NCBI RefSeq assembly: GCF_001715195.1
Contig: NZ_MDWE01000043.1
Location: 1 to 64,000 of the forward strand
Length of the DNA stretch: 64,000 nucleotides
Reading direction: 5' to 3'
Origin: Rhodohalobacter halophilus
GTDB lineage: Bacteria > Bacteroidota > Rhodothermia > Balneolales > Balneolaceae
Below, one piece after another: positions 1 to 64,000 of the stretch. The translations under genes and the position numbers were made by a program. The notes beneath the pieces are model-generated. The model worked only from the letters and a program-made list of their open reading frames with translations, was not told where the DNA came from and did no database searches. The first letter of the stretch is position 1, and every line of letters starts with the position of its first letter.

Positions 1-218
1 CAACAACAGCAGGTACAGATTTAAATGATGCCACAGCAGCAAACGCATTTACAAGCGAAGATAGTGTTGTATTGCTAAACGATGGATCAGGAACTGGTAC
101 TATCAGACTATTTGTTGGTGGTACACTTTATCAGGCAAGTGATAATACTGGAACTCTCACAACTCCTGGAAATTATAGCGGGTCCGGTACGATCAGCATA
201 AGCTACACCAGCTTTTAA
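1..218 (+). CDS. C-terminal part of a DUF4402-like secreted subunit (partial)
   Basis: An open frame runs in from the left edge (first full codon at base 3) and stops with TAA at 216-218, giving about 71 residues. The visible part is rich in Gly, Thr, Ser and Asn. It ends with the pattern LFVGGTL, then GNYSGSGTISISY. This resembles the C-terminal strands of DUF4402 proteins, which are secreted subunit-like proteins of unknown role. A strong terminator follows, then a PapD-like chaperone and an usher-like gene in the same direction, so a pilin or surface-subunit role is inferred. The signal peptide and N-terminus are outside the window. Confidence 0.6.
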   Translation, partial: TTAGTDLNDATAANAFTSEDSVVLLNDGSGTGTIRLFVGGTLYQASDNTGTLTTPGNYSGSGTISISYTSF

Positions 219-236
219 TTCTTAAGTAAATGAATT

Positions 237-269
237 TAAAACCCCCACTATTTCGTGGGGGTTTTTTTA
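237..269 (+). terminator. Intrinsic terminator after the subunit gene
   Basis: CCCCCAC (242-248) pairs with GTGGGGG (255-261) around a 6-nt loop. The stem is extended by A/T pairs and followed by a run of seven T (262-268). It lies 18 bases after the subunit stop codon and only 42 bases before the chaperone start, so it probably limits read-through from the subunit gene into the chaperone-usher genes. Confidence 0.9.
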
Positions 270-311
270 TTTGTAAATTCAGCCATATTTGCTGAATAAA
301 TAGATTAGCTC

Positions 312-1142
312 ATGAAAATTCGTCTGCTTACACTTCCATTTGTCCTGCTGTTACTTTTTGCCGTCTCTGTTCAGGCTCAGGTAACGATCTCTCCAACAGC
401 TGTATTTTTAGATAAAAACAGTAAGGTTGGCTCCTTTTATGTCTCTAATCCATCTAACAGTGCAGTAGAAGTACGGCTTGGGTTTGAATTTGCCTACCCT
501 GCCACGGATGAAGACGGACGCGTTTTTCTTAATTACGAAGACGAAGAAGCAGAAGAGAAATTCTCATTAGTCCCACATTTACGGGCTTTTCCAACCACCT
601 TTGTTTTACAGCCGGGTGAACGTCAGACTGTTCGGCTTGTCGGAAGAATTCCACAAAGTTCTGATCCGGGAATGTATTGGACCCGAATGCGAGTATCGTC
701 CAATCAACTAACACCTCCGATTGGTGAAGTTGCGGAAGGACAGGTTGCAGCCCAGGTTTCATTTCAGATAGATCAGGTAACAGCTGTATTGGTTCAACAT
801 GGTGATGCAAGAACAGGCCTTGATATTCACAGTTCACAAGCCTCTGTTGAAGATGGCAGGCTTGTTATACTTACCAACGTAGAACGAACCGGGAACTCAC
901 CTTTTATCGGGAGTGTTGAAACCAGAGTACTTAATTCCAGCGGAGAACAAATTGATTCCCGCCGCTCATCCACGTCTGTCTATTTCCAAAATAATCAGCG
1001 TGTCGAGTTTGATGTTTCTAATTGGCCGGCAGGTGAATATACCGTCGAAACAACTTTTGAATCGCAACGAAATGATATTTCATCGCAAAACTTGCTGCAG
1101 ATTTCTGAAGTAAGTGAGCGAACAACATTTTCCATTGAGTGA
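312..1142 (+). CDS. PapD-like periplasmic pilus chaperone
   Basis: A 276-residue protein with a clear signal peptide (hydrophobic to about residue 22, cleavage after VQA). The N-terminal half has the PapD immunoglobulin-fold pattern: early strand VTISPTAVFLD, then VSNPSNSAVEVRL, then an FVLQPGERQTVRL segment like the conserved core of fimbrial chaperones. A second beta-rich domain follows from about residue 150. Family knowledge: such chaperones hold pilin subunits by donor-strand complementation and deliver them to an outer-membrane usher. Its stop overlaps the GTG start of the usher-like gene by 4 bases, which implies translational coupling. No Shine-Dalgarno sequence is obvious. The length is slightly above the usual 230-250 residues. 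Confidence 0.8.
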   Translation: MKIRLLTLPFVLLLLFAVSVQAQVTISPTAVFLDKNSKVGSFYVSNPSNSAVEVRLGFEFAYPATDEDGRVFLNYEDEEAEEKFSLVPHLRAFPTTFVLQPGERQTVRLVGRIPQSSDPGMYWTRMRVSSNQLTPPIGEVAEGQVAAQVSFQIDQVTAVLVQHGDARTGLDIHSSQASVEDGRLVILTNVERTGNSPFIGSVETRVLNSSGEQIDSRRSSTSVYFQNNQRVEFDVSNWPAGEYTVETTFESQRNDISSQNLLQISEVSERTTFSIE

Positions 1143-4100
1143 TTAAAAAATGCCTTCTGATAGCACATCTTACCCTTCTGTCGCTGAGCTTTTCGATTTA
1201 TGATTCGGCAGAGGCTCAAAGTGCAGACCAGGAGGTATTCCTTCAATTCCGCCACCAGGGCGTAGTTAACACATACGTCTCTGCAATTTACGATCAGGAC
1301 AAATTTTACCTTTCTGTTTCTGATCTCTTTGAGTCTCTTCGCATCGATTTTAGCATTGATCAGGGTTCACTGACGGTGTCCGGCAATTACCTGGGAAAAG
1401 GCAGATATGTGATTAACCTCGATTCCCGACAAGCACGATTTTTGGATCAGGAAATACTGTTAACCGCCGATGATTACATCATCACGGATTTTGGGTACTA
1501 CCTTGTGCCGGATATCTATTATGAACTGTTTGACATGGAGTTCATTGTAGATTTTAGCAATCTGGCTATTTCTCTTGAGTCTCCCGATACAATGCCTATA
1601 GTAGCTCAGCAAGAGCGAGAGCAGCGGCGTGAAAGACTTCTTCGCACACAAAGAGAGTTACGCAGAGACTTTTATCCACTTCGGTTCGATCGCAACAAGA
1701 GTGTTGTCAATGGCGGCTTTGTAGATTACAATCTTACCGCGAATATCAACCAAACAACCAACAGTTATCTATATAGTACAAATATTGGAGCTGAAATCAT
1801 TGGCGGTGATCTGCAGGGGACAATTTTTGGCAGTTATTCCCAAAACGCTTCATCTTTGCGCTCCAGTGGTCTTCGCTGGCGGTATGGTGTTCGTAATAAT
1901 GATTGGGTGAGTTCGGTTATCGCGGGTCAAACAACTGCGGAAGGACTTGCACCGGTGGCCTATACCGGAATTCGCTTGACCAATGAACCCATCGAACCGC
2001 GTTACCTTTATGATGAAACCGTATTTACCGGAAATGTAGATCCCGACTCAGAGGTTGAGCTCTATCGAAACAATACTCTTATTGATTTCACTCAAGCTGA
2101 TGGAAGTGGCTCATACCGTTTTACCATACCTCTCACGTATGGTACATCTAACTACACAATCAGGGCTTACAGTCCCACCGGCCAACTTACTGTACGAGAT
2201 GCCCGGCTTCAGATACCGTTTAATTTTTTACCACCCGGAGAGGTTAATTACACCATTAATGCCGGACGTATTGATAATCCGATTGCAGGATCAACAGAAC
2301 GCGGACTTGTTTCTAAAGCAAATGTAAGCGCCGGTCTCACAGATCGATTTACAGCGACGGGAGGTGTAGAATATTTCGAAGATTTTCATGATGACCTGCC
2401 GACCTTTACAGGACGAATCTCATCTAGGGTTTCCGACAGCTACCTTCTTTCATTTGAAGCAGCAAATAATGCTTTTTATCGGGCAAGTGGAAGCGTCATC
2501 TACCCAAATAATACCAGCCTAAACCTTGATTACACATACTACAATACACAAGGCGGAATTTATAACAGCAGTCGAAACCAATCTTCTATCCGGGCCAATC
2601 TCTTCACTCCATTCAGTATTGGAGACTGGCCACTGTTTTTACGTTGGTCTGTGACCAATGAACAGCGCGAAACCGGAGCTGTCACGCGCTATAGAGTAGA
2701 TTTCAATACCCGTATTGGAAGAGCTAATCTGCGCTTTGGTTACCGGGACACTCAACTCGGCAGGCTCTCATTTGATACGACACCTGTTGCACGTTTGAAT
2801 TCTTCGGTTACCTATAATTTCTCACGAAGCAGGGACATTCCCTCTCCTTTACGAAGTCTTTTTATAAGAGCCCAAACAAACTTTATTCCGTCAATTTCAC
2901 GGTTTGAAGATGCGGAAATACAGTTTAGCAGAAATATTACAAGAAGAGGTCGTCTCCAATTTTCAGCTGGACGTAATTTTATCGGTGACTTTAATCTCTT
3001 CCGCTTCTCTTTAACATTCGATTTCAATTCTATTCGATCTAACACTACTGTTCGTTCTACCCGTAACAGCACTACGCTTACACAGAGCCTGAGAGGATCC
3101 GTAGGTTACGACTCAAACCATAACAATTTTCATTTCACAAACCGACAGCAGGTTGGCCGCTCGGGTGTAGCCGTACGTATGTATGTAGACAGTAACAATA
3201 GCGGCCGTTATGATGAAGGGGATGAACTAATCCCTGATAATGCAATTCGTATTGACCGTGCCGGAGGTAATAGCTTTTCGAAGGAGAATGTACACTACAT
3301 ATCCCAGCTTCAGCCTTACAGGCAGTACAACATGACGGTAAATAAGGGATCAATATCTAATCCTCTGCTGGTGCCGGAACTGGAGCAATTTTCCATTGTT
3401 ACAGATCCCAATCAATATAAGCTGATTGAGATACCTCTTTACATGTCAGGTATTGTTGAAGGGAAAATTGAACGTCAGATGCCAAATGGCGAAATGAGTG
3501 GTCTGGGCGGACTTCGACTTTATCTGAGACAAATCAATGTTCCAGAAGGAGCAGAACCTCATACCGAGGAAATTCGAACTTTTTCTGATGGAAGCTTCTA
3601 CACTTACGAAGTTCCTCCAGGTGACTACGTTATAGAACCCGATCCAACACAACTCAATTTTCTGGACGTAACACCTGACGTTGCTACCCTGGAATTTGAA
3701 GTACGACCGCTTGCAGAGGGTGATTTTGTTGAAGGTTTAGCTATGACTCTTTTACCGTCCGATGATCCGGTTCGAAAAGAGTCCGTACCTGATACACCTG
3801 TAATAGCACTGACAATTCTTGGTCTTAATGGAAGTGACATATCTGTACCTCAAAATGAAAACTGTAGCTATTCGATTCATTTATCATCATTCAAAAGTTT
3901 TAGCGAGGCAATCGATTTTGCGTCACATTCAGAACAGTTTACAAACCTTGAACTTGATATAAAGTTTAATTCCAATACAGGACTCTATAGTGTACAAACT
4001 CCGGATTTGTCTGACAACGACAGCCTTAACCGCACCATTGCAGACTTCAGGGCCGGTGGGCTTACTCAGGTAGCAATACTTCACAATTGTGAATATGATG

Positions 4101-5506
4101 AAGACGAAGCTGAATTCAATATAAATCTGGCTTCCTTTGATAACAGAAGCCGGGCAATATCTTTCAGGGATCAGCTACAGTCAGAGCTTGGATTCCAGAA
4201 TCTGTACATTTATCCAGACAGAAATACCGATCGTTTCAAAGTTTTGGTAGGTCCTTTTCCTACACAAAATGAACTTATTCGATTTGCTCACAATACTTTC
4301 TTTGATGAACGATACAACGATCTGCTTGCATCCATCCAAGCAGAAACTACTGCTCCTGTATCGACTGATCTTACTTATTTGATCAGAATTCAGTCATTCG
4401 ATGATGAAGAAAGCGCACAGTCGTTCGTTGATCAAAATAGAGACAGACTGGATCAGGAGCTTCAGGTAATTGAAGGTAATGACGGACAGTTTGAAGTTGT
4501 CACACAACAGCGTGCTCAAACCCTGGATGAGATCAGAGATATTAATGAATCTATTACTGCAGCCACAGGCATAAGACCACGTGGAATCATGATGTACGAA
4601 CTTCATGAACAGGATCCAGATACATCAAAAGCTGCAGCACAGCCGGAAGTCATAGAGATACTTGAAGAGGAGGAGTTTGTTACTGAAGCTGATACTGCCG
4701 AAACAGATCAATTACCTGTTGAAATTTCAATTCCTACGATAGAAGAATCAATTTCATGCTTTTACCCTATTCAGGTAGGAAGTTTTGGCAATATGTATGA
4801 AGCTCAGAAAAACGCAGATAATATTGGTGAGCGTATAGATGAAGAAGTCAAGTTAATATACAATGCCGATACAGATCTATTTGCGCTTCGTACAGATCCA
4901 ATTGAAACAGTAGAAAATGCATTGCTTCAACTTCTTTTCTTCCGCGATCGTGATTCCTATAACCAATATGCTATCGTAGGACAGTGCGATATAGATATTG
5001 AATCTATTGAGAATCAATATGCACGATTCGTCATACCCATTGATACAACTGCAGAGCAAAATCAATCGGTTCAAATCAGAGAGGAATTGAACTTAAAATC
5101 AGGAGTTGAATTCTTTGCAAAAAGTGACACCTCTCAAGAAATTTTCACTATATACGCAGGACCTTTTAATCATTTAGACAGGGCAGATGAAGTTCGTAAT
5201 ATTCTCTTAGATATGAAGATTATCAGTGAAGATGTGCCTGTCATGTTAGATCCTGAAAAAGAAAATTCACTCGATCTCACTTTCAAGATTTATTTAGGAA
5301 ACGCAGATAACCTCTCTGAATATCAAAACACTGCATCAAAATATTCGCAAGATACTGATAGGAGATTGACTCTTGAAATCCTGGATGATCAAATACAGCT
5401 GTATGATCAAGAATTTTTCCGTTCCTGGTTAGAGTTCCTTCAAAAATTCGAAGAGATAAAAAATCGTACAGATCTGCGTCCTCTTGAAATTTTTATTCTT
5501 GAGTAG
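1139..5506 (+). CDS. Giant usher-like outer-membrane protein with C-terminal SPOR-like repeats
   Basis: 1455 residues, GTG start inside the chaperone stop (GTGA overlap). A signal peptide covers about residues 1-27. An N-terminal domain lies at about 30-140. A beta-rich barrel-like region spans about 180-670, interrupted at about 290-380 by a plug-like beta domain ending in IPFNFLPPGEVNYTINAGR, which matches the usher pattern 'vPy...LrpG...Y....G'. An Asp/Asn-rich loop (DSNNSGRYDEGDE) lies near 683 and a carboxypeptidase-regulatory-like domain at about 760-890. From about residue 905 to the end come some six degenerate repeats with starts near 910, 993, 1079, 1206, 1295 and 1380. Each opens with a Y/F-x-I-x-L-x-S-F-type strand, and the better ones have a later 'F-x-V-x-x-G-P-F' strand, as in SPOR domains that bind denuded peptidoglycan. 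Ordinary ushers are 800-900 residues. Usher identity is inferred from the motif plus the chaperone; the SPOR-like assignment is by pattern only. Confidence 0.7.
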   Translation: MIKKCLLIAHLTLLSLSFSIYDSAEAQSADQEVFLQFRHQGVVNTYVSAIYDQDKFYLSVSDLFESLRIDFSIDQGSLTVSGNYLGKGRYVINLDSRQARFLDQEILLTADDYIITDFGYYLVPDIYYELFDMEFIVDFSNLAISLESPDTMPIVAQQEREQRRERLLRTQRELRRDFYPLRFDRNKSVVNGGFVDYNLTANINQTTNSYLYSTNIGAEIIGGDLQGTIFGSYSQNASSLRSSGLRWRYGVRNNDWVSSVIAGQTTAEGLAPVAYTGIRLTNEPIEPRYLYDETVFTGNVDPDSEVELYRNNTLIDFTQADGSGSYRFTIPLTYGTSNYTIRAYSPTGQLTVRDARLQIPFNFLPPGEVNYTINAGRIDNPIAGSTERGLVSKANVSAGLTDRFTATGGVEYFEDFHDDLPTFTGRISSRVSDSYLLSFEAANNAFYRASGSVIYPNNTSLNLDYTYYNTQGGIYNSSRNQSSIRANLFTPFSIGDWPLFLRWSVTNEQRETGAVTRYRVDFNTRIGRANLRFGYRDTQLGRLSFDTTPVARLNSSVTYNFSRSRDIPSPLRSLFIRAQTNFIPSISRFEDAEIQFSRNITRRGRLQFSAGRNFIGDFNLFRFSLTFDFNSIRSNTTVRSTRNSTTLTQSLRGSVGYDSNHNNFHFTNRQQVGRSGVAVRMYVDSNNSGRYDEGDELIPDNAIRIDRAGGNSFSKENVHYISQLQPYRQYNMTVNKGSISNPLLVPELEQFSIVTDPNQYKLIEIPLYMSGIVEGKIERQMPNGEMSGLGGLRLYLRQINVPEGAEPHTEEIRTFSDGSFYTYEVPPGDYVIEPDPTQLNFLDVTPDVATLEFEVRPLAEGDFVEGLAMTLLPSDDPVRKESVPDTPVIALTILGLNGSDISVPQNENCSYSIHLSSFKSFSEAIDFASHSEQFTNLELDIKFNSNTGLYSVQTPDLSDNDSLNRTIADFRAGGLTQVAILHNCEYDEDEAEFNINLASFDNRSRAISFRDQLQSELGFQNLYIYPDRNTDRFKVLVGPFPTQNELIRFAHNTFFDERYNDLLASIQAETTAPVSTDLTYLIRIQSFDDEESAQSFVDQNRDRLDQELQVIEGNDGQFEVVTQQRAQTLDEIRDINESITAATGIRPRGIMMYELHEQDPDTSKAAAQPEVIEILEEEEFVTEADTAETDQLPVEISIPTIEESISCFYPIQVGSFGNMYEAQKNADNIGERIDEEVKLIYNADTDLFALRTDPIETVENALLQLLFFRDRDSYNQYAIVGQCDIDIESIENQYARFVIPIDTTAEQNQSVQIREELNLKSGVEFFAKSDTSQEIFTIYAGPFNHLDRADEVRNILLDMKIISEDVPVMLDPEKENSLDLTFKIYLGNADNLSEYQNTASKYSQDTDRRLTLEILDDQIQLYDQEFFRSWLEFLQKFEEIKNRTDLRPLEIFILE

Positions 5507-5532
5507 CAGATCTGTACGTTACCTTGCGCAAA

Positions 5533-5946
5533 TTAGAGGTAATGTATAGTTGCCATCTGGGTACCGTGATAAGTACCAGAACGATTAACACTCTTACTAT
5601 TTCGGGTTACAAATCTTAGATGAATTTCTCCGTCTTCCCCTCTCTCAATTATCATCTCAGCATCTAATTTCCAATCTTCTTGTCCATTGGTCAACTCTAC
5701 GTTATCACCGGCTTCAGTAAGAATTTCAGCCCCTTCAGGAATGTTCATCGTAAAATCACCATATACAGTCTCACCGTTTCGAATAGAAGTATCTTCCGCT
5801 TCATAATTTCTGGTGATTTGACTGCCATTAACAACTTCAACCCGAACCTGCATGGTTGCAGTTGAACTGGCTTGTGATAATGCATCTACAGCAGTTAAAG
5901 TAAATGCTGTGATGATCAGGGCCAATATGTTAATTCCCTTTTTCAT
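5533..5946 (-). CDS. DUF4402-like secreted subunit, second copy
   Basis: 137 residues if started at the ATG at 5946, which begins directly with a signal peptide (MKKGINILALIITAFTLTA, cleavage near ALSQA). An AGAGG lies 7-11 bases upstream; an in-frame start ten codons earlier lacks support. The mature part is a small beta-rich protein ending in GTYHGTQMATIHYL, the same terminal pattern (G-x-Y-x-G ... Y) as the partial subunit at the left edge and as DUF4402 proteins. It converges on the usher gene with 26 bases between the stops. Subunit function is inferred from this resemblance and the neighbours. Confidence 0.55.
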   Translation of the reverse strand: MKKGINILALIITAFTLTAVDALSQASSTATMQVRVEVVNGSQITRNYEAEDTSIRNGETVYGDFTMNIPEGAEILTEAGDNVELTNGQEDWKLDAEMIIERGEDGEIHLRFVTRNSKSVNRSGTYHGTQMATIHYL

Positions 5947-6201
5947 GATTGCCTCTCTAAAGCATTCTTGTTTCAACAGTAATATATTAGAATTTATTAA
6001 TATTATAAAAATCTAATTTTTGATGAGCTAAGAAGACTCTCTCAAAAACGGCTTTAGGTGTTAAGAGACTTTGATTTTTACACTTATTAGACTTTCAGAT
6101 GAGCGGATTGGTAGCTGTGAAATCAGTATTAGGAAAGGCGTGGAATACAAGATGGAAAGAAAATAGTTACTGTTTAAGTGGCTTGTAGTCGATATTTAAA
6201 A
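5947..6201. other. Intergenic region, no gene seen
   Basis: About 255 bases between the start of the minus-strand subunit gene and the terminator of the pdh genes. The part nearest the subunit gene (5975-6020) is very A/T-rich, with TAATATATTA-like stretches, and is the likely promoter zone for that gene. I see no coding frame or RNA in it. Confidence 0.4.
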
Positions 6202-6238
6202 CAAAAAAGGCCGGATGACAAAAATCACCCGGCCTTCA
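6202..6238 (-). terminator. Terminator after pdhC
   Basis: Read on the minus strand: AAGGCCGGGTGA, a short loop, then TCATCCGGCCTT followed by a T run. It lies about 24 bases after the pdhC stop codon and fits the end of the pdhA-pdhB-pdhC transcript. Confidence 0.9.
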
Positions 6239-6261
6239 TTAAACTAGCTTTGAAATTATTC

Positions 6262-7548
6262 TCAGAGCATCATAGCTAATGGATTCTCCATCATTGTTCG
6301 CAATGTATTGAGGAATTGTGCGGCTTTTGCACCGTCTACAATTCTGTGATCACTGGAAAGTGTCACCTTCATTCTCTTACCGGGCACAACCTGACCGTCT
6401 TTCACTACCGGTACATCACGAATAGCACCAACCGCGAGTATACATGCATTTGGCGGATTAATAATCGCAGTAAACTCTTCAATTCCAAACATTCCAAGAT
6501 TACTGATCGTAAATGTACTTCCTTCCATCTGCTCTGGTTGTAATTTACGGTCGCGGGCCAACCCTGCCAATTCTCTTGTTTCAGAGGAGATCTGCTGCAG
6601 CGTTTTCTTATCGGTATGATTTAAAACAGGTGTCATCAGTCCTTCATCGATTGCCACTGCTACAGCTACATTCACATCACCATGTTTACGAATAGTATCA
6701 CCAAGCCATGATGAGTTAATTTCAGGATGCTTGCGGAGAGCCATCGCAGAAGCTTTCACAACAATATCATTAAAGCTGATCTTCACATCACTGATTTCAT
6801 TTAGTGCTGACCGGGCCTCAATCGCTTTTTCCATGTCGATGTCAATCGTCTCATAGAAGTGCGGATTGTTAAACTTGCTCTCGCTGAGTCGTCGGGCAAT
6901 TGCTTTACGCATTTGCGAAATTTTGATCTCTTCATCTTCCTCAGATGCAAAATCAGGTGCCTGAACAACTGATTCTTCTTTCGCTGCGGAAGGCTCATAA
7001 CTTTCAATATCACGCTTAATAATTCGTCCATCCGGACCTGAACCGTCAACATCAGAAAGTTTTATTCCTTTCTCCTCTGCCATTTTTCTGGCTAACGGAG
7101 AGGCTTTAATTCTGCCATCATCATCGGCCTGGCCTGATTTTTCTTTTTTATCCTCTTTGGAGTCAACATCTTCCAGTATCGGATCAAATTCTTTTTTGTC
7201 GGATGATTTCTTCTCTTTTTTCTCAGACTTATCGTCTTCCTTATCGTCCGAGGCAGATCCACTACCGTTAGCTGATTCAGCTTCCTTAAGAAGATCACTG
7301 ATATCCTCTCCTTCTTCACCCACAATGGCCATAATTCCGCCAAGGGGAACAGCGTCGCCTTCATCAACTAAAATTTTGAGTACTGTTCCCGGGTCAAAAG
7401 CTTCCACTTCCATGGTAGCTTTGTCCGTTTCAACTTCGGCTATTACATCGCCGGATTCTACCTTGTCCCCTTCACTGATATTCCATTTAGCGATAACCCC
7501 TTCTTCCATGGTATCGCTTAACTTTGGCATCTCAATTTTTATCGCCAT
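6262..7548 (-). CDS. pdhC: Pyruvate dehydrogenase E2, dihydrolipoamide acetyltransferase
   Basis: 428 residues. A single N-terminal lipoyl domain covers about 1-80, with the lipoyl lysine at K43 in ETDKATMEVE. A long Lys/Glu/Asp/Ser linker (about 95-145) is followed by a peripheral-subunit-binding domain (about 147-181, ASPLARKMAEEKG). The rest is the acetyltransferase domain ending with DHRIVDG (H401, D405 catalytic). The enzyme moves acetyl groups from E1 to CoA in the cytoplasmic pyruvate dehydrogenase complex. It is last of three genes with pdhA and pdhB, 87 bases after pdhB. The E3 subunit is not in the window. Substrate (pyruvate rather than another 2-oxoacid) rests on the split E1 alpha/beta and the E2 layout. 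Confidence 0.93.
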   Translation of the reverse strand: MAIKIEMPKLSDTMEEGVIAKWNISEGDKVESGDVIAEVETDKATMEVEAFDPGTVLKILVDEGDAVPLGGIMAIVGEEGEDISDLLKEAESANGSGSASDDKEDDKSEKKEKKSSDKKEFDPILEDVDSKEDKKEKSGQADDDGRIKASPLARKMAEEKGIKLSDVDGSGPDGRIIKRDIESYEPSAAKEESVVQAPDFASEEDEEIKISQMRKAIARRLSESKFNNPHFYETIDIDMEKAIEARSALNEISDVKISFNDIVVKASAMALRKHPEINSSWLGDTIRKHGDVNVAVAVAIDEGLMTPVLNHTDKKTLQQISSETRELAGLARDRKLQPEQMEGSTFTISNLGMFGIEEFTAIINPPNACILAVGAIRDVPVVKDGQVVPGKRMKVTLSSDHRIVDGAKAAQFLNTLRTMMENPLAMML

Positions 7549-7635
7549 AATTATTTATCCTAATTCTGTTTAAATAGTTTTCAGCAGATTAAACATCAGA
7601 AAATATTTCATGAAATTTCTGATGAATTACAACAA

Positions 7636-8619
7636 TTAATTTCTGTAAGTAACTGTATTAACAGCATCAATCACCTGCTTCGCATCCGGCAGCCACAGAT
7701 CAAACAGTGGTTTGGAAAACGGTGCATTTACATCCGGCAGTGTTACTCTTCGAACCGGAGCATCCAGATAATCAAATGCTTCCCGTTGAATTAAAAATCC
7801 AACCTCTGAAGCCAGACCGCCAAACGGATGAGATTCATCCACAATTACGCATCGGTTAGTCTTTTTGATCGACTCAACAATCAATTCAATATCAAGCGGC
7901 TTGATAGTCCGTGGATCTATAATTTCTACTTCCACCCCATCTTTAGCAAGCTGATTCGCCGCCTGCTTTGCAATATGATACATTTTTCCGGTAGCCACAA
8001 CGGTTACGTCGTCACCCTCCCGTTTAATCTTACCTTTACCTATCGGGATGATGTAGTCTTCCTCATCGGAGACCTCACCCTTCATACCATACATCTGCTC
8101 CGACTCCATAAACAGAACCGCATCATCATTCCGGATAGCAGATTTCAGCAGTCCTTTCGCATCATCGGGTTCAGATGGATAGATAACAGACAGACCGGGA
8201 AACTGAGCGTACATGGAATCGTATGCAACAGAGTGAGTAGCGCCAAGCTGACCGGCAGATGCATTCGGGCCTCTAAATACGATTGGAGTATTTAACTGCC
8301 CGCCAAGCATGTACCTGGCTTTTGATGCGTGGTTAATAATTTGATCAGCTGCAAGCACAGCAAAGTTAAACGTCATAAACTCCACAATGGGGCGAAGTCC
8401 GTTCATAGCTGCCCCCACACCAATTCCGGCAAATCCAAGCTCAGAAATTGGAGTATCAATAACACGCTTAAAACCATACTTATCGAGTAGCCCTTCCGAT
8501 ACCTTGTACGCGCCGTTGTATTCAGCAACTTCCTCGCCCATCAAAAAGACTTTCTCATCACGCGCCATCTCCTCGTCCATCGCGTCGCGAATTGCTTCTC
8601 TAAATTGTAATTCAGCCAT
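7636..8619 (-). CDS. pdhB: Pyruvate dehydrogenase E1 component, beta subunit
   Basis: 327 residues, the usual length for E1-beta. It opens with MAELQFREAIRDAMDEEM, and GEEVAEYNGAYKVSEGL and DTPISELGFAGIGVGAA are typical of the family. The C-terminal transketolase-like domain includes IDPRTIKPLD and DESHPFGGLASEV. With E1-alpha it forms the thiamine diphosphate enzyme that decarboxylates pyruvate and acetylates the lipoyl arm of E2. It lies 42 bases after pdhA and 87 before pdhC. Confidence 0.94.
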   Translation of the reverse strand: MAELQFREAIRDAMDEEMARDEKVFLMGEEVAEYNGAYKVSEGLLDKYGFKRVIDTPISELGFAGIGVGAAMNGLRPIVEFMTFNFAVLAADQIINHASKARYMLGGQLNTPIVFRGPNASAGQLGATHSVAYDSMYAQFPGLSVIYPSEPDDAKGLLKSAIRNDDAVLFMESEQMYGMKGEVSDEEDYIIPIGKGKIKREGDDVTVVATGKMYHIAKQAANQLAKDGVEVEIIDPRTIKPLDIELIVESIKKTNRCVIVDESHPFGGLASEVGFLIQREAFDYLDAPVRRVTLPDVNAPFSKPLFDLWLPDAKQVIDAVNTVTYRN

Positions 8620-8661
8620 TTTTCTTAATTCGTTGTATTTAAAATTTCTTTTAGAATCGTT

Positions 8662-9765
8662 TTACTTTCTGTCATGAAAGTGAGGGGTATCGGCAAACAT
8701 ATCTTCGTAGAGTGCCTCATCGCCTGGAAAATCTGACTCTTCTGCAAAATCAATTGCCTCAAGCACTTCATCCTCTATTCGTTCCTGGATTTTTTCAATA
8801 TCTTTCTTCTTCGCTATTTTGTTGTCCAGCAGGTATGTCTTCATGCGCTCAACAGGATCTACTTTTTGATACTGCTCCAACTCTTCCTTTGTCCGATACT
8901 TCTGAGGATCTGACATGGAGTGTCCGCGATAACGATAGGTTCGAATTTCAACAAACCATGGCATACTGTCTTTTCGCACTTCGTCTGCGATTTCCTTCAT
9001 GTTTTCATAAACGGTAAGTGCATCCATTCCATTAAACACAGCACTTTTCATACCGTACCCTTTCGCCCGCTCATGGATCTCATTCACGGTGTGACGTCGG
9101 GCGGCAGTTCCCATAGAGTAACCGTTATTCTCGACAACGTAAATACAAGGTAGCTTCCAAAGCTGACTCATATTCAATGTTTCGTGCAGAGCACCCTGGT
9201 CAACAGCGCCATCACCAAAGAATGTGGCCGTAACACGGTTATTCTCCTGGTACTTGTTTGCAAAAGCTAAACCGCCGCCAATGGGTATGTGCCCCCCCAC
9301 AATTCCATAACCGCCCCAAAAGTGCTGCTCAACATTTGCGAAGTGCATGGAGCCGCCTTTTCCTTTTGAGCATCCTGTGGCTTTACCGTAAAGCTCAGCC
9401 ATTCCCTCTTTTGCTGAAACACCCCTCATTAATCCCCAGCCATGGTCACGATATGCAGTGATGATATCGTCGTCATCATTTAGTGCATGAACGGTTCCGG
9501 TTGAAACTGCCTCCTGGCCTATATACAGGTGAAGGAATCCACCAAATTTTCCTTTTTGGTACATCTGCATCGCACGTTCTTCAAAGCGACGCTGAAGGAA
9601 CATCTGTTCAAACATATTAATAACATCATCGTCTGACAGACCTAAATCTTTATGTGATTTATCTGTTGGATCAGGCAGATCTACTGATTTTTCAACTTGG
9701 CCATTTTTGCCATTTTCAATTCCTATGGGAGTAAAAATAGCCTCTTTTTCTTTTTTCTTCGCCAT
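8662..9765 (-). CDS. pdhA: Pyruvate dehydrogenase E1 component, alpha subunit
   Basis: 367 residues. The thiamine diphosphate-binding motif starts with GDGAVDQGALHE and ends with VVENNGYSMGT about 30 residues later. GHSMSDPQKYRTKEE is the phosphorylation-loop-like segment conserved in E1-alpha. A charged N-terminal extension of about 40 residues precedes the catalytic core. It works with PdhB in the same operon. alaS ends 84 bases upstream in the same direction, so partial co-transcription is possible. Confidence 0.94.
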   Translation of the reverse strand: MAKKKEKEAIFTPIGIENGKNGQVEKSVDLPDPTDKSHKDLGLSDDDVINMFEQMFLQRRFEERAMQMYQKGKFGGFLHLYIGQEAVSTGTVHALNDDDDIITAYRDHGWGLMRGVSAKEGMAELYGKATGCSKGKGGSMHFANVEQHFWGGYGIVGGHIPIGGGLAFANKYQENNRVTATFFGDGAVDQGALHETLNMSQLWKLPCIYVVENNGYSMGTAARRHTVNEIHERAKGYGMKSAVFNGMDALTVYENMKEIADEVRKDSMPWFVEIRTYRYRGHSMSDPQKYRTKEELEQYQKVDPVERMKTYLLDNKIAKKKDIEKIQERIEDEVLEAIDFAEESDFPGDEALYEDMFADTPHFHDRK

Positions 9766-9849
9766 ACTTACAGTTAACCGTTATTCATTTTCAAATTTGT
9801 GTTAAATATACCCATTATTTGAGAAGTTTACAGATACCCAAATCTCAAA

Positions 9850-12507
9850 TTAAAGTTGAGTCCGGATTAGCTCCTCAGCTTTTTGGAAAGCTTCATCTAT
9901 CTTTTCAGGGAAACGTCCACCGGCTGTAGCCAAATTAGGCTGTCCTCCGCCGCCGCCACCAACAATTTTACCAAGCTGTGACACCATAGCTCCCGCCTTG
10001 AGACCACTCTCAATCAGGTCATCGGTTACCGCAGCCATTAAATAAACTTTTCCTTCTTCAATGTTTTCTGCCGCCAAAACGACAACGCTATTCACCTTTG
10101 TCTTGGCAAGTGCGTCGTAACCGAGTTGTTTCAGCGTGTCCATATTGGCACCTGCAACATTCCCTGTATAGAGGTTAACACCGGAAATCTCCTTTCCGTT
10201 TTGCAGTATCTGTTCAAGAGAGTTACCGGCTTGGGCCTGGCGCAGTTTGTCCAGTTCTTTTTCAAGCTCTTTATTCTTCTCAATCAGAGATTCAATGCCT
10301 GTCAAAATCTCTTTCTGATTTCCAAGCAGAGCCTGCACTTTCTTCAGCACTTTGTGTTCAGATCGCAGTTTTTGATCCGCTGCTTTCCCGGTTACCGCTT
10401 CCACCCTGCGCACTCCGGCAGCGGCAGAAGATTCATCTGTAAATCTAAAATACCCGATTTTTCCGGATGCATCTACATGCGTACCGCCGCAAAGTTCAAC
10501 AGAGTAGTTGGGATCAAAAGTGATAACACGAACCTTATCGCCATATTTTTCCCCAAACAGCATCATTGCACCACGCTCTCTGGCTGTATCAATCGGAACG
10601 TTTCGCTCTTCAAGAAGAGGAATGTTTTCCTGAATCTTCTCATTTACTTCCGCCTCTATTCGGTCGAGTTCATCTCGGGTCAGCGCCTCGAAGTGTGAAA
10701 AGTCAAATCGCAATCGATCCGGAGCCACCAAAGATCCTTTCTGAGCCACATGATCCCCTAAAACATTTCTCAGCGCGGCGTGCATGATGTGAGTTGCAGA
10801 GTGATGTTTTTCAATCTCTTTTCTGCGCAATACATCAATTTCTGCAGTCCAGCTTCCGGAAGGATTGGCCGGGAGCTTATCCACGTAGTGCAGATGTCCG
10901 TCATCCGATTTTTGAACATCTTGCACCTGAATTGTTTCGGAATCATTTTTGATCATTCCAATATCAGCAACCTGACCGCCTGATTCTGCATAAAACGGGG
11001 TTTTTTCCAGGAGGATAATTTTCTGCTTCTCACTTTGCGCGGTTGCAAGTATCTCAGTTTGAACATGTACTTCATCATATCCCACAAACTCAGATTGACC
11101 CTCTTTGATGGTTTTCCAGTTCAGATCACTCTTTTGTGATACAGCAAATTTACCGGCAGAACGTGCTCGCTCACGCTGCTCCTTCATCAATTCATCAAAC
11201 CGGTCCGTATCCACTTCTACACCTTTCTCACGAGCCATCAGCTCAGTCAAGTCAATCGGAAAACCGTAGGTATCATGAAGCTTAAATGCATCATCACCCG
11301 AGATCTTCTTTGTCCCGTCAACCATGTTGTTGAACAGCTCAATCCCCTGCCCCAGTGTCTTAAGAAAACTTTTCTCTTCAGATAGGATTACGTTCTGAAT
11401 AAATTCAACTTGCCCGTCCAGTTCAGGAAAAACATCCGCAAATTGATCTGCAAGAACGGGAACAAGCTGACTCAGAAACGGTTTTTTGAAATCGAGACGA
11501 TCCCAGCCGTAACGGATAGCCCGTCGTAAAATCCTCCGGATAACATATCCTCGTCCCTCATTCGAAGGCGATGCTCCATCCATAATTGAAAAGCTAACCG
11601 CACGAATATGATCCGCAATCACCCTCATGGCGATATCGGTCTCCTCAACTGATCCATATTTTTTACCGGCCAGTTCAGCAATTTTTTGGATGATTGGCTG
11701 AAAAACATCTGTATCGTAGTTGGATGTTTTCCCCTGAAGCACAGCACAAATCCTTTCGAAACCCATTCCGGTATCTACATGTTGTGCCGGCAGCTTAACG
11801 AGAGAACCGTCCTCCTGCCGATTGAACTGAATAAATACAAGGTTCCAGATCTCCATCACGCGGGGATCATCCATATTAACCAGTTCAGCTCCCGGCTTCT
11901 TTTTACGCTCCTCATCAGATCGTAAATCGATATGAACTTCTGAGCAGGGACCGCACGGGCCGGTTTCTCCCATTTCCCAAAAATTGTCCTTTTTATCAAA
12001 CTTCAGAACATGGTCGGGGTTGATGGAGGTCTTCTCTTTCCAGAGGTTTGCAGATTCATCATCGGCCGGTAGTCCGTCGGATTCATCGCCTTCAAAAACC
12101 GTAGCGTAAAGCCTGTCGGGGTCGAGCCCCCATTGGTCCACCATCAGCTCCCACGCCCACTCGATGGCTTGCTCTTTAAAATAATCTCCAAACGACCAGT
12201 TTCCGAGCATTTCGAACAGCGTGTGGTGGTATGTGTCGTGCCCCACCTCCTCCAGATCATTGTGCTTACCGCTCACTCGGATACAGCGCTGGGTATCGGC
12301 CGCTCGTTTCCATACTTTCCCATCGGCTTTTAGCCCGTCCTGTTCACCTAAAAAGATCGGTTTGAACTGATTCATCCCGGCGTTGGTGAAAAGTAGCGAC
12401 GGGTCATTTTTGGGTACAACAGGAGCGCTGTCTACAATCAGATGTTCTTTCTCCCTAAAAAATTCCAAGAACTCATTTCGAATTTGAGCAGCCGTTTTCA
12501 ATGACAT
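9850..12507 (-). CDS. alaS: Alanine--tRNA ligase
   Basis: 885 residues, full length. It has the class II catalytic core at the N-terminus (opening SLKTAAQIRNEFLEFFREK, with LLFTNAGMNQFKPIFLG). The editing domain has the zinc-site motifs HSATHIMHAAL and ELCGGTHVDASG. The C-terminal C-Ala region includes GGGGGGQPNLATAGG. The enzyme charges tRNA-Ala and edits Ser/Gly mischarging. It is the first gene of the leftward group alaS-pdhA-pdhB-pdhC, but the link to pdhA may be only positional. Confidence 0.97.
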   Translation of the reverse strand: MSLKTAAQIRNEFLEFFREKEHLIVDSAPVVPKNDPSLLFTNAGMNQFKPIFLGEQDGLKADGKVWKRAADTQRCIRVSGKHNDLEEVGHDTYHHTLFEMLGNWSFGDYFKEQAIEWAWELMVDQWGLDPDRLYATVFEGDESDGLPADDESANLWKEKTSINPDHVLKFDKKDNFWEMGETGPCGPCSEVHIDLRSDEERKKKPGAELVNMDDPRVMEIWNLVFIQFNRQEDGSLVKLPAQHVDTGMGFERICAVLQGKTSNYDTDVFQPIIQKIAELAGKKYGSVEETDIAMRVIADHIRAVSFSIMDGASPSNEGRGYVIRRILRRAIRYGWDRLDFKKPFLSQLVPVLADQFADVFPELDGQVEFIQNVILSEEKSFLKTLGQGIELFNNMVDGTKKISGDDAFKLHDTYGFPIDLTELMAREKGVEVDTDRFDELMKEQRERARSAGKFAVSQKSDLNWKTIKEGQSEFVGYDEVHVQTEILATAQSEKQKIILLEKTPFYAESGGQVADIGMIKNDSETIQVQDVQKSDDGHLHYVDKLPANPSGSWTAEIDVLRRKEIEKHHSATHIMHAALRNVLGDHVAQKGSLVAPDRLRFDFSHFEALTRDELDRIEAEVNEKIQENIPLLEERNVPIDTARERGAMMLFGEKYGDKVRVITFDPNYSVELCGGTHVDASGKIGYFRFTDESSAAAGVRRVEAVTGKAADQKLRSEHKVLKKVQALLGNQKEILTGIESLIEKNKELEKELDKLRQAQAGNSLEQILQNGKEISGVNLYTGNVAGANMDTLKQLGYDALAKTKVNSVVVLAAENIEEGKVYLMAAVTDDLIESGLKAGAMVSQLGKIVGGGGGGQPNLATAGGRFPEKIDEAFQKAEELIRTQL

Positions 12508-12625
12508 AAAAAATTCTTCAAAAAATTAGATCGATACATTTTGTCTTAAGCTTCTTAAAATAGCAATTTTTCATCATAACCTCATTCAAAGTTTCGGACG
12601 TGGCAGCTTGCCGATTCATTGCTAT

Positions 12626-12652
12626 ATTGATTCATTTAAAAACCGAATCAAT
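12626..12652. promoter_or_regulatory. Perfect 8-bp dyad just before the DUF502 start codon
   Basis: ATTGATTC (12626-12633) and GAATCAAT (12645-12652) are exact inverted repeats separated by 11 A/T-rich bases, ending two bases before the ATG at 12655. It could be an operator or a leader hairpin that covers the ribosome-binding region. Function is inferred from position only. Confidence 0.4.
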
Positions 12653-12654
12653 GC

Positions 12655-13233
12655 ATGATGAAAACACTGCTTAACTATTTCCTGAGAGGACTTCTGTTTA
12701 TTTTCCCCCTCTATGCTACCATTTTTGTGATTGTGGTATTAATTAACTGGCTCGATTCCGCCGTAAATCCCATTCTATTCGGGTGGCTACCCTTCCAGAT
12801 TCCCGGGCTTGGATTTCTCACATCGCTGATAGTGATCGCCCTGCTCGGCTTCATTATCTCCACAGCACTTACCCGCCCCATTGTTACTTTTTTTGAGAAC
12901 CTGATGTCTAGAATTCCGTTTATCAAAATCATCTACACGGCATTTAAAGACTTCAGTGAGGCATTTCTCGGCGATAAAAAGAAATTCAATAAACCGGTCA
13001 TTGTTACACTTACAGAAGGAGTTGACCGAATCGGGTTCATCACAGAACGTGATTTAACTATTCTGAACATTCAAGACCGCGTTGCTGTTTACTGTCCTCA
13101 CTCATACAACTTTTCAGGTAATTTATTCCTGGTTGAACCAAGCCGGGTACAAATCCTGAAGATAGAACCTTCGGAAGCCATGAAATTTGCCGTAAGCGCC
13201 GGTGTCACACAAATCGAATCACCAAAGAAGTAA
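12655..13233 (+). CDS. DUF502 family membrane protein
   Basis: 192 residues. Two N-terminal membrane helices (about 8-30 and 50-75) are followed by a short amphipathic region (RIPFIKIIYTAFKDFSEAF) and a soluble beta-rich domain. This is the usual layout and length for DUF502 proteins, whose role is unknown. The start may be the first or second of two adjacent ATGs (12655 or 12658). The gene heads a tight rightward group with a class V aminotransferase and a YihY/BrkB protein. Confidence 0.8.
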   Translation: MMKTLLNYFLRGLLFIFPLYATIFVIVVLINWLDSAVNPILFGWLPFQIPGLGFLTSLIVIALLGFIISTALTRPIVTFFENLMSRIPFIKIIYTAFKDFSEAFLGDKKKFNKPVIVTLTEGVDRIGFITERDLTILNIQDRVAVYCPHSYNFSGNLFLVEPSRVQILKIEPSEAMKFAVSAGVTQIESPKK

Positions 13234-13237
13234 GAAC

Positions 13238-14398
13238 ATGAAAAAATCTGCATTTGAACCTCAGGAGGTTGACCGAATTCGCAACAACTTCCCCCACCTG
13301 CAAACGGGACATATTTATCTGAACCATGCGGCTATCAGCCCAATTTCTGCGAAAGTAAGAAGGGCCATAGACCACTTTCTGGATAACCGCAGTTCAGGAA
13401 AGATTGACAACATAGAGTTTGGAATGAGTGTAGTTGCAGAAACCCGGGAACTACTGGCCGACTACATCAATGCTGAATCTCCCGATCAAATTAGCTTTAT
13501 GGGGAACACTTCAGATGGAATTTCGGCGGTTGCTGAAGGAGTGAACTGGGAATCGGGCGACGAAATTCTGCTCAATCGAATGGAGTTTCCATCCAATGTA
13601 CAGCCATATCGAATTCTTGAGCGCCGTGGAGTTAATATTCGATACATCGAACCTCGCAACAATGTGGTGACCCCGGAAATGGTTAAGGAGAACATCACCC
13701 CAAAGACAAAACTGTTATCCATCAGTGCTGTTCAATACCTCACAGGTTTTAAAGCCAACCTGGAAGCAATTGGAAAAATATGCTCCGAAAATAACATTAT
13801 TTTTGTTGTGGATGCCATTCAGTATCTGGGAGCCGGTAAAATTGATGTTCAGCTGTGCAATATTGACGCACTGGCAACCGGCGGCCATAAATGGCTGATG
13901 AGCCCTATGGGGTCCGGTTTTCTCTACCTCTCTGAACAGCTTGCCCAACACCTTCGGCCGGCCAAAACCGGATGGTTGTCCGTTGAGGAGCCATGGGCAC
14001 TCTCCAGCTTTGAACAGAATTGGCTGCCGGTTTCGCAGCATCTGGAAACAGGAACTCCCAATATGATTGGGCTGGTTGGGATGAATGCATCTCTTAAAAA
14101 TCTGATTGAAATCGGTCCTGAACGAATTACCCGACAGATCACAAATCTAACCGAATACTTAACAGAAAATCTCAGCTCAAATAATAAAGTAGTGCTCATC
14201 AGTCCGGTAAACAGAACGCAGAGAGCAGGGATTGTTACCTTTAGCCATAAAGATATAAAAGACAGTGATGCGTTTGTAGAATCTCTCAAAAAGCGGAATA
14301 TTACAATATCTTCTCGGGAAGGGATGCTGCGCGTTGCCCCGCATTATTACAATTCATTTGAAGAGGTTGAAACTGTTCTGAATGCCATTGCCAAATAG
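13238..14398 (+). CDS. Class V (cysteine-desulfurase-fold) PLP-dependent aminotransferase
   Basis: 386 residues from the ATG at 13238, four bases after the DUF502 stop; an upstream in-frame start would overlap that gene. The fold is shown by YLNHAAISPIS, the segment FVVDAIQYLGAGKIDV with the PLP-ring aspartate, and the Schiff-base lysine K218 in ATGGHKWLMSPMGSG. The C-terminal region (SSREGMLRVAPHYYN) has no cysteine where SufS- and IscS-type desulfurases keep theirs, so a sulfur-transfer role is not supported. Relatives include isopenicillin-N-epimerase-like and kynureninase-like enzymes. The substrate cannot be told. Confidence 0.8.
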   Translation: MKKSAFEPQEVDRIRNNFPHLQTGHIYLNHAAISPISAKVRRAIDHFLDNRSSGKIDNIEFGMSVVAETRELLADYINAESPDQISFMGNTSDGISAVAEGVNWESGDEILLNRMEFPSNVQPYRILERRGVNIRYIEPRNNVVTPEMVKENITPKTKLLSISAVQYLTGFKANLEAIGKICSENNIIFVVDAIQYLGAGKIDVQLCNIDALATGGHKWLMSPMGSGFLYLSEQLAQHLRPAKTGWLSVEEPWALSSFEQNWLPVSQHLETGTPNMIGLVGMNASLKNLIEIGPERITRQITNLTEYLTENLSSNNKVVLISPVNRTQRAGIVTFSHKDIKDSDAFVESLKKRNITISSREGMLRVAPHYYNSFEEVETVLNAIAK

Positions 14399-15299
14399 AG
14401 TAAAAACGTTACTTAGAGAGCTGCAAGTACTGCTCCTGCGCACCTTTAAAAAGGCAGCTGATGATGAGATTATGACAAGAGGGGCCGCAATTGCTTTCTA
14501 CACCATTTTCTCCATCACACCTCTAATTATACTGGTTGTATATTTTGGAGGCATATTCTTGAGTGAAGAGATCGTTTCCGGACAACTTACAGAATATCTC
14601 GGTGACTACCTGGACGAAGCACTTCTTGATAATTTGATTGGATACATCACTACACAGCAGCAGCAACATACCGGATTTATCACCACGATTATAGCTGCCG
14701 GTACTGTGATATTCGGTGCAACTACGGTAATCAGCCAGATTAAAACAACACTGAATAAAATCTGGAACGTGGATGAGATTAAGATCAACTCTGCGTGGCA
14801 CTTTCTTCTGAATCGGCTCTTATCATTTGGAATGATAATCGTGCTCAGTCTTCTTCTGCTCACCTCACTCGTTGCTGAGCTGCTACTGGCAATCGCAGCA
14901 TCTTATTTTCAGGAATTATTTCCGGCGTTTGAAATTGATATGTATGGTGTGATTGCACAAATTATTACGATCCTTTTTGCTGTCAGTTTTTTCACACTCA
15001 TTTTTAGAATACTGCCGGATGTGCATGCACGGTGGATAGATGTTATGGTAGGTGCACTGGTTACCACAATACTCTTCTTGATCGGCAAATATTTGATCGG
15101 TCTGTTTTTTACTACAACAGGTATCGAGGCAACCTATCGCGCGGCAGGGTCACTTGTTGTTTTCATTATATGGGTTTACTACAACATCCAGACCATTCTT
15201 CTTGGTGCGGTGTTTACACAAGTTTATACTGATCTGTTTGGCGGAAGAATCAGACCCTATAAATTTGTATCTTTAAAGAACTTTGAGATTCGTAAATAA
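14382..15299 (+). CDS. YihY/BrkB family inner-membrane protein
   Basis: 305 residues with about six membrane helices. The N-terminal signature DEIMTRGAAIAFYTIFSITP is typical of the YihY/BrkB family (once misnamed RNase BN). FGATTVISQIKTTLNKIWNV and the late GSLVVFIIWVYYNIQTILLGAVFT are also characteristic. It starts 17 bases inside the preceding aminotransferase gene, so the two are co-transcribed. The biochemical role of the family is unsettled. Confidence 0.88.
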   Translation: MPLPNRVKTLLRELQVLLLRTFKKAADDEIMTRGAAIAFYTIFSITPLIILVVYFGGIFLSEEIVSGQLTEYLGDYLDEALLDNLIGYITTQQQQHTGFITTIIAAGTVIFGATTVISQIKTTLNKIWNVDEIKINSAWHFLLNRLLSFGMIIVLSLLLLTSLVAELLLAIAASYFQELFPAFEIDMYGVIAQIITILFAVSFFTLIFRILPDVHARWIDVMVGALVTTILFLIGKYLIGLFFTTTGIEATYRAAGSLVVFIIWVYYNIQTILLGAVFTQVYTDLFGGRIRPYKFVSLKNFEIRK

Positions 15300-15389
15300 G
15301 ATTTGAAACATTTTAAGGGATAAATACTCTTACAAGGGAGAGCCTCAAACAGATAATGTGTTCGTAAATTTTAGTTCTCAACAGATAAC

Positions 15390-16037
15390 ATGCAATCAAC
15401 CTTTAACCGACAGGTTTCTCCTGGCAGAGGTATTTCACCTTCCATTCAGGAAGAGATCTTTACTATGAAAAAATCCTTTGTCCCGGTCAATGAATTAAAA
15501 GGGCCAACAACGGATCTATTCTATCACGAGCTTGAAAATCGAAGTGTTTCATTAAAGAGAACAACGGAAAAGTTTGCCGGGATTCTTTTATATACAAGCT
15601 ACTTACTGCTTTATCCATTTATCTGGCTTTTTTTAAAGATAACCGGAGTTCAAAACCCCTTATTAAAGCATCGAATCAATGGACTAAACGGAGGAGTTAT
15701 AGAAATCACCCTGATTAATATCGGGCTGAGTCAGGAGAACTGTACAGGTTCGTCTGCACCAAATAGAGTTCAATCCCTGCTTTACAAAACCGGCCTGTAT
15801 AAACTGCCCCTGTCAAAACACCTGATCACCGGTCAGTTTAAGTTAAAAGGACCTCAACCGGTAGGTGAACGTTCTGCTGTGAAATACATTCAGCGTTATT
15901 CAGATTTCTACAAGCGATATTCCGTTCATCCGGGGTTTATCAACCCCTCATCCTACTACACCACTGATACAGAAACCGCGTTCGAAAAAGAGCTGAAATT
16001 TCTGATCAAGCAGAAATCAAAAAGAAGCGGTCAATAG
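15390..16037 (+). CDS. Degenerate bacterial sugar-transferase (phosphoglycosyltransferase) homologue
   Basis: 215 residues. The layout follows WcaJ/PglC-type monotopic phosphoglycosyltransferases. KRTTEKFAG leads into a hydrophobic, proline-broken helix (about 63-85), then HRINGLNGG in place of the usual 'qeRvGxnGk' strand, then YKTGLYKLP in place of 'LRktSLDELPQ', then KLKGPQPVGE in place of 'SLVGPRP', and finally YSVHPGFIN in place of 'vkPGiTG'. The catalytic Asp-Glu dyad of the family falls at Y137-K138, so the enzyme is probably inactive. It may be a pseudoenzyme or a decaying gene, although the frame is intact. Its stop overlaps the convergent FNR gene by 7 bases. No other polysaccharide genes are nearby. 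Confidence 0.65.
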   Translation: MQSTFNRQVSPGRGISPSIQEEIFTMKKSFVPVNELKGPTTDLFYHELENRSVSLKRTTEKFAGILLYTSYLLLYPFIWLFLKITGVQNPLLKHRINGLNGGVIEITLINIGLSQENCTGSSAPNRVQSLLYKTGLYKLPLSKHLITGQFKLKGPQPVGERSAVKYIQRYSDFYKRYSVHPGFINPSSYYTTDTETAFEKELKFLIKQKSKRSGQ

Positions 16038-16954
16038 ACCTCTTCAAAAGTTCGATCAGACGGTTTGATGAATCTCTTAATTTTATCTCGGGGAATTTCA
16101 TTCAGATCCTCAGGAAGCTTCTTGCGAATGTCCAGATACTCTTCCAACCCAAGACGCAGCAATTCGATATAGATCCCTGTTTCCATTCCCTTGAGTCCGC
16201 ATATATAGATCAGCGTATTTTCTTTCTTCAGAATTGGGAAAAGCAGCTCTTCCTCATCCGTCAGTTTTGTTTGAACATAATGTTTGGAGCCGTCTTTGCG
16301 TCGATTCTCTCTTGAAATACTCTTCAGATAGTGAAAATTACTGTGTTCGGATGCCATCTGTTCAAAATAGTCTGAATAGAGTAAATCCGTTCGATAAGGA
16401 CATCCAAAAATCAGTGCACAGTCGTTTTGATAGTCTCCTTTCTCAAATAGCTCCATAATCATTCCCCGAAACGGGGCAATCCCGGTTCCTGTGGCAAAAA
16501 AGAGATAATTGAACTCTTTTGCATTTTCAGGCAGAAGAAATCGTTTCCCGCTCGGCCCGGTCATTTTTACTTTATCACCCGGTTGCAGATCGGCCAGATA
16601 ATTTGAGGCAACTCCAACATAGAGTTTATTATCAATCTCCTCAATTGTACGCTTTACAGTAGTTGAGATTAAATGACGCTGCCCGTTCTCCCCGGCCGTT
16701 GGTGATGAGACTGAGTAGAGACGAAGCTTATGATCTCTTCCCTTTTCATTTTTGCCGGGTGGAAGAATTCCTATGGATTGCCCAACCTGTACACGCCCCT
16801 CAAGATCTGTTCCTGAAATATCAAAAGTAATGTGCCTCACAAAGTTTGGGCTGGACTCTTTTGTTACAACATAATTTTCAACAACCGTAACTTCTACGGG
16901 ATCTTTGGGTCCGTAAATATTTAGTTCAACTTCGGGGAGGGTCAATTCTGCCAT
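16031..16954 (-). CDS. Plant-type ferredoxin--NADP(+) reductase
   Basis: 307 residues. The FAD motif is RLYSVSSP (about 98-105). NADP-binding starts at FFATGTGIAPFRGM, with YICGLKGMETGI further on. The chain ends in a tyrosine (TFEEVY), matching the C-terminal aromatic residue that stacks on the flavin in plant-type FNRs. It carries electrons between ferredoxin and NADP(H) in the cytoplasm. It is a single-gene unit, divergent from nothing obvious, overlapping the stop of the sugar-transferase-like gene. A BoxA- or CysJ-like flavodoxin reductase is a less likely alternative. Confidence 0.85.
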   Translation of the reverse strand: MAELTLPEVELNIYGPKDPVEVTVVENYVVTKESSPNFVRHITFDISGTDLEGRVQVGQSIGILPPGKNEKGRDHKLRLYSVSSPTAGENGQRHLISTTVKRTIEEIDNKLYVGVASNYLADLQPGDKVKMTGPSGKRFLLPENAKEFNYLFFATGTGIAPFRGMIMELFEKGDYQNDCALIFGCPYRTDLLYSDYFEQMASEHSNFHYLKSISRENRRKDGSKHYVQTKLTDEEELLFPILKKENTLIYICGLKGMETGIYIELLRLGLEEYLDIRKKLPEDLNEIPRDKIKRFIKPSDRTFEEVY

Positions 16955-17019
16955 TCGTTTTGTTTAATAATTTTTAGTTTAAAATGATAGACGTCGATTG
17001 GATTTTCAGTGGGTATAAA

Positions 17020-17643
17020 CTAAAGAGGAAATTGAATCATTTCATCAAATAATAAACTCTCTTCATCCATGTAGTGAGAAGACATTAAAATTGTTGTATT
17101 CTCAGCTTTTGCCTCTTTCAGTAACTCCATAACCACTTCCCGGGTATCTTTATCCAGCCCGCGCAGCGGCTCATCCATAATTAAGATCTGAGGAGCTGCG
17201 ATAAGTGCAGCTGCAATTTGAGTTTTTTTCTTCATCCCGGTCGAAAACGTTCCAATCTGTTCATCCCGGGCATCCAGTGCAAGACGATCAAACATATCTC
17301 TTATGTCTGTTGAAGAGTGCTCACTCCACTTTTTTCGATTTCTCAGGATCCATTCAAGCAGTTCGGATGCCGTAAGATGGTGTGGCAAAGTCTCTTCATC
17401 ATGTACAAGACCTACATGCTGCAGGTAATCTGCCGGATGTTTGTGAATATTCACTCCATCATACAAAACAGTGCCGCTGGTTGGAAATGAGTTCACAGAT
17501 AAAATCCTCAGAAAAGTTGTTTTACCTGAACCGTTCGGACCAACAACTCCAATGGCTTTACCCTCTTCAATTCGATTTGAATAATCTGAAAAAATTGGGC
17601 GCCCCGGTTTATACTGTTTTGTCAGTTTTTCGATCTCTAACAT
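17020..17643 (-). CDS. ABC transporter ATP-binding protein
   Basis: 207 residues, a compact ABC ATPase. Walker A is GPNGSGKTT, the signature is FSTGMKKKTQ, Walker B is ILIMDEPLRGLD and the switch histidine lies in SSHYMDE. It starts three bases after the stop of the membrane protein upstream, so they form one export-type transporter. FSTGMKKK-type signatures are usual in ABC-2 exporters of the drug, lipid or copper type. The cargo is unknown. Confidence 0.9.
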   Translation of the reverse strand: MLEIEKLTKQYKPGRPIFSDYSNRIEEGKAIGVVGPNGSGKTTFLRILSVNSFPTSGTVLYDGVNIHKHPADYLQHVGLVHDEETLPHHLTASELLEWILRNRKKWSEHSSTDIRDMFDRLALDARDEQIGTFSTGMKKKTQIAAALIAAPQILIMDEPLRGLDKDTREVVMELLKEAKAENTTILMSSHYMDEESLLFDEMIQFPL

Positions 17644-17646
17644 AGT

Positions 17647-18867
17647 TTATGTCATACTTTTTTTAAGCCTGAAAACTCCTGCGGCTGAAACGGCTAAAGC
17701 TGTAATTAGGTAAATAGACAACACAATTCCCTGATATCTCCAACCGGGAACACCAAAAATAAAGAGCTGTGCGTTCATACTGACTGTGAGAGGAAGCAGC
17801 CACCGCATCTGCATCCAAAACCAGCTAAACAGCCAAACCATAGGAGAGCTCATCCACCGCAATAACCACATAGGCGAGAATGACGTTTGCACGGCTTGCA
17901 GTATAAATAGATGGTGTGTCACTGCGAACAGTGCCCAGACTCCTATCATAAACTGATCATCCGGCCTTTGATATGCAACCAGCCAGACTAAAATATGTCC
18001 GGCAGCAACAACTCTGCCGGCAGGGAGCTTACGATCTGTCTGCTGCAAAAACTGCCATACGTTGGCCCGTAATTTTGATGGCACCCACCACAGTTGTTCA
18101 ACTTTGCGGCGAGCAGTAATTGAATCTTCGCCGGCTGATTCTCCAAAAAACTCGCTAAAGAAGCTGTTTGTGTGATAATATCTTTTTTCCGGGTGTTTAC
18201 TGCCCCGGAAGAATTTGTATCTGCCAAATGCAATCAACAAAAAACCAATCGTTAACTCAGCAAAATGTCCAAATGAATTACCCAGTAATGTTGCAATCAC
18301 AAGCAGTGACATACCTAATGCGGCGAGTAACACCGTATTCAACAAGCTGGGGATGGCACCCGGATCAATTGGGTATTTTGCATATTCAGCAACTTTTCTT
18401 CTCAGCTCCTGCCCTTTTTGGCTCTCCTGCCAGAACTGTGATTGAGGACCCACTTTCAGATAGAGAAACAGTGCCGTGTAGTGAAGCCCCGCAACCATAA
18501 GCATGGCGTAGAGTGAATAAACCAGCTTTATCACCAGGCTGCCTGCCGGAGAACTAACATCGGCAAACATCATCACAAAGATAAAGAGATAGAAAAATTT
18601 ATAGATTTTTGATGTTTTGCCGGAGAGATAGTTCAGTAATTCTGAATCGCTGATATTTCCCAACTGTATCAATTTTGAATTGGAATCGGGGAACAGAAGG
18701 TAAGGAGTTACAAATGAAATAAATCCGGCAGATGCAAGAATCAGGTACCGAACCGCAATAACACGCTCTTCGATCTGTAGATCGTAAATCCAGCTGGTGC
18801 CAACCACAATGGTAATGATAACCAGCAGACTATCTCGCAGTAGTGAAGTTTTTTTTATCAGTGCCAA
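17647..18867 (-). CDS. ABC-transporter membrane partner (hypothetical permease)
   Basis: 406 residues with roughly ten hydrophobic segments, starting at about 10-30 (SLLVIITIVVGTSWIYDL) and ending at about 380-400. A charged cytoplasmic loop lies near residues 200-235. I recognise no named permease family. The role is inferred from the ATP-binding gene that follows after three bases and from the membrane layout, as in ABC-2 exporters. Confidence 0.7.
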   Translation of the reverse strand: MALIKKTSLLRDSLLVIITIVVGTSWIYDLQIEERVIAVRYLILASAGFISFVTPYLLFPDSNSKLIQLGNISDSELLNYLSGKTSKIYKFFYLFIFVMMFADVSSPAGSLVIKLVYSLYAMLMVAGLHYTALFLYLKVGPQSQFWQESQKGQELRRKVAEYAKYPIDPGAIPSLLNTVLLAALGMSLLVIATLLGNSFGHFAELTIGFLLIAFGRYKFFRGSKHPEKRYYHTNSFFSEFFGESAGEDSITARRKVEQLWWVPSKLRANVWQFLQQTDRKLPAGRVVAAGHILVWLVAYQRPDDQFMIGVWALFAVTHHLFILQAVQTSFSPMWLLRWMSSPMVWLFSWFWMQMRWLLPLTVSMNAQLFIFGVPGWRYQGIVLSIYLITALAVSAAGVFRLKKSMT

Positions 18868-18939
18868 AATTTATTCGATTAACCATCCTCCGGAAAATTG
18901 AGAAAGAATATAATGCTTAATCGAGCAGAAATCGACCAA

Positions 18940-19287
18940 TCAGATAATTGATTTTAAATCTTCCATGCGAAGCGGTTTGATGAGGTAAGCTTCATACCCG
19001 GTTTTTTCGGCACGTTCCCGATAGGCCTGATCTGTATTACCGGTTACATAAATAACCCGGATATTATTCATTCTATTCAAAATTTCTTGTGTGGCCTCTA
19101 TACCGTCCATACTCCCGTTTAATCTAATATCCATCAGAATAACGTCGGGCTGATTTTCCTGAGCTGCCCGTACAGCCTCTTCACCTGATGTAACTGAACC
19201 AACTACCTGATACCCGAGTTTTTCAACCATTTTTTCGGTGGTCAGAGAAATAATCAGATCATCTTCAACTATGAGAACTCGCTTCAA
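18940..19287 (-). CDS. Stand-alone CheY-like response-regulator receiver
   Basis: 115 residues, a single receiver domain with no output domain. The acidic pocket is D9-D10, the phosphoacceptor D53 lies in ILMDIRL, T82 in YVTGNTD and K104 in LIKP. The segment NGSMDGIEA resembles receivers that work with HisKA_2/HWE-type kinases. No kinase is adjacent; one HisKA_2 kinase lies at 52286-53764. Signalling is cytoplasmic, by phosphotransfer or protein binding. Confidence 0.92.
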   Translation of the reverse strand: MKRVLIVEDDLIISLTTEKMVEKLGYQVVGSVTSGEEAVRAAQENQPDVILMDIRLNGSMDGIEATQEILNRMNNIRVIYVTGNTDQAYRERAEKTGYEAYLIKPLRMEDLKSII

Positions 19288-19357
19288 TGTTCACTCCTAT
19301 TATTATGAGCATTTCGAAATTTACCCGTACGTACACGTAAACAAGAGTAATGAGTCT

Positions 19358-20257
19358 CTAATTTGTTACAAACTTTTCCCGGCTATCTGAAATTGGGCCA
19401 AAATTATTCTCTTTCCTGAGCTTATCTACCAAAAGAATTCTGCCATCAATTTTATCACCAAAAACGGCCCAACCGCCAAATGGCACCTGATTGCTTGGCA
19501 CTTCAATTCTCCAGCCGGCACGCAGTTCAAGGTTTCCGTTTTCGCTGTTTTCGAATGGAATGATCGTTTTTTCAGTAGGGATGTTGAGAGAATCTGCCAA
19601 AATTGTATGCTCAAAGAGTTCACCATCCTCTATCCACTCAATGGTCTGACCGTCCAGCTTTTCTACGATCTCGTCGGGTAGGTAATTTGCCCTTGATGGG
19701 ATATATGGATCATTGTACCAGTTCCCCCAAATTCTGTTCACACCCAAGCCATCCACAATTACGGTGATAGAGGAATCATGAACATCCAACTCATTAATCT
19801 GCTGCGAATTAAACACGAATTTCCACTCAATAATACGGCTATCAATATTTGGCCCTTCACAGATGATACAACCTCGGAGCGGTTCCATTTCACTCAGCTC
19901 CAGCTTATCCGGATCAGTAACCCCGGTAAAACCCTCATTCATTACAAGTGTCTCAACAGCCAGTGATAGTAGAGTATCCGGTTCTGTCAACTCAATTCGT
20001 ACCGGTTCTCGATTCAGGCATGGACTGCTCTGCCCTTCAAAAAGCACATCACTAAACCCGGTCAATCCATATCGGTTAAGTGTTGAACAAATATGATCAT
20101 TGGAGGCTTGAAATTGTTCATTGAGTTCCGTTAGCTGCTCCATCTCGTAAGGCTCCAGCTGTGTGGGGTAAATCAGCGCCTCCTCATCGAAATTGAATAC
20201 ATCGCATCCGGCGATAAAAGTGAGCAGAAATATGTAGATGAAATTTTTGTTGGGCAT
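19358..20257 (-). CDS. Hypothetical lipoprotein
   Basis: 299 residues from the ATG at 20257 (another ATG lies two codons upstream). A lipobox ending FIAGC places the lipidated cysteine near residue 18, so the protein should be membrane-anchored. The mature part is acidic. It contains a CIIC motif near residue 131 that could bind a metal or form a disulfide, and its second half is beta-rich. I recognise no family. It is transcribed alone, leftward. Confidence 0.75.
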   Translation of the reverse strand: MPNKNFIYIFLLTFIAGCDVFNFDEEALIYPTQLEPYEMEQLTELNEQFQASNDHICSTLNRYGLTGFSDVLFEGQSSPCLNREPVRIELTEPDTLLSLAVETLVMNEGFTGVTDPDKLELSEMEPLRGCIICEGPNIDSRIIEWKFVFNSQQINELDVHDSSITVIVDGLGVNRIWGNWYNDPYIPSRANYLPDEIVEKLDGQTIEWIEDGELFEHTILADSLNIPTEKTIIPFENSENGNLELRAGWRIEVPSNQVPFGGWAVFGDKIDGRILLVDKLRKENNFGPISDSREKFVTN

Positions 20258-20349
20258 AGTCAAGTTCCTTCAAACTTGTTAGATGATAGGTAAGCTGAAA
20301 GATTCTTCCAACTTCGATTTTGAAGGCGGGCAGAATGGAATCCGATGCA

Positions 20350-20382
20350 GTTTTTTAATACACGTTTTGTATATTAAAAAAA
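20350..20382. promoter_or_regulatory. Dyad operator-like sequence upstream of etfB
   Basis: GTTTTTTAATACA (20350-20362) and GTATATTAAAAAAA (20369-20382) form an imperfect inverted repeat about 50-80 bases before the etfB start, centred where a promoter would be expected. A TetR- or FadR-like repressor of fatty-acid oxidation genes would fit, but no regulator gene is nearby. Confidence 0.4.
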
Positions 20383-20430
20383 CGCTAAAAAAGCGGTTTC
20401 ATACGCTAACCGAAAAATAAACCATCAAGC

Positions 20431-21201
20431 ATGAAATTCTACGTTTGTATTAAGCAAGTACCCGATGTGAACGCTCCCCTGCAAATAAAAGACGGCCAAC
20501 TAATTCAAGATGCAGACCGAAATATACTGAACGCTTATGACGCTTCAGCCGTAGAAGAGGCACTGGTATTAAGTGAAAAACATGGCGGCGAAGTTGAAGT
20601 AGTGTTAGCGGGTCCCGAAAAAGCTAAAGAGACCCTCCGAAAAGCACTGGCAATGGGCGCCGATAAAGGAACTCACATTGTAACCAACGGAGATGAGGAG
20701 TTTGACTCCTACTCCTATGCGAAAATTTTAGCCAAATTCTTTTCTGACAAAGAATACGATTTTATCTCCTGTGGTAAGCAGAGCCAGGACACCGACGCAG
20801 GACTGACCGGGCCGATGCTTGCGGAGCTTCTAAATCTTCCGTACGCAACCAATGCTGTTGGGCTTGAATATAGCGATGGTTCAATTCTTGTAAAGCGCCA
20901 GGGAGATGCCGGCCAAGAGATGATTGAACTTCCTTCTCCCGGTCTGGTCACCTGCTCAAATGATATGAACGATCCGCGAATTCCGAGTCTGAAAGGAATC
21001 ATGCAGTCCAAAAGAAAGCCGGTTGATACAATTTCTCTCGATGATTTTGCAGCAGATGCTGCATCCGAGGAGGTTAAAACCAAAGTGCTTGGGTTTGAAG
21101 AGAAGCCTAAACGCGAGCCCGGTAAAAAATATGAAGGGGAACCTGAGGAAATTGCTCGTGAGGTTGCCAAACTGCTCGATTCCGAAGAAAACGTTATTTA
21201 A
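20431..21201 (+). CDS. etfB: Electron transfer flavoprotein, beta subunit (FixA-like)
   Basis: 256 residues. It opens MKFYVCIKQVPDVNAPLQ, with NAYDASAVEEAL and GKQSQDTDAGLTGPMLAELL in the nucleotide-binding region, as in EtfB/FixA. With EtfA it accepts electrons from acyl-CoA dehydrogenases and passes them on. It is first of the group etfB-etfA-fixC-fixX; etfA follows after 18 bases. Whether it binds AMP (ordinary ETF) or FAD (bifurcating) in this site cannot be told by eye. Confidence 0.93.
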   Translation: MKFYVCIKQVPDVNAPLQIKDGQLIQDADRNILNAYDASAVEEALVLSEKHGGEVEVVLAGPEKAKETLRKALAMGADKGTHIVTNGDEEFDSYSYAKILAKFFSDKEYDFISCGKQSQDTDAGLTGPMLAELLNLPYATNAVGLEYSDGSILVKRQGDAGQEMIELPSPGLVTCSNDMNDPRIPSLKGIMQSKRKPVDTISLDDFAADAASEEVKTKVLGFEEKPKREPGKKYEGEPEEIAREVAKLLDSEENVI

Positions 21202-21219
21202 CTAAAAAGAAATTATTCC

Positions 21220-22197
21220 ATGAGTACTCTACTAACTGTTATCTCAGTAAATGACGGGAAAATTAAACGTTCATCTCTTGAAGTGTTATCCCGATGTAAT
21301 GAACTTGCCGAAGCCAACGGATTGACATCTGCCGCATTGGTTGTTGATGCAAATGCAGGTGAAATTGCCGAACAGCTTAAAAGTTACGGCCCGGATGCCA
21401 TCTACACTATTGAAAATCCGATTTTCAAAAATCACCTGAACACACCTGTGTTGAAGGCACTTTCTATTGCTGTGGATCATATTAATCCGCAATTGGTTGC
21501 ATTCGCTTCCACCGAGAGCTCTAAAGATATTCTTGGCGCACTGGCTGCAAACAAAGAAGCCGGCGCCCTCAGCGATATGTCTGAATTTGAACTGACCGAG
21601 AACGGCGTGAAGGGAAAGCGTCCGGTCATGGCTTCAAAAATTATCTCCTCTGTTGAAGCAACCGGAACTCCTGTGATTATTTCCGTTCGATCCGGATCAT
21701 ATGACGTAGTGGAAAAGTCAAGTGACGCTTCTGTTGAAGCGATCGACTTTAGTTTTAACGAAGAAGAACTTCGAATTACCCTGAAAGAGATTATCAGCTC
21801 TTCTTCTGATAGGGTTGATCTCTCTGAAGCGGAAGTTGTGGTTGCCGCCGGTCGCGGTGTGAAAGATGAAGAGGGACGTAACATGATCTCAGAACTTGCT
21901 TCTGTTCTGAACGCCGGAATTGGCGCTTCTCGGGCATTAACAGAAGCCGGTGATTACGATCCAAGTCTTCAGATCGGACAAACCGGTAAAGTGGTTTCTC
22001 CTCAGCTTTATATCGGCGTTGCCATTTCAGGTGCTATTCAGCACGTTGCCGGTATGGCAAACAGTAAAGTAATTGTAGCCATCAACAAAGACCCTGACGC
22101 CCCTATCTTCGATATAGCAGACTATGGACTCGTTGGAGACCTTTACAAAATTCTGCCTCCATTCATCGAAGAGCTCAAAAAAATCAAACAGAATTAG
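21220..22197 (+). CDS. etfA: Electron transfer flavoprotein, alpha subunit (FixB-like)
   Basis: 325 residues, usual length. The C-terminal FAD domain carries GRGVKDEEGRNMISELA, GIGASRALTEAGDY, QIGQTGKVVSPQLYIGV and SGAIQHVAGM, followed by VAINKDPDAPIFDIADYG. It forms the soluble ETF dimer with EtfB. It is followed by an 82-base gap holding an inverted repeat, then fixC. Confidence 0.95.
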   Translation: MSTLLTVISVNDGKIKRSSLEVLSRCNELAEANGLTSAALVVDANAGEIAEQLKSYGPDAIYTIENPIFKNHLNTPVLKALSIAVDHINPQLVAFASTESSKDILGALAANKEAGALSDMSEFELTENGVKGKRPVMASKIISSVEATGTPVIISVRSGSYDVVEKSSDASVEAIDFSFNEEELRITLKEIISSSSDRVDLSEAEVVVAAGRGVKDEEGRNMISELASVLNAGIGASRALTEAGDYDPSLQIGQTGKVVSPQLYIGVAISGAIQHVAGMANSKVIVAINKDPDAPIFDIADYGLVGDLYKILPPFIEELKKIKQN

Positions 22198-22208
22198 ATT
22201 TGAGACAC

Positions 22209-22251
22209 GAGTCTTGAGTTGAAAGGATTCTACTCCCTCATCTCAAGACTC
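22209..22251. repeat. 10-bp inverted repeat between etfA and fixC
   Basis: GAGTCTTGAG (22209-22218) and CTCAAGACTC (22242-22251) are exact inverted repeats. Further GAGNC/GANTC-type words surround them. It looks like a dispersed palindromic intergenic repeat. It may also fold as a hairpin in the etf-fix transcript; there is no T run, so it is not a terminator. Confidence 0.5.
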
Positions 22252-22279
22252 ACCTCTCATGACCCACGACTAAATCACT

Positions 22280-23605
22280 ATGGACGAAAAATTTGACTGT
22301 ATCATCGTAGGTGCCGGTGTGGCCGGACTTGCCGCTGCCATGACACTCGCCAAAAACAACATGAAATTCCTTCTGATTGAAAAGGGTGAATTTCCCGGAT
22401 CCAAAAATGTATCCGGCGGGGTTTTATGGGGAAGTGACCTGAACAAGCTGGTTCCAAACTATTGGGAGGAAGAAGATGGCGGTTGGGACCGATTCATAAA
22501 CCACCGAAGGCTCACCTTCATGGATGAGCAGTCCTCATTCTCCGTTGACTTTAAATCCTCGCATTTCAACGAACCGCCCTATACCGGAGTCGTTGTTCTT
22601 CGATCTAAATTTGACAAATGGCTGGCCGGTAAAGTAGAGGAGGCGATTGCAGAGAGTGACTTTGCCATGGATTCCTTCGTGGCTCCCAACATTCTCGTTG
22701 AGGAAGTACTGGAAGAGGATGGAAAAGTAGTGGGAATCCGAACCGGTGAAGACAAATTTTATGCAGATTCGGTCATTCTGGCTGAAGGTGTCAATAACCT
22801 GCTCACACGCCAGGTTGGCCTTCAGGATAAATATGTTCCGGCCGATCACATGCTGACCGGAGTAAAGGAGATCATCCGCTTTGATCAGGATGTTCTCGAA
22901 AACCGATTTCAGTTATATGGCCGAAGCGGAATGAGTAATGAGTTTGTCGGCCACGCTACCAACGGCGTAGAAGGCGGTGGATTTCTCTATACCAATAAAG
23001 ATACCGTCTCCATAGGATTGGTATTGGGATTGAAAGACCTGCGTGAAAAGGAGCAAACACCATACGATATTTTGAACCATTTCAAAAAACATCCGGCTGT
23101 TGCTGATATGATTCGCGGCGGTGAGGTTGTGGAGTATTCAGCGCATGTGGTTTCCTCCGGAGACAAGCGGGTGATGCCTGAAAAGCTCTACAAAGCTGGA
23201 TTGATGGTTTGCGGTGAAGCTGCCAATTTGTTGATGAACGCAGGAAAAGCGATCCAGGGAATGGATTATGCGATGCGATCCGGAATTCTTGCGGCTGAAG
23301 CGATTACAAAAGCGAAGGAGAAAGAAGACTACAGCGAAGCGTCTATGAAGAGCTATCAGGATGCACTGGAAGACAGCTATGTGATGAAGGATATCAACAA
23401 TTTCCAGGATGCCGTTCATCTGCTGCACGATCCGTTTATGGTAGATAAAATGCCGAACCTGATCTGTGACTTCGGACGGAATTTCTTCAGCATCAAAAAC
23501 GAGCCTACAAAGAAAGCGAGAAATATGTTTAGTGATTCAGTTAAAAAACACGCTTCATACTGGGATCTCGTTAAGATAGGAGCGAAAGGAGCGAAAGCGC
23601 TCTAG
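22280..23605 (+). CDS. fixC: ETF:quinone oxidoreductase-like flavoprotein (FixC)
   Basis: 441 residues. An N-terminal FAD site CIIVGAGVAGLAAAMTLAK is followed by a Gly-rich loop (SKNVSGGVLWGSDL). The late segment GLMVCGEAANLLMNAGKAIQGMDYAM matches FixC/ETF-QO. It lacks the C-terminal 4Fe-4S domain of full ETF-QO; that part is encoded separately as fixX 531 bases downstream. The pair should move electrons from EtfAB to quinone at the membrane, or to ferredoxin if the system bifurcates. The last codons sit in a GCGAAAGGA-rich stretch. Confidence 0.9.
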   Translation: MDEKFDCIIVGAGVAGLAAAMTLAKNNMKFLLIEKGEFPGSKNVSGGVLWGSDLNKLVPNYWEEEDGGWDRFINHRRLTFMDEQSSFSVDFKSSHFNEPPYTGVVVLRSKFDKWLAGKVEEAIAESDFAMDSFVAPNILVEEVLEEDGKVVGIRTGEDKFYADSVILAEGVNNLLTRQVGLQDKYVPADHMLTGVKEIIRFDQDVLENRFQLYGRSGMSNEFVGHATNGVEGGGFLYTNKDTVSIGLVLGLKDLREKEQTPYDILNHFKKHPAVADMIRGGEVVEYSAHVVSSGDKRVMPEKLYKAGLMVCGEAANLLMNAGKAIQGMDYAMRSGILAAEAITKAKEKEDYSEASMKSYQDALEDSYVMKDINNFQDAVHLLHDPFMVDKMPNLICDFGRNFFSIKNEPTKKARNMFSDSVKKHASYWDLVKIGAKGAKAL

Positions 23606-23618
23606 CAAAAGTGAAAAC

Positions 23619-24095
23619 TGAAAACGCAAAAGATTAAAGCTATTTTGCCATTGCTGATAGCATAGCGAATACTTCGTTTGCCAGTTCTTCAAGGTTTGAA
23701 ATTTGAGTTTTATTCAGATATCCAAGATTTATCGAAATACCGATTTGTGTATCAAGTTCAACGAGTAATGATCTTGAGATTTCGTAAAATCGTTTTCTTT
23801 ATTTTTCTGTTTTTCTTGATGCACCTTCAGCAATATTGGAGGGAATTGAAATCGCAGATCTACGAATCTGGCTTATTAAACCATATTTCTCATGTGAAGG
23901 AAATTTTTGAGTCAAAGCATAAATGTCAGACACTAACTCAATACTTTTTTGATAAACATTTAAGTCTTTATGATTAAGTGATAACATGATTTAATAGGTT
24001 TGTTCAAGGTTATTATTAATATGAACCACAATTCACCAAATCCTTACAATAAAATAATCTTGACTCCTTTTTCACTTTTACCTTTTGCGTTTTCA
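23619..24095. repeat. Insert flanked by 14-bp inverted repeats between fixC and fixX
   Basis: TGAAAACGCAAAAG (23619-23632) and its exact reverse complement (24082-24095) flank about 450 bases that contain the decayed IVS-type gene. AAAAGTGAAAA (23607-23617) also recurs inverted at 24069-24079. The arrangement suggests a small inserted element or a repeat-rich hot spot. No transposase is present and no target duplication was confirmed. Confidence 0.4.
23640..23987 (-). pseudogene. Four-helix-bundle (IVS / S23-type) protein gene with an internal stop
   Basis: The minus-strand frame reads from an ATG at 23987 with the IVS-protein pattern KDLNVYQKSIELV, KYGLISQIRRSAISIPSNIA and EGASRKTEK. It then meets a TAA at 23799-23801. 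The same frame continues beyond it with RKRFYEISRSLLVELDTQ and LGYLNKTQISNLEELANE to a TAG at 23640. Removing the one stop gives about 115 residues, the usual family length, so a single base change (for example GAA to TAA) explains it. Family knowledge: such proteins occur in 23S rRNA intervening sequences and elsewhere as free genes of unknown role. It lies antisense to the fixC-fixX operon. Confidence 0.8.
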
Positions 24096-24136
24096 CTCAA
24101 TATCGAAGAATATCAATTAACTCAACGTACATTCAA

Positions 24137-24439
24137 ATGAAACTCCTGACTTTACCTGAACGCCTTGGATTGGTAAGCTATCGTAACCAGGCAAAATCTG
24201 AGATTAAGCCACACATCAAAGTTGATACAGATATTTGTAACTCTACCTGTCCGCACCACTGTACAACCTATGTTTGTCCTGCAAAGTGCTACACCAAGGA
24301 TGAACAAGGAAAAGTACACTTTCAGGTGGAAGACTGTATAGAGTGTGGAACATGCATGTATGCTTGTGATCAGGGAGCGGTAAGCTGGGAGTTTCCTGAT
24401 CCGGAAATTGGACGGGGTGTGACCTGGAATTTTGGCTAA
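24137..24439 (+). CDS. fixX: FixX-like ferredoxin (ETF-QO iron-sulfur subunit)
   Basis: 100 residues. Two cysteine clusters, TDICNSTCPHHCTTYVCPAK and EDCIECGTCMYACDQGAV, give the [4Fe-4S] site. The C-terminal WEFPDPEIGRGVTWNFG matches FixX/ETF-QO tails. It partners with FixC. It is separated from fixC by the decayed IVS-type gene, so it may depend on read-through or its own promoter. A strong hairpin terminator follows 12 bases after the stop. Confidence 0.9.
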   Translation: MKLLTLPERLGLVSYRNQAKSEIKPHIKVDTDICNSTCPHHCTTYVCPAKCYTKDEQGKVHFQVEDCIECGTCMYACDQGAVSWEFPDPEIGRGVTWNFG

Positions 24440-24451
24440 ATATTATGCTAT

Positions 24452-24488
24452 AAAAAAGCTCTCTTTCATACCAAAGAGAGCTTTTTTG
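24452..24488. terminator. Bidirectional terminator between fixX and a lipoprotein gene
   Basis: AAAAAAGCTCTCTTT and AAAGAGAGCTTTTTT form an almost perfect hairpin with a short loop and T runs on both strands. It serves the convergent fixX (plus) and the lipoprotein gene (minus). Confidence 0.92.
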
Positions 24489-24506
24489 TTGAATCGATTT
24501 TATTTG

Positions 24507-24833
24507 TCAATCCAAAACAATTTCAAGCCGGGTGCCACCATTTGTTACTTCTACAGTTTTTGTAAATGAACCCTGCCCTTCAGTTGAAATGTTTACTTCG
24601 TGAGATCCTACGCTTACTTCCCTGAGTGTAAAAGTACCGTCAGTAGAAGTTGTAGTTCTCAAATCGTCACCGGAAAAATAAACTTCCGCATTAGCCACTC
24701 TATCGTAACCGTCAGTCACTACAACACCGGCTACATCTGTAATCTCATCTGAGGCCAAACTTCCGGGTGAGGCACAGCCTACTCCAATGAAAAAGGTAAG
24801 TGCGATCAAAAGTGATGAATATTTTCTTAACAT
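24507..24833 (-). CDS. Small lipoprotein with carboxypeptidase-regulatory-like domain
   Basis: 108 residues. A signal sequence ends in the lipobox GVGC (cysteine near residue 20). The mature part is one beta-sandwich of the carboxypeptidase-regulatory type: VAGVVVTDGYDRVANAEVYF, STDGTFTLREVSVGSHEV. Such domains occur in surface and TonB-related proteins of this group. Its role is unknown; it is a single-gene unit. Confidence 0.75.
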   Translation of the reverse strand: MLRKYSSLLIALTFFIGVGCASPGSLASDEITDVAGVVVTDGYDRVANAEVYFSGDDLRTTTSTDGTFTLREVSVGSHEVNISTEGQGSFTKTVEVTNGGTRLEIVLD

Positions 24834-25076
24834 GATTAATCTATCGGTTTATTATTCTTTGAGGTTCATGCTTTCTAATGGATTCCGGGAGATTATGTTC
24901 CATGATATTTTAAACCGATTCGGATCTAAACGTTATGTTCACTTAGAACGTCCGGCATCCAGGCAACTTTGCCACGAATATCCAATACCCCTTCAAATTT
25001 TTCCCTTAAAGCAAATGATAACAAGCAAAAAATCGTTACCTTTTGGAAGCGTTATCAAAAATAAAACTACATTATA

Positions 25077-26264
25077 ATGACTATTGACGCACTTGAAAAG
25101 AACATACTATCATTTGACCTGACTGACGATCAGGCAATGATTCGCGACTCAGTTCGGGACTTTGCCAATCGATACATCGCACCGAATGTAATTGAACGAG
25201 ATACGAGTAAAAAATTCCCTCACGACATTGTAAAAAAACTTGCTGAACAGGGTCTGCTCGGCATCTATCATGAAGAGAAATTTGGCGGTGCAGGATTTGA
25301 CACTGTAAGTTTCTGCCTTGCATTAGAAGAAATTGCACGCTGGGATGCTTCCCTTGCATTGACGGTAGCTTCTCACACATCATTGGGAAGCGGACACATT
25401 GCACTTGCAGGAAATGACGCTCAAAAGAAAAAGTACCTCACTCCTCTTGCACAAGGTAAAAAGTTGGGAGCTTGGTGTCTGACAGAACCCGGCTCTGGAA
25501 GCGACTCCTCTGATATGAAAACTGTGGCTGTTAAAGAGGGGGATGAATGGGTTATTAACGGTGCAAAAACATTTATTACGCAGGCTACCGTGGGTGATAC
25601 TTATGTAGTGCTTGCTAAAACTGATCCCACAAAAGGAACCAAAGGAATCAGTGCATTTATTGTTGAGCGAGATATGGAGGGTGTGAAACCCGGTGAACCA
25701 ATGCATAAACTTGGAATGAACTCATCAGATACAGCAGAGGTCATCCTTGAAAATGTCAGAGTACCTGAAGAGAATCTACTCGGCGAATTAGGAAGAGGAT
25801 TTATCGACACAATGAAGGTCCTTGATGGCGGCCGGATTGGCATCGGTGCACTCTCGGTAGGTATTGCTCGCGGTGCGCTTGAAGAGTCTATGAAATACGC
25901 CAAGCAAAGGAAGCAGTTTGGACGATCCATCGGTGACTTTCAGGCCATTGAGCACAAGATGGTCAACATGGCTGTGGAGATTGATGCTGCCCGCCTTTTA
26001 GTGCACAGAGCTGCTTGGCTGAAAGATCAGGGACGCCCCTACACCAAAGAGGCTTCGATGGCAAAACTGTTTGCTTCCGAACTATCTGAACGTGCTTCAC
26101 TCGACGCCATTCAAATTCACGGCGGATACGGGTATACCAAAGAGTACCACGTTGAACGATTTTTGAGAGACTCCAAGCTGATGACTATCGGTGAGGGAAC
26201 CTCAGAAATTCAGCGATTGATCCTGGCCCGCGAAATTAAAAAAGAGCTGGGATACGACAGTTAA
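25077..26264 (+). CDS. Acyl-CoA dehydrogenase (short/branched-chain type)
   Basis: 395 residues. FAD/substrate motifs are [17 protein letters not shown] and [10 protein letters not shown]; the C-terminal signature is [20 protein letters not shown]. The catalytic glutamate is about E373 in [11 protein letters not shown], the position used by short- and medium-chain enzymes. It introduces the alpha-beta double bond in acyl-CoA and gives electrons to EtfAB, encoded just upstream. The upstream 240 bases hold TGATAAC (25016) and GTTATCA (25051) as a spaced 7-bp dyad. The exact chain length is not known. Confidence 0.9.
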
Positions 26265-26289
26265 TTCATTTAGTAATTTCAGATAGAGT

Positions 26290-26325
26290 AAAGTCACACT
26301 TTGTAACGAGGTGTGACTTTTTTTT
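26290..26325 (+). terminator. Terminator after the acyl-CoA dehydrogenase
   Basis: AAAGTCACAC and GTGTGACTTT form a stem with an 11-nt loop, followed by a T run, 26 bases after the stop codon. Confidence 0.9.
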
Positions 26326-26454
26326 ATGGACCCACTCAATAAAGTTTTTATAAAAATCAGCTTATTTCATCCTGCAAAGATGACTTGCGAAGTTGAATTT
26401 GTTACATTAAAGGATATGAAATTTTAAAATTTTAGCTCTTAATCATCTACCAAC

Positions 26455-27663
26455 ATGGCAAATTCTCAATTTAACATAGACGACGCGTACCTCTTCGAAT
26501 CTGAGTTAAACGAAGATGACAAAATGATCATGGAAACCGCTCGCGAATATGCTCAAACTAAACTTGAACCGCGCGCATTGAAAGGTAATCAAGAAGAAGT
26601 TTTTGATATGGAGATCGCCAAAGAGATGGGCGATCTTGGTTTGCTCGGGGCAACCACTGATCCAAAATATGGCGGCGTTGGTGCAAGTCAGACGGCCTAT
26701 GGTCTGGTAGCACGTGAAGTGGAGCGAGTCGATTCCGGTTACCGATCGTTTATGTCCGTTCAATCCTCTCTTGTTATGTACCCAATCTCACAGTTTGGTA
26801 CTGAAGAGCAGAAAGAGCGTTTCCTTCCGCGTCTCGCTTCCGGAGAGATTATCGGCTGCTTCGGACTGACCGAGCCGGATCACGGATCTGATCCCGGATC
26901 GATGGTAACCACTGCCGTAAAAACGGACGGCGGCTGGATTCTGAACGGAGCTAAAATGTGGATTACCAACTCCCCCATTTCAGACGTGGGAATTGTTTGG
27001 GCAAAAGCCAAAGAGCACAAAGATGACAAGCCGGTTATTCGTGGCTTTATCGTTGAAAAAGGTATGGACGGTTACTCCTGCCCGGCTACCAAACATAAAA
27101 TGAGTCTGCGTGCTTCATCAACCGGAGAGATGGTTTTTGAAGATGTGTTTGTACCGGACGAAAATGTATTCCCTGACATTCGTGGACTGAAAGGTCCCTT
27201 TATGTGTCTGAATAGTGCCCGATACGGAATTGCATGGGGAGCCATCGGCGCTGCAGAGTTTTGCTATCAAAAAGCTCGTCAGTATGTACTTGACAGGAAA
27301 CAGTTTGGACTACCCATCGCAGCAAACCAGCTGCCTCAAACAAAATTGGCAAACATGCTGACGGAAATAACATCCATGCAGCTTCTGGCACTTCGTCTCG
27401 GAAAACTGAAAGATGAAGGCCGCGATCACCATGCCATGACTTCTCTCGCAAAACGAAACAATGTCGGCAAAGCGCTCGATATTGCCCGCGTAGCGCGTGA
27501 TATGCACGGTGGTAACGGCATCACAGGTGAGTATCGTGTAATCCATCACATGGTCAACCTCGAGTCCGTGAACACCTACGAAGGTACTTACGACATTCAC
27601 GGTCTGATTCTCGGAAGAGAAATTACAGGAATTCAGTCGTTCACTCCGAAAGGTAACAATTGA
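26455..27663 (+). CDS. gcdH: Glutaryl-CoA dehydrogenase-like acyl-CoA dehydrogenase
   Basis: 402 residues. GCFGLTEPDHGSDPGSM, NSARYGIAWGAIGAAEFCY and DRKQFGLPIAANQLPQTKLA match the glutaryl-CoA dehydrogenase subgroup. The catalytic glutamate is about E376 in VNTYEGTYDIHG. Family knowledge: it oxidises and decarboxylates glutaryl-CoA from lysine and tryptophan breakdown, reducing ETF. The other lysine-pathway genes are not here, so a non-decarboxylating relative is possible. It is a separate transcription unit after the terminator at 26290. Confidence 0.87.
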   Translation: MANSQFNIDDAYLFESELNEDDKMIMETAREYAQTKLEPRALKGNQEEVFDMEIAKEMGDLGLLGATTDPKYGGVGASQTAYGLVAREVERVDSGYRSFMSVQSSLVMYPISQFGTEEQKERFLPRLASGEIIGCFGLTEPDHGSDPGSMVTTAVKTDGGWILNGAKMWITNSPISDVGIVWAKAKEHKDDKPVIRGFIVEKGMDGYSCPATKHKMSLRASSTGEMVFEDVFVPDENVFPDIRGLKGPFMCLNSARYGIAWGAIGAAEFCYQKARQYVLDRKQFGLPIAANQLPQTKLANMLTEITSMQLLALRLGKLKDEGRDHHAMTSLAKRNNVGKALDIARVARDMHGGNGITGEYRVIHHMVNLESVNTYEGTYDIHGLILGREITGIQSFTPKGNN

Positions 27664-27677
27664 TTTAAAAGAATTTC

Positions 27678-27776
27678 ACCTGATAGCGTCTGTCAACTGA
27701 CAGACCTGTCAGCGTGATGTGTTTACTACGATATTGCTACAGGAACGCTGTCAGGTCCATTGGACGCTGGCAGGTT
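27678..27776. repeat. Cluster of four 12-bp words (ACCTGNCAGCGT) in two orientations
   Basis: ACCTGATAGCGT (27678-27689) and ACCTGTCAGCGT (27704-27715) read forward. ACGCTGTCAGGT (27745-27756) and ACGCTGGCAGGT (27764-27775) read in reverse. The two central copies form a 13-bp inverted repeat with one central mismatch. The array fills the gap between gcdH and the paaY-like gene. An open frame can be read through it into paaY, but the hexapeptide protein clearly starts later. Confidence 0.55.
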
Positions 27777-27805
27777 CTAATTCACATTTCTCCAAACCAG
27801 GATAC

Positions 27806-28399
27806 ATGATCTACGAATTTAACGGATATAAACCGGTAATACATGAATCTGCTTATGTGCATCCACAGGCAGCCGTGACCGGAAACGTGATCATTGGGAA
27901 AGATGTGTACATTGGCCCCGGTGCTGCTATTCGCGGTGATTGGGGAAAAATTGTGATTAAGGATGGAAGCAATGTTCAGGAAAATTGTACCATTCATATG
28001 TTTCCCGGTGTAACCGTAACCCTTCACAAAGCTTCACACATTGGCCACGGTGCAATCATTCATGGTGCCACTATCGGTGAAAACACGCTTGTTGGAATGA
28101 ATGCCGTTGTGATGGATAACGTGAAGATTGGAAAAGAGTGTATCATAGGAGCTCTCTCATTCATCAAAGAGGGAGTGGATATTCCGGACCGAAAAGTTGT
28201 AGTGGGTAACCCCGCAAAAATTGTGAAGGATGTTACCGATGTGATGGCTAAATGGAAAACAGAAGGCACAGGATGGTATCAGCGACTACCGCAGCAACTG
28301 CACGATTCACTTCACGAATGTGAGCCTCTCAGAGAAGTACCTGAAAACCGGGAAGATCAAACCGGAGAGTATCAAACCTGGGGTAAACAGAAGAAATAA
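27806..28399 (+). CDS. paaY: PaaY-type hexapeptide-repeat protein (gamma carbonic anhydrase/thioesterase family)
   Basis: 197 residues from the ATG at 27806, which aligns with the usual PaaY start (MIYEFNGYKPVIHESAYVHP); upstream in-frame codons lie in the repeat cluster. Left-handed beta-helix hexapeptides run through residues 10-150, with metal-ligand-type segments ENCTIHMF and ASHIGHGAIIHGA. The C-terminal WYQRLPQQLHDSLHECEPLRE is typical of PaaY/CaiE. Family knowledge: PaaY hydrolyses dead-end CoA thioesters in phenylacetate catabolism, but no paa genes are here. A gamma carbonic anhydrase is an alternative. Confidence 0.82.
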   Translation: MIYEFNGYKPVIHESAYVHPQAAVTGNVIIGKDVYIGPGAAIRGDWGKIVIKDGSNVQENCTIHMFPGVTVTLHKASHIGHGAIIHGATIGENTLVGMNAVVMDNVKIGKECIIGALSFIKEGVDIPDRKVVVGNPAKIVKDVTDVMAKWKTEGTGWYQRLPQQLHDSLHECEPLREVPENREDQTGEYQTWGKQKK

Positions 28400-28402
28400 T
28401 TT

Positions 28403-28807
28403 ATGTCTCTAACCAAATCTGACATCGAAGAAAGCAGAACATTTAACCCACAGTTTGAGAAACGAGGAGGACTGCTTCCGGTTGTGGTTCAGGAATCATC
28501 AACCGGGGAGATTTTGATGATCGCATCCGTTAATCAGAAAGCTCTAAACCAATCAGTCAAAACAAAAAAAGCCACGTTCTGGAGTACCAGCCGAAATGAG
28601 ATCTGGGTTAAAGGAGAAACTTCGGGAAACACCATATGGATTGATGAAATACTTACTGATTGCGATCAGGATGCTTTTATATATAAAGTACGACTGGAAG
28701 GTGACGGTGTTTGCCACACTAAAAATGAATCGGGGTTAAACCGCAAATCATGCTTTTACAGAAAGCTCGATATAGAAAAAGTTGAATTAGCATTTATTGA
28801 AAAGTAG
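28403..28807 (+). CDS. hisI: Phosphoribosyl-AMP cyclohydrolase (HisI domain only)
   Basis: 134 residues, the stand-alone cyclohydrolase without the HisE part. TKKATFWSTSRNEIWVKGET is the family core. The metal-site cysteines lie in DCDQDA, VCHT and SCFYR. About five extra residues (in TKNESGLNRKS) separate the last two cysteine motifs. The enzyme opens the ring of phosphoribosyl-AMP in histidine synthesis. No other his gene is in the window. It starts 3 bases after paaY and abuts the next gene with no gap. Confidence 0.9.
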   Translation: MSLTKSDIEESRTFNPQFEKRGGLLPVVVQESSTGEILMIASVNQKALNQSVKTKKATFWSTSRNEIWVKGETSGNTIWIDEILTDCDQDAFIYKVRLEGDGVCHTKNESGLNRKSCFYRKLDIEKVELAFIEK

Positions 28808-29194
28808 ATGGAACAGTCAGCCCGAAATATATTTGGTCAGCCCCTGAAAGAGTGTAGCAGCGATCCCGTTACCGGATTTTATCGTGATGGCTGCTGTAAA
28901 ACCGGTAAACAGGATTATGGCCGGCATCTGGTGTGCGCAGTTATGACCGAAACTTTTCTAAATTTTTCCATGAAAGCAGGTAATCCTCTCAAAACTCCTA
29001 TGCCTCAATACAACTTTCCCGGGTTAAAGCCGGGAGACAAATGGTGCCTTTGTGCTTTGCGCTGGAAAGAGGCTCAGCAAGCCGGTGTAGCTCCCAAAGT
29101 AGATCTTGAAGCTACAAATGAAAGAGTTTTGGAACTGATAGAAATGGACATGCTTCTTCAATATGCTCTCAAAAGTCAACCTGACCCCGAGTAG
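28808..29194 (+). CDS. DUF2237 family protein
   Basis: 128 residues. The family pattern is clear: NIFGQPLKECSSDPVTGFYR, DGCCKTG, HLVCAVMTETFLNFS, FPGLKPGDKWCLCALRWKEA. Conserved cysteines (CC, C, C-x-C) suggest metal binding. The role is unknown. Its ATG directly follows the hisI stop, so the two are translated from one message. Confidence 0.9.
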   Translation: MEQSARNIFGQPLKECSSDPVTGFYRDGCCKTGKQDYGRHLVCAVMTETFLNFSMKAGNPLKTPMPQYNFPGLKPGDKWCLCALRWKEAQQAGVAPKVDLEATNERVLELIEMDMLLQYALKSQPDPE

Positions 29195-29239
29195 GCTACC
29201 CTTCTCAACTTTCTTTTCTTTCGATCTGTTTACGAATCC

Positions 29240-29920
29240 ATGAAAGATACCTTCAACAACAAATCCGGATACACTCAACTCTCTATCCCCGGCTGCATTC
29301 TTTGTAAAAGTGAGTCTACAGAATCTTTATTTGATGCAAATAATTTCAGTTATATACACTGTAAAAATTGTGATTTAAAATTTGTGAAACCGGGCCAACG
29401 ACTCGACCCTGATGTAGAAAAAAGCCGGTACGATCTACACGAAAATGACCCGGAGGATAGTCGCTATCGCGAATTTCTAAATCAACTCTACTCCCCGCTC
29501 AGTGATAAACTTTCACCGGCAAGTTTTGGCCTCGATTTTGGTTCAGGCCCCGGACCTACTCTCAGTGTAATGTTTGAAGAGGACGGTCATACCGTGAATC
29601 TTTATGATCCATTTTACGCTCCCGACCGATCCGTCTTCAATCACACATATGACTTCATTACTACCACCGAAACTGCAGAGCACCTGTTCAATCCAAGAAA
29701 AGAGTTTGATCTGTTATGGTCTTGTTTGAAGAGTGGAGGATTCCTTGGTATTATGACGAAACTGGCTCCAAAAGTCGAGCAGTTTAAAGATTGGCATTAC
29801 CGTAAGGATGATACACATGTGACGTTCTATTCAGAGAAAACATTCCAATGGATGGCCGATCATTACGGGGCAGATCTTGAGATTATGGGAGAACGGACTG
29901 TAATCCTTACAAAGCATTAA
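29240..29920 (+). CDS. Zinc-ribbon class I SAM-dependent methyltransferase
   Basis: 226 residues. A small N-terminal zinc ribbon (CILC about residues 19-22 and CKNC near 46-49) precedes a Rossmann methyltransferase domain with motif I LDFGSGPGPTLS and a later TTTETAEHLFNP. The substrate is unknown. It sits 45 bases after the DUF2237 gene and 17 before the next gene, so it is probably in the same operon. Confidence 0.82.
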   Translation: MKDTFNNKSGYTQLSIPGCILCKSESTESLFDANNFSYIHCKNCDLKFVKPGQRLDPDVEKSRYDLHENDPEDSRYREFLNQLYSPLSDKLSPASFGLDFGSGPGPTLSVMFEEDGHTVNLYDPFYAPDRSVFNHTYDFITTTETAEHLFNPRKEFDLLWSCLKSGGFLGIMTKLAPKVEQFKDWHYRKDDTHVTFYSEKTFQWMADHYGADLEIMGERTVILTKH

Positions 29921-29937
29921 ACAAACTGACAATCACT

Positions 29938-30555
29938 ATGGAACAAGCTGTACTTTACGAACTGATTGGTTACCTGGCATCTCTTCTTGTGGCGATTTCG
30001 CTGATGATGAGCGCCATCGTCAAACTCAGAATTATCAATCTGATCGGGTCATTGACTTTTACCATCTACGGAGTATTGATTGATGCATGGCCGGTTGCCC
30101 TGATGAATGCTCTGATTGTTTTTGTAAACATATACTACCTTATAAAAATCTATCGGGATGATCAATATTTTCAGCTTCTTAAGACATCGGAAGAGAGTAC
30201 CTATTTGAAAAAATTTCTGGATTTTTATAATGATCACATCAAGACTTACCAGCCACAATTCTCTAAAGAAAAAAGCTTCAATTACTCCATGTTTGTGCTA
30301 AGTGACATGGTTCCGGCCGGTTTGATACTGGGTAATATCCGAGAGGATGGTACGCTTGAGATGGATCTCGACTTTGTGATTCCCAGCTACCGGGATTTTA
30401 AAATCGGACGATTTCTGTTTGAAAAAAATGCTGATGAACTGAAGAGAGATGGCATTGAGAAAATTGTAACCCCTTCAGGAAACAGCGAACACAATGAGTA
30501 TCTCCGAAAAGTGGGTTTCGAAAAAATAAATTCATCGTTTGTCAAAACCTTGTAA
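29938..30555 (+). CDS. YgjV-like membrane domain fused to a GNAT-like acetyltransferase domain
   Basis: 205 residues. Three membrane helices (about 5-80) with LIGYLASLLVAISLMMSAIV and IYGVLIDAWPVALMNALIV resemble the YgjV inner-membrane family. The soluble second half (about 110-205) ends with a GNAT-like strand-helix pattern: DLDFVIPSYRDFKIGRFLFE, IVTPSGNSEHNEYLRKVGFE. The acetyl-CoA loop R-x-x-G-x-G/A is only weakly present (FKIGRF), so activity is uncertain. It would act at the inner face of the membrane. Confidence 0.65.
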   Translation: MEQAVLYELIGYLASLLVAISLMMSAIVKLRIINLIGSLTFTIYGVLIDAWPVALMNALIVFVNIYYLIKIYRDDQYFQLLKTSEESTYLKKFLDFYNDHIKTYQPQFSKEKSFNYSMFVLSDMVPAGLILGNIREDGTLEMDLDFVIPSYRDFKIGRFLFEKNADELKRDGIEKIVTPSGNSEHNEYLRKVGFEKINSSFVKTL

Positions 30556-30590
30556 ACAAAAAGAGCCCTGCGGTTATGCAGAGCTCTCTT
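30556..30590 (-). terminator. Terminator shared by convergent genes
   Basis: AGAGCCCTGC and GCAGAGCTCT pair with one mismatch around a 6-nt loop. On the minus strand a TTTTTGTTT stretch follows, 24 bases after the metalloprotease stop codon. Confidence 0.75.
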
Positions 30591-30614
30591 ATAGATTTGA
30601 AACCGGTTATTAAA

Positions 30615-33164
30615 TTAGCTCTCCAGCGCTTTATCAATCACGGTTTTTATGTGAGCAGCGTGAGCACGGGTTTCTGCATTTACACTTCCTTTGCTATCCA
30701 TCATATTTCGGATGTTCTGCAGATTGTACAAAGCCGTCGATTTTGAAATATGATCGTAAGAATCACTGTCCAGTATAGCAATCAATCGGTTCACATAATC
30801 AACCTGTAGGTTCTGGCGGAACGTATTTACATTACCTCTCGCATCGGCATCAAATATAGATGACGTGAGATCCCCAACAACATCAGCCAGTGAATAGCTG
30901 TTACCATACGTTCGGGAGTCTGTGATTCTCTTTGCGGTATTTGGGTGTAGTAGGTGATTCAGCACGTTGCCCTGCATCGACAGTACCATGTCATGAATTT
31001 TTGGATCCTCAGACATGCTGAAGAAGTTAAATCCTCTTCTCTGAATCTGAAGGTAGTTATACACTTCGTGAGACCTACTAAAAGCATCCGGTGCAAAGAG
31101 GTATTGATTCAGATAGGTCATCGCCTCTTTCTGTTTTTCAGCCGGAACCGGGCGGAATGGAACATCTCCCCCCTCCTGCCCGATAAATGCCCGGTCGCGA
31201 TACACACCACCAATCTGACGGGATATGACACCTGTCTGAGTTCTTTGTTGCCCCATCAAACTCATAAACGCATTTCTGAGCTCCTGATACGATTGCCCTT
31301 CACGCGTTCCAAACTTCTCTAAAAGTCCGTTCATCAGTTCACGAGACATTTCGATCCTTTCAACTCCGTATGCAACGGGGTCAGATGACATATCGCCAAC
31401 CATAATTCTCGGATCAATCGCCTTACCCGGACTTCTCATATCGTCTGCGTCATTCCCAAATGCCAACTCAGGTTCGGTGGATCGATTAAGATGTGTTTTT
31501 CTCTCAGCCTCATCATCCAGTTCCGGCTTGTATCCGAACTCAATCGCCCAGATATCGTAAGGACCGGGTTTGATGTCGTAATATCTTCCCTGATTGTCAC
31601 GGTCTCTGTTGACGTTCACGGAAGAGTAGTCCATAACGGAGCCGGTCAACCCAATCGTATTGGCCAGCTCTTCATTGTGAATATCCTCGGGCGAATGCAG
31701 TGTACTGGCCTGCATATTGTGGTTCAGCCCAAACGTATGGCCCAGCTCGTGAAGAATCAACATGGTCATCGCCTCTTTCTGGAATCCCTCCAGTTCTTCA
31801 TCAGGAGCATCCAGAAGACTCAATGCACTCATCCCAAACTGATTGTTCTGAGTGAAGTGAGTTCCGAATGAACAGAACTTTTCATCCATTGCCTCATATA
31901 CGTTTACATCAGAAATTCGTCCTGAAGTCAGTACGTCTTCCTCAAATGACCTGTTTCTGAAGAATCCCCATTCGAGCATGATATCCGCACCAAGAATCTG
32001 CCCTGTTCTCGGGTTTACGAAACTTGGGCCGTATCCACCAAATGGAGGAATGGGAGATGATGTCCATCGAAGGACATTGTATCGAATATCACCCGCATCC
32101 CAATCCGCATCATCGGGCTGAACTTTCACCTCAATGGCATTTCTGAATCCTGCGGCTTCAAACGCTTCATTCCACGCAAGTGTGGCCTCTTTTATGGTCT
32201 CACGAAATTCGTAGGGTGTGGTGTTTTCAATCCACCAAACGATCGGTTCAACCGGTTCTGAAATTTCAGCGTCCGGATCTTTTTTCACCAAATTCCAGCG
32301 ATGCACCAGATCCCGATATGGTGTGGCACTTGTACTCACCTGGTCGTCCATTTGGGTTGTAAAATATCCCACTCGTGGATCAGCATATCTCGGCTGAAAG
32401 TCATTTTCAGGCATCTCGATAAAGGAGTGCTGAAACGTAATTTTTACCGATCGTCCGTCAGTTACAGCTTCGCTTGTGGAACCGGTGGGATATGGAGTTT
32501 CATAGACATACTCCACAATTACATCAAAGTTCTTCGGGTAGTTTTTGATAGCCGTGTACTTACTCTTATCCCTGCTCAGGTTGCCAATGGAGAATTGGCC
32601 GGGGCCACCAAATGGGCTTGGGCTCGGTTTAATCTGATGTAAACTTTCCGTTAAAAAGAGTGGATCTGTATCAATTAACAACATTCCTGACGAATCGTCT
32701 TCCGCAGAAATTTTTCCGCTAAAAAGAAGTGCATCAGAAATATTCGCATTTGATGCCCGACTAAGCGGACTCTCTTCATCAAACCAATAGCGATTATTGA
32801 CGTGCACAAACTCAACCTTGTCAAAGTAGCGTCGAACTTTTACGATTTTATTATCACGGAAGCTCCCTCTGAAATGCCCCGCTTCCAGAACCCCATCTTG
32901 AGACATCCCAAAATAGATATACTCTTTACCGAGTTGATCTTTATGAATTGCCATTTTGGTGGAGCCATCTGTGGTATCCTGATAAATGGTAAAAAGCCCC
33001 TCGTATGCCATGCTTTTTTCAATGGCTTTATCAAAATCTGAGGCAGACTCTTGCTGTGCGCCATTTGATGATGCCGGTGCAGTGGGCTGAGTAGTTGCAC
33101 AACCAATAGCTATAAATAGCATGACCGGCAAAATGGTAATTTTTAAAAAATTCAATGACCTCAT
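30615..33164 (-). CDS. Zinc-dependent metalloprotease lipoprotein (DUF5117/DUF4953 type)
   Basis: 849 residues. A lipobox ending AIGC (cysteine near residue 22) anchors it to a membrane. A DUF5117-like N-terminal region (about 90-290) precedes a metzincin-like zinc motif HELGHTFGLNH at about residue 472 (HExxHxxGxxH), followed by a Met-turn candidate (GSVMDYSS). The C-terminal region matches the long DUF4953-type part of this family. It probably cleaves peptides or proteins at the cell surface or in the periplasm. It is a single-gene unit. The physiological substrate is unknown. Confidence 0.87.
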   Translation of the reverse strand: MRSLNFLKITILPVMLFIAIGCATTQPTAPASSNGAQQESASDFDKAIEKSMAYEGLFTIYQDTTDGSTKMAIHKDQLGKEYIYFGMSQDGVLEAGHFRGSFRDNKIVKVRRYFDKVEFVHVNNRYWFDEESPLSRASNANISDALLFSGKISAEDDSSGMLLIDTDPLFLTESLHQIKPSPSPFGGPGQFSIGNLSRDKSKYTAIKNYPKNFDVIVEYVYETPYPTGSTSEAVTDGRSVKITFQHSFIEMPENDFQPRYADPRVGYFTTQMDDQVSTSATPYRDLVHRWNLVKKDPDAEISEPVEPIVWWIENTTPYEFRETIKEATLAWNEAFEAAGFRNAIEVKVQPDDADWDAGDIRYNVLRWTSSPIPPFGGYGPSFVNPRTGQILGADIMLEWGFFRNRSFEEDVLTSGRISDVNVYEAMDEKFCSFGTHFTQNNQFGMSALSLLDAPDEELEGFQKEAMTMLILHELGHTFGLNHNMQASTLHSPEDIHNEELANTIGLTGSVMDYSSVNVNRDRDNQGRYYDIKPGPYDIWAIEFGYKPELDDEAERKTHLNRSTEPELAFGNDADDMRSPGKAIDPRIMVGDMSSDPVAYGVERIEMSRELMNGLLEKFGTREGQSYQELRNAFMSLMGQQRTQTGVISRQIGGVYRDRAFIGQEGGDVPFRPVPAEKQKEAMTYLNQYLFAPDAFSRSHEVYNYLQIQRRGFNFFSMSEDPKIHDMVLSMQGNVLNHLLHPNTAKRITDSRTYGNSYSLADVVGDLTSSIFDADARGNVNTFRQNLQVDYVNRLIAILDSDSYDHISKSTALYNLQNIRNMMDSKGSVNAETRAHAAHIKTVIDKALES

Positions 33165-33365
33165 ACGCTTGGAAATGTTAATTAAAGTTGACCGTTCGAG
33201 TATATCGCTAAAGAGAGTAATTTCAAATTGCTACAAGAAATAATCTAATTACCGTTCTAAAAAGCTTTTCACGAAATAAATCTCTGGCAGTTTCAAAACA
33301 TTCCTTTTTAAGGAATTATTTTTCAGTTTTAACTTCAAATAATTCACGCTCAATCCACTGTAAAA

Positions 33366-33400
33366 CAAAAAACCCCGACCGGTTTTCACCAATCGGGGCT
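33366..33400 (-). terminator. Terminator after atpC
   Basis: On the minus strand GCCCCGATTGGT, a GAAA-like loop and ACCGGTCGGGGT form a strong stem followed by a T run, about 25 bases after the atpC stop codon. Confidence 0.92.
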
Positions 33401-33425
33401 TGTAAATTCAGTTTACTATAAGAAG

Positions 33426-33821
33426 TTACTGAGCAATATTCAGCTTATTCTGTGCAATAGCCAGATCTTTTTCTGCTTTATCGCGATCGTTCTTCACATC
33501 TCTTAATCGCTCCTTAGCATCGTCGCGAAGCTTCTTTGCGGCTTCTACATCTATTTCTGATGCCTCTTCGGCTTTCTCGGCAAGCAGAGTCATTTTGTTG
33601 TCATTCATCTCAACAAACCCACCGCTTACCGCATAGTTAGTTTCGCTGCCATCAGTTTTTTTGATGACAATTCGCCCTACGCCCAATGTTGAGACGATAG
33701 GTGCGTGATTATAAAGCACCAGAAAGTTTCCATTGCTGCCGGGCACCTGCACACCTTCAACATCTCCGTCATAAAGAGATCCTTCCGGTGTGAGTATTTG
33801 TGCATGAAATGTCTTAGACAC
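33426..33821 (-). CDS. atpC: ATP synthase F1, epsilon subunit
   Basis: 131 residues. The N-terminal beta-sandwich (FHAQILTPEGSLYDGDVEGV, GNFLVLYNHAPIVSTLGVG) and a C-terminal two-helix part rich in Lys, Asp and Ala are as expected. It joins the rotor stalk and regulates ATP hydrolysis. It follows atpD by 20 bases; the rest of the ATP synthase genes are elsewhere. Confidence 0.93.
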   Translation of the reverse strand: MSKTFHAQILTPEGSLYDGDVEGVQVPGSNGNFLVLYNHAPIVSTLGVGRIVIKKTDGSETNYAVSGGFVEMNDNKMTLLAEKAEEASEIDVEAAKKLRDDAKERLRDVKNDRDKAEKDLAIAQNKLNIAQ

Positions 33822-33841
33822 GATATTCTCCGGTTTGTGGA

Positions 33842-35553
<1,712 letters not shown>

Positions 35554-37170
35554 TTAATCATGATTCAGATTGGACTCAATAATGGCTCTCATCCCAAAAA
35601 CAATCATCCGGCAGGATTGAGTCACTACCCGGTTTAGCATCAATAAAAAGGTAACCTCAACTTTTTTAAAATCCGGAGTAGCAACTGCTTTTGAACACAT
35701 CTGTATAAACTCTTTATCACTCACCTCAATCTGCTCATAGAGATCTTCCACTTCATCCAGCACAGCTTGGCAGTCTATTTCTAATTCAGGGTCAACCAGC
35801 TTATTTGTAGTTTTTACCACAAGATCAACCCGATCCTTCAGCATCTGCTTTCCGGCTTGATGAATTTCATCGTACTCCCCTTCCAAAACCTTTAACTCAT
35901 CGACCGATTCATAAAGGTTTTTTGTGCTGTTCATAAAATTACGACTCGCTCGTAACAGCTTATCAAGCTGTTCACTCATACCCGGCTGCAGATTTTCGTT
36001 GTGAAGCTCGGTGTAGTACGCAAAAATTTCCCCGTTGTACCTTTCCAGATCAGAATAGCTCAGATCTGTTCTCTCCCCTCCAAGTTTAAATATCGGCTTC
36101 AAAAAGTTTACAGTGTGACGGAGCTGACACTGAATCTCTTTTCTGAAGGCAACGAGCCCGGCTTCCGGCACATTGGGATCGGTTTTATGTATATAACTGC
36201 TGAGTGAAACAAATTTCTCCGGAATCCACCCTTCTACCTTGTTTGCCAGCCGGCCGATAAACGGATAGTACAACAACACGCCACCAATATTGAAGATAGA
36301 GTGAAAAAGCGCTAACCCTAAAACCAGGTTGTCATTAAAGGAGAACAGATCGAGAACCAGCCAGGTGAGCAGCGGCAGAGCTAACAGGGCTGCAATTGCA
36401 GTACCCGAGGTAAACAGAAGTTGACTTAAAGCTGCCTGTTTTTTGGTATGAATTCCTCCGAGTGCTCCCAGAACCACCGTAACAGTCGTTCCCACATTCG
36501 CGCCAATAATCATGGCTGCTCCGGATGAGAAATTTATGACACCACTGAACAGCATAGTAAGGACGATGGCAATTGTGGCAGAACTGCTCTGCATGATGGC
36601 GGTTAAAACTAACCCGGTCAACGCGTAAACCAGTACACCATATCCGGCAAACATAGCCGGATCCAAAACAGTTGAGATCTCATCAACACTGGTTTTCATG
36701 TAGTCGAGGCCCATAAAGAGGAAACCAAAAGCAACCAGAAATTTACTGATATTCACATACTTGGCCGACTTTGCTAGAACAATCATTCCAAGACCGCCAA
36801 TTCCGATCATTGGCAGGGAAAAAGCCTCGATGTTAAATTTAAACCCGAATACCGCTACAATCCAAGCGGTTGCGGTTGTCCCGATTTTAGCTCCCATCAT
36901 TACAGATATGGCCTGAATCAGGTTCATGATTCCCGCACCTACAAATGCAAGTACCATCAACGAAACAGCGGAGCTGCTTTGCAGAATAGCCGTGCTGAAC
37001 ATCCCGCTAAGTATCGCTTTGATTTTGGTGCCGGTCCATCTTCGTATCAATGATTTAAATGCAGCACCGCTCAGGATACGAATGGATTCTTCCATCATAT
37101 GCATCCCGAAAAGGAAAATCCCCAGACCGGCAAAAAATGTCCAGATTTCAAACTGAGAAAATAGCTCCAT
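35554..37170 (-). CDS. Na+/phosphate cotransporter with PhoU-like tail
   Basis: 538 residues. About eight to nine membrane helices in residues 1-310 include the two inverted QSSSA repeats of the PNaS family (TAILQSSSAVSLM and TAIMQSSSATIAI). A cytoplasmic, mostly helical tail of about 200 residues resembles PhoU. It should take up phosphate with sodium at the inner membrane, with the tail possibly regulating it. It is a single-gene unit, divergent from rsmB. Confidence 0.9.
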   Translation of the reverse strand: MELFSQFEIWTFFAGLGIFLFGMHMMEESIRILSGAAFKSLIRRWTGTKIKAILSGMFSTAILQSSSAVSLMVLAFVGAGIMNLIQAISVMMGAKIGTTATAWIVAVFGFKFNIEAFSLPMIGIGGLGMIVLAKSAKYVNISKFLVAFGFLFMGLDYMKTSVDEISTVLDPAMFAGYGVLVYALTGLVLTAIMQSSSATIAIVLTMLFSGVINFSSGAAMIIGANVGTTVTVVLGALGGIHTKKQAALSQLLFTSGTAIAALLALPLLTWLVLDLFSFNDNLVLGLALFHSIFNIGGVLLYYPFIGRLANKVEGWIPEKFVSLSSYIHKTDPNVPEAGLVAFRKEIQCQLRHTVNFLKPIFKLGGERTDLSYSDLERYNGEIFAYYTELHNENLQPGMSEQLDKLLRASRNFMNSTKNLYESVDELKVLEGEYDEIHQAGKQMLKDRVDLVVKTTNKLVDPELEIDCQAVLDEVEDLYEQIEVSDKEFIQMCSKAVATPDFKKVEVTFLLMLNRVVTQSCRMIVFGMRAIIESNLNHD

Positions 37171-37380
37171 ACAACCGATTAATTAACCTATCACCTGATT
37201 CAAAATTACGAAGATTGGCTCGATATCAAAGGAATAGAATTTGATGAGATTTGGCAAATCAACTATTAGCAAAAAGTATCTCAATCTACTATCTTTAAGA
37301 CTCTTTAAAATTCGACCTTATGCCGACCCCTATCGGCTTCGGATTGCTGAAATTTGAATTTATAAAACCGGGAAAAACCA

Positions 37381-38700
37381 TTGGATACGGAACTTACAGC
37401 GCGATCAGCCAGCATTGAACTACTCGAAACATTTGATGAAACAAACAATCTCGACTATTCAGTGGCCAATGAGCTCGAACCCAGAGAGCGGGCACAGGTT
37501 CGGGAGTATGTTCAAAATATTTTACGAAAGCGCAGTTATCTGGATTTTATCATCGGTGAGTATTCGAGCATTACTCTGGATGAGATGAAATCATCTCTGA
37601 AGAACATTTTAAGACTCAGCCTTTATGAAATGCTCTTTATGGATGGCACGCCCGATTATGCCGCCATCAACGAAGCTGTTGAAATTGCTAAGCTAAAATT
37701 GGGATCCAAGGCCGGAGATCTGGTCAACGCAATTTTGCGTAACATTCAGCGAGACATCGACAACCTCCCTAAACCTGCGTTCAAAGACCGCACCAAGCTG
37801 ATTGCCACAACATTCTCTCATCCTGAATGGATGGTAAAGCGATGGGTAAAACGATTTGGCGAGCGGGAAGCTTTTCAGTTGATGCAGGCGAACAACCAGC
37901 GGCCAAACTACTATGTTCGGGCAAATAATCTCCGCACCAAGACCGAGAACTTTAAGCTCCGAATGGAGAAACTCGACATTCAGTTCGAAGAAAGCGACTG
38001 GCTGCCCGGTTACTTTCGGGTGGACAGTGTGGCCCCGTTTATTTCAAAAGATCTGCTTAAAAAAGGTATTTGCCTTGTTCAGGATATTGCCGCCGGATTT
38101 GCACCTACCATAGTAGAACCTGAACCCGGTGAAACTATTTATGATCTCTGCGCCGCACCGGGCACCAAAAGTATTGTGATGTCTGACATGATGAACGCTG
38201 AAGGCAGTATTGTTGCGGTAGACATTAACCCGAACAGGCTCGAACTGCTGGCAGAGAGCGCCCTGAACTATCGGGCAGAAAATATCAAAATTCGTCAGGA
38301 TGATGTCCGTGAACTAAACCTGAAACTTGCAGACGGTGTTCTGCTGGATGCGCCCTGTACCGGAACCGGTGTGCTAAGCAAGCGGGCTGACCTACGATGG
38401 AAGCGAACTGAAGAGGAGCTGGAAAATTCTGTTAAGTTGCAGGAAGAACTGCTGGATGAAGCTGCCAACCATGTGAAGCGAGGCGGACGGCTTGTTTACA
38501 GCACCTGCTCACTGGAACCGGAAGAGAATTGGGAGCAAATTCAGAAATTCCTTGAAAAATACGACAACTTCGAATTGGAAAAACTGGATGAATTTCTGCC
38601 GGAAGAAGTTCTCATTGAGGATGGATATGCATACCAAACGTTCCCTCATAAACACGGCTGCGACGGACATTTCGGTGTTCGCCTGAAACGAGTAAAATAA
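37381..38700 (+). CDS. rsmB: 16S rRNA (cytosine-C5) methyltransferase RsmB/Sun
   Basis: 439 residues. A NusB-like N-terminal domain (about 1-130) is followed by a Rossmann methyltransferase with LCAAPGTKSIVM, the catalytic cysteine C376 in VYSTCSLEPEEN and the second cysteine C326 in DAPCTGTG. It methylates C967-type cytosine in 16S rRNA. The start is TTG at 37381: an in-frame TAA lies at 37363 and the next ATG would remove part of the NusB domain. Confidence 0.92.
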   Translation: MDTELTARSASIELLETFDETNNLDYSVANELEPRERAQVREYVQNILRKRSYLDFIIGEYSSITLDEMKSSLKNILRLSLYEMLFMDGTPDYAAINEAVEIAKLKLGSKAGDLVNAILRNIQRDIDNLPKPAFKDRTKLIATTFSHPEWMVKRWVKRFGEREAFQLMQANNQRPNYYVRANNLRTKTENFKLRMEKLDIQFEESDWLPGYFRVDSVAPFISKDLLKKGICLVQDIAAGFAPTIVEPEPGETIYDLCAAPGTKSIVMSDMMNAEGSIVAVDINPNRLELLAESALNYRAENIKIRQDDVRELNLKLADGVLLDAPCTGTGVLSKRADLRWKRTEEELENSVKLQEELLDEAANHVKRGGRLVYSTCSLEPEENWEQIQKFLEKYDNFELEKLDEFLPEEVLIEDGYAYQTFPHKHGCDGHFGVRLKRVK

Positions 38701-38718
38701 TTTAAATCTGAGTATTAA

Positions 38719-38754
38719 AGAGTGCAGAGTTAGTAGCTCTGCACTCTTTTTATA
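38719..38754 (+). terminator. Terminator after rsmB
   Basis: AAGAGTGCAGAG and CTCTGCACTCTT form a 12-bp stem around an 8-nt loop, followed by T residues, about 18 bases after the stop and 34 bases before valS. Confidence 0.93.
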
Positions 38755-38788
38755 TCATCTCCTTTTTTTACCTGAATGATAATCTTCT

Positions 38789-41488
38789 ATGAGTTCAACT
38801 GACAATCTTCAAGACATCCCAAAACATTACGATCCATCCGAAACGGAAGATAAATGGTACTCTTACTGGGAAGAGAACAACTACTTCCACTCTGAACCTG
38901 ATGATAGAGAATCATTTACTGTAGTTATACCCCCGCCAAACGTAACCGGCGTTCTTCATATGGGCCACATGCTCAACAACACTATTCAGGATGTATTGGT
39001 GCGCCGTGCCCGCATGAAAGGATTTAACACCTGTTGGGTTCCCGGAACGGATCACGCCTCCATCGCTACCGAAGCAAAGGTTGTTCAGAAGCTTCGAAAC
39101 AAAGGGATCAAGAAGAGTGATCTTTCGCGTGATGAATTTCTAAAGCACGCCTGGGAGTGGACGGATGAACACGGCGGAATCATTCTCCAGCAGCTCCGCA
39201 AATTAGGAGCATCCTGCGACTGGCAGCGCACCCGCTTTACCCTGGAAGATGAACTCTATGAGTCGGTGATTGACTGCTTTATTGAACTGTACGATCGGGG
39301 GTATATTTATCGCGGTCAGCGTATGGTAAACTGGGATCCGGCCGCTCAGACCGCGCTCAGTGACGAAGAGGTCATTCACAAAGAGGTACAGTCTAAACTC
39401 TACCACGTTCGCTACAAAATCAAAGATTCAGATGAGTATATCACCATTGCAACAACTCGTCCCGAAACGATTCTGGCCGATACAGCCGTCTGTGTGAACC
39501 CGGACGATGAGCGCTACACACATTTGATTGGGAAAACTGCCATCATACCGATGGTAAACCGTGAAGTGAAGATTATTGCGGATGATTATGTTGACAAAGA
39601 GTACGGAACGGGTTGTCTGAAAATCACTCCTGCACACGATCAGAATGATTATGAAATCGGTGTAAAACATGGACTTGAGATTATTGATATGCTCAATGCC
39701 GATGGAACCGTTGCAGAGGTTGCCGGACACTATATCGGTAAAGATCGATTTGAAGCTCGTAAGCTCATTGTTAAAGATCTTGAAAAACAAGAGTCGCTTG
39801 TAAAGGTTGAAGAGATGGCCAACAAGGTTGGTTACTCCGAACGAACGGATGCGGTCATTGAACCGAGACTCTCCCTTCAGTGGTTCTGCAAAATGGATGA
39901 GCTGAGCAAGCCGGCACTGGATAACGTGATGAACGACGAAATTCAGTTTCATCCCGCCAAGTTCAAAAACAGCTACAAGCACTGGATGGAGAATATCCGC
40001 GACTGGTGCATTTCGCGCCAGCTCTGGTGGGGACATCGAATCCCGGCCTGGTACTACGGTGACGGTGAAGAGGAGTATGTAATTGCCAGAACGGCTGAGG
40101 AAGCTCTTGAAAAAGCAAAAGAGAAATCGGGTCGCAGCGATCTGAAAGAGTCCGAAATTCATCAGGATGAAGACGTACTCGATACCTGGTTCAGTTCCTG
40201 GCTCTGGCCGATGTCCGTTTTTGATCCCGATTTCATCAAGAACAAAAAAGGAAATAAGGAACTAGAGTACTACTATCCTACACAGGATCTGGTAACCGCG
40301 CCCGAAATCATGTTTTTCTGGGTTGCCCGGATGATTATGGCCGGCTACGCCTTTACCGATGAGAAGCCGTTCAGCAACGTTTACTACCACGGAATTGTGC
40401 GGGATGAGAAGCGACGGAAGATGTCCAAATCTCTCGGTAACTCACCCGATCCTCTGAAGCTGATTGAAAAGTACGGAGCCGACGGAACACGCGTGGGAAT
40501 GCTCTTCGCCTCCCCCGCCGGGAATGATCTTCTGTTTGATGAAGCACTCTGCGAACAGGGTCGCAACTTCTCCAACAAGATCTGGAATGCCTACCGATTC
40601 CTTACCATGAATATGGAGAAGGGTGTTGATTATAATCCAACCACTATAATAGACCCCAAAAATGTAGCTGATAAGTGGATGATGGGACGCATCCAGACCA
40701 CGCTGCGGGAGATGGAAGATGACTTTTCGAAGTATCGACTGAACGAAGCTCTGAAAAAGATCTACTCTCTGGTTTGGGATGATTTTTGCGACTGGTACAT
40801 CGAAGTTTGCAAAGCGGATCAGTATGGCGAGAACATGCCAAAAGAGAACCTGGAACGGGCACTCGGTTTCTTTGAAATGCTGATGAAGATGCTGCACCCG
40901 TTTATGCCGTTCATCACTGAAGAGATCTGGCAGCGAATTCAGGAGCGCTCAACGGAAGAAGCCCTGACCATCAGCTCCTGGCCGGAGATGCAGGATGAAC
41001 TCCACCGTGATTCAGTATCTATCTTTCAAACGGTTCAAACTCAGATCTCATCCATTCGGAATATCCAGGCAGAGATGAATCTATCTCCGAAAGCGGAGCT
41101 GAACATCATCATTAAACCGAAAAATGGAGAGCTTTCCGAACAACTTGAATCTGCTGAATGGGTGTTCAGGAAACTTCTGCCGGTTGAATCCATTTCGTTT
41201 GATGTAAATGCTGACAAACCCAAAGCGTCGGCTGCATCTGTTGTTGACGGATCAGAAATTTACGTACCTCTGGAAGGCTTGATCGATCTTGAAATAGAAC
41301 GGGATCGGATTCAGAAAGAGATCGACCGGCTGACAGGATTTCTGAAAGGAGTGGAGAAAAAGCTATCCAATGCCGGATTTGTGAATAACGCGCCGGAAGA
41401 GGTTGTTGAGAAAGAGCGGCAGAAAAAAGAAGATGCCGAAATGAATCTCGAGAAACTCACCAAACAGCTGGAGGAGTTTCAGGCCTAG
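38789..41488 (+). CDS. valS: Valine--tRNA ligase
   Basis: 899 residues. HIGH motif as HMGHM in PPNVTGVLHMGHMLN, KMSKS at 544-548 in RRKMSKSLGNSPDPL, the editing (CP1) domain with TTRPETILADTAV, and a C-terminal coiled coil from about residue 830. It charges tRNA-Val and removes mischarged threonine. It is transcribed as its own unit after the rsmB terminator. Confidence 0.97.
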   Translation: MSSTDNLQDIPKHYDPSETEDKWYSYWEENNYFHSEPDDRESFTVVIPPPNVTGVLHMGHMLNNTIQDVLVRRARMKGFNTCWVPGTDHASIATEAKVVQKLRNKGIKKSDLSRDEFLKHAWEWTDEHGGIILQQLRKLGASCDWQRTRFTLEDELYESVIDCFIELYDRGYIYRGQRMVNWDPAAQTALSDEEVIHKEVQSKLYHVRYKIKDSDEYITIATTRPETILADTAVCVNPDDERYTHLIGKTAIIPMVNREVKIIADDYVDKEYGTGCLKITPAHDQNDYEIGVKHGLEIIDMLNADGTVAEVAGHYIGKDRFEARKLIVKDLEKQESLVKVEEMANKVGYSERTDAVIEPRLSLQWFCKMDELSKPALDNVMNDEIQFHPAKFKNSYKHWMENIRDWCISRQLWWGHRIPAWYYGDGEEEYVIARTAEEALEKAKEKSGRSDLKESEIHQDEDVLDTWFSSWLWPMSVFDPDFIKNKKGNKELEYYYPTQDLVTAPEIMFFWVARMIMAGYAFTDEKPFSNVYYHGIVRDEKRRKMSKSLGNSPDPLKLIEKYGADGTRVGMLFASPAGNDLLFDEALCEQGRNFSNKIWNAYRFLTMNMEKGVDYNPTTIIDPKNVADKWMMGRIQTTLREMEDDFSKYRLNEALKKIYSLVWDDFCDWYIEVCKADQYGENMPKENLERALGFFEMLMKMLHPFMPFITEEIWQRIQERSTEEALTISSWPEMQDELHRDSVSIFQTVQTQISSIRNIQAEMNLSPKAELNIIIKPKNGELSEQLESAEWVFRKLLPVESISFDVNADKPKASAASVVDGSEIYVPLEGLIDLEIERDRIQKEIDRLTGFLKGVEKKLSNAGFVNNAPEEVVEKERQKKEDAEMNLEKLTKQLEEFQA

Positions 41489-41610
41489 TGTTTTTTTGAA
41501 CTTAGTATCCACTAAGTTGCAATTTCAGGATAACAGATTTTTTCTACATCTTGTATAACTGACTGAAAAACTGTCAACGTTAACACGTTTATTTACTTAC
41601 AGGGGATTCT

Positions 41611-42099
41611 ATGATCAGCTCAAGCACGTTTTGGCGCACCGTTATTTCGGGTTTTATTGCCACCTTTATCATGGCAATGGTATCATTTCTTCAGGGAGGA
41701 ATAGGGCTTCCAACCATTGATATCGCCTATATTATAGACCAAAGTTTGAATCACGTTCACGGCAAGGAAGTTTACTCCATGGCTTGGGCAAATGTAGCCT
41801 ATGTAATTGGCGGTATCTTGATGGCGCTCTTCTGGGTTGTTTTCCTTCAAAAAAGAATGCCCGGCAACTGGATTCTACACGGAATTGCATTTGGATTACT
41901 GATCTCCATCTTTTCCGGATTGATTGTCGGTCCGCTGGTGTCCGCTGCCGCAGGGGATTCATTTGGTTTGTTCTACTCAGACACCTGGATTCCGGGAAAA
42001 ATTCTGCTGGCCGGTGTCATCATGCATCTCAGCTATGGTCTTACCCTCACACTCAGCCTGAATATTGCCGGAGTACATGGTATTGATGAGCAACATTAG
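41611..42099 (+). CDS. Hypothetical four-helix membrane protein
   Basis: 162 residues with four membrane helices (about 7-28, 58-80, 87-108 and 130-152). Loop segments include FLQGGIGLPTIDIAYIIDQS and AAGDSFGLFYSDTW. I recognise no characterised family. It is transcribed alone; the gap to valS is 122 bases. Confidence 0.75.
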   Translation: MISSSTFWRTVISGFIATFIMAMVSFLQGGIGLPTIDIAYIIDQSLNHVHGKEVYSMAWANVAYVIGGILMALFWVVFLQKRMPGNWILHGIAFGLLISIFSGLIVGPLVSAAAGDSFGLFYSDTWIPGKILLAGVIMHLSYGLTLTLSLNIAGVHGIDEQH

Positions 42100-42203
42100 A
42101 CTCATCTTGCGGATTTAGATATCGTCCACTTTTTGAACTTTGAACCCACTATTTCTGTTCTGAATATTGAATAAATCGGAAAATTGACTAAACGGTGGAC
42201 ACT

Positions 42204-42389
42204 ATGAAACTCAAGGAGATGACAAGAGAAGAACTGGAACGGTTCATTGAAGAGAAAGGAATTGGAGCCGAGAAGCTGGAAAAAGCCAAACGAGCTCAGA
42301 GAAATCTTAATATTGCCCTGCTGTTAGGTTCTGCATCACTCTTGGTTGGCCTCTCTGCCATTGCAGTGTACAAGGCAATGAGCGATTAA
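42204..42389 (+). CDS. Small single-helix membrane protein
   Basis: 61 residues from the ATG at 42204 (a GTG three codons earlier is also in frame). A charged, helical N-terminal part (KEMTREELERFIEEKGIG) precedes one membrane helix (about 37-57, ALLLGSASLLVGLSAIAVY). The role is unknown. It lies five bases before the SDR gene, so the two are probably co-transcribed. Confidence 0.65.
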   Translation: MKLKEMTREELERFIEEKGIGAEKLEKAKRAQRNLNIALLLGSASLLVGLSAIAVYKAMSD

Positions 42390-42394
42390 ATTAA

Positions 42395-43174
42395 ATGTCA
42401 GAAACGGCACTGATTACCGGGGCTTCAAGCGGAATTGGAAAGGAGCTGGCAAAAGTATTTGCCCGAAATCAATATAATCTGATCTTAACCGCACGAAGGG
42501 AACATCTCCTGAATGATCTTAAAAAAGAGATTTCAGATCAGTATGCGGCAGATGTACATATTTTTCCGGCTGATTTAGCGCATTCGCAAACCGTAAACTC
42601 CCTCTTCCGTTACTGTAAAGAAAACAACTTACAGGTTGATGTTCTGGTGAACAACGCAGGAATTGGAGATTACGGTTTATTTCAAGATAGTGTTTGGTGG
42701 AAAACGGAAACGATGATTGACCTGAATATGAAATCACTTACTCATCTCACCCATCTTTTCCTGCCGCAAATGCTTGAACGCAGACATGGTAAAATTATGA
42801 ATGTGGCATCAACTGCGGCGTTTCAGCCCGGTCCTCTGATGAGTGTTTACTACGCTACCAAACACTATGTTCTCGCCTTCAGCGAAGCTCTGGCCAATGA
42901 GGTTGCCGACCAAGGTGTAATAGTTACGGCTCTCTGCCCCGGCCCAACCCAGTCAGAATTTCAGGCAACGGCAAATATGGAAAAGTCCAAGCTTATGGAC
43001 CGGTTTCCCCTCCCGTCTTCCAAGGAAGTTGCTGAGTTCGGATTTAAAAAAATGATGAGCGGAAAGCGTATAGCCATTTATGGATGGATGAATAAAGTCA
43101 CATCTTTTGTTGTGAAATTCTTCCCCCGCAGATGGGTAACAGCCATGGTCAGAAAAATTCAGGAGAGAAAATAG
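42395..43174 (+). CDS. Short-chain dehydrogenase/reductase
   Basis: 259 residues. Cofactor motif TGASSGIGKELA, NNAG at about residues 87-90 and catalytic YYATK near 150-154. The C-terminal part is basic and hydrophobic, as in the DltE/YqjQ-like subgroup. The substrate is unknown. It is likely in one unit with the small membrane protein in front. Confidence 0.88.
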   Translation: MSETALITGASSGIGKELAKVFARNQYNLILTARREHLLNDLKKEISDQYAADVHIFPADLAHSQTVNSLFRYCKENNLQVDVLVNNAGIGDYGLFQDSVWWKTETMIDLNMKSLTHLTHLFLPQMLERRHGKIMNVASTAAFQPGPLMSVYYATKHYVLAFSEALANEVADQGVIVTALCPGPTQSEFQATANMEKSKLMDRFPLPSSKEVAEFGFKKMMSGKRIAIYGWMNKVTSFVVKFFPRRWVTAMVRKIQERK

Positions 43175-43259
43175 ATCTGTTATTCCACTTCTACTTTTGA
43201 TATAATATTGCCGGAACATCATCGTATATAAATCAAAGGGCCATAAATAGTTCCGTATT

Positions 43260-43694
43260 ATGAACATTCCATACAGCATTCTGATATCACTTACAGTTTC
43301 ATTCATTTTCTTATTTACAACCGCCTGCGATGAAATTACTTCCGGCGAACTCAACGAACTCTCAATTGATGAGGTTGCCAAATTAATTGAAATGGAAGTT
43401 GGTGATGCAAAAGCGAATGAACTTAGTAGCTGCAGCACTATGGCTATCGGTGCAAAACCATGCGGTGGCCCCTGGGGATATATTGTTTACTCTACAGAAC
43501 AATCTGACACCAACAAACTTCAGCGACTTGTAGATCGGTATAACGAACTGGATGATATCCGAAACAGAGAGAAAGGATTAGGTTCAATGTGTGATTTTGC
43601 AACAAAACCTGAGCTCGAGCTTATCGGCGGTCAATGTCACGGGGATGGTCATTATGCATGGAATGCCGGAGAAATCAGTAATCGCACTCAATAA
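43260..43694 (+). CDS. Cysteine-containing lipoprotein, copy 1 of a tandem pair
   Basis: 144 residues. Lipobox FTTAC (C23). The mature part has C58, C68, C111 and C126. Conserved core: MAIGAKPCGGPWGYIVYS, then LVDRYNELDDIRN, then ELELIGGQC and HYAWNAGE. I know this pattern from unnamed families with a GxKPCGGPW core but cannot give a function. The copy downstream shares the whole pattern. An extracytoplasmic location is likely. Confidence 0.75.
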   Translation: MNIPYSILISLTVSFIFLFTTACDEITSGELNELSIDEVAKLIEMEVGDAKANELSSCSTMAIGAKPCGGPWGYIVYSTEQSDTNKLQRLVDRYNELDDIRNREKGLGSMCDFATKPELELIGGQCHGDGHYAWNAGEISNRTQ

Positions 43695-43702
43695 ACTACT
43701 AT

Positions 43703-44113
43703 ATGGACTTCACATCATTAGCCGTACTTCTGTTCAGTTCAGCCATACTCCTTTTCTCCTGCGCTTCAAACGGTACGGAGAAAACGATAGAAGAGATTGC
43801 CAAAGATATTGACAAACTGATTGGAGATGGAGCTGCAGACTCAGTTGAGCAGTGTGCTATAATGCCCATCGGCGTAAAACCGGCAGGCGGCCCCTGGGGA
43901 TTTCTGATCTACTCTACGAAAAAAACTGATCGTGAAAAACTGGAAAGTCTGGTAAACAGATACAACGAACTGGATGCTGCAAGAAATGAAGAGGGGGATA
44001 CCTTTTCTTCAGCTGACGTTGCAACGGAGCCTGCGCTAAAACTAGTGGATGGACATTGTTTTGGTGAAGGACGGTACGCCTGGAACCCCGGTGAGGTGCA
44101 GGAAAATACCTGA
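43703..44113 (+). CDS. Cysteine-containing lipoprotein, copy 2 of a tandem pair
   Basis: 136 residues. Lipobox LLFSC (C20). The core MPIGVKPAGGPWGFLIYS, LVNRYNELDAARN and GRYAWNPGE aligns along its length with the gene 9 bases upstream. C51 and C119 match C58 and C126 of copy 1, but the other pair is replaced by A61 and A104. The stop abuts the convergent MscS gene. This is a tandem duplication with divergence; the function is unknown. Confidence 0.75.
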   Translation: MDFTSLAVLLFSSAILLFSCASNGTEKTIEEIAKDIDKLIGDGAADSVEQCAIMPIGVKPAGGPWGFLIYSTKKTDREKLESLVNRYNELDAARNEEGDTFSSADVATEPALKLVDGHCFGEGRYAWNPGEVQENT

Positions 44114-45136
44114 TTAACTTTTCGATTGAGCCATCGCACCTTTCTCGCCTTCTCTATTTGATGAGGGGATCATCCCCAGTTTGTTGCACTCATCCACGAT
44201 CATCTCGGTTAAGTCGCTCTTGAACAAAAATTCAAACCGAATGTCTACCACATAGGCTTTCACCCGAAGTTTATAGACGAAATGCCGGTTCTCCAGTTCA
44301 TTTAAAACAATTATTGAAACCGGTTTATTCAGGTACGTATAGGATGAAGCATACACCGCTTTATACGCAATTTGTTTCACTTTTTGTATATCCACCGATG
44401 CAGGCAAATAGATCTCGGCAACTACCTGACAGTCGAGTGCACTGGAGTTGGTATTGGATACTGCGGTGTTCATTAATTCGGCATTTGGAATAGATACAAC
44501 GGAATCGTCCGGAGTGACTACTCTGCAGGAACGAAGTCCAATATTGATTACCTCACCATAATGATTTCCCACCTCAATTTTGTCTCCCACCTGAAACGGA
44601 CGGTCCAGAATGATGATGATCCCACCGAAAATATTTTTCAATATATCCTGAGAGGCAAAACCTACGGCTATGCCCACAGATGCCCCTATGGCAATGATGG
44701 TTTCAAAAGGCGGGGATATGATACCTACAATAACAATGTAAATTGCAAAGGACCAAATGACAATGCGACTGATCGGTGCAAGCCGTTTGATAAAAAGCCG
44801 GTAATTCGTAGCCTTTTCTGACAGATTATCGAGTATGATCGTCAGGTACTTGTTGATGAAATAGGTCACCACAAGAATAAAAATGATGTAGAAAACCTTA
44901 CTGAGAGATATCAATTCACGAATCTTAGCAATTTCGCTGTACTCTTCAGGCAGTTCATCCACAGCTCCCGGCTCTGCGCTACTCGCTTGATCCTGCTCCA
45001 TTGCCCACTCAGTGACAGGGTACTCCGCCGCTAATTCTGCCTGTACATGTTCCGCTGCAAAAAAACTCAGCATAAAGACGAGGAAGAGCGGTTTGATGCT
45101 CATTCGTATCCGATTTGATAATCTTGATCTACTCAT
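44114..45136 (-). CDS. MscS-family mechanosensitive channel
   Basis: 340 residues from the ATG at 45136; a TTG overlapping the upstream stop (TTGA) is also in frame. An N-terminal signal-like helix is followed by a periplasmic acidic stretch, two membrane helices, and the pore helix ASVGIAVGFASQDILKNIFG. DRPFQVGDKIEVGNHYGEV begins the cytoplasmic beta domain. It should open under membrane tension. Its start lies against the stop of the large NTPase gene, so the two are translated from one message. Confidence 0.9.
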   Translation of the reverse strand: MSRSRLSNRIRMSIKPLFLVFMLSFFAAEHVQAELAAEYPVTEWAMEQDQASSAEPGAVDELPEEYSEIAKIRELISLSKVFYIIFILVVTYFINKYLTIILDNLSEKATNYRLFIKRLAPISRIVIWSFAIYIVIVGIISPPFETIIAIGASVGIAVGFASQDILKNIFGGIIIILDRPFQVGDKIEVGNHYGEVINIGLRSCRVVTPDDSVVSIPNAELMNTAVSNTNSSALDCQVVAEIYLPASVDIQKVKQIAYKAVYASSYTYLNKPVSIIVLNELENRHFVYKLRVKAYVVDIRFEFLFKSDLTEMIVDECNKLGMIPSSNREGEKGAMAQSKS

Positions 45137-45147
45137 TATTACTCCCG

Positions 45148-48100
45148 TCAATGTATCACATTTCTACGTTTCAGAAGCCGGACAACCTGCCGGTATACCA
45201 AATGATTTAACTTATAACCGTCTTCACCATTCTGTACAATACCCTTGCTTTTCAGTCGTGCAAGCATCAGTCGGCTTTCGGAAATATCCTGATGCAGAGC
45301 CATCGCTAATTCAGCTTCATTCAGGTTTTCGTGAAGTACCAGAGCTGCCAGGGTAAACAAAACTTCCCGAGCCGGAACTTCCAGTTTATCCAGGTCGGCA
45401 ATTTCAGTTGGAAGCTGTTTCACTGATCGGTCATCAAACTCTTTAATAGACTGCATCCAGAAAATCATTGCAATCGACAGGTTACCCTCCGCAATTTTAT
45501 CCAATCGGTTAAAATACTGCTCATGCAGATACTTCTGTTTCTCCCCTTCATCCGACATTATTTTTTTAAACGTTCTGCTCTTTTGTGTTGCCGTTCCCGG
45601 CTCAAAGATCAGTTCATACCCGGTTGCCTTATGGCGGGTTAATATGGAGTCTTCAAGCATCTCCCGGTCAAGGTTATCTGACCGGACAATATGGGAGAAA
45701 TATTGATCTGCCCCGAATACCTTTTCAAAATAGTTCCATGCAAATGCGGAGCAGGTTACCAACCAGAATAGTTTATCTCGGGTAGACGCCATGATAACCC
45801 AAAAGCTCTCGATTGCCTCAAAACCATGGATATTTCTGATAAAAATGTTGTGGATATTTTCTACAACCAGGATTTTTCTGCTTCTGAGCTTCTGAATTTT
45901 CTGAATAAGTTCATCCCGACTTTCAATATTTTTAAATCCAAATGCTCCGGCAATCACATCGATCAGATCTTTCTCCTTATGAATCGTCTTTCTGAAATTG
46001 ACTGTGACAATTTTTTCGCTTTCCAGAAAACGTTTTTCTAAAAATTTTAGAGCTAAACTCTTACCGCTTCCTCTCTCTCCAACAATCAGAAAGTTCGTTT
46101 CGATGGATAGATTCCAATCCTCAAAAGATTGCTCAAAATGTGAAAACAACCCCTTAGGGTGAATATAGAATCGATCATCAATTTCAAAGTCGTAGCTGAA
46201 GAGCCTTTTATAGACAAATGGAAATTTGTGGTGTACATCTACTTTAGCCAGGTATTCGGCAAGATTTCGTTTTTCAGTAGTGCTAACGGCCCCTTCATCA
46301 TCAAAGCCGAGAAAGCGTGCAGTAACTCCCTTTACTTCTTTAAACTTTTTGACAAAATACCGTCTGAACAGTTCAAACTTTTCAAGGGCTCGGTAGTAAA
46401 CCTTTACGATTTTATCTTGCCAGTTTTGAGCGGTAGCCTTCACCTGAAGTGCTTTATCCTGCATTTCCAGTTCATTGTAGGAGCGGGAAAGCATACTTTC
46501 GGATAAAGACTGAATACTAACCGGAAAATCCTCCTTTACTACCTTCTCGTAAGAGTTTTGGCGCTCTCTGACCCGTTTTATCGCCGCTTCAAGCTGACTC
46601 ACCGCACGGTCGGTTCCCGAAATAGCAATCTCCAGCACCGACTGCTCTTCATCCTTCTCTTTTTCAGACTCTTTTGCTGTCAATAGATTAACATCCACTA
46701 CCTGAATGATCTCCTCCGCCTCCGCGGCCAGTTCATTCAAAAAAGCGCTCCACTCCCGTTTTTCGGGATCCATCTCCCGGAGGGCTTTCTCCTGCACATA
46801 GCGTGTGGCAAGCTTTTTCCAGTTTACCGTATCAGTCGTAACCTGTGGCCTGCCATTTTCAATGGATCTCTTTTCAGCCAGGGTAAATGTGTCTGTGAAG
46901 TTGTAGAATCCAAGCTGGAGATCAGTGATCGATTTTTGTATCTGACTGATCAGATGTTGCTGACCTTCAACATTTCCCATCCCTTCAGCCATTTCTCTCG
47001 AAAGCTTTTCCGAAATCTCTTCTCTTAGCTCCTGTACTAATTTGGCCGGCAATCTGTCCGATTTTTGCTCTTTTAGTGTTTTGGAAACCTCCTTAATCCG
47101 CTTCACAGAATTTTCAAGCGGCAGGTAGCAAAAATCCCGAAAAAAGCGATGGGTAAATCCAAGTATTTCTTCCTTAGCTCGGTCTGCCAGAAATGCAAAA
47201 CGGGCAATTTCTATCTGAATGGCAAAGTCTGAATATTGAGAGTTTAGAAATGCCTGCCACTCCTTCTGCCGGTTTATCAGAATGCTCTTTTTTTCAGAAA
47301 TGATCGCCTCTAACCGGTCATCCTCCAGCAGTTTCTTGTTCTCTTCAACGGTGCCGCTGACAACGGCGGCTTGATAACAAGCTTCATAGACCTTTTCAGA
47401 AAGTGATGCTTTTGAAACTGAATCCTTCAGCATCAGAATCGACTCCTGTAGATGGGTTTCAATTTGATCGATAACACGGAATTTACTTCCGGCATGCTGT
47501 TCTTCCGGTTTCGTTTTGCTCTCCTTATCGCTGTGCTCTTTATCTTCCGCACCGTTATTTACAGATTCATCTGCACTCTCAACATCTTCTTTCAGCGGCT
47601 CCTGTTCCAGTAACTTGCCCACAGCCCGGCTCAACAGTTCAAACTCTTCTGCCAACAAATTATTCGGCAGGTCCGAAGTTCCGCAAAGCTGTAACTTTAC
47701 GGTACGTCTCAGCTGAACAACCTGCTTCCACCCGCTCTTATCCTTTTTAAAGGGCATACTTACCCGCCGGGCAAATCTCTTTAACTTCTTTTGAAATCTT
47801 AGTTTAAATGAATCCTCTTCACCAATTGCAAAACGCTCTTCCGATTGATACTCAACCACAGTTTCCGGCAGTGATCTGGTCAGATCTTCAATCAGTTGAT
47901 TCCACTTTTCAGACCAAAGATTTTCATTATATCCCTCTATGATCTGTCTGAGATCAGAAATATTTTTATTCAGAGTATCGACAACCCGCTTATTTCTGAG
48001 CTCATCACTCTTCTTTATTCCGAGAATCTCCTTATACGTTTTTTGGAACCACTCCAGCAGTGCCAGCCGGAATTCAGATCTCATATCTGCATAAGCCTGA

Positions 48101-48162
48101 TCAAATTTTTCCCCAATCTGCTCTCTGAGATGTTCCCTTACGGAAGGATAATTTTTATTCAT
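45148..48162 (-). CDS. Large coiled-coil P-loop NTPase, partner of the MscS gene
   Basis: 1004 residues. Residues 1-640 are largely charged and helical with long coiled-coil-like stretches and a Glu/Ser/Asp-rich low-complexity part near 205-225. An NTPase domain follows: Walker A GERGSGKS at 695-702, a Walker B-like KILVVENIHNIF near 756 with Glu but no preceding Asp, and sensor-like MASTRDKLFWLVTC. A winged-helix-like part (about 930-1000, AALVLHENLNEAELAMALHQ) ends the chain. The layout resembles STAND/AAA-type NTPases. I recognise no named family. It has no signal peptide or clear membrane helix. It ends at the start of the MscS gene. Confidence 0.8.
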   Translation of the reverse strand: MNKNYPSVREHLREQIGEKFDQAYADMRSEFRLALLEWFQKTYKEILGIKKSDELRNKRVVDTLNKNISDLRQIIEGYNENLWSEKWNQLIEDLTRSLPETVVEYQSEERFAIGEEDSFKLRFQKKLKRFARRVSMPFKKDKSGWKQVVQLRRTVKLQLCGTSDLPNNLLAEEFELLSRAVGKLLEQEPLKEDVESADESVNNGAEDKEHSDKESKTKPEEQHAGSKFRVIDQIETHLQESILMLKDSVSKASLSEKVYEACYQAAVVSGTVEENKKLLEDDRLEAIISEKKSILINRQKEWQAFLNSQYSDFAIQIEIARFAFLADRAKEEILGFTHRFFRDFCYLPLENSVKRIKEVSKTLKEQKSDRLPAKLVQELREEISEKLSREMAEGMGNVEGQQHLISQIQKSITDLQLGFYNFTDTFTLAEKRSIENGRPQVTTDTVNWKKLATRYVQEKALREMDPEKREWSAFLNELAAEAEEIIQVVDVNLLTAKESEKEKDEEQSVLEIAISGTDRAVSQLEAAIKRVRERQNSYEKVVKEDFPVSIQSLSESMLSRSYNELEMQDKALQVKATAQNWQDKIVKVYYRALEKFELFRRYFVKKFKEVKGVTARFLGFDDEGAVSTTEKRNLAEYLAKVDVHHKFPFVYKRLFSYDFEIDDRFYIHPKGLFSHFEQSFEDWNLSIETNFLIVGERGSGKSLALKFLEKRFLESEKIVTVNFRKTIHKEKDLIDVIAGAFGFKNIESRDELIQKIQKLRSRKILVVENIHNIFIRNIHGFEAIESFWVIMASTRDKLFWLVTCSAFAWNYFEKVFGADQYFSHIVRSDNLDREMLEDSILTRHKATGYELIFEPGTATQKSRTFKKIMSDEGEKQKYLHEQYFNRLDKIAEGNLSIAMIFWMQSIKEFDDRSVKQLPTEIADLDKLEVPAREVLFTLAALVLHENLNEAELAMALHQDISESRLMLARLKSKGIVQNGEDGYKLNHLVYRQVVRLLKRRNVIH

Positions 48163-48424
48163 GTTTAAGTATACTGAAGTATTTCGCAGCCCGTTTCACC
48201 TAACATAGTACAAAACTTTTTAAATATAATTGGACTCGGCTCCACGGCTAATTTCCATTAATAATTCGGAGACTTTTAAAATCGGTGCAGAGGAAAATGG
48301 AAAACCTGAAATAAGATATACGGACCATTATATGGTTTTTTAAAGCCTCTATACATAACACAAAAATTTGATTACCTTTAGTTATCATCTAACGGACTTC
48401 TGAAAATATGAATGCTTTAGTCTA
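48163..48424. other. Divergent intergenic region, no gene seen
   Basis: About 260 bases between the starts of the NTPase gene (minus) and the amidase gene (plus). It should hold promoters in both directions; a TTACCTTTAG word near 48372-48381 is close to the Bacteroidota -7 consensus TAnnTTTG but lacks a clear -33 partner. Confidence 0.35.
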
Positions 48425-49687
48425 ATGAAGCGGAAAATCATCACTCTACTCTTACTGTGTGGTTCGATTCTGCTTACTCTTCAAGCCGAATCTTTGTATG
48501 CTCAAAATGAGCTCAACAGAATTTCTATCGCCGAGAGAAGTGATGGCAAAGGCTATGTGGTGCGCAATCACCTTTCAAGTATGGTTGATTCCGTTAAAAT
48601 TGAGCAGCCCTCACCTGACCGAATTCAAATGCTCCTTTTTGCTCAGGAGCTTGACACCTTGAATTTTCGCTACCCTCCTCAAACCGGAACATTCAATCAT
48701 TTTGATCTTTTTCCGGTCGATAACGGCATGGGGGTTGAAATTTCACTCAGTGCAGGCAACTATTTTAAGACCAGAACCTACCCCGACCAGAATGGAAGAG
48801 ATCTGCTGCTGGCCATGGAGCGCGTCTCCTCAACAGAAATTGAGCAGATTGCAGCAAATTCTACCGAAATCGACTTTACAGACTACATAGCAGATATTCA
48901 CGGATTTGCGGAAGATGAGGAGATAGACAATTCATTTCTAAGAATCAGAGATAATCAGGAGTTTAATGTAATTGTGCTGGATGCCGGTCATGGAGGAAAA
49001 GATCCCGGAACTGAAAACAGATCCATGAGATTGCAGGAGAAGGATATCGCCCTTGCAGTAACGCTTAAAGTGGGTGAATATATCAAAGAGCACATTCCTG
49101 ATGTTGAAGTAGTCTATACCCGAACGGATGATACGTTTGTTCCCCTTAGTGAACGCGGATTGACTGCTACCCGAAACAAGGGAGACCTCTTTGTTTCCAT
49201 TCACGTAAATGCCGCCCCAAATTCACCGTCTGCTCACGGTACCGAAACATTCTTTTTGGGACTTGCACGAAGCAAATCCGCACTTGAGGTAATGAAACGA
49301 GAGAACAGTGTTGTAGATCTCGAAAACGGGCCCGGTTCACTGGAATTGAGTGAAGAGGAACTGCTGGTGTATGAATTAACGAACACCGGAAATCTGGCCA
49401 TCAGCGAACGTATTGCATCCATGGTGGAAGATCAGTTTAAAAATCGTGCCCAGCGGAGATCTCGCGGTGTAAAACAGGCCGGTCTGGAAGCCCTCTGGCA
49501 CGCATCCACTCCAGCCGTATTGATAGAGCTCGGGTTTTTATCCAACCCGTCTGAAGCAAGATTTTTGAACAGTGATTATGGGCAGACAATCATGGCCTCT
49601 GCCATTTTCAGAGCCATTCGGGATTTTAAATTAGAGTATGACAGAAGTATCAGAGGAAACGGTGAAAGGCAAGCAAGTAATGAGTGA
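48425..49687 (+). CDS. N-acetylmuramoyl-L-alanine amidase (Amidase_3, AmiC-like)
   Basis: 420 residues. A signal peptide ends near residue 27 (YAQ). A beta-rich N-terminal domain (about 35-150, AMIN-like in position) precedes the zinc amidase domain: VLDAGHGGKDPGTE, SIHVNAAPNSPSAHGTETFF and the catalytic glutamate in VLIELGFLSNPSEA. It cuts the stem peptide from peptidoglycan glycan in the periplasm, making the denuded glycan that SPOR domains bind. It overlaps the udk start by 8 bases. Confidence 0.92.
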   Translation: MKRKIITLLLLCGSILLTLQAESLYAQNELNRISIAERSDGKGYVVRNHLSSMVDSVKIEQPSPDRIQMLLFAQELDTLNFRYPPQTGTFNHFDLFPVDNGMGVEISLSAGNYFKTRTYPDQNGRDLLLAMERVSSTEIEQIAANSTEIDFTDYIADIHGFAEDEEIDNSFLRIRDNQEFNVIVLDAGHGGKDPGTENRSMRLQEKDIALAVTLKVGEYIKEHIPDVEVVYTRTDDTFVPLSERGLTATRNKGDLFVSIHVNAAPNSPSAHGTETFFLGLARSKSALEVMKRENSVVDLENGPGSLELSEEELLVYELTNTGNLAISERIASMVEDQFKNRAQRRSRGVKQAGLEALWHASTPAVLIELGFLSNPSEARFLNSDYGQTIMASAIFRAIRDFKLEYDRSIRGNGERQASNE

Positions 49688-50303
49688 TAAACCGTTGATC
49701 ATCGGGGTTGCCGGCGGCAGCGGGTCCGGCAAAACGACTGTGGTTAAGAATATTATTGAAGCAATTGGGGAAAAACGGGTGCTGCTGATACAGCACGATT
49801 CCTACTATCGGGATCTCAGCCACCTCCCATTTGAAGAGCGAACGAAACAAAATTTTGACCATCCCGCTTCTCTCGAAACTGAACTGATGATCCGGCACCT
49901 CGATGCACTTCGAAATGGTTATCAGGTTGATATACCGGTTTATGATTTTGTGGCACATACCCGTTCGGATGAGACCTTTACCGCCCTACCGCAAAGAATC
50001 ATACTGGTTGATGGAATACTCATATTCAGTGAACCCAAACTTCGAAAACTAATGGATATCAAAATCTTTGTGGATACGGATGGAGATGTTCGTCTGCTGA
50101 GACGTCTGCAGAGAGATATCAGTGAACGAGGGCGCGATCTGGATGGCGTACTGAACCAATACGAAAAATTTGTACGTCCAATGCATCTCGAATTTGTTGA
50201 GCCAAGTAAACGATATGCGGATATTATCATTCCCCGCGGTGGCGAAAATTTAGTTGCTCTTGAAATGGTCATTGCCCTTGTTAATGGCAAGCTCGCTGAT
50301 TAA
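49680..50303 (+). CDS. udk: Uridine kinase
   Basis: 207 residues from the ATG at 49680, which gives the usual N-terminus (SDKPLIIGVAGGSGSGKTT); an upstream in-frame start lies deep in the amidase gene. Further motifs are QHDSYYRDLSHL, NFDHPASLE, VDGILIF and RRLQRDISERGR. It phosphorylates uridine and cytidine in pyrimidine salvage. It is co-transcribed with the amidase. Confidence 0.95.
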   Translation: MSDKPLIIGVAGGSGSGKTTVVKNIIEAIGEKRVLLIQHDSYYRDLSHLPFEERTKQNFDHPASLETELMIRHLDALRNGYQVDIPVYDFVAHTRSDETFTALPQRIILVDGILIFSEPKLRKLMDIKIFVDTDGDVRLLRRLQRDISERGRDLDGVLNQYEKFVRPMHLEFVEPSKRYADIIIPRGGENLVALEMVIALVNGKLAD

Positions 50304-50333
50304 CACAATATTCTCGTTTTGATGAACGGATTG

Positions 50334-51074
50334 TCATTTCAGATTTTCTAAGTCTTCCCAGAATTTTTCCATACCGTCGAAGTGAAGATAAGGACGATGA
50401 ACCGGTTTTAGTTCTGTGTTCAAATTTTGGGAAAGGTATAAAGAATCCCCTCCGGTAATAAAAAGCTCCGTTTCACCCGCTATCCCATCCAGATATTTTC
50501 GAATAAATCCATCGATAGCCATTAAAAAACTGCCACTCGTCCCCCACTCTAAACTCTTAACCGTCGACCTGCCCGGCCACTGGTCCGGAATGTTATACTC
50601 AACTGCCGGTAACTCCGGCAAATAGGCCTCTATCGACTTGTGAAAGAGAGTTAATCCCGGCATGATAACACCGCCCCGGTACACTCCCTCGGCGGTCATC
50701 CAGTCTACAGTGCAGGCAGTGCCTGCATCCACACAGATCACATCCTTATTTGTTGCGGATACAGCTCCGTAGCAGGTTAAAAAACGATCCATCCCGAGAG
50801 TATCCGGTGTTTCATAATCGAGGTTATCCGGGTCAACCAGCGAAGTGGTAAGTACTTTTATATCGAATTCGACTAAACTTTTCAGAGCCCTGGTTAAAAC
50901 ATCTTCTCGAACAGAACTGATTACAATGAACTCCGCACCGCCCTGCTCCGCTACAATCTTTTGTAATTGTTCAACGTTTCCATTTGTGGTTCTGTAGAGT
51001 ACCTTCCAGGCCACACCACGCTTCTCGGCCAGTTTAATGTGTGAGTTTCCTATGTCGAGAAAGAGTACTGACAT
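50334..51074 (-). CDS. coaX: Type III pantothenate kinase
   Basis: 246 residues. LDIGNSHIKLA at the N-terminus (phosphate-binding loop), TPDTLGMDRFL, VDAGTACTVDWM and GGVIMPGLTL are diagnostic of CoaX. It catalyses the first step of CoA synthesis from pantothenate. It is convergent with udk and divergent from the SDR gene. Confidence 0.94.
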   Translation of the reverse strand: MSVLFLDIGNSHIKLAEKRGVAWKVLYRTTNGNVEQLQKIVAEQGGAEFIVISSVREDVLTRALKSLVEFDIKVLTTSLVDPDNLDYETPDTLGMDRFLTCYGAVSATNKDVICVDAGTACTVDWMTAEGVYRGGVIMPGLTLFHKSIEAYLPELPAVEYNIPDQWPGRSTVKSLEWGTSGSFLMAIDGFIRKYLDGIAGETELFITGGDSLYLSQNLNTELKPVHRPYLHFDGMEKFWEDLENLK

Positions 51075-51156
51075 CTTTTCGTATTTTGGAATGATTGATG
51101 GATCGGATGTTTTATATTATCAAACAACAAGTTAAACGAAAAATTGATCCCAAAGA

Positions 51157-51876
51157 ATGGAATTATTAAATAAGGTAGCAATTGTAACCGGAGCCAGCAG
51201 CGGAATCGGCACTGCATTTTCAAAGAAACTGATCGATAAAGGCGCAACGGTGTACGGTTTGGCGCGTCGCCTAAATAAACTGGAAGATATTCAAAGCAAG
51301 CTTGGTGAAAAGTTTATTCCTGTACAAATGGATGTAACCAAGCACAAAGACATTGAAGAGTGGGTAAATAATCAATTCGATGAGGATCACCTGCCTGATA
51401 TTCTGGTAAACAATGCGGGATTGGCCAGGTTTGGCAATGTTGACGATCTTACCGTTGATGACTGGGATACAATGGTTCAGACCAATCTGAATGGTATATT
51501 TTACCTTACCCGGGTGATTGTTCCTCTTATGAAGCAGAATCCTCAACATTGCCATATCATCAACATTGCATCTGTGGCTGGTCTCTTGGGAAATCCTCAG
51601 CTGACCGGATATAACGCAACCAAATTTGGTGTTCGAGGCTTTAGTGAAGCCCTTTTTAAAGAGTTGCGTTATGATAAAATTAAGGTCTCGGCAATGTTTC
51701 CCGGATCCATTGCTACCGATTTCTTTAACAAAGTTGGCAGCGAAACACACGCCAATATGATGCAGCCCGGTGATGTTGCCGATACCCTGATTCACCTGCT
51801 CGAGACTCCGGATAATCTCCTGATCAATGAAGTTACGATGCGACCGCTTAATCCAAAAAATCCGGACAGTAAATAG
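51157..51876 (+). CDS. Short-chain dehydrogenase/reductase
   Basis: 239 residues. TGASSGIGTAFSK cofactor loop, NNAG near 88-91, catalytic YNATKFG near 153-159. The first strands and the sequence ALFKELRYDKIKVSAMFPGS resemble 3-ketoacyl-ACP-reductase-like SDRs. The substrate is unknown. The stop overlaps the next start by one base (TAGTG). Confidence 0.9.
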   Translation: MELLNKVAIVTGASSGIGTAFSKKLIDKGATVYGLARRLNKLEDIQSKLGEKFIPVQMDVTKHKDIEEWVNNQFDEDHLPDILVNNAGLARFGNVDDLTVDDWDTMVQTNLNGIFYLTRVIVPLMKQNPQHCHIINIASVAGLLGNPQLTGYNATKFGVRGFSEALFKELRYDKIKVSAMFPGSIATDFFNKVGSETHANMMQPGDVADTLIHLLETPDNLLINEVTMRPLNPKNPDSK

Positions 51877-52289
51877 TGAAACGTACTGCAAATATAATTC
51901 TACTCTCCATTGCCCTTCTCACGGCTCTCGGTTGTGAGAAGGAGCCGGAAATTATGGATGAAGAGCTCTACAAAACCGTGCTTACAGAGCTCTCTATCGT
52001 AAATCAAATGGATGAAGAACTGTTTGGGGAGAAGAGTCGCCTGGAAAAACGGGAAGACATATTCTCCCACTACGGGATCAGTGAAGAGCTGTTTGAACTT
52101 TCTCACGAAATTTACCAACGAGATATTGACGCACAGATGGAGAGAATTCGAGATGTACAGGATCGGTTACGAACGGAGCGTGATTCTGTCCAGGCAGCCG
52201 AACGAAGGTACCGAGATGCAAATCGACCCGATGCCGATTCAATTCGCCGGCAAATCAGAGACCGAAGAGATTTAGAAGATATCGACTAA
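51876..52289 (+). CDS. Small lipoprotein, DUF4296-like
   Basis: 137 residues, GTG start sharing a base with the SDR stop. Lipobox TALGC (C20). An acidic, helical mature part (DEELYKTVLTELSIVNQ, FSHYGISEELFELSHEIYQ) resembles DUF4296 lipoproteins; the C-terminal third is highly charged (Arg/Asp). The function is unknown. It converges on the kinase gene with a 4-base overlap. Confidence 0.65.
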   Translation: MKRTANIILLSIALLTALGCEKEPEIMDEELYKTVLTELSIVNQMDEELFGEKSRLEKREDIFSHYGISEELFELSHEIYQRDIDAQMERIRDVQDRLRTERDSVQAAERRYRDANRPDADSIRRQIRDRRDLEDID

Positions 52290-53764
52290 CTGTCAAGTTT
52301 AAACTTAAATCGGATTCGGAAACCGTTTTCTGAATCTACTTTGTAATTGGAGCCGAGCTGGTTAATCAGTGTTTTGATGATGGTAATTCCCATACCGGTA
52401 CTGTTTTCAAACATGGATTTATCAAAGCCCTTTCCATCATCCTGGTATGTTACCTCCACAAAATCGCCTTTCTGAAAAATATGGATTTTTACAATCCCTT
52501 TTTCACGTTCTTTAAATGCGTGTTTAAATGAGTTGGTAACCAGTTCACTCATAAGCAAGCCAAGAGGTATGGCCTGATTTATACTCATCGACTTCACCGT
52601 ACAGTTGACCTGGATATCAATATCTTTACCCTGAATCAGATAAACGGCAAGATGTTTATTGATTAACTGTTGCAGATACTGATCAAATGGTATTTCAGAG
52701 AAGGTATCAGAACGGTAGAGTAGTTCATGAACCCCGGCAATCGACTGTATTCGATTTTGAGTTTTGATTAACGTATTAACAATCACCTCATCCTCAGCAT
52801 CCATCCTTTGAAGGTCGATCAGACTGGAGATAATGGCCAGATTGTTCTTTACCCTGTGATGAATCTCAGAAATCAATACCTCTTTCTCCTTCAATGCGGC
52901 TTCATTCCGTTTATTCGCTTTATATGAGGCCATCATGAAATAGATCAAAAAGCCGAACATTACCCCTACCACAATTCTGAAAAAGAGACCAACCTGACTG
53001 ATCAGTGCTTCACGCCCGGAATAGAAGTGCTCGTTCATTGCCAATTCCATTTTCCAATAATTATCTGACCCGGAAATAAAATCTAAGCGCAGCGAGGTTA
53101 TGTACTCTTTACTATTCTCGCCATCCTCAAAACCAAACTGATAGAACAGTCGATCGTGATGATCCCAAATTCGTAAATTAAACATCTCTCTCCCGGCCAT
53201 GAGGGCATTAAACTCATCGGTAAAATCCATTCCAACTGTCAGGGAACCGTGAAATTCGTTATTATAATAGATAGGGGCATCGATTAAGAATGCAGAATTA
53301 CCCTGAACCAAATCGGTTATACCGGTCATATTAAGCGTAGAATCTCTCTTCATCTGCAGCCATTCATCGCGCCTGTAATCCAGGTCCAGAATATTTAACC
53401 CAATTGCTTCTCTGTTCTCTTCATAGGGTTCAATTAACCGGATTACCCCATCGCTGTCTATCCATTCAAAAAATCGAAAAGGTAGCTTAACATTTAAAAG
53501 AAGCCCTGTTTCAAATTCAAAATTCTCAAAATATCTGCCCTCGGTGAATTCAACCCTTGATTTGTGATTGTAGGCGAGATTTAGATGTTCATTTACAGTC
53601 TCCTCAAACAGATCTTTCAGAAGTCCTGCAGTCGATTCAAGTGTCTGAATGCGGGCTTCCCTCAACTGCTTTTGATCTTTACTCCATCCATAATAGAATG
53701 CGAAGATGAGCAAAAGTGCAACAACACTGCCAATAGCCAGCCCCTTTGGTGATATTTTATTCAA
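52286..53764 (-). CDS. Membrane sensor histidine kinase (HisKA_2 type)
   Basis: 492 residues. A membrane helix at about 8-27, an extracytoplasmic sensor domain (about 30-255, with ERYFENFEFETGLL-like segments, CHASE-like in layout), and a second helix at about 257-280. The HisKA_2 box SEIHHRVKNNLAIISSLIDL has the phosphoacceptor near residue 302. The ATPase domain has ELVTNSFKHAF, DDGKGFD and GMGITIIKTL. There is no response regulator beside it; the lone receiver at 18940-19287 is a possible partner. Confidence 0.92.
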   Translation of the reverse strand: MNKISPKGLAIGSVVALLLIFAFYYGWSKDQKQLREARIQTLESTAGLLKDLFEETVNEHLNLAYNHKSRVEFTEGRYFENFEFETGLLLNVKLPFRFFEWIDSDGVIRLIEPYEENREAIGLNILDLDYRRDEWLQMKRDSTLNMTGITDLVQGNSAFLIDAPIYYNNEFHGSLTVGMDFTDEFNALMAGREMFNLRIWDHHDRLFYQFGFEDGENSKEYITSLRLDFISGSDNYWKMELAMNEHFYSGREALISQVGLFFRIVVGVMFGFLIYFMMASYKANKRNEAALKEKEVLISEIHHRVKNNLAIISSLIDLQRMDAEDEVIVNTLIKTQNRIQSIAGVHELLYRSDTFSEIPFDQYLQQLINKHLAVYLIQGKDIDIQVNCTVKSMSINQAIPLGLLMSELVTNSFKHAFKEREKGIVKIHIFQKGDFVEVTYQDDGKGFDKSMFENSTGMGITIIKTLINQLGSNYKVDSENGFRIRFKFKLDS

Positions 53765-54074
53765 TAAAGCCTCCCAAATTCCATGAATGGAATGATTACC
53801 CTATTAAAATGTAAGTCAATTTTCAGTTGATTAAAAAATTCACCGGAAAAAATGCTATAGCCTATTAAAAAAAGGTAAGCCCCTGAAGTCTGCCGAATGA
53901 GGATTAGCATTACACGGTTAAGTTCAGAATCACTTCTTTAAAACTCTCATTGTTTAATCGTTCAAATTTTCAGTCTCTCACCTTTTTGTTGTAGGGAAAC
54001 TCTCTCCCTCATTTAAGTATGCGCAAAAACTTGATCGAAACCCCCATATTGATTTTCAAAAACATAAGTAAGAG
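53765..54074. other. Intergenic region, no gene seen
   Basis: 310 A/T-rich bases between the kinase start and the DUF3127 stop. A short direct repeat CCTATTAAAA occurs near 53801 and 53863. I see no terminator, RNA or coding frame with support. Confidence 0.35.
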
Positions 54075-54425
54075 TCAGAAAGGTGCGCGTTCATCTTCTC
54101 CTTCGGGGCCAAAGTCTATGACTACATCATCAGCTGAGTTCCCTTCTGAAGCGGCAGCACCTTTTTCTATTTTCCAGGCTTTAACGTCTGTGTACCAGTT
54201 TCCTTTATACTCCCGGCTTTGAATATCTATAAACGCAGTTATCGTTTCATCTTTTACAACCGGATTTTTGTCAATTTGATCGCCCCACTGCGTAATGCAA
54301 ACCTTTTTTGGATATTCTCCCCCCGTTTCCAAAATGAAATCGCGCTTTTTCCATGGGCCATTTTTTCCCTTACCCGATTTTATTTCTAAAATATCGATGA
54401 CTTTTCCTGTAATTTGAAGATCCAT
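54075..54425 (-). CDS. DUF3127 family protein
   Basis: 116 residues from the ATG at 54425, which gives the usual start (MDLQITGKVIDIL); the longer in-frame start adds 18 unsupported residues. SGKGKNGPWKKRDFILETGG, YPKKVCITQWGD and SREYKGNWYTDVKAWKIE match the family, an OB-fold-like group thought to bind single-stranded DNA. The C-terminal tail is acidic (DFGPEGEDERAPF), like SSB tails. Function is inferred. Confidence 0.85.
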   Translation of the reverse strand: MDLQITGKVIDILEIKSGKGKNGPWKKRDFILETGGEYPKKVCITQWGDQIDKNPVVKDETITAFIDIQSREYKGNWYTDVKAWKIEKGAAASEGNSADDVVIDFGPEGEDERAPF

Positions 54426-54562
54426 AACTGCACATTTTATTGACTTTTCAAGTTCTAAAATAGCAGGATTCAAAAACAATTCAGAATGAAAATGTGAGAC
54501 TTTTCAATTATTATCCATGACCATTATCTGTAATGTATTATTCAGAAAAGGCTGATCATCCT

Positions 54563-54817
54563 ATGGCAAAACTTAAACTCGACCTTCATGATATTTATAA
54601 CAATGGCAATCAGATAGATCAGGAGCTGGAAAATATCATTAATGAGGCCATTGAAAAGCGAATTAAAACTGTAGAGATCATTCCGGGAAAGGGATCGGGG
54701 CAGTTAAAAAAACGGGTTTTAAAGTTCCTGGATCAGAAACATATTAAAGATAAATATCACAGAATTGATAAAGACAGTAAAAATCACGGACGCTTGTTTG
54801 TCTATTTCAAATTCTGA
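54563..54817 (+). CDS. Smr-domain protein
   Basis: 84 residues from the ATG at 54563; an ATG ten codons earlier (54533) is also in frame. LDLHDIY and EIIPGKGSGQLKKRVLKFL are the two hallmarks of the small MutS-related (Smr) nuclease domain, here stand-alone. Family knowledge: Smr domains can nick DNA or cleave RNA. It lies 20 bases before the next small membrane protein. Confidence 0.88.
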   Translation: MAKLKLDLHDIYNNGNQIDQELENIINEAIEKRIKTVEIIPGKGSGQLKKRVLKFLDQKHIKDKYHRIDKDSKNHGRLFVYFKF

Positions 54818-54837
54818 ACTAACAACTATACATTTTT

Positions 54838-55212
54838 ATGGACGAGAAAGAGCGTAAAAAACTGATTGAACAGAGAAAGAAAAAGCTGAAGAAAAAGGAA
54901 TTTGAAAAAGATCTTAAACAACAGCTTCGTCATGGCGAGATGAAAGCCAAACAGCAACAGATCAGGGAGGAGCACACAGGAAAATATGGAGACCGAATTC
55001 TTATTTTCTTTATCACATTTGGAGTTCTTTACGCAGCTTACGTAATGTTGTCATACATTGGCCGGTACATGTTTGGAGCAGGGATGGGTTATTTTGGTGT
55101 TAGTTTTGAATGGCTCACTCCCGTCATTCATGTTTTAATTCTGGGCGCATCTATTATCAGTGCAGTCAGAAATCGTTCTGTTCTGGATGATATCATTGAT
55201 TTTATTACCTGA
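54838..55212 (+). CDS. Small membrane protein with a lysine-rich coiled-coil N-terminus
   Basis: 124 residues. A strongly basic, helical N-terminal half (about 1-48) is followed by two membrane helices (about 55-77 and 90-112). I recognise no family. It is probably co-transcribed with the Smr gene; ftsH starts 187 bases downstream. Confidence 0.65.
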   Translation: MDEKERKKLIEQRKKKLKKKEFEKDLKQQLRHGEMKAKQQQIREEHTGKYGDRILIFFITFGVLYAAYVMLSYIGRYMFGAGMGYFGVSFEWLTPVIHVLILGASIISAVRNRSVLDDIIDFIT

Positions 55213-55399
55213 CTATACTGTATGTCAATCGAAATCGGACACCGTTTTTTATCAATCGGCTTATTTTTCCAAGATCGAGACCATCAACCGGCCGGGTAAA
55301 TGGGTTCTATTCGCGAACGATTTCAAATTAAACTATTTTATGCTAATAAAATGGCGGTGAACTGATTACCCCCTAAACAGAACTAAATTTTTAAAAGGT

Positions 55400-57325
55400 T
55401 TGAATAAACACTCGAAGCAAGCACCACAACAAAAAAAGCAGAATCAGGACAGCTCAAAAAATAAAGATTCCAATAAAATGAAGCGCCCTACAGGCACCAT
55501 TTACTGGATCTATCTCTTTCTGTTTGTCATGCTCGGCTACTGGGTATTAACGGACAGTGGCGGACTTTTTGGCAGCCAGGCTGAAATTGAGTACAGCACG
55601 TTTAAACAGCAGCTTCGAAGTGATAATATCGAAAGTGTGCACATTCAGGGTGATCGGATTCGGGGTGAATTCCGGGAGTCTCAGGTTCTTAACAGAACTG
55701 AAGCAGATACTACGTCTCATAAAAACTTCGTCACGGTCATTCCCTCATTTGGGGATGAAGGACTCTCCTCCCTGCTGGAAGAGAACGATGTAGTCATTAC
55801 GGCTGAATCGGACTCTGATGGATTCTGGTGGTATTTCTTGATCTTTTCCATGCCACTCTTCTTCCTTCTGATTATCGGATACATGTTCTACCGGCGCATG
55901 CAGATGCAGGGACGCGGAATGTTTAACATCGGGAAAAGCCAGGCTAAATTGCAGGAACCCGGCAAGAACAAAACCACATTTGATAATGTGGCCGGAATGG
56001 ATGGAGCTAAGACAGAACTGAGGGAGATCATAGAATTTTTAAAAGATCCCAAACGATTTGAAGAGATTGGGGCAAAACTGCCCAAAGGCGTATTGTTGAT
56101 GGGTCCTCCGGGAACCGGTAAAACACTGCTTGCCCGCGCTGTTGCCGGTGAAGCCGGTGTCCCATTCTTTACCATTACCGGGTCTGACTTTATGGAGATG
56201 TTTGTAGGTGTAGGCGCAAAACGGGTACGTGAAATGTTTAAGCAGGCCAAAGAGAAATCTCCTGCAATCATATTTATTGATGAGATCGACTCCATCGGCA
56301 GAAAACGAGGCGCCGGCGTTGGTGGCGGACATGATGAACGTGAACAAACTCTGAATCAGCTCTTGGCAGAACTGGATGGTTTTGAGCCGAGTGAAAACGT
56401 AATTGTAATGGCGGCAACCAACCGTCCCGATATTCTGGACCCTGCCCTTCTGAGACCCGGGCGTTTTGATCGCCAGATTACGGTAGATCTTCCATCGCAA
56501 AACTCCCGGCATGAAATTCTGAAAATTCACGCGAAAAACAAGACCATCGACGAAAGTGTAAATCTGGATAAAATTGCCCGAAGTACTCCCGGATTCAGCG
56601 GTGCCGATCTGGAGAACCTTCTCAATGAAGCTTCTCTGTACGCCGGCCGTAACAAACGGCGAAAGATCATCATGGATGATATTGAAAATGCACGGGACAA
56701 AATTATGATGGGCCTCGAACGTGAAGGAATGCAGATTGATGATGATGAGAAGAAAATTCTTGCCTATCACGAGGCGGGCCATGCCATTGTAGCCGCGGCA
56801 CTGCCAAACAGCGACCCGCTTCATAAAGTATCGGTTATCCCACGCGGTAAAGCAATGGGACAAACCATGCAGCTTCCCGAAAAAGAGAAATATCTCTACA
56901 ACAAAGAGTACTTGCTCGATCGGATGGCGGTAATTATGGGCGGGCGCGCCGCCGAGCAGCTCATCTTCAACACTGCAACAAGCGGTGCCCAGAACGACCT
57001 TATGAGGGTAGCAAAACTCTCCCGAAAAATGGTGGTTGAATGGGGTATGAGTGATAAATTTGGTCACCTTGCATTTGGAAGTGATGAGGAGGACGTATTT
57101 CTTGGCCGGGATATGACCCGACAAAAGAGCTACAGTGACGCCACGGCTCGTGAGATCGATGAGGAGGTGCAGGAGATCTCCCGAGAGGCGTATGAGCGTG
57201 CTGTCAAAATTCTTCAAAAGCATAAAGATGCCTTTGATCAACTTGCCGAACTGCTCATTGAAAAAGAGGAAGTTTCCGGTGAGGAGGTTTTAAAACTGAT
57301 GAAGAAAGATCAGGACAGTGATTGA
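55400..57325 (+). CDS. ftsH: ATP-dependent zinc metalloprotease FtsH
   Basis: 641 residues with a TTG start at 55400 (an in-frame stop lies just upstream at 55358; the next ATG is codon 27). A Gln/Lys-rich N-terminal tail precedes two membrane helices (about 33-51 and 142-163) around a periplasmic domain. The AAA domain has Walker A GPPGTGKT (235-242), and the protease domain has HEAGH at about 456-460. It degrades membrane and regulatory proteins at the inner membrane. A terminator follows. Confidence 0.97.
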
Positions 57326-57345
57326 TTCTGTTTCTAATACGGAAC

Positions 57346-57384
57346 GGGGATTCATTTTTTCTAAAAGTGAATCCCCTTATTTAT
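57346..57384 (+). terminator. Terminator after ftsH
   Basis: GGGGATTCA and TGAATCCCC form a 9-bp stem with a 13-nt loop, followed by TTATTTATTT, 20 bases after the stop codon. Confidence 0.85.
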
Positions 57385-57660
57385 TTCAAGAGAGTTATTG
57401 ATTGATTGAAGATTTACCCTGTTTTTGAACATTCAGAGCAAACTTTTTACACTTTTTCACGTTTATTCGCTTTTGATTCTTAAAAAATATGATGTAACGT
57501 TCAGCTTCATAATGCAGGTAATGGTGTAGCGTTCTCAAACACGAATTTTTGACAGCAAAGTCAAATCCGGATTTTACCCCTCTGATTGACTCATCTGTTA
57601 AGCGTTGTTCTATTTGAGCGCCGATCAAAAATCCTTCAACTTTATAAACGAATTAGGTAC
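57385..57660. other. Intergenic region, no supported gene
   Basis: About 275 bases between the ftsH terminator and the DUF305 lipoprotein start. A minus-strand frame of 77 codons (57395-57628) can be read, but its protein has no family pattern, signal peptide or neighbours. The promoter of the DUF305 gene must lie here. Confidence 0.4.
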
Positions 57661-58440
57661 ATGTTTTTCAACGTATCAAAAAGTTCTGCTCTTTCTCTTT
57701 TCCCGGCTCTCTTATTCATCATATTTATGATCTCTGCATGTTCTTCAACCGAACAGGTGAGTGAGTCGAATCAAACAAGTTCCGATCAAACCCAAATGGC
57801 CGAGAGGGAACAGAGAAATCATGCCGAAATGGAGGCCATTTTCTGGGAGAGAGTGGAACGGGATAAACAAAATTACACACAGGCTGATATCGATTTCATG
57901 ACCGGAATGATCGGTCATCACGCTCAAGCACTTATTATGAGTCGTCTTGCCCCGGAGAATGGAGCCAGTCAATCCATTCAAACACTTGCAGCAAGAATCA
58001 TCAATGCACAGCAGGATGAAATTGCCTTAATGCAACGGTGGCTCAGAGACAGAAATGAGCCCGTACCTGAAGTTCACATCGACGGTCTAAACCTGATGAT
58101 ACATATGGAAGGCCAAAGCGATGAAGATAGAGATCATGGAAATCACTCAGGCCATGGAGGGCACGGCAGTGATATGATGCACGACCACAGCGATATGCCC
58201 GGTATGCTTTGCCAGGAACAGCTCGAAGAGTTGGCAGAAGCAAGAGGCACAGAGTTTGACAGATTGTTTTTAACCTATATGATTGAGCACCACGAAGGAG
58301 CCGTTATTATGGTTGAAAACCTGTTTGCCGCAGATGGCGCAGCATCCGACTACCAATCATTTGAACTGGCATCCGGCATTAATGCCGATCAGGTAACTGA
58401 AATTGAACGTATGAAATTAATGCTCGAGAATATCGACTAA
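57661..58440 (+). CDS. DUF305 lipoprotein with His-rich insert
   Basis: 259 residues from the ATG at 57661; an earlier in-frame start lacks a signal sequence. Lipobox ISAC (C26). Two DUF305 halves: MTGMIGHHAQALIMSRLA near 80-100 and LTYMIEHHEGAVIMVENLF near 200-220, both with the conserved HH. A His/Asp/Met-rich segment between them (GNHSGHGGHG, then DMMHDHSDMPGM) could bind copper or another metal. Extracytoplasmic metal handling is inferred. Confidence 0.85.
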   Translation: MFFNVSKSSALSLFPALLFIIFMISACSSTEQVSESNQTSSDQTQMAEREQRNHAEMEAIFWERVERDKQNYTQADIDFMTGMIGHHAQALIMSRLAPENGASQSIQTLAARIINAQQDEIALMQRWLRDRNEPVPEVHIDGLNLMIHMEGQSDEDRDHGNHSGHGGHGSDMMHDHSDMPGMLCQEQLEELAEARGTEFDRLFLTYMIEHHEGAVIMVENLFAADGAASDYQSFELASGINADQVTEIERMKLMLENID

Positions 58441-58469
58441 AACGTTACAGCTTCTCGAGGGTTATACAT

Positions 58470-58510
58470 ATCGGTTTTAAGAACAACGTCATTTACACAT
58501 TAAAACCGAT
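58470..58510. promoter_or_regulatory. 11-bp perfect inverted repeat before the LVIVD lipoprotein gene
   Basis: ATCGGTTTTAA (58470-58480) and TTAAAACCGAT (58500-58510) are exact inverted repeats with a 19-base spacer, 40 bases before the ATG at 58551. The lack of a T run argues against a terminator; an operator is possible. Confidence 0.45.
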
Positions 58511-58550
58511 TTAAACATCTATCCGATAACCCAAACAAACAATCCTATAT

Positions 58551-60542
58551 ATGAAACGATTACTACCCGGGATACTCCTGGCTCTGGCCTCTCTGGTCAC
58601 AGTTTACAGCTGTGCATCTTCAGATATGCCTGAACAGGATCCTCAACCCTCACTTCAGCCGATCACCGAAATTGAACAGCCAAATCCTGATCCACGCGTT
58701 GGACTCGGCGCCGGGCTTTTCGACTACGAAGAAGCTATTTGGAATTTAAACTTGGTTTCGGTTACTCCTCCACCGGAAGAGTTTCTTGGATCATGGAGTA
58801 CTGATCTTGCATTTAAAGACAACTATGTCATTCAGGGTAATTACAATGGATTTATTGTTTGGGATATGTCAAATCCCGCCAACCCCGAAGTAGTGGTGGA
58901 CTTCCTCTGCCCCGCTTCTCAAAGTGATGTTTCCGTTTATGAAAACCTTTTGTTTGTCTCAGGCGAGGGTCTTGGCGGGCGTCTTGATTGTGGTACTGAA
59001 GGTGTTCAGGATCGCGTAAGTGAAGATCGACTTCGAGGAATCAGAATTTTTGATATTTCCGATATCAGGAATCCGGAGTATATCTCCAACGTACAAACCT
59101 GTCGCGGTTCTCACACTCACTCGGTACTGAAAGATCCAAATGATAATGAGAATGTATATGTGTACATCTCAGGTTCAGCTCCGGTTCGTCCTGAAGAGGA
59201 ACTGCCTGGATGTTCCAGCGCTTTCCCGGATGAAGATCCAAACAGCGCTCTGTTCCGAATTGAAGTGATCAAAGTGCCGCTTGCAAACCCGGAAGAAGCG
59301 CATATTGCCAACTCTCCCCGAATCTTTGAGGGGCTGACAGCACCTCCAACTCACGGCCCGGCTCCCGAAGAACTGGCTGCCATTGAGCGTGCCCGGGAAG
59401 CAGGCAGTTTTGTGGCAAATTATGACGGGTCACCACGAGTTGTAAATAACAGACTAGTTGAAGCTCTGCTTGAACAGATTGTAGAAGAGCGCGGCGGAGA
59501 AGGTGAACCAACCGAAGCCGACAGTACAACTCTTCGTGAAAATCTGGATGAAATTTATGCAAACTTTATGGAAGAGCGACTTGCTGCTCGCGGTCGCGGA
59601 CAGGATGTAGGACCCAACCAGTGCCACGATATTACACTCTACCCTGAGGTAGGTCTTGCCGGCGGAGCATGTGAAGGTTACGGATTGCTGCTCGATATTA
59701 CCAACCCTGTGAACCCAACACGTATTGATGCCGTAGCAGATTCCAACTTCGCATACTGGCACTCCGCTACATTTAACAATGATGGTTCAACCGTTCTCTT
59801 TACAGACGAATGGGGTGGCGGAACACAGCCAAAATGCCGTGAAACCGATCCATACGAGTGGGGAGCAAATGCAATCTATTCAATTGGTGAAGATGGCAAG
59901 ATGGAATTTCAAAGCTATTTCAAGATGCCGGCTCCGCAAACTTCTGCCGAAAACTGTGTAGCACACAACGGATCCATGATTCCAATTCCCGGTCGAGATA
60001 TCATGGTTCAATCCTGGTACCAGGGTGGTATTAATGTATTCGATTTCACCGATCCGAAAAACCCTGTTGAAATTGCGTTCCACGACAGAGGGCCAATCAA
60101 CCCGGAAAGAGTGGAGACAGGCGGAAGCTGGTCAATCTACTGGTACAACGGATACCTGGTGAACTCTGAAATTGCCCGCGGCCTTGATATTTTTGAATTG
60201 GTTCCAAGTGAATTTCTGACCCAGAATGAAATTGATGCAGCCAATACGGTTGTTCTGGAGTACAAAAACGCCCAGGGACAACCAAAATATGAGTGGCCAT
60301 CTACCTTTGCACTTGCCCGAGCCTACGCAGACCAGCTTGAAAGAGACAGAGAGTTAAACATGCGCTCTATTCAGATGATTCGTAACGGACTGAATGAAGC
60401 TGAAAGCGCAAGTGGTTCAAGAAAATCTCGTGTACTGAATGAAGTTGCAGCTTCACTGACAAACAGTGCTGCTTCCTCATCAAACAGTGACAAGGTAATG
60501 GAACTGGCCAGAGTCATTCGAGATCTCGGTTCCGCATCTTAA
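58551..60542 (+). CDS. LVIVD-type beta-propeller lipoprotein
   Basis: 663 residues. Lipobox VYSC (C21). Repeated blades contain the D(I/M/F)(S/T)(N/D)PxNP pattern: VWDMSNPANPEVVVDF, IFDISDIRNPEYISNV, LLDITNPVNPTRIDAV and VFDFTDPKNPVEIAFH, as in LVIVD repeats. It also carries many His and Cys residues in the blades (SHTHSV, QCHDIT, SAENCVAHNGS). The C-terminal 100 residues are helical. It is an extracytoplasmic lipoprotein; the ligand or enzyme role is unknown. Confidence 0.8.
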   Translation: MKRLLPGILLALASLVTVYSCASSDMPEQDPQPSLQPITEIEQPNPDPRVGLGAGLFDYEEAIWNLNLVSVTPPPEEFLGSWSTDLAFKDNYVIQGNYNGFIVWDMSNPANPEVVVDFLCPASQSDVSVYENLLFVSGEGLGGRLDCGTEGVQDRVSEDRLRGIRIFDISDIRNPEYISNVQTCRGSHTHSVLKDPNDNENVYVYISGSAPVRPEEELPGCSSAFPDEDPNSALFRIEVIKVPLANPEEAHIANSPRIFEGLTAPPTHGPAPEELAAIERAREAGSFVANYDGSPRVVNNRLVEALLEQIVEERGGEGEPTEADSTTLRENLDEIYANFMEERLAARGRGQDVGPNQCHDITLYPEVGLAGGACEGYGLLLDITNPVNPTRIDAVADSNFAYWHSATFNNDGSTVLFTDEWGGGTQPKCRETDPYEWGANAIYSIGEDGKMEFQSYFKMPAPQTSAENCVAHNGSMIPIPGRDIMVQSWYQGGINVFDFTDPKNPVEIAFHDRGPINPERVETGGSWSIYWYNGYLVNSEIARGLDIFELVPSEFLTQNEIDAANTVVLEYKNAQGQPKYEWPSTFALARAYADQLERDRELNMRSIQMIRNGLNEAESASGSRKSRVLNEVAASLTNSAASSSNSDKVMELARVIRDLGSAS

Positions 60543-60564
60543 TAAAGCTTGATAATTCGTTTAC

Positions 60565-60599
60565 AAGCCGGTTGCAAAATTTGCAGCCGGCTTTTTTTA
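60565..60599 (+). terminator. Terminator after the LVIVD lipoprotein
   Basis: AAGCCGG and CCGGCTT enclose a TGCAAA/TTTGCA inner stem, followed by seven T residues, 23 bases after the stop codon. Confidence 0.92.
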
Positions 60600-60666
60600 T
60601 GCTCATCTGAAACTATGAACACATAGGCGCGTAGGGTTAAATAACCCAGAACAAACCGTTACACTT

Positions 60667-61209
60667 ATGCCTGTTATTTATAAATCAATTCTATCCTGCC
60701 TTCTCTTAGTTATAACAATGATTGGCACTCCTCAATCAATTGATGCACAACACAATTCCATTTTTAATCTCGGTTCAACTTCAACAGAATCGAAAATAGT
60801 CTCCAGGGTTCAATCTTCAGAAGCCGATTTAGCTATATCAAACCGGGAAAAAAGCGTAGATCTATTGATTATACAGGATGCAGTAGTTCTTCAATTCACA
60901 AATGATTTTTTAGATGACCTGGAGAGAGAAATAAGTGGTGAAAACGAGATCTCCGATGAACCCTATATTGCGGAAATTATTCGATCGGCTGTAAGCAGTG
61001 GGGTTAAAACCATGCTCAGCAAAGCTATTGCGGTACCGTTTTCCGAAATTGAATCCGTTCGGTTCGAAGAAGGACGAATTGTAATGATCAATACGTTTGG
61101 TGAAGAGTTGTTTTCTGAGATAGAGATAGATGACACCAATATAATGGAAGATTTTCGAAGACGTGATGCAAGGCGATTTGTATCTGAAGCTGAAAGGAGA
61201 TTGAAATGA
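60667..61209 (+). CDS. Hypothetical secreted protein
   Basis: 180 residues. A signal peptide ends near residue 28 (IDAQ). The mature part is acidic, with a helical centre (FLDDLEREISGENE) and a beta-rich part (ESVRFEEGRIVMINTFGEEL), and ends in a basic helix (RRRDARRFVSEAERRLK). I recognise no family. It is a single-gene unit between two terminators. Confidence 0.7.
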   Translation: MPVIYKSILSCLLLVITMIGTPQSIDAQHNSIFNLGSTSTESKIVSRVQSSEADLAISNREKSVDLLIIQDAVVLQFTNDFLDDLEREISGENEISDEPYIAEIIRSAVSSGVKTMLSKAIAVPFSEIESVRFEEGRIVMINTFGEELFSEIEIDDTNIMEDFRRRDARRFVSEAERRLK

Positions 61210-61227
61210 AATACTTCCCTCAATAAC

Positions 61228-61265
61228 GAAAAAAAGAGAGCGGCTTTCCCCATGCCGCTCTCTTC
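61228..61265 (-). terminator. Strong hairpin with T run on the minus strand
   Basis: AAGAGAGCGGC (61234-61244) and GCCGCTCTCTT (61254-61264) form an 11-bp perfect stem. The poly-A tract at 61229-61235 becomes a T run on the minus strand. It would end leftward transcription from the gene-poor stretch to the right, or act in both directions after the secreted-protein gene. Confidence 0.8.
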
Positions 61266-61399
61266 GGTCGTTACTTTTGAAAAGGGCTGCTCAAATCCCT
61301 TCTCAAAAGGCTCTGTCTTGATAGTCATACGTCAACATCGTGCTTCCACGATCACTTACACATATGACACAGATTTTTTCACTTCCTTACAAAAAATCT

Positions 61400-61534
61400 T
61401 CAGAGATCAGATAACCTGGCTACAGTTTCGGTAATACCGAGTGGTACGGGCGTGATCTCGCCGGTCATTGAAATACTTAAATCACAAAAGTGACGATATG
61501 CCTGCCCTACCTCCCCTCTTTTGACTGTATTCAT
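61400..61534 (-). CDS. Possible 44-codon peptide gene
   Basis: A minus-strand frame from ATG (61534) to TGA (61400) gives a peptide beginning MNTVKRGEVGQAYRHFC and ending ITETVARLSDL. Its composition is protein-like and its stretch is otherwise empty. I recognise no family. It could be a remnant of a larger gene, since the surrounding bases are repeat-rich. It lies leftward of hsdR and in the same direction, upstream of the 61228 hairpin. Confidence 0.3.
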   Translation of the reverse strand: MNTVKRGEVGQAYRHFCDLSISMTGEITPVPLGITETVARLSDL

Positions 61535-61571
61535 TAATAACCTGAGTTCGATTGTTGAATATTGAATGTAA

Positions 61572-61597
61572 AAATCCCCCTTATTAAAGGGGGATTT
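61572..61597. repeat. Palindrome AAATCCCCC ... GGGGGATTT
   Basis: AAATCCCCCTT and AAGGGGGATTT are inverted repeats with a 4-base loop, followed by GGGAGATG. This matches a common dispersed intergenic repeat type whose chance translation gives 'KIPLIKGGF'. About 100 bases on, CCCCTTGGTAGGGG adds a second small palindrome. Confidence 0.6.
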
Positions 61598-61888
61598 AGG
61601 GAGATGTTTATAAGAACGTGGAAAAAACCGATGGACACCCCTCTAAATATCGCTTCGCGTTCAAAAAATGAGCCCCTTGGTAGGGGAGACTTCTTTCATA
61701 GGATATTGAAAAATTTATTAATCGAACTGAGGTTAATACAATGAGAGAAGTAGGTATGGATGCCATAAACATTGGGATTACAGAACGAAGAGGTGAGCTT
61801 TTGTTCTATTTTGATAAAACAGTTCAATCTTTGAGATTGGTAAACCCTCGAGAATCCTCGATGAGCTTGGGACAAGGGACCCCAAGTC

Positions 61889-61943
61889 TGACCCGAACCT
61901 GACCCGAACCTGTCCCGACTGTGACCCGAACCTGACACGAATC
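61889..61943. repeat. Five tandem copies of an 11-bp unit (TGACCCGAACC)
   Basis: The units are 61889-61899, 61900-61910, 61911-61921 (TGTCCCGACTG), 61922-61932 and 61933-61943 (TGACACGAATC). Units 1, 2 and 4 are identical. The 11-base period is close to one turn of DNA. It lies about 150 bases past the hsdR stop, in a gene-free stretch. Confidence 0.8.
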
Positions 61944-62095
61944 GGTCTCGAGTTAAATACGTGTTAAAAAGGGAATGTCAATTTGAATAAATTGTACTTA
62001 CCCAAGCAGTGTGTCTGGGTGTGTACTTATACAGGTTGAACCGCTTTTGACCTTATTGCAATTGTTAATACTTCGCAATAAGAATAGTACAAAAC

Positions 62096-64000
62096 TCAAC
62101 CGATCTTCACTTCATTGAGCTTTTTGACCTTGTTTACGATTCCATCCACAAGATGAATATTGTCTTTAAATACCCCATCCAGTCCGTCCTCGTTGATAAA
62201 GTTGAAGGGCGGTTCATAGAGATTGGCTACATCTAAATTTCCATTTTTGGTGTAGAACTCGATCATCTGCTGGATGAACTGTATCTGATTGGACGAGAGC
62301 CGTTTTTCCTGCAGATACTCTTCAAACTCCCGGATTACTGCTTCACGTTTCAGGCCGGTAGCTGCCCGTATAAATCGAACCAGTTCCAACTCTTCACCTA
62401 CGATCTCATGGAAGTCGTCAGGATTGATATTTGGATCGGCTTCTATCAAAAACTTCTCCAGCGTCTCAACCTCTTTATCGGTTAGCGGCTGTGCCTTCCG
62501 GACCTTTTCAATGATCAGATGATTTTTGTTCTCGGAAATAAACTGCTTCAACCGGCGCTTGTATCGCTCAGGATCTACGGCTGAATCCCCTGCAGTTGTA
62601 CTGCCGTGTTCTTTCACATCCGTAAACTCATCCTGAAAGTTTGTGTAGATAGGATCTCTTTTGCTTCGATCGATCAGATGCATCAATCCCCTCAGATCTT
62701 TCCGTATCTGTTCCAGATCGAGCACGGTTACTCCTCCCCAATACTCTTCTGATAGGACATCCTTGAGAGTTTGCACCACTTTTTTAACGGCAGGGATATG
62801 CTTCTTCGACCACAAATGATCCGCCAGATCCACCAGTTTGTTCTGTGTGGGCCGCTCTTCAAGAACGCCGTCGAGCCGTTCATGCTGCAGGGTAAGAATC
62901 ATCAAATCAAACCGGCGCGTTTTCTCATCTTCGTTGATGTCTACCGGTATCAGCTCTGCCAGATTGCTGACGATCTCTTTGCGCTCATGCGACTCCAGAT
63001 GATCCCAAACTGAACGCTCACTCATTTTATCCACCAGCTTAAGGTACGGACGCACCTGTACGCTTTGTCGCTCCAGATTGGCAATCTGCTGATGCAGAAG
63101 GTCTAACAAGCTTTCCCGATACACCCGGAGATCTTCATCCCGATTCCACGGTTCGTTCTTCAGTTTGGCCGTCAGCAGCAGCCGCTTTTCAAATATGGAT
63201 GCAGAAATCGATGGTGAGGTTTGCACATCATACCCCTCAGGGTTCTCATCGAAGAACTCAAAGTTCCCGCAAAAGTCCAGAATCAGAAAGTGTTGTTTGT
63301 GCCGGGCCGGCCCGAACAGTTCTTCACGCAGTCGTGTACCGCGACCGATCATCTGGTTGAATTTTGCCTTGCTCTTAACGGGCTTAAAGAATACCAGGTT
63401 TACTACATCCGGCGCATCAATTCCTGTATCCAGCATATCTACTGAAATTGCTATGGCCGGTAACTTACCCGGTGAGCAGAATTTGTCAATCAGATCCTGC
63501 GCCTGTTCTACCTGATTGTCTATCACGCGGGCAAAATTCCCGGCATAGTGCGGGTAGTTTTCGTCAAATACCTTCTGAATGAATACAGCGTGTTTGTGAT
63601 TCTTGGCAAAGATAATGGTATCGCCCAGACGGTCACCGCCCTCAACCTTAATTCCCTGCTCCATAAGCTGGTGCAGTACCTTTTCAACCGTATCGCGATT
63701 AAACAGCCAACTGTTGAGTTTGGCCGGATCAATGTGGTCCGGGGCCACACCGGTTTCATCATCAGCCAGTAGGTCATCGTACTCAAGCTTCTCTTCTTCG
63801 GATAGGTCATTATACTTGATCCCCTCCGTTAAAAACTTACCTAATACGGATACCTTCTTTGGCGGTACCAGATAGCCGTCTTTCACGGCCTGCTCCAGGC
63901 CGTAGGCGAACGTGGGATTACCCTGCTCGGCATTGAATTTATTGTAAGTGTCGTGATCCACATCATCTTTGGGCGTAGCCGTCAGCCCCAGAAGCAGTGA
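62096..64000 (-). CDS. hsdR: Type I restriction endonuclease R subunit, HsdR (partial)
   Basis: The frame runs off the right edge, so the N-terminus is missing; 635 residues are visible. It begins with the helicase motif LTATPKDDVD, and the second helicase domain has AISVDMLDTGIDAPDVVNLV and FNQMIGRGTRLREELFG (motifs V and VI). The C-terminal part (from about 300 residues before the end) matches the EcoEI-type HsdR tail. It is the translocating, DNA-cutting subunit of a type I restriction system. The HsdM and HsdS genes must lie outside the window. A GTG at 63961 is not the true start. Confidence 0.88.
   Translation of the reverse strand, partial: SLLLGLTATPKDDVDHDTYNKFNAEQGNPTFAYGLEQAVKDGYLVPPKKVSVLGKFLTEGIKYNDLSEEEKLEYDDLLADDETGVAPDHIDPAKLNSWLFNRDTVEKVLHQLMEQGIKVEGGDRLGDTIIFAKNHKHAVFIQKVFDENYPHYAGNFARVIDNQVEQAQDLIDKFCSPGKLPAIAISVDMLDTGIDAPDVVNLVFFKPVKSKAKFNQMIGRGTRLREELFGPARHKQHFLILDFCGNFEFFDENPEGYDVQTSPSISASIFEKRLLLTAKLKNEPWNRDEDLRVYRESLLDLLHQQIANLERQSVQVRPYLKLVDKMSERSVWDHLESHERKEIVSNLAELIPVDINEDEKTRRFDLMILTLQHERLDGVLEERPTQNKLVDLADHLWSKKHIPAVKKVVQTLKDVLSEEYWGGVTVLDLEQIRKDLRGLMHLIDRSKRDPIYTNFQDEFTDVKEHGSTTAGDSAVDPERYKRRLKQFISENKNHLIIEKVRKAQPLTDKEVETLEKFLIEADPNINPDDFHEIVGEELELVRFIRAATGLKREAVIREFEEYLQEKRLSSNQIQFIQQMIEFYTKNGNLDVANLYEPPFNFINEDGLDGVFKDNIHLVDGIVNKVKKLNEVKIG

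Follow-up and report, generated by a model that had tools for sequence, protein, structure and literature searches.

Ushers have so far been regarded as outer-membrane gates that stand alone and require no source of energy, and we know of no usher of the FimD/PapC type with a peptidoglycan-binding tail. The window, the stretch of 64,000 nucleotides analysed here, opens with a locus that raises the question of what such a tail would do on such a gate. One open reading frame (ORF) at this locus (Table 1) had been described from its sequence as an usher-like outer-membrane protein fused to about six SPOR-like repeats, whose periplasmic C-terminus would tie a pilus exporter to septal or remodelled cell wall. 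The first base of the window is base 1 of contig C38, from a genome of 3.1 Mb (G000; assembly 97.8% complete), and the closest named relatives of this genome are for the most part Balneolaceae MAGs.

Table 1. Features of the usher locus; positions are those of the window, except in the last row, where the locus is named.
Feature	Position	Strand	Basis
Fourth pilin-like gene, C-terminal end	3..218	+	Cut at contig start; open ORF with terminus SGSGTISISYTSF
Putative periplasmic chaperone of the usher, 276 aa	312..1142	+	Weak PapD_N match (E 0.014); conserved usher neighbour
Usher with SPOR tail, 1455 aa	1139..5506	+	Intact ORF, GTG start
Predicted usher N-terminal periplasmic domain, residues 47-147	1277..1579	+	Well-predicted small domain preceding the barrel; FimD-like position in the model
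Barrel region, residues 194-658, 6 + 18 = 24 strands	1718..3112	+	Model strands; FimD/PapC matches over model 154-644
Plug between barrel strands 6 and 7, residues 289-359	2003..2215	+	Six short model strands; sole Pfam Usher stretch
Two predicted C-terminal beta-sandwich domains, residues 703-873	3245..3757	+	Model strands; second matches CnaB/SdrD B-type domains
SPOR unit 1, residues 909-984	3863..4090	+	Fold; RlpA SPOR superposition; 31 bits
SPOR unit 2, residues 993-1074	4115..4360	+	Fold; 32 bits; Pfam SPOR best stretch 993-1045; key Gln lost
SPOR unit 3, residues 1075-1153, degenerate	4361..4597	+	Fold; 13.8 bits
SPOR unit 4, residues 1206-1284, retains Q, F, R	4754..4990	+	Fold; 39 bits; residues
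SPOR unit 5, residues 1297-1374, degenerate	5027..5260	+	Fold; 20 bits
SPOR unit 6, residues 1380-1455	5276..5503	+	Fold and alignment to relatives' intact SPOR units only
Convergent pilin-like gene (147 aa; probably an additional subunit)	5533..5976	-	Profile match, conserved place
Usher operons continuing into FliF-FliG, TPR lipoprotein, MotA and MotB with three SPOR units	L051:10012-15019, L055:11089-16035, L121-L125, others		Orthologous loci

A divergent usher and its operon

The usher part was recognisable mainly by its predicted fold. Pfam Usher scored 18.7 bits on the 1455-aa ORF against a cut-off of 27.1 (E 7.5e-4) and matched the plug stretch only, and a sequence-profile search of the PDB with the usher as query returned no usher among its matches. 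The AlphaFold model, which was built on a 7-sequence alignment and reached a mean pLDDT of only 58 and a pTM of 0.39, showed six strands, a six-strand plug and then 18 strands, that is, a 24-strand barrel with the plug after strand 6, together with N-terminal and C-terminal periplasmic domains at the expected places. When this model was searched with Foldseek, the best 19 PDB matches were all FimD or PapC (top E 3.3e-22, 9fw9), and its superposition on FimD (3rfz) by VIA gave a Z of 16.0 with an rmsd of 8.5 over 384 residues at 13% identity. The second C-terminal sandwich, the sole C-terminal domain with a fold match, resembled CnaB/SdrD B-type domains (Z of about 11 by VIA). Because the PDB sequence-profile searches were uninformative, the identification rests on fold, genomic context and the weak Pfam match. 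As judged from the model, the ORF is a divergent chaperone-usher outer-membrane usher, and the usher identity proposed in the preliminary description was thus borne out by the structure prediction and Foldseek search suggested there.

The operon is consistent with this identification. The chaperone-like and usher ORFs overlap by 4 bases, and although the PapD_N match of the chaperone was below the Pfam cut-off and the chaperone as query found no useful match in a sequence-profile search of the PDB, its homologue adjoins the usher in nearly all relatives. The pilin genes are divided between two contigs. Contig C53 of this genome (L128) ends with three intact pilin-like genes and the start of a fourth, the first part of which (L128 3689-3985) runs off the contig, and the remainder lies at the beginning of the window. 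C53 and C38 appear to adjoin each other, and the pilin operon is split where the assembly is interrupted within the fourth pilin-like gene. The unbroken locus of a near relative (L038) has four pilin-like genes, then the chaperone gene and then the usher-SPOR gene. Since the end of C53 supplies the pilin genes and L038 gives their order, the window operon is very probably complete and only its assembly is broken. The four pilin-like subunit genes of the operon are small and encode secreted proteins, and the pilin-like proteins of relatives matched DUF4402 (1.4e-8 and 2.3e-5). The convergent gene downstream of the usher also encodes a secreted protein, which matched the pilin family profile with a probability of 96.8 (E 2.6e-10; the profile included one unrelated row), and it occupies the same place beside the usher in about 10 relatives. 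Its sequence suggests that the product is probably an additional pilus subunit.

The window usher resembles FimD/PapC in its modelled plugged 24-strand barrel, with the plug after strand 6, and in the places of a predicted N-terminal domain and two predicted C-terminal sandwich domains, and its putative chaperone and subunit genes likewise share an operon with it. It differs in a sequence that falls under the Pfam Usher cut-off and in a tail of the peptidoglycan-binding type.

The SPOR tail and its possible functions

The tail was assigned to SPOR, as had been proposed, by sequence and by fold. Pfam SPOR scored 51.9 bits on the usher tail against a cut-off of 21 (E 9.6e-14). Against a SPOR profile from which the window's clade was left out, each of units 1-5 (Table 1) scored higher than the best of 500 shuffles of the tail (7.1 bits); by sequence, unit 6 could hardly be recognised. 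The model of residues 880-1455 (pLDDT 67, pTM 0.30), in which the units are plausible singly but their mutual arrangement is not, contained six consecutive units in the SPOR order of strand-helix-strand-strand-helix-strand, with the last strand unassigned in some. The repeat count and the coordinates given in the preliminary description were correct. By VIA, unit 1 superposed on the RlpA SPOR domain (6i05/6i09) with a Z of 11.0 and an rmsd of 1.9 over 74 residues, and unit 4 gave a Z of 10.1 to 6ozd and of 9.1 to the CwlC SPOR domain. With the tail as query, Foldseek alone returned only weak matches to various ferredoxin-like folds, whereas VIA ranked the RlpA SPOR domain first. In RlpA, Gln270, Phe274 and three arginines touch the denuded glycan (PMC6895207). 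Among the six window units, the glycan-contact Gln, Phe and Arg are all retained in unit 4 only, and the key Gln is replaced in units 1-3, 5 and 6. In its fold (units 1 and 4), its Pfam SPOR match and the Gln/Phe/Arg of unit 4, the tail is like those of the SPOR proteins RlpA, FtsN, DamX, DedD and CwlC. Known SPOR proteins typically carry one unit on an inner-membrane protein, a lipoprotein or a wall enzyme; in contrast, the window protein carries six of them in tandem on a secretion gate of the outer membrane.

The same fusion recurs widely in related genomes. Relatives of the window protein were present in 62 of 119 related genomes, 79 of the 394 genomes sampled from the phylum contained the usher core, and usher-SPOR proteins occurred in dozens of Bacteroidota genomes. 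All 18 usher tails of SPOR type that were scanned first exceeded the Pfam SPOR cut-off, as did two from another family of the phylum. The occurrence of this architecture in many genomes, some of them on very long contigs, ruled out an assembly artefact. In four ushers from two other lineages, an OmpA-type peptidoglycan-binding domain replaces SPOR at the same usher position (Pfam OmpA: L076 4e-11 and L077 2e-12; L114 3e-16 and L116 8e-18), and a few ushers have no tail. Within the terminal three-SPOR module, the first unit, which corresponds to window unit 4, bears the Gln in 24 of 26 ushers and in eight of nine MotB tails. Other arrangements were also observed, namely an usher relative whose N-terminus is extended by 568 residues of immunoglobulin- or fibronectin-like repeats (L112:6904-8607) and another kind of protein, apparently a small barrel of the outer membrane, that bears the same three-SPOR module (L071:14215-15861).

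The topology of FimD/PapC ushers places the C-terminus in the periplasm, and from this topology it follows that the SPOR tail is periplasmic, as originally supposed. We consider, with a probability of roughly 0.7, that the window protein is a chaperone-usher pilus assembly platform whose periplasmic end would be tethered to peptidoglycan. Judging from the fold and the operon, chaperone-bound pilin-like subunits would be handed to the usher, pass out through the plugged 24-strand barrel and join into a pilus, as in FimD systems. The SPOR chain following the last usher domain would hang into the periplasm and grip the glycan mainly via unit 4. Such a tether would hold the gate and the pilus against a pulling force, and it may bias the gate toward sites rich in peptide-stripped glycan. 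The strongest comparative argument is that two different wall-binding domains, SPOR and OmpA, are found in one position, which suggests that the job of the tail is to hold the wall. The wall tie put forward in the preliminary description was therefore strengthened by the OmpA-type domain of the two other lineages. Targeting to septal or remodelled wall gained no such support, the glycan-contact residues being kept in only one unit of six. Points against a tether are the loss of the key Gln from five of the six window units, the poor sequence match of unit 6, and the modest confidence of the usher model together with its Pfam Usher score below the cut-off; moreover, a long and flexible tail might have its role in pilus assembly instead of bearing load.

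Alternatively, the tail might serve mainly as a localisation signal that directs the usher to the division septum or remodelled wall, with pili made at new poles. The best-known SPOR proteins reach septa through denuded glycan, and unit 4 retains the binding residues (PMC6895207), but the OmpA-type domains found in the position of SPOR fit tethering better, and six units exceed the need of a localisation tag. We regard this explanation as unlikely, the support for septal targeting going no further than the behaviour of SPOR domains elsewhere. OmpA-type domains bind peptide-bearing peptidoglycan over the entire cell. SPOR folds can also mediate protein-protein contacts, and the tail could hold other periplasmic proteins, or complexes of pilin and chaperone, as a scaffold or clamp, most of its units having lost wall binding. 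The replaced Gln of the other five units would agree with this, as would the much faster change of the window tail, which is 43% identical to that of the nearest aligned relative, compared with 81% for the usher core. However, the Gln kept by nearly all ushers in the first unit of the terminal module and the substitution of an OmpA-type domain for SPOR make a scaffold quite improbable.

Tail exchange and flagellar-type motor genes

Besides the SPOR and OmpA types, a short TPR tail was found on the ushers of 20 Balneolales loci. In all 20, the next gene was a FliF-FliG gene (two of them truncated), whereas no such gene lay next to any of the approximately 29 SPOR- or OmpA-tailed ushers with readable downstream sequence. 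The fusion protein, usually of about 620 aa, joins the C-terminal ring region of FliF to FliG, with a membrane helix in between, and its PDB profile matches to FliG (6e-31) and FliF (7e-5) lay in the right order in one chain. At 16 of the 20 TPR loci, the FliF-FliG gene is followed by genes for a TPR lipoprotein, MotA and MotB, with operon-like spacing of 2-46 bases at L055. The MotA match was 1.6e-18, and MotB of these relatives showed the plug and OmpA regions. In Balneolaceae, MotB bears the same terminal three-SPOR module as the ushers, and in family f4 (L057, L087) it is short and without SPOR. At L056 (7892-9430) and L068 (7814-8635), the gene after the TPR-tailed usher encodes a truncated FliF-like protein that has lost the C-terminus of FliG, and MotA and MotB are missing; here a TPR tail accompanies the FliF-like ring even in the absence of a motor. 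One further usher tail consists of TPR repeats with a weak SPOR-like end (L111:9942-10880; E 0.0016).

Several motor features are kept in these proteins, namely the channel Asp and the OmpA-type wall domain of MotB and the Pro of the conserved channel segment of MotA. The interface residues of Escherichia coli FliG are Arg281 and Asp289 (as cited in PMC12505986), and by our own residue mapping FliG_C has an Arg at the former site and an acidic residue at the latter. The proteins are thus like flagellar FliF-FliG, MotA and MotB in the order of FliF and FliG, in MotA, and in the plug, OmpA region and channel Asp of MotB. They are unlike the flagellar motor in that the genes lie behind an usher, that Balneolaceae MotB carries a SPOR array and that FliF is reduced to its C-terminal ring and membrane part. 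Nine genomes that carry the motor genes lack FlhA (G032, G044, G050, G054, G059, G062, G073, G079 and G094), and others have it (e.g., G037, G048 and G052). Lacking FlhA, many usher-motor genomes would be without flagella, and the nine genomes disfavour the possibility that the motor genes are part of a flagellum or its leftover. Many Balneolales also have a second FliF-FliG/MotA/MotB cluster without an usher (L078:7847-12904, L079, L080, L081 and L083), which includes an extra gene of about 370-390 aa; the L078 copy adjoins genes for a PBP1C-like transglycosylase and an alpha-2-macroglobulin. Searches of the window genome for MotA, FliG and FlhA gave no match, and no motor was found elsewhere in this genome. 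It is on this basis that the window genome is assigned to the tethered, motor-less state.

The two forms have been exchanged repeatedly. The usher-core tree implied at least five changes of tail type. Within one genus, L046 (SPOR) and L048 (TPR and motor) share 81% usher-core identity and the same downstream genes, but their tails are unrelated in sequence from about residue 872 onward. In the tree of three-SPOR modules, usher tails and MotB tails formed separate clades (SH-aLRT 98), and the tail of L046 clustered among the usher tails and away from MotB of the sister locus L048. These separate clades make recombination between two old alleles a likelier cause of the swap than repeated fusion. 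That usher-SPOR arose by deletion of the motor cassette, fusing the usher to the SPOR tail of its former neighbour MotB, would explain the same module on both proteins and the shared chromosomal sites, but the separation of the two kinds of tail on the unrooted tree and the placement of L046 disfavour such fusions if recent and repeated, less so a single ancient one, and make this origin very improbable overall. The SPOR tail is one state of a repeatedly switching module, the other state being a flagellar-type motor operon.

Proposed fixed and motor-linked usher pili

The strict correlation between tail and motor, together with the gene content, suggests how the second form might work. In sister lineages with a TPR-tailed usher, the gate may be coupled to a motor whose stator is fixed to the wall. 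The wall anchor would then have shifted from the usher to the stator in the motor allele, as expected if the gate has to move relative to the wall or is pushed by the rotor by way of the TPR tail of the usher. We tentatively propose, at clearly less than even odds, that pili of this lineage occur in two mechanical states at the same loci, either nailed to the wall by the SPOR or OmpA tail of the usher or coupled through TPR to an ion-driven FliF-FliG/MotA/MotB motor, the stator of which would be anchored in the wall mostly via the same SPOR module. The motor-linked allele, read from its gene content, could be more than a variant usher.

Neither the usher-SPOR nor the usher-motor form had a precedent that we could find in the open-licence literature, in which no paper dealt with an usher combined with SPOR, with an OmpA-type tail or with MotA/FliG, or with ushers of Balneolaceae; the preliminary description had likewise known of no usher with a SPOR tail. 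A 2025 survey of MotAB mentions neither ushers nor Balneolota (PMC12505986).

These results suggest that pili of this class can be either fixed to the wall or driven by a motor. An usher that brings its own tether to the wall offers an answer to how usher pili could be held under load. The motor-coupled state, if true, would represent a non-flagellar, motor-driven usher pilus, whether rotating or force-generating, and, provided that its parts cooperate, the flagellar motor family would then drive a second type of surface appendage. What FliG and MotAB drive besides flagella would in that case become testable in ordinary environmental bacteria.
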